From contig JAAZUU010000012.1 in assembly GCA_018624035.1 (NCBI GenBank), positions 1 to 34,756 of the forward strand: a DNA stretch of 34,756 nucleotides, written 5' to 3'. The notes below the pieces were generated by a model. That model had not been told where the DNA came from, did not search any database, and saw only the letters and a list, made by a program, of their open reading frames with translations. Origin of the DNA: Rhodobiaceae bacterium (GTDB lineage Bacteria > Pseudomonadota > Alphaproteobacteria > Puniceispirillales > Puniceispirillaceae). Shown piece after piece: positions 1-34,756 of the stretch. Position 1 is the stretch's first letter; every line of letters starts with the position of its first letter. The position numbers and the translations under genes are program-made.

Positions 1-1083
1 CAGCAGTTCCGCAAGCCTTTCAAAATCCGCCTCACCGGTGTTCCAGCCACCGGAAATCCGAATGGCACGGCTGGCATCCACGCCCGCGCCCATGGCCTTC
101 AATACGTGGCTTTCATGCACCTTGCCGGATGAACAGGCGGACCCGGCGCTGATCGCGACACCGGCAAGATCAAGCGACATGACCATCGTCTCGGCACTCT
201 TCTCATTGACCGCCAGACAGGCGGTGTTGGCGATCCGGCCAGCCGCCGCCCCGAACAGCCGCACATCATTGCGCCCAGCTGTCAGAAGTGATTCCAGCCG
301 GTCGCGCCAGCCCGCCATGGCCCAGTAATGCGCCATGTCGTCGAATGCCGCCGTCGCCGCCGCGCCGAAACCCACAATTCCCAGAAAATTCTCGGTGCCG
401 GACCGCCGTCCCTGTTCCTGGCCACCACCGCGAAGCAGGCTCGTCATCCGCAGGCCTGGCCTGACCAGCAGCGCGCCAACACCGGTCGGCCCGCCGATCT
501 TGTGCGCCGACAGGCTGGCATAATCCAGTCCGGATGCGGCAAAATCCAGATGCCGTTTGCCAAGAATCTGCACCATGTCGCTGTGCGTTGCCACACCGGC
601 CTCCCGCGCCAGCGCCACCATTTCGGCAATCGGTTGCAGAACACCTGTTTCGTTATTCGCATACATCACCGAGACAAGAGTCCGCCGGCGCCTGTCATCG
701 GGAAGCGATTCCAGAACATCGCGAAGCTGATCAAGGTCGATCCGGCCCTCGCCATCAACGCCTATGATGGTGGCTTTGGGGACCGCTCTGAGGACTGAAT
801 CATGTTCCACCGCGCTGGTGATGACATGATCGAATACCGACAGGGCGAGGTTGTTCGCCTCGGTGCCACCACTGGTGAACACCACATCGGCGCCGCGGCA
901 CCCGGCCAGAATGGCGATTTCGGCGCGCGCCGATTCCACCGCCATTCGCGCCGCACGGCCATAACCATGAACCGAGGACGGGTTTGATGGCGGGCCCATC
1001 GCCGCCTGCATCGCGGTCATCGCCTCGGGGCGGAGCGGAGCGGTGGCGTTGTTGTCGAAATAGAGTTGTGGCCGGGGCGGCAT
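1..1083 (-). CDS. Cysteine desulfurase (NifS/IscS-type, class V aminotransferase), truncated at left window edge
   Basis: Manual reverse translation from ATG at 1083: MPPRPQLYFDNNATAPLRPEAMTAMQAAMGPPSNPSSVHGYGRAAR...VVFTSGGTEANNLAL...VMYANNETGVLQPI...HSDMVQILGK...SLSAHKIGGPTGVGALLVRPG...GGGQEQGRRSGTEN. These are typical NifS motifs. The frame is open through base 1 and absent from the supplied ORF track. Confidence 0.93.
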   Translation of the reverse strand, partial: MPPRPQLYFDNNATAPLRPEAMTAMQAAMGPPSNPSSVHGYGRAARMAVESARAEIAILAGCRGADVVFTSGGTEANNLALSVFDHVITSAVEHDSVLRAVPKATIIGVDGEGRIDLDQLRDVLESLPDDRRRRTLVSVMYANNETGVLQPIAEMVALAREAGVATHSDMVQILGKRHLDFAASGLDYASLSAHKIGGPTGVGALLVRPGLRMTSLLRGGGQEQGRRSGTENFLGIVGFGAAATAAFDDMAHYWAMAGWRDRLESLLTAGRNDVRLFGAAAGRIANTACLAVNEKSAETMVMSLDLAGVAISAGSACSSGKVHESHVLKAMGAGVDASRAIRISGGWNTGEADFERLAELL

Positions 1084-1092
1084 GGCGGCAGC

Positions 1093-1872
1093 TCAGCTCT
1101 CGCCTTTCGGCAGATCAAGCCCGTCCCGATCGCCAATCGCCTCCTTGCCGGCCTCATCATGAAGCTTGGTCGGCGACAACCGGTCCTCCATGTCATTCAG
1201 CCTGGCGCGAAGCGTCTGCACCTCGGCGACAAGCGCCTCGATTGTGCGGGCGCGCGGGTCGACCTCATCGGGGTGTGAAACGGCGTAGGCGGCAAACGGG
1301 CGTTCCTCGGCGGGCGGCACACGCTTAGCGGCCAACTGGCGTGCCGGCACGCCAACAACAGTGGCCCCCGCGGGAACATCGCGCGTGACCACCGAATTGC
1401 CGCCAACACGGGCGCCCTGATGGACCGTCAGATCGCCAAGGATCTGCGCCCCTGAACCGACGATAACGTCATCTTCCAGCGTCGGATGGCGCTTGACCGA
1501 ACGCTGCGATTCGGCATCGACCGCCGGCAGGACACCGCCAAGGGTCACCCCCTGATACAGCGTCACGTTACGGCCGATCACCGTTGTCTCGCCAATCACC
1601 ACGCCGGAGCCGTGATCGACAAAGAAGCCGCAGCCGATTGTCGCTCCGGGGTGGATCTCGATCCCGGTAAACCAGCGCGCCAGCTGCATGATGAAACGCC
1701 CGGGAAACTTCAGACCAGCGCGCCAAAAGGGGTTGGCAATCCGATAGGCCAGCATCACCTGGAAGCTTGGATAGAGGAACATCGCCGCCAGACGGCCGCC
1801 GGCAGCGGGGTCTCGCTCGAGGATTGCGGTCAAGTCGCGGTTCAGCTTTGCGAACATGGCTCCGGACTCCAT
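1093..1872 (-). CDS. cysE: Serine O-acetyltransferase
   Basis: Left-handed beta-helix hexapeptide repeats (GIEIHPGATIGCGFFVDHGSGVVIGETTVIGRNVTLYQGVTLGG...RHPTLEDDVIVGSGAQILGD). The track start at 2265 overlaps the divergent hydrolase, so the real start is probably 1872 (MESGAMFAKL) or 1857 (MFAKL). Confidence 0.9.
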   Translation of the reverse strand: MESGAMFAKLNRDLTAILERDPAAGGRLAAMFLYPSFQVMLAYRIANPFWRAGLKFPGRFIMQLARWFTGIEIHPGATIGCGFFVDHGSGVVIGETTVIGRNVTLYQGVTLGGVLPAVDAESQRSVKRHPTLEDDVIVGSGAQILGDLTVHQGARVGGNSVVTRDVPAGATVVGVPARQLAAKRVPPAEERPFAAYAVSHPDEVDPRARTIEALVAEVQTLRARLNDMEDRLSPTKLHDEAGKEAIGDRDGLDLPKGES

Positions 1873-1986
1873 GGTCGGATTCTGTTGATACCAGAAAAAC
1901 AGCACCGTACTGTGCAAGCCGGGTTGGCCTGCAGATCTGTTTAAGATATAAGCCGATCTCACAAAATCACAAGGTAACGGATAAAT

Positions 1987-2649
1987 ATGCCCGAGGTCAT
2001 CATAAACGGACCCGAGGGGCGCCTTGAATGCTGGTACATGCCAGCCGAGGCCCCTGACGCGCCAACCGCCCTGATCCTGCATCCCGAGCCGGACAAGGGC
2101 GGCACCATGAACAACCGCGTGACCTACGCGCTGTACCAGCATTTCCAGTCGCGCGGCTTTGCCGTCATGCGGTTCAATTTCCGCGGCGTCGGCAGAAGTC
2201 AGGGCACCTATGACAACGGCGATGGCGAACTTTCGGATGCGGCGACGGCGATGGACTGGCTGCAATCACAGACACCGGCGTCAAGCCAGTGCTGGATCGC
2301 CGGGTTTTCCTTCGGGTCATGGATCGGCATGCAGTTGATGATGCGCCGGCCGGAAATCCAGGGGTTCATCTCCGTCACACCGCCGGCGGCGACGCATGAT
2401 TTCACCTTCCTGGCTCCCTGTCCGGCATCCGGGCTCATCGTCCATGGCGAGCAGGACGCGGCCGTGCCGCCGGAAACCGTCCACAAGCTTGTCGAGCGGC
2501 TTTCGATCCAGAAAGGCGTCGAAATCAAGGTCGACATCGTTCCCGGGGCCAATCACTTCTTCACCGATCATCTCGACCCGCTGATCGAGCATGTGTCGAC
2601 CTATCTTGATGAGGCACTGCCAAAGCCAGCCGAAGCGCCGCTTTTCTAA
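1987..2649 (+). CDS. Alpha/beta hydrolase family protein
   Basis: 220 aa ORF with a GFSFGSW nucleophile elbow, LILHPEPDKGGTMNN, RFNFRGVGRSQG and a C-terminal GANHFF His motif. Confidence 0.85.
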   Translation: MPEVIINGPEGRLECWYMPAEAPDAPTALILHPEPDKGGTMNNRVTYALYQHFQSRGFAVMRFNFRGVGRSQGTYDNGDGELSDAATAMDWLQSQTPASSQCWIAGFSFGSWIGMQLMMRRPEIQGFISVTPPAATHDFTFLAPCPASGLIVHGEQDAAVPPETVHKLVERLSIQKGVEIKVDIVPGANHFFTDHLDPLIEHVSTYLDEALPKPAEAPLF

Positions 2650-2664
2650 ACGGGAAAACGACAG

Positions 2665-3909
2665 ATGACACACCGGTCAGACCTCATCAGGCTGTTCTCC
2701 GCGCGCGGATACATCCACCAGGCGACCAATATCGACGGCCTGGATGAACGGGCGTCGCAGCAGATCATTCCGGCCTATATCGGATTTGATTGTACCGCGA
2801 ACAGCCTGCATGTCGGCTCGCTTGTGCAAATCATGATGCTTCGTGCCCTGCAGAAGACCGGCCACAAGCCCATCGTCCTGATGGGCGGCGGCACAACCAA
2901 GGTCGGCGATCCTTCGGGCAAGGATGCCGCGCGCCCGCTGCTGTCCGAGCATGATATCGAACAGAACAAGCAGGGCATCTTTCAGGTTTTCGAGAAATAT
3001 CTGACCTTTGGAGACGGACCGACCGACGCCATCATGGTCGATAACGCTTCATGGCTGGATGGCCTGGCCTATATCCGCTTCCTGCGTGATTTCGGACCAC
3101 ATTTTTCGGTCAACCGCATGCTTGCCATGGATTCGGTGAAACTCCGCCTCGAACGCGAACAGCCACTGTCCTTCCTCGAATTCAATTACGCCATTCTTCA
3201 GGCCTATGATTTCCTGGAATTGCGACGCCGCTATGGATGCCTGCTGCAGATGGGCGGCTCGGACCAATGGGGCAATATCGTCAGCGGCATCGATCTGACA
3301 CGCCGCGTCGACACCCAGGAAATCTACGGGCTCACGTCACCGCTGATCACCACGGCGTCGGGCGCCAAGATGGGCAAGTCTGCGGATGGCGCTATCTGGC
3401 TGAATGAGGATAGGCTGTCAGCCTTCGATTTCTGGCAGTTCTGGCGCAATACCGAGGACGCCGATGTCGTCCGCTTCCTGGCCCTGTTCACCGAATTGCC
3501 GATGGACGAGGTGGCGCGGCTTGGCGGGCTTGAGGGCGCCGAAGTCAACGAGGCGAAAATCATTCTCGCCAACGAGGCGACGGCCCTTTGCCATGGTGCC
3601 GATGCTGCCCGTGCCGCCATGGAAACGGCCCAGCAGACCTTCGCCGGTGGCGGTGTTGGTGAAGGCCTGCCGCAGGAGAAGGTATCGGCCGATGAGGCCG
3701 ACGGGATGGGCATTATCGCCGCGCTGGTCAAGGTCGGGTTTGCCAAATCCAACGGTGAAGCGCGACGTCTGATTCGTGGTGGCGGGGCGCGTCTGAATGA
3801 CGTTCCGATCAGCGATGAGGAACATCTGCTGAGCGTCGCCGATTTCAGCGATGGCCGTGCCAAGATCTCGGCCGGCAAGAAACGTCACGCGCTTCTTGTC
3901 CTGTCCTGA
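2665..3909 (+). CDS. tyrS: Tyrosyl-tRNA synthetase
   Basis: HVGS class I signature ([14 protein letters not shown]), [17 protein letters not shown] ([16 protein letters not shown]) and a C-terminal S4-like domain. Confidence 0.96.
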
Positions 3910-3923
3910 TCCGTCCTAAAACG

Positions 3924-6900
3924 CTAGCTGTCTGCCGAGCTGTCTTTCGGGCCGTCGGGTTGCGGGCCGAGGATGCGATCGCCTTCGCGGCGGATCCAGG
4001 ACGGGCTGAACAGGTCACGAAGCAGCCCCGGCACGATTGAGGCCGGGGTCACCGATGTACCGGGATCATCGACATCACCTTCAACCCGGAACTGCGTGAC
4101 AAACAGGCCGGCCTTGTCGACTCCGGTCAGAATTTCCCCAACAAGCGGAATCACGCCGATGATCTGGCTCAGGAAACTGGCAGGCACCAGATTGCCGCTG
4201 ACATCGACGATACGTGTTGCCCGGTCATATTTGCCGACAAAGGCAACCGACACGGCCTGGCCGCGGCCGGTGACCTGTCTGAGGATCACCTCGCTGCCTC
4301 GCTTCTCGATCGCCGCCTCACCCCAGGCAAAGCCGGTGCCCTCACCCTCGACGAGATTATATAGTCCGATCGGCGCCAGAACCGAAAAGGCGCGGACAGC
4401 GGCCGGCGCCTCGACCACCGAAAAATTGGTGATCCGGATATTCGTGTCGAAATTCTCGTACCCGTCGATAAACCGTGTCTTCAGGAACATCTCGCCAGAC
4501 CTGATCGTGTCGGTCACGCGCAGCCCCTTCAGCGTGCCGCCGCCATTTTCCGAGGCCAGGGTCAGTTCAGGCACCTTGCCGTCGAGGGCGGTGTAGGTGA
4601 GCGTGGTCTCGGCCCCGCCTATGACCCCAACACCGTTGACGAAGTCCCCGCCCTTGCCAAAGCTGAGCTGAAGCTCGCTCTCATTGATCAAAGGTCTCTT
4701 GTTGTAGAGGAGATTGCCGGAGAAGGACGCCTCACCGCCGCCATCACCTTCCTTGTTGCCGGTGACGTGACCGCTCAGCGTGATTCCGTCTCCAACGAAA
4801 ATCTGATCGGCAAGAATGTCGAAGCTGACCGGTCGTCCCTCGCCGATGCCAAGATTGCGGCGTAGCGGGACAAGATCAATCTGCACCGCTTCGGCCTCGA
4901 CCACCCAATGCTGGTTCTCGTCCCGTGACAGCATCATGGTCCTGATGTCGTTGCCGGGCCAGTTCAACCGTTCAAACACCGCCTTCGTCAGTCCGAAACT
5001 GCCATCTCCACGCTGTCCGAAATCCACCCGTCCAACGGCCTTCAGGCTGCCTGCAACCAGATCGATATCCTCAATCGAGACCAGGTTCCCCTTGCGAAGG
5101 ATCAGCCTTGTGGTGACACGGCCTTCCTCGGCTGGCAGCTTGACCCAGGCCAGAGCCGGCACATTGATGGAGGCGTCATTGAGATCAAGCGCGAGTTCGA
5201 CTTCGAAATCCGCAAGATCGATCCCTGTCGCCAGCTCGATACGGCCACCAAGAGCCCCGCCAATCTCAAGGCCAGACAGTCGCGAGGCAAGCCTGGCGAG
5301 ACCCGGCGCATTCGGCGCGTCGGCCCTGACCTGCAACAGATCCCCGTCACGGTCATTCGTCACGACAAAATCCACCGGTGCGCCAAACACCGTGGCTATA
5401 CCGGAAATCTCGGTTTTCGACCGTGACAGATGCATGACCAGTTCGGCATCCCGCACCATGTCAACAAGTGGCACTCCATCGAAACTTCCCTTCTGGACGA
5501 TGATATCAGTCTCGATCTCAACGTCGGCACGTCGCGGGGTGCCACCCGCCGGGAACCGCGCACGCAGATCGACATTGGCACGCCCTGACATGGCGAGAGC
5601 GCCAAGGTCGATTCCGTCTCCGCTGCCATAGCCAAGCGCCACCGCGATGTCCGCGACCCGCGCAAGGTCGCTGTCGACAGTCGACACGGCAAGCATCGCC
5701 CGGCCCTGCCCGGCTGCGCCGCCTCGCTGATAGGTCACCTTCGACGGCAGGCCAAGCAGCGTGGCATCACCACGGATCTGGAACTGCGATCTGTCGACGA
5801 TGAAGTTGACATTTGCCTCCCGTGCCTCGGCACCAAGCGGCAGATTGGTGAAAGTCCCGTTGCTGACACTGCCCTCAACCTCGAACCCGATATCGGCCGA
5901 CTTGAGCCCGCGACGAACAGGAAAACTCGTTCTGAGGGCAAGTTCACTATGGCCAGCGGCTTTGACTTTCATCAGCTCGCCGCTCTTGCCACCAAAACCG
6001 AAACGTGACGCGACGCGGATGACTTCACCAACATCTCCCGCAAGACGCAGATCGGTGCGTCCCATTGCCGGCTTGCCACCAATGACGGGTACGATCTCCA
6101 CCTTGCCCGTCGACAGTTCGAGTCCCTCGACACGGCCCTCGGTCAGGATGATCTCACCGCGATTGTCGGAAATGGTCAGGCGGCCATCAAGATTCGTGAA
6201 TGCCGGCAGTTTCGCATTCAGTTCGAGACGCGCATCACGCATTGTCACCGTCCCGTCGAGGCGCGAGATCCGTGGCCGTTCGCCCGTGAAATCGCTGATC
6301 ACCTCGAGCCGGATATCCTCGACACGCCCCTGCGGCATCTTCTGCCCGACCCAGTTTCTGGTCTTGCTGACAAGCCACTCTGGCCAGATAGCGTGGAATT
6401 CGCGGACATCCATGGCACCCGCCGCGATCTTCAGGTCGGCTCCCGAAATGGCCCATCCATCGCTGAGGAACAGATCGCCACTGATACCGACACTGCCGCC
6501 ATTGGCCAGCGTCAGGCTGATATCCTGCAACGCGAATCTGCTTCCCTGTAATGCGGCGTTGATCTGGACACGGGTCAGTGGCAAGGGTGTGTCGCGATCC
6601 ACGATTTTCGGACTGCCGTCACTGACTCCGACTGACAGGGTGAGCGCCTCGACGGCGCCTTGCCGGCCGAGCCGAAGCGCGACATTGCCGTCGGCGACAC
6701 CGGTCAGCCTTTCATATTGCTGTGCCCCGACATCAACCAACACATCGCGGACGGCCGATGCCAGGTCAAGCTGCACGATGTCCAGCGACGAGCCGTCTCG
6801 CTGGAAACCACCACTTATTTCGAGTTCGAAATTCTCAAGCCGTCCTCCCGCCGCCCTTTGCATCAGCGCGGCACGCGCTCCAGATGCCAGCCCGGCAGGC

Positions 6901-7994
6901 CATTCCTCATAGATTTGTTCTATCGGCCATCGGTTGCCGCGAAGGCGAAGCGCAAGCTGCGGCACCGCATCACGAAGGCCGCGGAGATCTCCCGACAGTG
7001 ACAGGGTGCGGCCCTTGGTCAGAACCAGCTCGCCCTGCGCCAGCGACAATTCGCCGGTGCCATGATTGTATCCGATCACGACCGACCCGGTGTCATATGC
7101 CAGGACGGGAAGTCCGGCGGTCGTAAGGTCGAGACGCCCCTCGACCGCCACGATATCCATATCCGCCACATCCAGCAGACCGGCACTGATTGACAGGTTG
7201 GCAGTGCCGGACAGCCGGCCGGCCTCGCCAACTGCCTGAGGGATTTGTGGTGAAATCGCCGGCAGGCCTCTGGTGGTGAGCTCATCCAGTTTGATATCGA
7301 TCCGGAAATCCTTGCGAACCAGATCGCCAATGGCGGATACCGACATCATACCGGCTGATGCACCTTCAATCAGCCGTTCTCCATCAACAAGGCCGACGAA
7401 TGTGCCATCCGCCGCGGAGGCGAATTCGAATTCCACATTCTCAAAACGCACCGGATCAGCCTTGCCGGTCGGATCACGCAGCGTCAAACCAGCCGAGGCG
7501 ATGGTGATCTGACGCCCCGCCATGCTGTCATCGCCCGCATTGGCGGTCGGTGTGGCCACAGTTGCCGCCAACGCGCCAAGCGGCGAGGCGCGCCAACTCG
7601 CCGGATCAAGCGTGAGGTCGAGATCAATGCCGGTCAGCACGATATCCGACGGTGCCCACTGCAACAGCGCGTAGGGTGACATGACAACGCTTGCCTGCGG
7701 TATTGTCAGCGAATTGTCATCGAGGGTGAGATCAACGTCGGATGCGAGGACGGTCAGTGTGAAGGACGGGAGCTGAACCTCGACACCGACATCGGCAACC
7801 GCAACCGGCACCCCGCCAAGACGCTTGCTGAGTTCGGCCTGCAACAGACCGGCAAGGCCGCCAGCGTTGGCAATGTACACAAACGGGATGATGACACCGG
7901 CCAGAACAGCTGCCAGCAGACCAAGCAGCACGAACCGCATCACGCGACGTAGCGGCTTCGCCTCGGTCTGTCTTGGCTGTGTTCCCTGCACCAT
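3924..7994 (-). CDS. Large AsmA-like / YhdP-like (DUF3971) inner-membrane-anchored protein
   Basis: 1356 aa ORF with one N-terminal TM segment (VLLGLLAAVLAGVIIPFVYIANAG), repetitive beta-rich body and AsmA-like C-terminus (FDTNIRITNFSVVEAPAAVRAFSVLAPIGLYNLVEGEGTGFAWGEA). Confidence 0.82.
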   Translation of the reverse strand: MVQGTQPRQTEAKPLRRVMRFVLLGLLAAVLAGVIIPFVYIANAGGLAGLLQAELSKRLGGVPVAVADVGVEVQLPSFTLTVLASDVDLTLDDNSLTIPQASVVMSPYALLQWAPSDIVLTGIDLDLTLDPASWRASPLGALAATVATPTANAGDDSMAGRQITIASAGLTLRDPTGKADPVRFENVEFEFASAADGTFVGLVDGERLIEGASAGMMSVSAIGDLVRKDFRIDIKLDELTTRGLPAISPQIPQAVGEAGRLSGTANLSISAGLLDVADMDIVAVEGRLDLTTAGLPVLAYDTGSVVIGYNHGTGELSLAQGELVLTKGRTLSLSGDLRGLRDAVPQLALRLRGNRWPIEQIYEEWPAGLASGARAALMQRAAGGRLENFELEISGGFQRDGSSLDIVQLDLASAVRDVLVDVGAQQYERLTGVADGNVALRLGRQGAVEALTLSVGVSDGSPKIVDRDTPLPLTRVQINAALQGSRFALQDISLTLANGGSVGISGDLFLSDGWAISGADLKIAAGAMDVREFHAIWPEWLVSKTRNWVGQKMPQGRVEDIRLEVISDFTGERPRISRLDGTVTMRDARLELNAKLPAFTNLDGRLTISDNRGEIILTEGRVEGLELSTGKVEIVPVIGGKPAMGRTDLRLAGDVGEVIRVASRFGFGGKSGELMKVKAAGHSELALRTSFPVRRGLKSADIGFEVEGSVSNGTFTNLPLGAEAREANVNFIVDRSQFQIRGDATLLGLPSKVTYQRGGAAGQGRAMLAVSTVDSDLARVADIAVALGYGSGDGIDLGALAMSGRANVDLRARFPAGGTPRRADVEIETDIIVQKGSFDGVPLVDMVRDAELVMHLSRSKTEISGIATVFGAPVDFVVTNDRDGDLLQVRADAPNAPGLARLASRLSGLEIGGALGGRIELATGIDLADFEVELALDLNDASINVPALAWVKLPAEEGRVTTRLILRKGNLVSIEDIDLVAGSLKAVGRVDFGQRGDGSFGLTKAVFERLNWPGNDIRTMMLSRDENQHWVVEAEAVQIDLVPLRRNLGIGEGRPVSFDILADQIFVGDGITLSGHVTGNKEGDGGGEASFSGNLLYNKRPLINESELQLSFGKGGDFVNGVGVIGGAETTLTYTALDGKVPELTLASENGGGTLKGLRVTDTIRSGEMFLKTRFIDGYENFDTNIRITNFSVVEAPAAVRAFSVLAPIGLYNLVEGEGTGFAWGEAAIEKRGSEVILRQVTGRGQAVSVAFVGKYDRATRIVDVSGNLVPASFLSQIIGVIPLVGEILTGVDKAGLFVTQFRVEGDVDDPGTSVTPASIVPGLLRDLFSPSWIRREGDRILGPQPDGPKDSSADS

Positions 7995-8161
7995 ACCGGC
8001 CCTGTCAGCGCCCGATCATCGCGCCGTTTGTATCACGTCGTTCACATACTGTCTTGCGATCATTGAAACTCTTCCCACCTTCCAGAAAGACACCAAAATC
8101 CGGCCAGCCATCACAGATGCTGGCCTCGTATATTGAACCCAGAACTCGGGAGATCATCACC

Positions 8162-8620
8162 ATGCTGGAAACAGGCACGAAACTGCCTCCCTTTACCATT
8201 CCGACCGACACCGGATCCTTCTCGATGGCAGACAAGGTCGGCAAGAATGTGGTCGTATTCTTCTTTCCCCGCGCCGACACCAGCGGATGCACGAAAGAAG
8301 CTGTCGCCTTTTCCGGGCTTATGTCTGATTTCTCGGCGGCAGGCTGCGAGGTAATCGGCATTTCAAAGGACACCGCGGCGAAACAGGCCAAATTCCGGGC
8401 GAAGCACGGCCTGACCTGTGAGCTTGGCGCCGATGACGCAACGGACATCTGCGAGACGTTCGGTGTCTGGGTCGAAAAATCCATGTATGGCCGGACCTAT
8501 ATGGGTATCCAGCGCGCCACCTTCCTGATCGATGGTACCGGAACGGTTGTCGAGGTTTGGCCGAAGGTGAAGGTGGCAGGCCATGCCGAGGAGGTGCTAG
8601 CCCGCGCGCAGGCGCTCTGA
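8162..8620 (+). CDS. bcp: Thioredoxin-dependent peroxiredoxin, BCP/PrxQ family
   Basis: MLETGTKLPPFTIPTDTG...VVVFFFPRADTSGCTKEAVAFS (PxxxTxxC peroxidatic motif). The track start at 7973 overlaps the upstream divergent gene; 8162 fits family length. Confidence 0.9.
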   Translation: MLETGTKLPPFTIPTDTGSFSMADKVGKNVVVFFFPRADTSGCTKEAVAFSGLMSDFSAAGCEVIGISKDTAAKQAKFRAKHGLTCELGADDATDICETFGVWVEKSMYGRTYMGIQRATFLIDGTGTVVEVWPKVKVAGHAEEVLARAQAL

Positions 8621-8630
8621 CACGCTGTTC

Positions 8631-9743
8631 TCAGCTGTCGCGCTGCGCCCCGACCCGCGCCGCCAGGCTGGCCTCGACGAAATCGTCCAGATCACCGTCA
8701 AGAACGCCCCCGGCATTGCCCTTTTCGATGTTGGTGCGAAGATCCTTCACCATCTGGTAGGGATGCAGCACATAGGACCTGATCTGGTTTCCCCAGCCGA
8801 TATCGGTCTTTGACGAGGCCGCATCATTCGCCGCTTCCTCGCGCTTCTGGAGTTCCAGTTCGTAAAGACGCGCCTTCAGCATGTTCAGAGCGGTGGCGCG
8901 GTTGCGGTGCTGCGAGCGGTCATTCTGGCACTGCACCACGATATTCGTAGGCAGATGGGTGATCCGGATTGCCGAATCCGTCTTGTTGACATGCTGCCCG
9001 CCGGCACCGGAGGCACGGTAGGTGTCGACGCGCAGATCCTTGTCCTCGACCTCGATCTCGATATCATCATCGACAACCGGATAGACCCAGGCGCTGGCAA
9101 AGCTGGTATGCCGCCGGGCCGAGCTGTCATAGGGCGAGATCCGGACGAGCCTGTGGACACCCGATTCCGTTTTCAGCCAGCCATAGGCATTGTCACCCTC
9201 GATCCGCATCGTGACCGACTTGATGCCGGCCTCCTCACCCGCACTCTCCTCAATCATCTGCAACTTGAATCCGCGACGCTCGCACCAACGGCTATACATG
9301 CGTACCAGCATGGCGGCCCAGTCCTGGGCCTCGGTTCCGCCAGCGCCGGCGTGGATTTCCAGAAAGCAGTCATTACCATCGGCCTCGCCCGACAGCAGGC
9401 TTTCAAGCTGCCGCTTCTCGGCCAGTGTCACAAGTTCCACAAGCGACGCCTCGGCCTCGGCGACAACCTCCTCATCACCCTCCATCTCGCCAAGTTCGAT
9501 GAGCCCCGTCGCGTCATCGAGTTCAGCCTGAAGCGTGGTGATCGCCTCGATCTGACGTTGCAGGCGATTCTTCTCACGCATGGCTTCCTGCGCGGCGGCC
9601 TGGTCATTCCAGAAATCACCCTCGGCGCTCAGCGCTTCCAACTCGGCGAGACGTGCCGTCGCGACCTCGAAATCGACATGTTTCCTGAGAAGGTCGATGG
9701 CCGTCGTGACAATATCGATCTGGGCTTGCGTTTCGGCTTGCAT
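8631..9743 (-). CDS. prfB: Peptide chain release factor 2
   Basis: GGQ motif (ASGAGGQHVNKTDSAIRITHLPTNIVVQCQNDRSQHRNR) and GVHRLVRISPYDSSARRHTSFASAWVYP. Likely start MQAETQ at 9743; the longer track start is less likely. Confidence 0.95.
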   Translation of the reverse strand: MQAETQAQIDIVTTAIDLLRKHVDFEVATARLAELEALSAEGDFWNDQAAAQEAMREKNRLQRQIEAITTLQAELDDATGLIELGEMEGDEEVVAEAEASLVELVTLAEKRQLESLLSGEADGNDCFLEIHAGAGGTEAQDWAAMLVRMYSRWCERRGFKLQMIEESAGEEAGIKSVTMRIEGDNAYGWLKTESGVHRLVRISPYDSSARRHTSFASAWVYPVVDDDIEIEVEDKDLRVDTYRASGAGGQHVNKTDSAIRITHLPTNIVVQCQNDRSQHRNRATALNMLKARLYELELQKREEAANDAASSKTDIGWGNQIRSYVLHPYQMVKDLRTNIEKGNAGGVLDGDLDDFVEASLAARVGAQRDS

Positions 9744-9865
9744 GGACTGTCCAATCATTCTGCCGGGCCGGCCCCGGACGCGGCTAGAAGTAGCGCGACG
9801 GCCATTGACTGACAAGGGTTAAGCCGCCGGCATGCCGCCGCCGGGTCCGGTCAGGCCAGGCTCTC

Positions 9866-12388
9866 TCAGAACAGGCCCGGCGTGGTGATCTCATCGGACG
9901 GAGCGGCGCGAACCGTGCTTCCGGGCACATCGATCAGAGTGCCACCGGGGCGCTGGCCGGGCTTGAACACCTCGAAAATGGCTTTCTCGTGACTGGGAAG
10001 AACGCGCTCACCCGTCTCCGCGTTCACCGGAATGATGGTGATTCCGCTCGGGCGTCGGAACGGAATGACCGGCCTGTCCGCCTGGGCGGCAGCAATGAAA
10101 TCGCCGAAAATCGGCACCGCCACGGTGGAGCCTGTCTCCCGCTTGCCAAGCTGGCGCGGTGTGTCATAGCCAACAAAGACACCGACGGCGAGGTCGGGCG
10201 TGAACCCGATGAACCAGCCATTCGTGTTGTCATTGGTGGTGCCTGTCTTGCCTGCCACGGTCAGGTTCAGCCTGGCGATGCGCCGACCGGTACCGCGTTT
10301 GATGACTCCTTCGAGCATGGAGACCATCTGGAAGGCCGATGCCGGCGATGTCAGCTGTTCACGCCTGTCAGCCAGTGTCGGGATATCCTGACCAGACCAT
10401 CCATCCTCCGCACGGCATGCCGCGCAGTCGCGTTCATCATGCCGATATATGGTCTCGCCATGGCGGTTCTGGACCCGGTCGATCAGGCTCGGCGTGATCT
10501 TCTTGCCGCCATTGACGAGCATGCCATAGGCCGAGGTCAGCCTGAGAAGGGTCGTCTCGCCGGCACCAAGCGACATCGAGAGCAACGGTGGCAGGTTCTG
10601 GTTCAGCCCGAATTTGCGCGCATATTCCTGCACCTCCTCCATGCCAAGGCTCATCGCAAGACGCGCCGTCATCAGGTTGCGGGACTTCTCGATACCGACA
10701 CGCATGATCGACGGACCATAAAAGCGACGTGTGTAGTTGGCGGGTTTCCATTTCGGCTTGCCACGTCCCTGGTCAACCACCAGCGGGGCATCGAGAATGC
10801 GCGTTGTCGGGTTGTAGCCCTGGTCGAGCGCCGCCAGATAGACAAACGGCTTGAAAGCCGATCCGGGCTGGCGAAGTGCCTGCACCGCGCGGTTGAACTC
10901 GGACTCCGCGTAATTGTAGCCGCCGCTCATGGCCAGCAGCCGTCCGGTATGCGGATCAAGGGCGACAATCGCCCCCTCGACAAGTGGCCGCTGGGACAGC
11001 GACATATCCTCCGGCCCCGGCTCGAATCCGTCACGGATCAGATCGGGCGTGGCCGACGGCGGCTGCACCATCACGATGTCACCGACCGACAGCGCGTCAC
11101 GGAGATCTGTCAATGGCGGCGGCCGCACCCCATCCTCATCTCGCGGCGGATAGGCCCAGAAGGCAAGTTCAAACGGGATACGGGCCTGCCGCCCCTCGAC
11201 ATGGATTCCAGCCTCGCCTCTTTTGACATCGGTCACAAGCGCGGCGAAATGATTGTCGGGCATTCCCTTCTGATGGCCGGCGAGGATTTCGTCGACATCG
11301 CCGGCACCGGCATGGATGCCGAGCGGGCCGCGCCACCCCTGGCGCCGATCCAGCGCCTCGAGACCGCGTTCAAGTGCCATCCGCGCCGCTTTCTGAAGGG
11401 TCGGGTCAAGGGTCGTCCGCACCGACAAACCGCCCGTGTAAAGCATATCCTCGCCGAACATGGCGACAACCTCGCGTCGCACCTCCTCGGCGAAATAGGG
11501 CGCATCGGTTGAATCAAACCCGCTCCTTCTGACGACGGTCAACGGCACCGCGACGGCCGCTATCCGCTCGGCCTCGGTGATGAAACCGTTCTGCTGCATC
11601 TCGCCAAGGACCCAGTCCCGGCGGATGGTCGCGGACCTTATCCGGCGTGTCGGATGATAATTCGACGGTGCCTTTGGCAACGCCGCCAGATAGGCCATTT
11701 CCTCAAGGGTCAGCCGGTCGAGCGGTTTGTCGAAATAGTTCAGCGACGCCGCCGCCACGCCATAGCTTCCTTGACCGAGATAGATCTCGTTCAGATAGAG
11801 GGCGAGGATCTGATCCTTGGTGAAGGCCCGTTCCATGCGAAAGGACAGGATGGCTTCCTTGATCTTGCGGTCGATCGACACCTCGTTGGTCAGCAGGAAG
11901 TTCTTCGCCACCTGCTGGGTGATGGTCGAGGCCCCGATCGGGCGCCGACCGGTGCCGTAATTCATCGCGTTGGTGACGACAGCCCGCAGCAGCGCCCGCG
12001 GGTCAATGCCAAAATGCGAATAGAAGGCCTTGTCCTCGGCCGACAGAAATGCCTGTATCAGTCGTGGCGGCATCGCCTCGACCGGCATAAAAACACGCCT
12101 TTCGCGGGCATGTTCGGCGATCAGCGCACCATTGCCGGCATGAATGCGGGTGGCGACCGGCGGCTCATACTGGGCAAGCTGGTGATAGTCGGGAAGTCCC
12201 TTGCCATAGGTCCAGAAAATCCACAGAACGCCAGCAGCACTCGCGACCAGCCCGAGGAACAGAAGGCTGAAAAGCACCGATACGACACCGACAAACCGCA
12301 AAAGGAAGGGTTTCCTGCGCCGCTCCGGCACGGAGTAGGTCAGGTCGAGCGCGTCATCACCGTCACGATTGTTGGCGGTATCTTCCAT
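9866..12388 (-). CDS. mrcA: Penicillin-binding protein 1A, bifunctional transglycosylase/transpeptidase
   Basis: GT51 motifs (AFLSAEDKAFYSHFGID, GRRPIGASTITQQVAKNFLL) and transpeptidase motifs (RQPGSAFKPF, KSRN, KTGTTNDNTNGWFIGFT). Start 12388 or 12403. Confidence 0.95.
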   Translation of the reverse strand: MEDTANNRDGDDALDLTYSVPERRRKPFLLRFVGVVSVLFSLLFLGLVASAAGVLWIFWTYGKGLPDYHQLAQYEPPVATRIHAGNGALIAEHARERRVFMPVEAMPPRLIQAFLSAEDKAFYSHFGIDPRALLRAVVTNAMNYGTGRRPIGASTITQQVAKNFLLTNEVSIDRKIKEAILSFRMERAFTKDQILALYLNEIYLGQGSYGVAAASLNYFDKPLDRLTLEEMAYLAALPKAPSNYHPTRRIRSATIRRDWVLGEMQQNGFITEAERIAAVAVPLTVVRRSGFDSTDAPYFAEEVRREVVAMFGEDMLYTGGLSVRTTLDPTLQKAARMALERGLEALDRRQGWRGPLGIHAGAGDVDEILAGHQKGMPDNHFAALVTDVKRGEAGIHVEGRQARIPFELAFWAYPPRDEDGVRPPPLTDLRDALSVGDIVMVQPPSATPDLIRDGFEPGPEDMSLSQRPLVEGAIVALDPHTGRLLAMSGGYNYAESEFNRAVQALRQPGSAFKPFVYLAALDQGYNPTTRILDAPLVVDQGRGKPKWKPANYTRRFYGPSIMRVGIEKSRNLMTARLAMSLGMEEVQEYARKFGLNQNLPPLLSMSLGAGETTLLRLTSAYGMLVNGGKKITPSLIDRVQNRHGETIYRHDERDCAACRAEDGWSGQDIPTLADRREQLTSPASAFQMVSMLEGVIKRGTGRRIARLNLTVAGKTGTTNDNTNGWFIGFTPDLAVGVFVGYDTPRQLGKRETGSTVAVPIFGDFIAAAQADRPVIPFRRPSGITIIPVNAETGERVLPSHEKAIFEVFKPGQRPGGTLIDVPGSTVRAAPSDEITTPGLF

Positions 12389-12411
12389 GCCCCTGTCGAT
12401 CACCTTTCACA

Positions 12412-13842
12412 TCACTCCTGCGGACCGTATTCGACCAGATATGCAACGATGGCGCGGGCCAGCCTTTCGGTGAGCTTCGCGCGATATTCCGCGGTCTTCA
12501 GGTTTGCCTCATCTTGCCGGTTCGTTATGAAGCCCATCTCGACCAGCACGGACGGCATGTCAGGAGCCTTTAACACCGCAAATCCGGCAAAACGATGGCC
12601 TCGCCTGTCGCCGCCGGGCATATCGCGGATATGACGCAGGATGGTGCTTGCCAGATAGGTTGACTGGTTCATTGATTCTCGCTGGAACATGCGCAGCAAT
12701 TCATCGGCGGCCTCGGGATCCTCGACCGCCAGATCCGGCCCGCCAATGAGGTCGGCCTTGTTCTCGTTCCTTGCCAGCATTTCGGCTTCCTTGTCCGAGG
12801 CCGTGTCGGACAGTGTGAAGACCGAGATTCCCCGCGCCTTGCTGGATGGGGCGGCATCGGCATGAAGCGAGATGAACAGATCGGCCTGCTGCCGGCGTGC
12901 CAGATTGATCCGCTGACGCAGTTTCAGATATCGGTCGTCAGAACGTGACAGCACCGGTTTGATCACCCCGGTCGCCTTCAGCTGGCGCGCCAGTTCGGTG
13001 GCGGCAGCCAGCGTGATGTGTTTTTCCTGTGTCTTTGACTTGCCAATCGCCCCGGGATCCTTGCCGCCATGGCCGGCATCAATGAAGACGGTCCACTTTT
13101 TGCGCGATGACGCTGGTGCCGGCTGTGGCTTGGGCGGGGTGACCTCGACCTTGCGGGGTGTGGCCGGCGCGGATGAGGCGGATTGCGGTTTGCCGCCAGC
13201 GGCGGCAGGCGGTCTTGCTTGCGGGGTGGCGGCCTGTCGGTTGGAAGGGCGGGCCGCATCGCCATAATCACGCCACCCCTCGCGCGCCAGCGTTGTCGCA
13301 GCAACCTGAAACGCCGTCCGCCCGTTATCCGCAAGATCGAAAACCAGCCGGTGACCGCGTCCGTCATCCGCCGGCAAGGCAAAACGGCGCACCGGTGTCG
13401 CCGGCGCCGTCATCTCGATCACCACACGGCCGGTTTGCGGGTCGGGCCGGCCATAGCGATAGGCTGTCGCCGGGGCGGCGCCGAGCTTGCCGCGCTTCGG
13501 CACATCGTCAACACGCCAGTCGGCGTTCGGTATGTCGACAACAAAACGATAAGGATCGGCAAGAAGCGTGAGTTTCGCCAGCACCGGCCGGTCTGTCTCG
13601 ACCACGACACGAAGCACCTGCCGCCCGTCACTCTCGACCCCGCCAATGCGCAGCCCGGTGATCGCGCTGTCTGCTGCCAGAACATGGCTGGACGCAAGGA
13701 CCGAGGCCGTAAAAATCATCATGGTCAGCAAGCCTGCGGCCAGCGAGCGTATGGATCGGCGGAACCTGTTTGAAGTCACTCTGTTTCCAACCCCGATAGC
13801 GCAATCCCGGGACGAGGCACCCGGCGGCGGCGCGTGATACAA
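12412..13842 (-). CDS. amiC: N-acetylmuramoyl-L-alanine amidase with AMIN domain (AmiC-like)
   Basis: Signal peptide-like N-terminus, AMIN-like domain and Amidase_3 motifs (VFIDAGHGGKDPGAIG, FISLHADAAPSSKARGISVFTLS, VLVEMGFITN). N-terminal start uncertain. Confidence 0.92.
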   Translation of the reverse strand: MYHAPPPGASSRDCAIGVGNRVTSNRFRRSIRSLAAGLLTMMIFTASVLASSHVLAADSAITGLRIGGVESDGRQVLRVVVETDRPVLAKLTLLADPYRFVVDIPNADWRVDDVPKRGKLGAAPATAYRYGRPDPQTGRVVIEMTAPATPVRRFALPADDGRGHRLVFDLADNGRTAFQVAATTLAREGWRDYGDAARPSNRQAATPQARPPAAAGGKPQSASSAPATPRKVEVTPPKPQPAPASSRKKWTVFIDAGHGGKDPGAIGKSKTQEKHITLAAATELARQLKATGVIKPVLSRSDDRYLKLRQRINLARRQQADLFISLHADAAPSSKARGISVFTLSDTASDKEAEMLARNENKADLIGGPDLAVEDPEAADELLRMFQRESMNQSTYLASTILRHIRDMPGGDRRGHRFAGFAVLKAPDMPSVLVEMGFITNRQDEANLKTAEYRAKLTERLARAIVAYLVEYGPQE

Positions 13843-13852
13843 TTTAACTTTA

Positions 13853-13882
13853 TTGGCATTTTGCTTTTTGGGTGTATATAGT
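13853..13882 (+). promoter_or_regulatory. Candidate sigma70-type promoter for rne
   Basis: TTGGCA (13853-13858), 16 bp, TATATA (13875-13880), overlapping TATAGT (13877-13882; 18 bp spacing). Implies a leader of about 390 nt before the rne ATG. Confidence 0.5.
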
Positions 13883-14279
13883 CAACCTCAGCAGTGAACG
13901 TCCGCGCTGAGGCGCGACCCGGCCACCCCGAAACAGTGTGGTAAGGTCCCCGAAGAGGCACTTGGCGCCCAGCCGATCGATCACAGCGTGACAGAAGTAT
14001 CCCTCGGGCGATACCGCCCCGAGCAGCTATGCCAGACCATTCATGACGTCCCGCGGCTGCCGGCTTGTGCGACAGGCGCCCGATACCATTGTGTTAACCT
14101 TTCGTGGAACCGAACCATGACCCGTCCAACCCAGCAGAACCTGTCGATGGCGATCCGCCCGACAACGCTTTTGCGTGATGACGGTCATGTGAAAGCCACG
14201 AATCAACATCCCCTACGTTGCCGACATGCGATCCACGGAATGTGGTCATCGGCAGACGTGGCTGGAAAGAGACATATAT

Positions 14280-16742
14280 ATGACAAAAAGATTACTTATC
14301 GACGGCCGACAGTCCGAAGAGACACGGGTCGTCCTGCTGAGCGGCACCCGAATTGAGGACTTCGACTACGAAACCGAAAACCGCAAGCAACTCAAGGGCA
14401 ACGTATATCTGGCGCGCATAACGCGGGTCGAACCCTCGCTTCAGGCCGCCTTTGTTGAATATGGCGGCAATCGTCAGGGGTTCCTGGCATTCAGCGAAAT
14501 CCATCCGGATTACTACCGCATCCCGATCGAGGACCGCGAGGCGCTTGTCCAGGCAGAGCGTGACTCGGACGAGGATGAGGACGGCGCGCAGGAAGCCGAT
14601 GGCGCGCCGGAGACCGTTGGCGGCGAAGGTGCCGATGAAGACGACATCAGACCACACCGCCAGGTCCGCAGATACAAAATCCAGGAAGTGGTATCCCGCA
14701 AGCAGATCATGCTGGTGCAGGTCGTCAAGGAGGAACGCGGCAACAAGGGTGCGGCGCTGACGACCTACCTGTCGCTCGCCGGTCGCTATTGTGTGCTGAT
14801 GCCGAACTCGACGCGGCGCGGCGGTGTCAGCCGCAAGATCACCAACGCTGCCGACAGGAAGCGGTTGAAGACGATCGTTGGCGGCCTCGATGTCCAGGAT
14901 GGCATGGCTGTCATCGTGCGGACGGCCGGTGCCAAGCGGACCAAGACCGAGATCGCCCGCGACTATGCCTATCTGTCCAAATTGTGGGATGAAATCCGTT
15001 CCAAGACGCTGGAATCCCAAGCACCAAGCCTGATCCATGAGGAAGGCGACCTGGTCAAGCGCTCGATCCGCGATCTGTATACAAGCGAGGTCGACGAGGT
15101 CCTTGTCGAGGGCGAGGATGCGTACAAGGAAGCCCGGGGGCAGATGAAAATGCTGATCCCGAGCCATGTGAAGCGCGTGCAGAAATATGAGGACGCGCTT
15201 CCGATCTTCCAGCGCTACCAGGTCGAACAGCAGATGGACACGATCCACAGCCCGCAGGTGAGATTGCGGTCAGGTGGCTATCTTGTCATCAACCAGACCG
15301 AGGCGCTTGTCGCCATCGACGTCAATTCAGGCCGGTCGACCCGCGAGCGCAACATCGAGGAAACGGCCCTCAAAACGAATCTCGAGGCAGCCGACGAATT
15401 GGCAAGGCAACTCCGCCTTCGCGACCTGTCAGGCCTTATTGTTGTCGATTTCATCGATATGGAGGACAACAGGAACCAGCAGGCTGTCGAGCGTCGCATG
15501 AAGGACGCGATGCGCAACGACCGGGCGCGGATCCAGATCGGGTCGATCAGCCATTTTGGCCTTCTTGAAATGTCGCGCCAGCGGTTGCGGCTCAGCTTCA
15601 ATGAATCGATCAGTTCGGTCTGCCCGCATTGCGAGGGGTCGGGCCGGGTTCGCTCGGTCGAAACGGCCGCGCTACAAATGCTGCGGGTGATCGAGGATGA
15701 GGCTTCGAAAGGCCGGATGGATGAGCTTCGCGTAACAATCAACCGCGATGTCGCCCTCTATATCCTGAATCACAAGCGCGACGCCATCAGCGCGCTGGAA
15801 GAGCGGTTCGAGATGCGGATCGTGATTCTCGCCGGTGACAGCCTGATCGCGACCGAGCATGAAGCCGAGCGAATCGGCTTCCAGGGCAACAATAATCGCA
15901 AACAGGCAAGGCCGGCCAAAAAGGAAGCCGCACCGACCGAAAGCAGCGATGACGACACGCCGGACAGCCAGGAAGAGGAGACCAGCGAGGAAGATCAGCC
16001 GAAACGACGCAAACGTGGCCGCCGCGGCGGCCGGCGGCGGCGGCGGCGCGGCGGTGAGGCTGGCGATAACGCGGTCGAGGCGGCATCCGCCGACGACGCG
16101 GCGGATGCGCCTGCGAATGATGACGAACCGGTCGCAGCCGACAGTGCCGCAACCGAGGCGGAGACGCCGTCGGAGGATGCTGAGGGCGGGTCCGGAACAC
16201 GGACACGCAGCAAGTCCAGTGGCAGGTCACGTGGCCGCAGGAAGGGCGAGGCTGTCGCGGCCGAGGACAACGCCGATACGCCGGAGGCCACCGACGCCAA
16301 CAAAACCGAGGCCAATCCGGCAGATGACGCCGAGACCGAAGCCAAACCGAAGCGGCGCACCCGCAAGAAGGCCGCCAAGGCCGCCGCGACATCGACCGAT
16401 GACACGCAGTCTGAAGAAACCGGCGCCGGATCCGGCCCCAAGGCCAAATCCGCGGATGAGGTAACGTCCGAGGACGAGGCACCGGCAAAGAAAAAGGCCA
16501 CACGCGCAAAAGCGGCGAAATCGGCCGGCACGGCAAAGAAGAAGGCTGCCAGGAAAGCCGCGAAGAAAGCCGCAAAGGCCAAGTCGCCGGCAGAGACGCC
16601 GACACCGGACAGTGGAAATGGCGCAGATGGCGACGAGGCCACCGCGTCACGCACGCCAATCAGTTCGGCACTGCAGGATGTCATCGAGGTTGGCCAGAAC
16701 GACCCCTCGACAAAGCGCAAGGGGTGGTGGAACCGCGGCTGA
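14280..16742 (+). CDS. rne: Ribonuclease E/G family endoribonuclease
   Basis: N-terminal S1 domain (NVYLARITRVEPSLQAAFVEYGGNRQGFLAFSEIHPDYY), DVNSGRSTRERNIEETALKTNLEAADELARQLRLRDLSGLIVVDFIDM, Zn-link CPHCEGSGR, Arg-rich and Lys/Ala-rich tail ending KRKGWWNRG. Confidence 0.96.
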   Translation: MTKRLLIDGRQSEETRVVLLSGTRIEDFDYETENRKQLKGNVYLARITRVEPSLQAAFVEYGGNRQGFLAFSEIHPDYYRIPIEDREALVQAERDSDEDEDGAQEADGAPETVGGEGADEDDIRPHRQVRRYKIQEVVSRKQIMLVQVVKEERGNKGAALTTYLSLAGRYCVLMPNSTRRGGVSRKITNAADRKRLKTIVGGLDVQDGMAVIVRTAGAKRTKTEIARDYAYLSKLWDEIRSKTLESQAPSLIHEEGDLVKRSIRDLYTSEVDEVLVEGEDAYKEARGQMKMLIPSHVKRVQKYEDALPIFQRYQVEQQMDTIHSPQVRLRSGGYLVINQTEALVAIDVNSGRSTRERNIEETALKTNLEAADELARQLRLRDLSGLIVVDFIDMEDNRNQQAVERRMKDAMRNDRARIQIGSISHFGLLEMSRQRLRLSFNESISSVCPHCEGSGRVRSVETAALQMLRVIEDEASKGRMDELRVTINRDVALYILNHKRDAISALEERFEMRIVILAGDSLIATEHEAERIGFQGNNNRKQARPAKKEAAPTESSDDDTPDSQEEETSEEDQPKRRKRGRRGGRRRRRRGGEAGDNAVEAASADDAADAPANDDEPVAADSAATEAETPSEDAEGGSGTRTRSKSSGRSRGRRKGEAVAAEDNADTPEATDANKTEANPADDAETEAKPKRRTRKKAAKAAATSTDDTQSEETGAGSGPKAKSADEVTSEDEAPAKKKATRAKAAKSAGTAKKKAARKAAKKAAKAKSPAETPTPDSGNGADGDEATASRTPISSALQDVIEVGQNDPSTKRKGWWNRG

Positions 16743-16757
16743 CGCGCTCACCGCGCC

Positions 16758-17939
16758 CTATTGCGAAACCAGAAATCTCGGAAGCCAGTCGTTGATCCTG
16801 CGGCTGGCTTCTTTCATGTCCTCGGTGCTGCCGGCAAAGGAGAGTCGCAGGTGCCGGTGTCCCTGTTCCCGGTCGAAATCAACCCCGGGTGTACAGGCAA
16901 CATGCGCCTCGCGGAGCATGGCATCGGCCAGCACCGTCGAATCCGGCGTCTTCATGCCAAGATGGCTGATATCCGCATACAGGTAGAAGGCTCCGTCCGA
17001 CGGGGCGATATCGCCCAGAAATGCTTCGGGAAGATCGCGAATCAGGATGTCACGATTCTCGCGGTACCGGTCAACATGACGGTCAAGAACCGTATAATCA
17101 TCGAATGCGGCCAGAGCCCCGGCCTGCATCGGACGCGGGGGCCCGATATAGAGATTCTGTGCCAGCCGCTCGACCGTTTCCAGCAGGTCCGGCGGCACAA
17201 TCGCCCAACCGACGCGCCAGCCTGTCATGCAATAATATTTCGAGAAGGAATTGACGATGATGGCGCTGTCACTGAAGGACAGCGCGGTGGCCGGTCGGCC
17301 CCCGAAGGTCAGACCATGGTAAATCTCGTCCATGATCAGGCGCACGCCGTTGCGATCACACCACTCACAGATGGATTTCACCTCGTCATCCGACATCACC
17401 ACCCCGGTCGGGTTGGCCGGGCTGGCAAGAAGGATTCCATCCGGCAGCGGCGCCCCATTGGCCGCCAGAGCCTCGAGATCGGGAACCCAGCCCTGCGCCG
17501 CGCGGGCCGGCAGCAGGACCGGCTCGATCCCCAGCGCCAGCATCAGATTGCGATAGGCAGGATAGCCGGGTGTTGCCAGCGCGATCCGGTCACCACGATC
17601 AAAGGCGGCAAGGAAGGCCAGCGCGAAGCCAAGTGATGATCCGGGGGTGACGACGATACGGTCAGGATCGGCCGTGACACCATAGAAATCACTATAATGC
17701 GTGGCAATTCGCCGGCGCAGCGCTGTCTCGCCGAAAGCCAGCGAATAGCCATGCGTCGAGGTCTGTGCCAGCGCATCTGCCAGCGCGCTGTTCACCGCCT
17801 CGGGCGGTGGCGAGGACGGCTGGCCCACCTCGAGATGGATCACATCCGCGCCCGCCGCCTCAAGTTTACTGGAGGCGTTCATCACCGCCATGGCGAGAAA
17901 GGCAGGAACCGAATTCGTCGACGTCGTCTTCAACGGCAT
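16758..17939 (-). CDS. PLP-dependent class I/II aminotransferase
   Basis: LASPANPTGVVMSDDEV, MDEIYHGLTF, PLP-lysine region IVNSFSKYYCMTGWRVGW, C-terminal HLRLSFAGSTEDMKEA. Confidence 0.92.
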   Translation of the reverse strand: MPLKTTSTNSVPAFLAMAVMNASSKLEAAGADVIHLEVGQPSSPPPEAVNSALADALAQTSTHGYSLAFGETALRRRIATHYSDFYGVTADPDRIVVTPGSSLGFALAFLAAFDRGDRIALATPGYPAYRNLMLALGIEPVLLPARAAQGWVPDLEALAANGAPLPDGILLASPANPTGVVMSDDEVKSICEWCDRNGVRLIMDEIYHGLTFGGRPATALSFSDSAIIVNSFSKYYCMTGWRVGWAIVPPDLLETVERLAQNLYIGPPRPMQAGALAAFDDYTVLDRHVDRYRENRDILIRDLPEAFLGDIAPSDGAFYLYADISHLGMKTPDSTVLADAMLREAHVACTPGVDFDREQGHRHLRLSFAGSTEDMKEASRRINDWLPRFLVSQ

Positions 17940-18099
17940 AACATGAAATCCATTTTGGTGCGGGCCATATCGGTGCGGGCTATATTGTCAGAGGTCATAC
18001 TGGCGCTTGTTCACGGCAGCGTGATACCAGATAGGCCGCGAAAGTGCCACAAATGTGCGATAGTATTGTTAACTGTGATATTTCAGGACTGAAAATTCG

Positions 18100-19449
18100 A
18101 TGGTCAGCCTCTTCAGAACCGGCCGATTGCGTATCATCGCTCTGGTGACATCGGGCCTTGCCTTTCTCGCCAGCATGCCGGCATCGGCAGGGATGATCCG
18201 TGATACCGAGATCGAGGCCGGGCTTCACGCCATGCTGAAACCGCTGGAGGTTGCCGCAGGCTATCCTGCCGGCAGCGTTGATGTGCGGGTCATCCTCGAT
18301 CCCAGTTACAACGCCTTTGTCGCCGGCAAGCGGCTGATCTATATCCATTCGGGTCTGATCGTCGAATCGACATCATCGCTCGAGGCCATCGGCGTCATGG
18401 CTCACGAGCTTGGCCATATCAAGGAAGGCCATGTTCAACGCATCAGTGACGAGCTGCAGCAGGCCAGCGGCGCCGCCGCGCTGGCCACTGTTGCGGCGAT
18501 CGCCGTTGCCGCGGGCGGCGGCGGCGATGCGGCTGCCGGCGTCCTGATCGGTGGCAATGACCATGCGACGCGCGGTTTCCTTGCCTCGCGCCGTCGCGCC
18601 GAGGCGGTGGCTGATGAAATCGGCCTGCAATTGCTTGAAAAGACCGGGCATTCCGCTGTCGGGCTTCGTGACCTGATGCAGCGCCTTGCGCGCCAGCGGA
18701 GCCTTCCTGAAAGTCGGCAGTCACCCTATTACGCGACACACCCGGGCGCCGCCGAACGTTTGCAGACCTTTCAGGATCACCTCAACCAGTCGCCGCACAG
18801 CGATACCGCGCCACCACCAACCACCGCAGAGCGGTTCGCACGCATCAGGGCAAAAATGGTTGCCTGGACCGAAACCCCGCAACGGGTGAAGACCACGGAG
18901 GCGGACAAGGCCCCGAATGCAACGCTTGGCGCCTATATGCGCGCCATCGCCGATTATCGCCGCGGCGACCTGCGAACGGCATTGGCCCGCATGGACGAAC
19001 TTGTCTCCGCACGTCCCGATGATCCGTATTTCCATGAATTTCGCGGTGACATCCTGTTTGCGCTGGCCCGCCCGATGGATGCCGCGACGGCCTATGAACG
19101 GGCACTGACATTCCGGCCGGGCAGCGCACTGATCCAGATCAATCTGGGACGGGCGCTGATCGCCAGCGGCGGCATGGCCAATCTGGAACGCGCCATCACC
19201 GCCCTCGAGGCCGCACATGACAAAGAGGCAAGGTGGGGCTTCCTGCATCGCCAGTACGGTATCGCACTTGGCAAATCCGGACGCTTTGCCGAAGCGGATC
19301 TGGCGCTTGCCAATGAGGCCATCCTGCTGAATGACGGCGCGCGTGCCGCGCAGCTGGCACGCCGGGTGATGGCCATTGACGGGCTCGACCCGGTGCTGCA
19401 TCGCCGGGCCAGCGATATCGTGTTCCGCTACAGCAAGGACCAGCAATAG
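18100..19449 (+). CDS. M48 family metalloprotease with TPR repeats (BepA-like)
   Basis: Signal peptide, HELGH zinc motif (GVMAHELGHIKEGH), C-terminal TPR-like repeats (PDDPYFHEFRGDILFALARPMDAATAYERAL). Confidence 0.9.
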   Translation: MVSLFRTGRLRIIALVTSGLAFLASMPASAGMIRDTEIEAGLHAMLKPLEVAAGYPAGSVDVRVILDPSYNAFVAGKRLIYIHSGLIVESTSSLEAIGVMAHELGHIKEGHVQRISDELQQASGAAALATVAAIAVAAGGGGDAAAGVLIGGNDHATRGFLASRRRAEAVADEIGLQLLEKTGHSAVGLRDLMQRLARQRSLPESRQSPYYATHPGAAERLQTFQDHLNQSPHSDTAPPPTTAERFARIRAKMVAWTETPQRVKTTEADKAPNATLGAYMRAIADYRRGDLRTALARMDELVSARPDDPYFHEFRGDILFALARPMDAATAYERALTFRPGSALIQINLGRALIASGGMANLERAITALEAAHDKEARWGFLHRQYGIALGKSGRFAEADLALANEAILLNDGARAAQLARRVMAIDGLDPVLHRRASDIVFRYSKDQQ

Positions 19450-19528
19450 GAAAGCGCTGTTGCCGCTAGGCAAAGCCGTCAGCGGTTGGTATATCTTTCG
19501 GCGACGTCGTAACAGGAGTCACATCATC

Positions 19529-20278
19529 ATGTTCCGCCACCTTGCCAGCCGCCATTATCTCAGACTGGCGGCGCGCCTCATGACAGCGCTGTGCATCACC
19601 GTGGGGGTCAGCCTGCCAGCCTCGGCGGACATCAAGAATGTCGACCGGGAGGCGCTTGACAGGATGATCGGCGACTATATCCGCGCCAATCCCGAAGTCG
19701 TTCGCGACGCCCTGCTCTCGCTCGCCGAACGCGAGGCCGCCGAGCGCCGCGAACAGGCAATGTTCATCCTGAAAAACGATGATGGCGACCCGTTCCTCGG
19801 CAATCCCGATGCCAGCTTCGTGATCTACGAGTTCAGCGATTACAATTGCGGCTATTGCAAACGGGTTTTCAAACCGCTGCAGGAACTGATCGCGGCGGAT
19901 GGCGATATCAAACTGGTGGTCAAGGAATTCCCGATCCTGAGTGAGTCCTCGCTTCTGGCGGCACAGGCCGGCATCGCGGCGCAGGCACAGGACGTCTTCG
20001 AGGAGTTTCACATCGCCATGATGACGGGGCGCGGTGCCATCTCAATGAACAGCATCCTTGCCGCGGCAAAATCTGCCGGTGCCGATCTGGACAGGCTGCA
20101 GGCCGATATGAACAGTCCGGCGACTGAAGCCATCATCGCGCGCACCCGCGCCGCCGCGCAGCAGCTGGAGATTTCCGGCACGCCCGGCCTGGTGATCGGG
20201 CGTCAGGTCATTCCGGGCGCGATCGGCCTTGACCAGATGCGCGAGATCATCGCCACCGAACGCGCCGCGAACAGCTGA
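19529..20278 (+). CDS. DsbA-family thioredoxin-fold protein, periplasmic
   Basis: Signal peptide from MFRHLASRHYL, CxxC motif in FSDYNCGYCKRVF, cis-Pro region SGTPGLVIGRQVIPGAI. The track start at 19376 overlaps the preceding gene. Confidence 0.88.
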   Translation: MFRHLASRHYLRLAARLMTALCITVGVSLPASADIKNVDREALDRMIGDYIRANPEVVRDALLSLAEREAAERREQAMFILKNDDGDPFLGNPDASFVIYEFSDYNCGYCKRVFKPLQELIAADGDIKLVVKEFPILSESSLLAAQAGIAAQAQDVFEEFHIAMMTGRGAISMNSILAAAKSAGADLDRLQADMNSPATEAIIARTRAAAQQLEISGTPGLVIGRQVIPGAIGLDQMREIIATERAANS

Positions 20279-20305
20279 CGCGCGCCAGCAAAGCAGGATT
20301 TCAAG

Positions 20306-20758
20306 ATGACAGGACCGGTGAAAATTCTGGCCATTAACGGGCCAAATCTGAACATGCTTGGCACACGCGAGCCGGACATCTATGGCGCTGACACGTTGGC
20401 TGACATGGAAGCGAAATGCCGCGCGATCTGCGAGGCTGAAGGGGCAACGCTTGACTGGATTCACAGCAATGGCGAGGGCGATCTTGTCACCAGCATCCAG
20501 CAGGCGGTCGGCGTCGCCGACTGGATTGTCATCAACGCGGCCGCCCTGACCCATACATCGGTGGCGCTTCGCGACGCGCTGGCGCTTTTTCCGGGGCGCA
20601 AGATCGAGGTTCACCTTTCCAATATTCACAAGCGCGAATCCTTCCGGCATCATTCCATGATCTCGGCGGTGGTCGACGGAGTTGTTCTTGGTTTCGGTCC
20701 CATGTCCTATGTCATGGCGATCAGGGGTATTCTGGAAATGGCTAGGGAGGCCGAATAA
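20306..20758 (+). CDS. aroQ: 3-dehydroquinate dehydratase, type II
   Basis: ILAINGPNLNMLGTREPDIYG, VINAAALTHTSVALRDAL, EVHLSNIHKRESFRHHS. Confidence 0.96.
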   Translation: MTGPVKILAINGPNLNMLGTREPDIYGADTLADMEAKCRAICEAEGATLDWIHSNGEGDLVTSIQQAVGVADWIVINAAALTHTSVALRDALALFPGRKIEVHLSNIHKRESFRHHSMISAVVDGVVLGFGPMSYVMAIRGILEMAREAE

Positions 20759-21238
20759 ATGGCAAAGAGCCCAAAGGTTTCGGGCGCGGGCGATACAGCG
20801 CTCGTCAAGGCACTGGCGGATATTCTGGACGAGGCCGGGCTGGCCGAACTCGAATATGAAACAGCAGATCTGTCGGTAAGATTGTCACGCGTCGCCGGCA
20901 CCGCGCCGGTCGCGGCGGTCGCACCTGTCGCTGCCCCGGCAGCGACTCCAGCTGCGATGCCGGCGCCTGCCGCCGCCTCATCTGCCGAGGACATGGCGTC
21001 CCATCCGGGTGCCCTGACCTCGCCGATGGTTGGCACCGTTTATGTCGCGCCCGAGCCCGACGCGCCGGCATTTGTCGCCGTTGGCGATACTGTCAAGAAA
21101 GGCCAGACCGTGTTGATTGTCGAGGCGATGAAGGTGATGAACCCGATCACCGCGCCGACAGACGGCAAGATCGCGCAGATCATGGTGCAGAATGGACAGC
21201 CGGTGGAATTCGGCGAAGTGCTGGTCGTTATCGAGTGA
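20759..21238 (+). CDS. accB: Biotin carboxyl carrier protein of acetyl-CoA carboxylase
   Basis: Ala/Pro linker followed by biotinyl domain with EAMKVMN. Start abuts the aroQ stop. Confidence 0.96.
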   Translation: MAKSPKVSGAGDTALVKALADILDEAGLAELEYETADLSVRLSRVAGTAPVAAVAPVAAPAATPAAMPAPAAASSAEDMASHPGALTSPMVGTVYVAPEPDAPAFVAVGDTVKKGQTVLIVEAMKVMNPITAPTDGKIAQIMVQNGQPVEFGEVLVVIE

Positions 21239-22587
21239 TGTTCAACAAGATTCTCATAGCCAACCGGGGCGATGTGGCGCTGCGTGTGCTTCGCGCCTGC
21301 CAGGAGCTCAAGATTCCGAATGTCGTTGTACATTCGACGGCGGATGCCGATTCGATGCCGGTCCGCCTGGCTGATGAATCGGTCTGTATCGGACCGCCCT
21401 CAAGCACCGATTCCTATCTCAATGCGGCTTCGATCATTACCGCTGCCGGAATCACCGGCGCGGATGCGGTTCACCCCGGTGTCGGCTTTCTTGCCGAGAA
21501 TGCCGATTTCGCCGAGATCGTCGCGGCGCATGGCCTGACCTTCATCGGGCCGGAGCCACGCCATATCCGGTCGATGGGTGACAAGGTCGAGGCCAAGATC
21601 ACCGCCGCCGAGGCCGGCCTGCCGCTTGTTCCCGGATCGCCCGGCGCAGTGCCGACGCTTGATGAGGCGCGGCGCATCGGCGCCGATGTCGGATACCCGT
21701 TGCTGGTCAAGGCGGCATCGGGTGGGGGTGGCCGCGGGATGAAGGTAGCCGCGAGCGCGGATGACCTTGCCGAGGCTTTCAGTTCGGCCCGTTCTGAAGC
21801 GAAGGCGGCTTTTGGCGACGACACTGTCTATCTGGAACGCTATCTTGGTCAACCACGCCATATCGAGGTTCAGGTGATTGCCGACAGCCATGGCAATGTG
21901 GTGCATCTGGGCGAGCGCGAATGTTCGATCCAGCGGCGTCACCAGAAGCTGTTCGAGGAAGCCCCCTCACCGGTTCTGAGCGCCGGGCAGCGTGCCGAGA
22001 TCGGCAGCATCGCGGCCGAGGCCACACGCCGAATGGGCTATCTTGGCGTCGGCACGATGGAATTCCTGTATGAGAATGGCGAATTCTTCTTCATCGAGAT
22101 GAATACGCGACTGCAGGTCGAACATCCGATCACCGAGGCGATCACCGGCGTCGATCTGGTCCGTGAACAAATTCGCATCGCGGCCGGCATGAAGCTGTCC
22201 TTCACGCAGGATGATGTAACCTTCACCGGCCACGCCATCGAATGCCGGATCAATGCCGAACATCCCGAAACCTTCATGCCGACGCCAGGACGGATCACCG
22301 CCTATCACGCGGCGGGGGGTCCCGGCATTCGCGTCGATTCCTGTCTTTATGCCGGCTATTCCGTACCGCCTTATTATGACAGTCTGATCGCCAAGCTGAT
22401 CGTCTATGGCGATGATCGCGCGCATTGCCTGTCACGGCTGAAACGGGCCTTGCAGGAATTCGTCATAGAGCCGATCCCGACAACACTGGCTCTGCATGAA
22501 AAGCTGGTGGACGCGCCGGCGGTCATCGACGGCAGTTACAATATTCGCTGGCTTGAGGAACATTTCCTGAACGACGGTGACAGCTGA
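21238..22587 (+). CDS. accC: Acetyl-CoA carboxylase, biotin carboxylase subunit
   Basis: FNKILIANRGDVALRVLRACQEL, KAASGGGGRGMKV, FIEMNTRLQVEHPITEAITGVDLV. ATG overlaps the accB stop (TGATG). Confidence 0.97.
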   Translation: MFNKILIANRGDVALRVLRACQELKIPNVVVHSTADADSMPVRLADESVCIGPPSSTDSYLNAASIITAAGITGADAVHPGVGFLAENADFAEIVAAHGLTFIGPEPRHIRSMGDKVEAKITAAEAGLPLVPGSPGAVPTLDEARRIGADVGYPLLVKAASGGGGRGMKVAASADDLAEAFSSARSEAKAAFGDDTVYLERYLGQPRHIEVQVIADSHGNVVHLGERECSIQRRHQKLFEEAPSPVLSAGQRAEIGSIAAEATRRMGYLGVGTMEFLYENGEFFFIEMNTRLQVEHPITEAITGVDLVREQIRIAAGMKLSFTQDDVTFTGHAIECRINAEHPETFMPTPGRITAYHAAGGPGIRVDSCLYAGYSVPPYYDSLIAKLIVYGDDRAHCLSRLKRALQEFVIEPIPTTLALHEKLVDAPAVIDGSYNIRWLEEHFLNDGDS

Positions 22588-22620
22588 CAAGCTCGGCTTA
22601 CCGGTCCGCGTTCAGGAGCG

Positions 22621-22672
22621 CGCGATCAGGGGGCGCGATCAGGGGGCGCGATCAGGGGGCGCGATCAGGGGG
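22621..22672 (+). repeat. Four perfect tandem copies of 13-bp unit CGCGATCAGGGGG
   Basis: 22621-22633, 22634-22646, 22647-22659 and 22660-22672 are identical. A degenerate fifth copy (cgttcaggagcg) lies immediately upstream. The last copy supplies the Shine-Dalgarno-like AGGGGG for aat. Confidence 0.98.
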
Positions 22673-22679
22673 AATGACC

Positions 22680-23360
22680 ATGGCCGAGCGCTTCGCCTTT
22701 TCACCCGAAACGCTGATCAAGGCCTATTCGCTCGGCGTGTTCCCGATGGCCGAGAGCGCGGACAGCCGCGATATCAAATTCTACGATCCGGATGTGCGGG
22801 CCTTGATCCCGCTGGCCTGGCGCGAGGGGGCGCAGCACGAATTCCATCTGCCGCGGCGTCTTGCCCGCACCGTGCGCCAGCAGCGATTCAGCGTCACCAT
22901 CGACCACGATTTTCCAGCCGTGATCGACGCATGCGCCGCGCCTGGAGATGGCCGGACCGAAACTTGGATCAACCGTGATATCCGGCAGCTCTATATCGCG
23001 CTTCATCGGCTTGGTTTCGCGCATTCGATCGAGGTGTGGCACGAAGAACGGCTTGTCGGCGGCCTGTATGGTGTGTCCCTGCGCGCCGCCTTTTTCGGGG
23101 AATCGATGTTCTCGCGCCGGACCGACGCCTCAAAAGTGGCGCTTGTCCATCTGGTGGCGCGGCTTCGTGCCGGCGGGTTTCATTTTCTCGACGCGCAGTT
23201 CACCAACGATCATCTGCGCCAGTTCGGCATCCATGAGATCAGTCGCGAGCAGTTCCAGCAACGTCTGCAACGCGCGCTTGGCGCGGCCGCCGACCTGCGG
23301 CTTGACACCCCCAGTGATGAACTTGTCGCCATGATGCTGGAACCGGCCATGGATGACTGA
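22680..23360 (+). CDS. aat: Leucyl/phenylalanyl-tRNA--protein transferase
   Basis: FSPETLIKAYSLGVFPMAES, FHLPRRLARTVRQQRFSVTIDHDF, GLYGVSLRAAFFGESMFSR, DAQFTNDHLRQFG. Start 22680 (MAERF) has AGGGGG 7 nt upstream; 22674 (MTMAERF) is the alternative. Confidence 0.95.
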   Translation: MAERFAFSPETLIKAYSLGVFPMAESADSRDIKFYDPDVRALIPLAWREGAQHEFHLPRRLARTVRQQRFSVTIDHDFPAVIDACAAPGDGRTETWINRDIRQLYIALHRLGFAHSIEVWHEERLVGGLYGVSLRAAFFGESMFSRRTDASKVALVHLVARLRAGGFHFLDAQFTNDHLRQFGIHEISREQFQQRLQRALGAAADLRLDTPSDELVAMMLEPAMDD

Positions 23361-23380
23361 GCGACAATCGACCGGCAGCT

Positions 23381-23767
23381 TCACTCTGATTTGCAACTGA
23401 GGAGCGTCAGGTCATAGACCGGGTGTTCCATCGCCGATACAGCAGGGCTGGAGGCGAACATCCAGCCGGTAAAGACCGGCTGTGGCGGCTTGCTTCTGTC
23501 ATGGCCGTTATCGACCACTTCAAGGAAGGCCGCATCTTCCGGCGGTTCCTCTGGCGGATGGTAGGCGCAACGCCGCACGGTCACGCTGAGCGTGCCGAAA
23601 TCCACCGGCTCATCAAGGGGAACGCGGAGTGTGGAAATCCGCGCGGTGATCTTGTCCAGAGCCTGGATGGTTGCGGCGCGGCCCTCGATCCAGCTGGCCT
23701 CGGCGCCGCCGGGCAGGCCCAGAAGCGCCACCGCAAGCAGGAGAATGCGACGGTCAGGACGGGTCAT
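23381..23767 (-). CDS. DUF2155 domain-containing secreted protein
   Basis: Signal peptide; RCAYHPPEEPPEDAAFLEVVDNG...PVFTGWMFASSPAVSAMEHPVYDLTLLSC matches the DUF2155 family as I recall it; position next to aat is typical. Confidence 0.82.
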   Translation of the reverse strand: MTRPDRRILLLAVALLGLPGGAEASWIEGRAATIQALDKITARISTLRVPLDEPVDFGTLSVTVRRCAYHPPEEPPEDAAFLEVVDNGHDRSKPPQPVFTGWMFASSPAVSAMEHPVYDLTLLSCKSE

Positions 23768-24207
23768 TGCCCGCCCGCAAATACCGCCTTGCCAAGAAGA
23801 TCGGTCAGGCTGACCGGGTCGCGCGTGTCATAGATGACGTCGCCCGGCTGCAGCATTTCCTCGTCAGCGCCCGGCATCAATTCCAGATAGTTGCCGCCAA
23901 GAAGCGAGGCGGCGGTGATCCTGGCGCTGCTGTCTGCCGGAAGCTGGACCCGCTGATCAAGCGACATGACGATTCGCGCGGCATAGGTGATCGGGTCGAG
24001 TTTCTGACGCGTGATCCGACCAACCTTGATTCCGGAAACACGTACATCATCGCCAATCGCCAGCCCGCCGGTGGTACCGAACTCCGCCTCGATCTCATAC
24101 CCGTTGCCACCTTTGATATCAGCGGCCTCATAGGCAACCGACATGAAGGCAATGGCGGTCAGGAGGACAACCGCACCCATGATGATCTCGAGTGTGTTTC
24201 TCTGCAT
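23764..24207 (-). CDS. mlaD: MlaD-family (MCE domain) lipid transport substrate-binding protein
   Basis: NTLEIIMGAVVLLTAIAFMSVAY membrane anchor, MCE core GLAIGDDVRVSGIKVGRIT...LLGGNYLELMPGADEEML. Confidence 0.88.
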   Translation of the reverse strand: MQRNTLEIIMGAVVLLTAIAFMSVAYEAADIKGGNGYEIEAEFGTTGGLAIGDDVRVSGIKVGRITRQKLDPITYAARIVMSLDQRVQLPADSSARITAASLLGGNYLELMPGADEEMLQPGDVIYDTRDPVSLTDLLGKAVFAGGQ

Positions 24208-24254
24208 CCTCGCCTCCTGTCAGCCGGGCCCAGCCGGCCGCGCCCTCTCAACTG

Positions 24255-24611
24255 TCAGACCGGGCTCCACGGTTCGTAGTCGCCTGTTGCCGGCGCCCGC
24301 TTGCCACCCCTCAGCACATGCCCGGCCGGGCGGTGCGCGAATTTCGTACCGGTCGTGTTCGGCACGTGATCCTGTTGCCAGTCATGGCGGCGATAGCCGC
24401 CTTCCGGCGGCGGGCTGTCCTCGGTATGGTGCAGCCAACCATGCCAGTCAGCCGGCACCTTTGATGCCTCGACCATGCCCTTATAGCGAACATAGCGGCG
24501 CGGCGGTTTGCCGGGGCGCGCCTTGCGTTCTTCATAATAGCGGTTGCCGAACTCGTCGGTTCCGACCAACCGCGCCTTGAAATGCAGATGTAGTCTTGTG
24601 ACGATATCCAT
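24255..24611 (-). CDS. NADH:ubiquinone oxidoreductase accessory subunit, NDUFA12 family
   Basis: LVGTDEFGNRYYEER...RRYVRYKGMVEASKVPADWHGWLHHTEDSPP...HDWQQDHVPNTTGT is characteristic of NDUFA12. Confidence 0.93.
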   Translation of the reverse strand: MDIVTRLHLHFKARLVGTDEFGNRYYEERKARPGKPPRRYVRYKGMVEASKVPADWHGWLHHTEDSPPPEGGYRRHDWQQDHVPNTTGTKFAHRPAGHVLRGGKRAPATGDYEPWSPV

Positions 24612-24953
24612 GAGCTGGAAACCTTCCCGTGTGGCACCGGCCGATCCGTTCCATGCGCTCCTTGCGGAACAGCATCGCGGGATCCGTGAGCGGTAATATA
24701 GGCCCGCGTCATGCCCGCCGTCCAGAGGCAGCGCGACAGAATCCTGTTGATCCCGCGACCCATCGTCTCCAGCGGCCTGCGAAACACCCCCGACTCATAA
24801 TCTTGAGATGATGGCAAGGCAATTTTTAGACGAAATTGCAAATTTGTGACTTGTTCCCAAGCTTCAACATCATGTAGTTTTTAGAGGTCGGCACCACAAA
24901 ATCTTGTAAGTTTGCACGTCGGCGCCTTAAAAAACCGATCGAAAACAACCACT

Positions 24954-24976
24954 AACCATCCCCCCCCATGATGGTT
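24954..24976 (+). promoter_or_regulatory. Hairpin with C-tract loop in nrdJ leader
   Basis: AACCATC (24954-24960) and GATGGTT (24970-24976) are perfect inverted repeats flanking CCCCCCCAT; the C8 run spans 24960-24967. Confidence 0.6.
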
Positions 24977-25005
24977 CGAAGACAGAGATTCTAAGGGTTA
25001 CACAG

Positions 25006-28000
25006 ATGCAGTTCAAAAGACGTTTCACAACTTCCGGCGCCGAGCCATTTGCCGCCCTCGAATTCCGCTTTGCCTCCAGCGAAATCCGCAATCCTGACGG
25101 GACTGTCGTTTTCCGGGCGGAGAATGTCGAGGTGCCGGTGCAGTTCTCGCAGGTGGCGACGGATATCATGGCGCAGAAATATTTCCGCAAGGCCGGTATC
25201 CCGGCGAAACTGAAACGCATTGAGGAAAGCTCGGTGCCGTCATGGCTGTGGCGTTCGGTGCCCGACGAGGCGGCACTGGCCAAACTGCCCGAGGGTGAGC
25301 GTTTCGTCGGTGAAACCTCGACCAAGCAGGTCTTCAACAGGCTGGCCGGCACCTGGACCTATTGGGGCTGGAAGGGCGGCTATTTCACAACCGAGGAAGA
25401 TGCCCGCACCTATTATGACGAGATGTGCCACATGCTGGCCGCGCAGATGGCCGCGCCGAACTCGCCGCAATGGTTCAATACCGGCCTGCACTGGGCCTAT
25501 GGTATCGATGGCCCGAGCCAGGGACATTTCTATGTTGATTTCGAAACCGGCAAGCTGACCCGTTCGGCAAGCGCCTATGAACATCCCCAGCCACATGCTT
25601 GCTTCATCCAGTCGGTGAATGACGATCTGGTCAATGAAGGCGGCATCATGGACCTGTGGGTCCGCGAGGCGCGCCTGTTCAAATACGGCTCCGGCACCGG
25701 ATCCAATTTCAGCCGTATCCGCGGCGAGGGCGAGAGCCTGTCGGGCGGTGGCAAGTCGTCAGGCCTGATGAGTTTCCTGCGGATTGGCGACCGCGCCGCC
25801 GGGGCCATCAAATCGGGTGGTACGACGCGCCGCGCGGCGAAAATGGTTACCGTCGATGTCGATCACCCGGATATCGAGAATTACGTCGACTGGAAGGTCG
25901 TCGAGGAGCAGAAAGTGGCGGCGCTTGTCGCCGGCTCGAAGCTGGCGCAACGCCATATGGGCGAGGTCATGGCGGCCTGTCAGGACGAAACACTCGATGG
26001 CGATGACCGGTTCGATCCGCGCCGGAACAGGGCGCTGAAGAAGGCCATCTTCGCGGCCCGCGCCGTGATGATCCCGGAAAACTATGTCCAGCGGGTGATC
26101 CAGTTTGCCCGCCAGGGCTATACCGAGATCGAATTCAAGACCTATGACACCGACTGGGACTCCGAGGCCTATCTGACAGTCGCCGGCCAGAACTCGAACA
26201 ATTCGGTTCGCGTCAGCAACGAATTCCTGCAGGCGGTCCTCGACAAGGGTGACTGGGAGTTGATCAAGCGCCGCGACAACAGCGTCGCCAAGCGGATCAA
26301 GGCGTCCGATCTGTGGGAGAAGATCGCCTACGCGGCCTGGGCCTGCGCCGATCCGGGGCTGCAATATGACAGCACCATCAATGAATGGCACACCTGCCCC
26401 GAGGGCGGCCGGATCAACGCCTCCAATCCCTGCTCGGAATATATGTTCCTTGACGACACGGCCTGTAACCTGGCGTCGCTGAACCTGATGCAGTTCCGGC
26501 ATGAAGATGGAACCTTCGACATTCCGGCCTTTGAACATGCCTGCCGGTTCTGGACCCTGACGCTGGAAATCTCGGTGTTGATGGCACAGTTCCCGTCGCG
26601 CGAGATCGCTCAGCTGTCCTACGAATACCGCACGCTCGGCCTCGGCTTTGCCAATATCGGCGGGCTGCTGATGGCACAGGGCCATTCCTATGACAGCGAT
26701 GAGGGGCGCGCCATCTGCGGCGCCATTTCGGCCATCATGACCGGTATCTCATACGCCACCTCGGCCGAGATCGCCAGCGAGGTCGGCACTTTCCCGCAAT
26801 ATAAGAAGAACGCCAAGCACATGCTGCGGGTGATGAAGAATCACCGGTTGGCAGCGCATGGCAAGGACAAGGGCTATCGCGGGCTCAGCATCCTGCCGGT
26901 GCCGCTCGATTCCGCCTCCTGCCCGGATAGCGGCCTCATCGACGCCGCCAGGGCGGCGTGGGACAGCGCCGTCGAGCTTGGCAGCGAGCATGGCTATCGG
27001 AACGCACAGGCCACTGTGATCGCACCGACCGGCACGATCGGCCTCGTCATGGATTGCGACACCACCGGCGTCGAGCCTGATTTCGCGATCGTGAAGTTCA
27101 AGAAGCTTGCCGGTGGCGGTTACTTCAAGATCATCAACCGCGTTGTTCCCGAGGCGCTGGCCAATCTTGGTTATGCCAAGGAGCAGATCGACGACATCAT
27201 CAACTATGCGGTTGGCGCCGGCAGCCTCAAGAACTGCCAGTCGATCTCTATGAATGCCCTTCGCGACAAGGGCTTCGGCGATGCCGAGATCGACAAGGTC
27301 GAGGCGGCAATGGAAAGCGCCTTCGATGTGAAGTTCGCTTTCAACCGGTTCACGCTTGGCGATGAATTCTGCAAGGACACGCTCGGCTTCAGCGATGAGC
27401 AGTTGAACGACTTCAATTTCAGCATGCTCGATGCGCTTGGTTTCGAGAAGGACGCCATCGAGGCGGCGAACATGCATGTCTGCGGATCGATGACGCTGGA
27501 AGGCGCGCCGCATCTGAAGGACGAACATCTTCCGGTGTTCGACTGCGCCAATGTCTGCGGGCGGATCGGCAAGCGGTTCCTGTCGGTCGACAGCCACATC
27601 ACCATGATGGCGGCGGCCCAGCCCTTCATCTCGGGCGCGATCTCGAAGACGATCAACATGCCGAACAGCGCCACCGTCGAGGAATGCGGCGAGGCCTACA
27701 TGCTGTCCTGGCGTCTCGGACTGAAGGCCAACGCGCTCTATCGCGACGGCTCGAAGCTCAGCCAGCCACTCTCCTCCGGACTCGTCGACGACCTTGAAGA
27801 GGATGAGGAGACATCGGCCGCTCTCGACACACCCGTCGCCGCCGCGGCACCGCAGGTGATCGAGAAGATTGTCGAGCGTATCGTCCACACGGCCGAGCGC
27901 GAGAAGCTGCCGCACCGCCGCAAGGGCTATACCCAGAAGGCGACTGTCGGTGGGCACAAGGTCTATCTTCGTACCGGCGAGTATGAGGATGGTCGGCTTG

Positions 28001-28638
28001 GCGAGGTCTTCATCGACATGCACAAGGAAGGCGCGGCTTTCCGCTCGCTGATGAACAACTTCGCCATCGCGGTGTCGATCGGCCTGCAATATGGCGTGCC
28101 GCTCGAGGAGTTTGTCGAGGCCTTCACCTTCACCCGCTTCGAGCCGCAGGGGATCGTCACCGGCAATGACGCGATCAAGATGTCGACCTCGATTCTCGAC
28201 TACACCTTCCGCGAGCTGGCGATCTCCTATCTTGACCGGGACGATCTCGGCCATGTCGACCGCGAGGATCTGGACGTCACAACGACCGGTGCCGGCGAGG
28301 CGCAGTCGGATCTGGTGAACAAGGTCACCAGCCGCGGCTTCATCCGCAAGCAGGGTCTGGTGGTCTATTCGAACGCCGGCGCCGCCACAGCGGCTGCCCC
28401 GGCAACCGGCGAGGAGGCGGTCGTCACGATGCGCGCGCCCACGCCGGAGCCGCAGGCCACCGCGGTCGCCACGACGGCGGTCGACGCCGGTGAGTCGCTT
28501 GTCGCCGAGCGCGTACAGCAGGCGCGGATGCAGGGCTATGAGGGCGAAGCCTGTCCCGAATGCCAGAACTTCACGCTTGTCCGCAACGGCACCTGCCTGA
28601 AATGCAACACCTGTGGAAGCACCACGGGCTGCAGCTGA
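25006..28638 (+). CDS. nrdJ: Vitamin B12-dependent (class II) ribonucleotide reductase
   Basis: 1210 aa [69 protein letters not shown]-terminal zinc-ribbon-like [28 protein letters not shown]. Confidence 0.96.
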
Positions 28639-28666
28639 TCTCTCCCTGCAGAGCAACCTGCAGACT

Positions 28667-28695
28667 GGCCCCGCGTTCCGGCGCGGGGCCTTTTT
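28667..28695 (+). terminator. Rho-independent terminator after nrdJ
   Basis: GGCCCCGCG-TTCCGG-CGCGGGGCC perfect 9-bp stem followed by TTTTT, 29 nt downstream of the nrdJ stop. Confidence 0.93.
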
Positions 28696-28807
28696 CTTTG
28701 ACGACCGGCCAACAGCATAAATTACTTTTCCGTTAACACGCCGCCCACAGTTGAGTACGATGATACTCCGTTAAGACCGGTATGCCTGTTGTGTCGCGCC
28801 GAACCTT

Positions 28808-29033
28808 CTGAAAACATTCGTCTTTTCAGGATGAAAGCCCCCCGATTTGCAAAGGTCGAGGGGGCTGGCTATGGTTTCTGCGTCATCACGCACGTATCCG
28901 CGAAAGCAACCCCTTGTCGGGTTGCTCGCTGAATAAAACACCCTTCCGGGAAATAAGCGGGACTCCGCTTTCGCGTAGTTGTGTGATGACCGGCCTGACG
29001 CCAGGCCGGCCGGGACCGTGCGGCGTGTTTTTT
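28808..29033 (+). other. Candidate structured non-coding RNA / cis-regulatory leader
   Basis: Perfect inverted repeats: CTGAAAA/TTTTCAG (28808/28823); AGCCCCC..GGGGGCT (28836/28860); GTCATCAC/GTGATGAC (28882/28983); CGCGAAAGC/GCTTTCGCG (28899/28967); AGCAACCC/GGGTTGCT (28905/28919); AAGCGG/CCGCTT (28955/28965); CCGGCCTG/CAGGCCGG (28990/29002); T6 run at 29028-29033. Strand not proven. Confidence 0.5.
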
Positions 29034-29069
29034 CCAAAGTTTGATTGATCACCCGCGAGGGAGGATGCC

Positions 29070-29300
29070 ATGCACCCTGCCAGATGCGCCATATGCATAC
29101 CCGTCATGGTGCTGCTTTGCGCCTGCGCGCAAAATCCGGCGTCACATGACGACATGACCGAACAATTCGGTTTCGGTGCGCTGGAGGGAGCAGATCTGCG
29201 GTCATTCCCGGATACACAGTTATTCGGGGACAGTATCGGTTGGCATCATGAGATGTTTGATCACAAGGCACTGCTTCGCTCCATAAGACCGCAGACATAA
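29070..29300 (+). CDS. Small putative lipoprotein, 76 aa, unknown function
   Basis: SD-like GGGAGG at 29058-29063, short signal sequence with lipobox-like CAC (MHPARCAICIPVMVLLCAC-AQNPAS). No family recognised. Confidence 0.5.
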   Translation: MHPARCAICIPVMVLLCACAQNPASHDDMTEQFGFGALEGADLRSFPDTQLFGDSIGWHHEMFDHKALLRSIRPQT

Positions 29301-29446
29301 ATCCCGTTTCGCCGACATTCCCTGCTCAACGCCCGCCGACAACGCGCCACTTTCCTCTGAATCGTTGCTGAATGACCGTTGAAACGCCGGCATCGCTGTG
29401 CCAGTCTCTCGCGGCATTCAGCCGTGTATGGAAAGGACTTCACGCC

Positions 29447-29914
29447 ATGGCAAACAACATTGACGCCCGCCTGCAGGAGCTTGGCATCACCATCCCCGAC
29501 GCACCGGCGCCAGCGGCGAATTACGTTCCCTTCACGATATCGGGCAATCTTGTCTTCGTGGCGGGACAGGTGCCCTTCGTCGATGGCAAGCTGACCGCGA
29601 CAGGCCGCATCGGCGAGGACGCCAGTGTCGAGGATGGCTATGAACAGGCCCGGATCTGCGCCATCAACCTGATCGCGCAGGTCAAGGTGGCCTGCGGCGG
29701 CGATCTCGACCGCGTCCGGCGCGTTGTCAAGCTTGGCGGCTTTGTGGCCTCGGCGCCCGATTTCACCGGCCAGCCCGGGGTGGTCAATGGCGCGTCCGAC
29801 CTGATGGTCGAGGTGTTCGGCGATGCTGGCAAACATTCCCGGTTCGCCGTCGGTGCGAATGCGCTGCCGCTTGGCTGTCTTGTCGAGGTTGACGGCATCT
29901 TCGAGATCGACTGA
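29447..29914 (+). CDS. RidA family (YjgF/YER057c/UK114) protein
   Basis: FTISGNLVFVAGQVPFVDGKL...INLIAQVKVACGGDLDRVRRVVKLGGFVAS...GVNGASDLMVEVFGDAGKHSRFAVGANALPLGCLVEVDGIFEI. Start MANNID preferred over the track start. Confidence 0.92.
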   Translation: MANNIDARLQELGITIPDAPAPAANYVPFTISGNLVFVAGQVPFVDGKLTATGRIGEDASVEDGYEQARICAINLIAQVKVACGGDLDRVRRVVKLGGFVASAPDFTGQPGVVNGASDLMVEVFGDAGKHSRFAVGANALPLGCLVEVDGIFEID

Positions 29915-29988
29915 TCACCGCGGTCCACCTTCATCATTCGAAAATGTCGCGCCCCCTTGCGGGGACGCCGACAGCGCGCCATGTCTGA

Positions 29989-31152
29989 ATGATGGATGGT
30001 GATGCCTATATCCTTGAACTCACGCCCTCGATCGACGCGCTGCCGGCTGCCGAGTGGGACCGGCTTGCCGGCACGGCCAATCCGTTTGTCAGCCACGCCT
30101 TTCTGAAGGCGCTGGAGGATGGCGGGGCGACCGGCGGCGACAGTGGCTGGGACCCGATGCATCTGGTGCTCCGCGACGCCGAGGGCCGCATGACGGCGGC
30201 GATGCCGCATTATCTGAAACATCATTCCTATGGCGAATATATCTTCGACCACAGCTGGGCCAACGCCTTCACGCGGGCTGGCGGGGATTATTACCCGAAG
30301 ATGCTGTCGGCGATCCCCTTCACGCCCGCCACAGGCCCCCGCTTCCTGACCGGTGATGCAACGCCCGAGATGGCGGCCCGGCTCCGCACCGCGCTGGCAG
30401 ACGGCATGACGCAGTATCTTGGCCGGCTCAACCTGTCATCGGCGCACATCAACTTTCTTCCCGAGGCCGACACAGCCCCGCTGGCGGCAGAGGGGTGGAT
30501 GATCCGCTCCTCGATCCAGTTTCACTGGCACAATGACGGTTATGAGACTTTCGATGATTTCCTCGCCGCGCTGTCATCACGCAAGCGCAAGAACATCCGC
30601 AAGGAACGGCGCACCGTCGCCGAGGCCGGGGTGCGTCTGCTGCGACTCAGCGGCGATGACATCTCGCCAGCGCATATCGACGATTTCTTCCGATTCTACA
30701 TGTCGACCATCGACCGGAAATGGGGCGGCGCCTATCTGACCCGCGAGGTGTTCCACCACCTGCGGGACAGCATGGCCGACAGCATGCTGCTGGTGATGGC
30801 CGAATATGACGGCCGGATCATCGGTGGCGCGTTGAATTTCATCGGCGAGGACACGCTGTTCGGTCGCAACTGGGGCGCCGATATCGACATCCCCTGCCTG
30901 CATTTCGAAGCCTGTTATTACCAGGCCATCGAGTTCGCCATCGAACGGCGGCTTCCGGTTGTCGAGGCTGGCGCACAGGGGTTCCACAAGGTGCAGCGCG
31001 GCTATATGCCGGTGACCACCCGCTCGGCGCACTGGATCGGGCATGACGGGTTCCGCGCCGCCGTCGAACGGTTTCTCGAGGCCGAAAGCCGCGGCATCGA
31101 TGCCGAGAAAAACGCCATCGAGATCGAGGCAAGTCCGTTCAGGAAAGCCTGA
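29989..31152 (+). CDS. FemAB-like / GNAT-fold protein (DUF482 family)
   Basis: NPFVSHAFLKALEDGGATGGDSGWDPMHLVLRD, YLKHHSYGEYIFDHSWANAF, RKRKNIRKERR, EAGAQGFHKVQRGYMPVTTRSAHW. Confidence 0.85.
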   Translation: MMDGDAYILELTPSIDALPAAEWDRLAGTANPFVSHAFLKALEDGGATGGDSGWDPMHLVLRDAEGRMTAAMPHYLKHHSYGEYIFDHSWANAFTRAGGDYYPKMLSAIPFTPATGPRFLTGDATPEMAARLRTALADGMTQYLGRLNLSSAHINFLPEADTAPLAAEGWMIRSSIQFHWHNDGYETFDDFLAALSSRKRKNIRKERRTVAEAGVRLLRLSGDDISPAHIDDFFRFYMSTIDRKWGGAYLTREVFHHLRDSMADSMLLVMAEYDGRIIGGALNFIGEDTLFGRNWGADIDIPCLHFEACYYQAIEFAIERRLPVVEAGAQGFHKVQRGYMPVTTRSAHWIGHDGFRAAVERFLEAESRGIDAEKNAIEIEASPFRKA

Positions 31153-31159
31153 TCCCGGC

Positions 31160-33451
31160 CTAGCCTTTCTCGGGTGCCGGTAGCGCGGTGCGTTTGCCGG
31201 GAAGCGCGCGTTGCGGGGCTGCCTTGGCGGTGACGACGATCTTGCCATCCCTAGCATCCACCAGCGCCAGCCCCCCTGACGCCAGATCGCCGAACAACAG
31301 CATGTCTGCCAGCGGCTTCTTGATGTGTTCCTGCACCACGCGTGACAGCGGCCGCGCACCGTAATTGCGATCGTAACCGCGTTCGGCAAGCCAGTCACGG
31401 GCCGCATCGGTCAGTTCGATCTCGACATTGCGCTCGGCAAGCTGCGCGTCAAGCTGCATGATGAATTTGTCGACAACAAGCCGGATCACATCCGTGCCAA
31501 GCGCCGCGAACGGAATGACGGCGTCGAGACGGTTCCGGAATTCCGGTGTGAACATCTTCTCGATCGCCTCGACATCAGCACCCTCGCGATTGTCACGATT
31601 GAAGCCGATGGCCTTCTTCGACAGCTCCTGCGCGCCGGCATTGGTCGTCATGATCAGGATGACATTGCGGAAATCCACAACCTTACCGTTATTATCGGTC
31701 AGCTTGCCGTGATCCATCACCTGAAGCAGGATGTTGAACAGGTCGGGATGCGCCTTCTCGATCTCGTCAAGAAGCAATACGGCATGCGGTGTCTGGTCAA
31801 CAGCATCGGTCAACAGACCGCCCTGATCAAAACCGACATAGCCCGGCGGCGCGCCGATCAACCGCGATACGGTATGACGTTCCATATATTCCGACATGTC
31901 GAAGCGCATCAGCTTGATCCCGAGCGCCTCGGCAAGCTGGCGTGCCGCCTCGGTCTTGCCGACACCGGTCGGCCCCGAGAACAGATAGTTGCCAACCGGC
32001 TTTTCAGGCTCACGCAAACCGGCGCGCGAAAGCTTGATCGCCGAGGCAAGCGCGGTGATGGCCTCATCCTGACCAAAGACAAGACGTTTCAGGTCATCCT
32101 CAAGCGAGGCCAGCGCGACCTTGTCGTCTCGGCTGACATGTTTTGGCGGGATCCGCGCCATTGTCGCAATGGTCGCCTCGATCTCCTTCTGGCCGACGGT
32201 CGCCTTGCGGCGCGAGGGTGGCAGCAGGTTCTGCGCCGCCGCCGCCTCGTCGATCACATCGATGGCCTTGTCAGGAAGCTTGCGGTCATTGATATAGCGG
32301 GCCGACAGATCGACCGCCGTCTTCAGCGCGGCGCTGGTGAAGCGAATCTTGTGATGATCCTCATAGCGGCTTTTCAGGCCGGCCAGAATCTTGATGGTGT
32401 CGGCCACCGTCGGTTCGATCACATCGATCTTCTGGAACCGGCGCACCAGCGCCCGGTCCTTTTCGAAATAGCCGCGATATTCCTTGTAGGTCGTCGACCC
32501 GATGCAGCGCATCGTGCCCTCCTGAAGCGCGGGTTTCAGCAGGTTGGAGGCATCCATGGCACCGCCCGAGGTTGCGCCGGCACCGATCACCGTGTGAATT
32601 TCGTCGATGAACAGGATCGCGTTGTCGTCATCCTGTACCGCCTTGACCACCGCTTTCAGCCGTTCCTCGAAATCACCACGATAGCGGGTACCGGCAAGCA
32701 GTTGCCCCATATCAAGGGCATAGATGACAGCGTTCGACAGCACATCCGGCACCTCGCCATTGTGAATGCGCAGGGCCAGACCTTCGGCAATCGCCGTTTT
32801 GCCAACGCCCGGGTCACCGACATAAAGAGGGTTGTTCTTGGTCCGGCGGCAGAGCACCTGAATTGTCCGGTCGACTTCGCGGTCACGCCCGATCAGCGGG
32901 TCAATCCGGCCGGCGGCGGCCTTGGCGATCAGGTCGACCGAATATTGGCTGAGCGGGTCCTGCCCCTCGACCTCGCCACTCTCTGCTTCCTTGGCTTCCT
33001 GCGTGCCGCGACCACCATTGCCCTCGGCACCATGGCTGATATAGGTGACAGCGTCGAGGCGCGTCATGTTCATCGATTTCAGGAACCAGACAGCGTGGCT
33101 CTCGCGCTCCGAGAAGATCGCGACAAGCACATTGGCGCCGGTGGCCACCTCGCGCCCGGATGACTGGGTATGAATGATGGCACGCTGGATCACCCGCTGG
33201 AAACTGGCGGTCGGCTGAACGTCGCCCTGACCGCTTGCGCTGACAATCGAGGCAAGCTCGTTTTCGATGAAATCCGCAAGCCGTGTCCGCAGCTGATCAA
33301 TGTCCACATTGCAGGCCGAAAGCACCTCAAGCGCGTCGCTGTCCTCGGTCAGAGCGAACAGCAGATGCTCCAGCGTGGCGAATTCATGGCTGTGCGATGT
33401 GGCCGTGCTCATCGCCCGGCGAAGCGTTTCCTCAAGCTCGCGTGACAGCAT
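31160..33451 (-). CDS. clpA: ATP-dependent Clp protease ATP-binding subunit ClpA
   Basis: Clp N-domain, two AAA+ modules (GDPGVGKTAIAEGLA; FSGPTGVGKTEAARQLAEALG), adjacent to clpS. Confidence 0.97.
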   Translation of the reverse strand: MLSRELEETLRRAMSTATSHSHEFATLEHLLFALTEDSDALEVLSACNVDIDQLRTRLADFIENELASIVSASGQGDVQPTASFQRVIQRAIIHTQSSGREVATGANVLVAIFSERESHAVWFLKSMNMTRLDAVTYISHGAEGNGGRGTQEAKEAESGEVEGQDPLSQYSVDLIAKAAAGRIDPLIGRDREVDRTIQVLCRRTKNNPLYVGDPGVGKTAIAEGLALRIHNGEVPDVLSNAVIYALDMGQLLAGTRYRGDFEERLKAVVKAVQDDDNAILFIDEIHTVIGAGATSGGAMDASNLLKPALQEGTMRCIGSTTYKEYRGYFEKDRALVRRFQKIDVIEPTVADTIKILAGLKSRYEDHHKIRFTSAALKTAVDLSARYINDRKLPDKAIDVIDEAAAAQNLLPPSRRKATVGQKEIEATIATMARIPPKHVSRDDKVALASLEDDLKRLVFGQDEAITALASAIKLSRAGLREPEKPVGNYLFSGPTGVGKTEAARQLAEALGIKLMRFDMSEYMERHTVSRLIGAPPGYVGFDQGGLLTDAVDQTPHAVLLLDEIEKAHPDLFNILLQVMDHGKLTDNNGKVVDFRNVILIMTTNAGAQELSKKAIGFNRDNREGADVEAIEKMFTPEFRNRLDAVIPFAALGTDVIRLVVDKFIMQLDAQLAERNVEIELTDAARDWLAERGYDRNYGARPLSRVVQEHIKKPLADMLLFGDLASGGLALVDARDGKIVVTAKAAPQRALPGKRTALPAPEKG

Positions 33452-33456
33452 CTGGA

Positions 33457-33780
33457 TTATTCCTTTTCAATCTGAAGTTGAAGCGGATGTTCATTCTGGC
33501 GGGCATGATCCATAACCTGGGTGGCTTTCGCCTCGGCGACCTCATAGCTGTAGACGCCGCACACGCCGACGCCGCGCTGGTGGACATTCAGCATGATGGC
33601 GGTGGCCTGCGAGTTCGTCATGTTGAAGAAACGTTGCAATACATAGACAACGAACTCCATCGGTGTGTAATCATCATTCAGCATGATGACCTTGTACATT
33701 GAAGGCTTCTTTGTCCGCTGGCGTGTCTCCAGTATGACCTGTGACTGACCGCCATCCTTGTCTGTTTTTCTGTCTGTCAT
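33457..33780 (-). CDS. clpS: ATP-dependent Clp protease adaptor ClpS
   Basis: [62 protein letters not shown] is the canonical ClpS core. Confidence 0.97.
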
Positions 33781-34042
33781 TGCCTGTCTTTGGTCTATCC
33801 GTGGCCGACCGGGATCTGTTGCGCGTCCCGGCGTCGATGGTGCCGGATCACCTGCATATTGTTCTTGAAATAACCACCGAAAGCAACCTGTCCGCGCTCC
33901 GTGACAGTGTCGTCCAAGACCATTTCATCAATGGATATTGGCGGTCATGCCCACCTTCGGAAGGGGCGTCGCGACAAAAAAGACAGCGATGCGTCAAAAA
34001 GGGCCAACAAGGCGCAAAAAGGCGGCCAGCAAGGTTGAAGAA

Positions 34043-34756
34043 ATGCTGAATAATACTATGATTATGCGCATTGCGGTGTGGTGGACACCATATATGGAGC
34101 TCAGATCAATGCTGCGCGGCGTCAAGACTGTCCTTGCAATGTCTGTCAGTCGACATAGCCGCCGCGTTCCCACTGCGTCGGGGCTCCGCATAGTCACCCT
34201 TTTTCTGGCCTGCATGGCACTGATCGGCGCGCTCGCCACCGCCGCGCCGCAGGCGCAGGCTGCCAAATATGCGGCAATTGTCATCGAGGAAACGTCGGGG
34301 CGGGTGCTGTTCGCCCGCAACGCCGACAAGACGCGCTATCCGGCATCGCTGACCAAGATCATGACACTCTATCTGCTGTTCGAGGAGCTTGAATCCGGCC
34401 GCGTGTCGATGTCGACAAGAATGCCCGTCTCGCGCGTTGCGGCCAGCCGTTCACCCTCGAAGCTCTATCTTCGCCAGGGTCAGAGCATTTCGGTCAAGGA
34501 TGCGATTTTTGCGCTGATCACGAAATCAGCCAATGACGTGGCCACCGTGGTGGCCGAGAAACTGTCGGGAACCGAGCGCGAATTCGGCAAGCGGATGACG
34601 CGCAAGGCACGCGCCCTTGGAATGACACGCACCACCTTCCGCAACGCCTCGGGCCTGCCGAACCGCCAGCAGCGCTCGACGGCGCGTGACATGGCGCGGC
34701 TTGCCATCGCCATCCGGCGCGATTTTCCCCAATATTTTGATTTCTTCTCCACCACC
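34043..34756 (+). CDS. D-alanyl-D-alanine carboxypeptidase (S11, DacF/PBP5-like), truncated at right window edge
   Basis: Manual translation: AAKYAAIVIEETSGRVLFARNADKTRYPASLTKIMTLYLLFEEL (SLTK), KSANDVATVVAEKLSG (SAN), FRNASGLPNRQQRSTARDMARLA. Open through window end and absent from ORF track. Start ambiguous (33947, 33989, 34043 or 34109 are in frame). Confidence 0.9.
   Translation, partial: MLNNTMIMRIAVWWTPYMELRSMLRGVKTVLAMSVSRHSRRVPTASGLRIVTLFLACMALIGALATAAPQAQAAKYAAIVIEETSGRVLFARNADKTRYPASLTKIMTLYLLFEELESGRVSMSTRMPVSRVAASRSPSKLYLRQGQSISVKDAIFALITKSANDVATVVAEKLSGTEREFGKRMTRKARALGMTRTTFRNASGLPNRQQRSTARDMARLAIAIRRDFPQYFDFFSTT

Follow-up and report, generated by a model that had tools for sequence, protein, structure and literature searches.

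The window analysed here is a 34,756-nt stretch of DNA from a Rhodobiaceae bacterium, in which an intergenic gap of about 370 nt follows nrdJ. The strong nrdJ terminator reported in the preliminary description was found by a terminator scan as a hairpin (28667-28690) with a U-run, and it separates the downstream element from nrdJ. Weak Rfam matches at 28640-28705 were discarded, being merely this terminator's resemblance to the terminators of small RNAs. The plus strand of the gap carries a sigma70-like promoter (28847-28875), composed of TTGCAA (28847-28852), a 17-nt spacer and TATGGT (28870-28875). At the far end of the gap, a Shine-Dalgarno sequence, GAGGGAGGA (29057-29065, plus strand), precedes a plus-strand ORF (29070-29300) encoding a 76-aa lipoprotein-like product with the lipobox LLCAC, our candidate for the regulated gene. 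Homologues of this ORF, with 34-55% identity, lie at the same site between nrdJ and RidA in three relatives, and a Pfam search with its product returned no match.

Between promoter and ORF lies a cluster of inverted repeats. All of those named previously are present where they had been placed, including an outer pair, GTCATCAC (28882-28889) with GTGATGAC (28983-28990), and an inner pair, CGCGAAAGC (28899-28907) with GCTTTCGCG (28967-28975), both on the plus strand. Their density, which had been thought to exceed chance, does so: the region 28875-29012 folds on the plus strand to -63.1 kcal/mol compared to a mean of -42.3 for shuffled sequences (z -5.8, with 0 of 200 shuffles as good). Folding both strands of the full 370-nt gap gave a z of -4.4 on the plus strand and -2.6 on the minus strand. 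A GC-rich hairpin followed by six Ts had also been described. The hairpin, CCGGCCTG-ACGC-CAGGCCGG (28990-29009, plus strand), hereafter P4, is found in both sequence and fold; however, it is not the sole pairing of its 5' arm, since GTCGGGTTG is an alternative partner. The T6 run (29028-29033) begins ~19 nt past the hairpin and was rejected as a terminator, as the terminator scan had no match there and the U-run is not retained in relatives. The true extent of the element is from the promoter (~28847) to the start codon at 29070.

Its predicted fold has four parts, all on the plus strand. The 5' arm of the first helix, P1 (28882-28907), is predicted to begin the transcript and pairs with 28967-28990; the TATGGT box ends 6 nt ahead of its first base. 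The hairpin P3 (28925-28961) consists of an outer stem (28925-28930/28956-28961) and an inner stem (28941-28943/28948-28950), both drawn from pair counts, around an internal loop that is conserved in the core consensus as AAUAnAACA / GGGRAAUA. P3 is followed by a segment that we call the guide (28962-28990), which is also the 3' arm of P1 and has two potential partners: the 5' end of the transcript, forming P1, or the region of the ribosome-binding site (RBS). Finally, a helix that we term Ppk joins a near-invariant 5' strand, GTCGGGTTG (28916-28924), to a 3' strand, CGGCCTGAC (28991-28999), that closes a pseudoknot (RNAalifold and pair counts). Ppk was absent from the inverted repeats listed in the preliminary description and was discovered in a consensus fold of 13 copies, in which a UGUCGGGUYG loop pairs with CRGCCYGAC directly 3' of the outer stem. 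As modelled, Ppk and the outer stem form an H-type pseudoknot. P4 uses the 3' strand of Ppk, and therefore the two helices are mutually exclusive; pairing of that strand with the following 25 nt holds across the class (z -10.6).

A check for covariation at homologous loci, which had been suggested previously, revealed compensatory changes in P1, Ppk and P3. In six copies from the SAR116 clade, 95.8% of cells were paired and 14 pairs were changed on both sides, compared to 6.4 in shuffled alignments and 0-2 with slid partners. Eleven of these double changes fell among the 22 pairs of P1. For Ppk and P3, an alignment of 69 diverse copies had 98% paired cells and 134 double changes versus 40 when shuffled; this alignment was fitted to the model, and a 12-sequence MAFFT alignment agrees with it. 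P1 is unique in sequence in each copy yet complementary (permutation z 43, 96 copies). These comparisons indicate that the inverted repeats are real and belong to a plus-strand RNA structure under selection.

We then estimated how widespread copies of the window type are. The window genome is of a SAR116-type lineage: the element is also found on a same-genus contig of SAR116 cluster bacterium MED-G06. Our model R1 detected it in 11 of 121 genomes of the order and 36 of 385 genomes of the class, with up to 7 copies per genome. An exact-core pattern scan, biased toward one subtype, retrieved 93 stretches in named genomes of Alpha- and Gammaproteobacteria, Acidobacteria, Gemmatimonadota, Binatota, Nitrospirales, Limisphaerales, a Chloroflexi bin and others. 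The copies come mostly from metagenome-assembled genomes (MAGs). Judging by isolate name, many of the genomes hit by the scan may be MAGs of marine-sponge symbionts, although only one title names a sponge. By these sequence matches, the family is multicopy and dispersed over several phyla. Neither a nucleotide search of a phage collection nor the pattern in viral contigs yielded a convincing match, possibly because the element is too poorly conserved for BLAST or an exact pattern to find it. In some genomes copies are paired: tandem leaders lie ~230 nt apart in G054 (L036, 4018-4338) and ~150 nt apart in G008 (L039, 1-234). The tandem pair of G054 sits between an MFS transporter and an SNase gene, and G043 has one copy between the same pair of genes. 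Two copies in Ca. Porisulfidus (L134, 3622-3928) face each other on opposite strands ~70 nt apart, an arrangement unfit for a simple leader in at least one of them.

Copies lie mostly just ahead of an ORF, often one for a secreted protein or lipoprotein. Among 91 window-type copies, TANNNT clusters 10-13 nt and TTGAC 34-37 nt ahead of the first base of P1. By simple rules that required an ATG with a good Shine-Dalgarno sequence, no further than 110 nt away and opening an ORF of 60 aa or more, 59 of 121 copies had a downstream ORF, compared to 8 of 121 on the divergent side, and the median gap to that ORF was 40 nt. Simple heuristics assigned a lipobox-like motif to 34 of 94 downstream products and a hydrophobic N-terminus to 62 of 94, and Pfam domains among them included SNase secreted nucleases (6), TbpB-like proteins, GT25, outer-membrane barrels and thermolysin-type peptidases. 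Going by this sequence context, the window element is no free-standing gene: it is a 5' leader, linked to a promoter, that belongs to the ORF at 29070.

The preliminary description had matched the element by eye to no known RNA family, excluding tmRNA, SRP, RNase P, TPP and cobalamin motifs. Indeed, neither ARAGORN (tmRNA, tRNA) nor Rfam at its cut-offs identified any of these, and in an Infernal search no Rfam family reached its gathering cut-off. Below the cut-off of 53 bits, however, cmscan matched the window copy to sRNA-Xcc1 (RF02221) over the full length of the model (positions 1-87; 33.0 bits, E 5e-4), and three other window-type copies scored 39-43.5 bits. Conversely, model R2, built from our copies, recovered true RF02221 members (E 3e-9 to 8e-7). 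The sub-threshold match and this recovery make relatives of the two types, and the window element is thus, by sequence, a divergent homologue of sRNA-Xcc1. Of the earlier proposal of an undescribed structured RNA, the structure stands; the element is not an isolated intergenic RNA, as it leads ORF 29070, nor wholly undescribed, given its relative. In a sample of the phylum, RF02221 was found in 51 of 299 genomes, with up to 9 copies in one, and in 0 of 14 control genomes, whereas R2 matched 8 of the 299. Since R2 is less sensitive than RF02221, separate search models serve the two types best.

Both types share the Ppk helix (the outer helix), P3 with its AAUA-type internal loop, and a 5' leader position. 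They differ in that P1 is found only in the window type, the Xcc1 type having a short hairpin inside the outer helix instead. The third hairpin of sRNA-Xcc1 has no counterpart in the window fold, where that segment pairs upstream as P1. The genes downstream differ as well, encoding secreted proteins or lipoproteins for the window type and antirepressors, Rha and SymE for the Xcc1 type. An ORF with a Shine-Dalgarno sequence follows 47 of 68 Xcc1-type copies, versus 0 of 68 on the divergent side, with Rha, Bro-N, KilA-N and P22_AR_N antirepressor-type proteins and SymE toxins among the products. On public plasmids, the RNA match ends 43-45 nt ahead of annotated BRO and Rha genes, and a survey of integrons placed Xcc1 upstream of symE within integron cassettes (PMC12444791). 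What has been called an Xcc1 "sRNA" is probably the leader of an antirepressor, Rha or SymE gene.

The variable segment between P3 and Ppk, the guide, was compared with the RBS of the gene downstream. A version of this comparison based on duplex energy was confounded by base composition (negative control z -3.2) and was abandoned in favour of the longest Watson-Crick run, set against matched controls. The permutation tests treat copies as independent, without a tree, after k-mer removal of near-duplicates. For the Xcc1 type, the mean longest run between a guide and its own downstream RBS was 6.7 versus 5.4 when permuted (z 10.7), and runs of at least 7 occurred in 38 of 66 copies compared to 13% expected. 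Results were flat when the target was a coding region or when the neighbouring RNA segment replaced the guide, and the guide had no complementarity to the upstream side (z 0.2). Examples of guide and RBS are CUUGUUG:CAACAAG (L208), CUUACGU:ACGUAAG (L207), CUGUUUG:CAAACAG (L197) and CCUCUGUGUG:CACACAGAGG (L185). In the window type, where the guide is the 3' arm of P1, complementarity to the 5' end of the transcript dominates (z 43, runs of at least 7 in 84 of 96 copies) and that to the RBS region is weaker (z 7.7). Runs of at least 7 with the RBS region were found in 25 of 96 copies versus 6.4% expected and runs of at least 8 in 11 of the 96 versus 1.5% expected, with a flat coding-region control. 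Two paralogues from one genome (L058 and L060) have different P1 stems, each repeated at its own RBS. Guide-RBS pairing is long in L060, L070, L116 and L208. For the window copy itself, pairing of the guide with 29045-29070, which spans the Shine-Dalgarno sequence, was predicted at -23.6 kcal/mol, a value equalled by 7% of random windows; this is not significant and is suggestive only.

We consider it likely that the element is a cis-acting 5' leader RNA that controls how the lipoprotein gene at 29070 is translated. Transcription would start at P1, and the nascent RNA would form the core, consisting of P3 with its conserved internal loop and the Ppk pseudoknot. With the guide on the transcript's own 5' end, as P1, the RBS would be free and the gene ON; with the guide on the region around the Shine-Dalgarno sequence, the RBS would be blocked and the gene OFF. 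The core would probably read a signal, be it a metabolite, an ion or a protein, that tips the choice of the guide. Covariation supports the alternative pairings, and sequence comparison shows the core to be folded, with P1 and Ppk, places the element as a leader and reveals the class-wide complementarity of guide and RBS; from these we infer that the pairings compete and switch in the cell, which state prevails when, and that there is a signal. Two observations weigh against this reading: the guide-RBS duplex of the window copy is equalled by 7% of random windows, and only about a quarter of window-type copies have an RBS run of at least 7. A conserved core by itself does not prove a ligand.

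Other explanations need to be weighed against such a leader. One is a stand-alone trans-acting small RNA with an incidental downstream ORF, as published for sRNA-Xcc1, for which Northern blots and RACE gave a discrete product of ~88 nt (PMC2996969); this finding goes against a plain leader, unless the RNA is cut or ends early. Homologues of RF02221 in Xylella have been read as trans-acting, vesicle-carried regulators (PMC12189769), and in the window P4 could end a short transcript. We nevertheless find this explanation improbable, as an ORF with a Shine-Dalgarno sequence lies close by on the same strand in 59 of 121 and 47 of 68 copies of the two types (8 of 121 and 0 of 68 on the opposite side), no consistent terminator follows the element, and guides match the neighbouring RBS copy by copy with flat controls. 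This last match, seen in sequence, argues that action in cis is primary, to which the discrete Xcc1 RNA may add a role in trans.

A leader could also act without sensing, its stable 5' stem merely protecting or slowing the mRNA through stability or delayed translation. This is a serious rival, if an unlikely one: P1 starts at the predicted start site, is very stable and resembles known 5' protective stems, yet the letters of the P3 internal loop and Ppk are kept over several phyla far more than protection needs, and the guide has a second partner in the RBS. The multiple, dispersed copies and the presence of the relative Xcc1 in integron cassettes (PMC12444791) would suit a DNA-level element, such as a mobile repeat or an integron attC-like or recombination site. 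It is, however, very hard to reconcile with P1 letters that differ in every copy while pairing is retained, a promoter and RBS in fixed register, Ppk G-U pairs retained on one strand, and a better fold on the plus than on the minus strand.

The translational leader that we favour resembles translational riboswitches in its 5' position, conserved core, variable outer stem and pseudoknot, and in a putative alternative pairing that could mask the RBS, supported across the class but not significant in the window copy. The window element is, like riboswitches, a 5' leader whose structured core is conserved. Unlike them, the family's downstream genes have no common metabolic pathway and the putative RBS-masking strand is copy-specific. 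In the mRNA leaders of type I toxins (tisB, hok), upstream pairing masks the RBS. The family would share this masking with them, and its Xcc1-type copies lead, among other genes, that of the SymE toxin; however, its core is conserved over several phyla and its downstream genes are mostly not toxins. In the open-access literature subset that we searched, we found no described cis-acting class of this kind. We tentatively propose, at somewhat less than even confidence, a new multi-phylum riboswitch class in which the Ppk and P3 core senses a signal and a copy-specific guide picks the 5' end or the RBS. Secreted proteins would be under its control in marine and host-associated bacteria, as would antirepressor or SymE genes on mobile elements, and sRNA-Xcc1 would really be a cis-acting switch.

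Our reading as a leader joins a published "small RNA", sRNA-Xcc1, to a large group of cis-acting leaders with a testable guide-RBS rule. If it is true, RF02221 would need a revised annotation, as would target predictions based on action in trans, prophage and integron genes such as Rha, BRO, KilA-N and SymE would acquire a means of control, and screening could turn to an orphan core that may have a ligand.

Xcc1-type copies can be numerous within a genome. Five homologues in Xylella lie in a row ~380 nt apart (PMC12189769, Table 4), the spacing expected of units of a leader plus a short ORF. One genome, G760, has nine Xcc1-type leaders (L192, L212, L214-L215, L217-L220, L249), mostly before uncharacterised ORFs of ~64-101 aa. 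A recurrent terminator-like motif, CCGCACCCGTCAGACC-TGCGGTATTTTTGTGCC, was observed ~30-70 nt upstream of many Xcc1-type RNAs (L182-L211).
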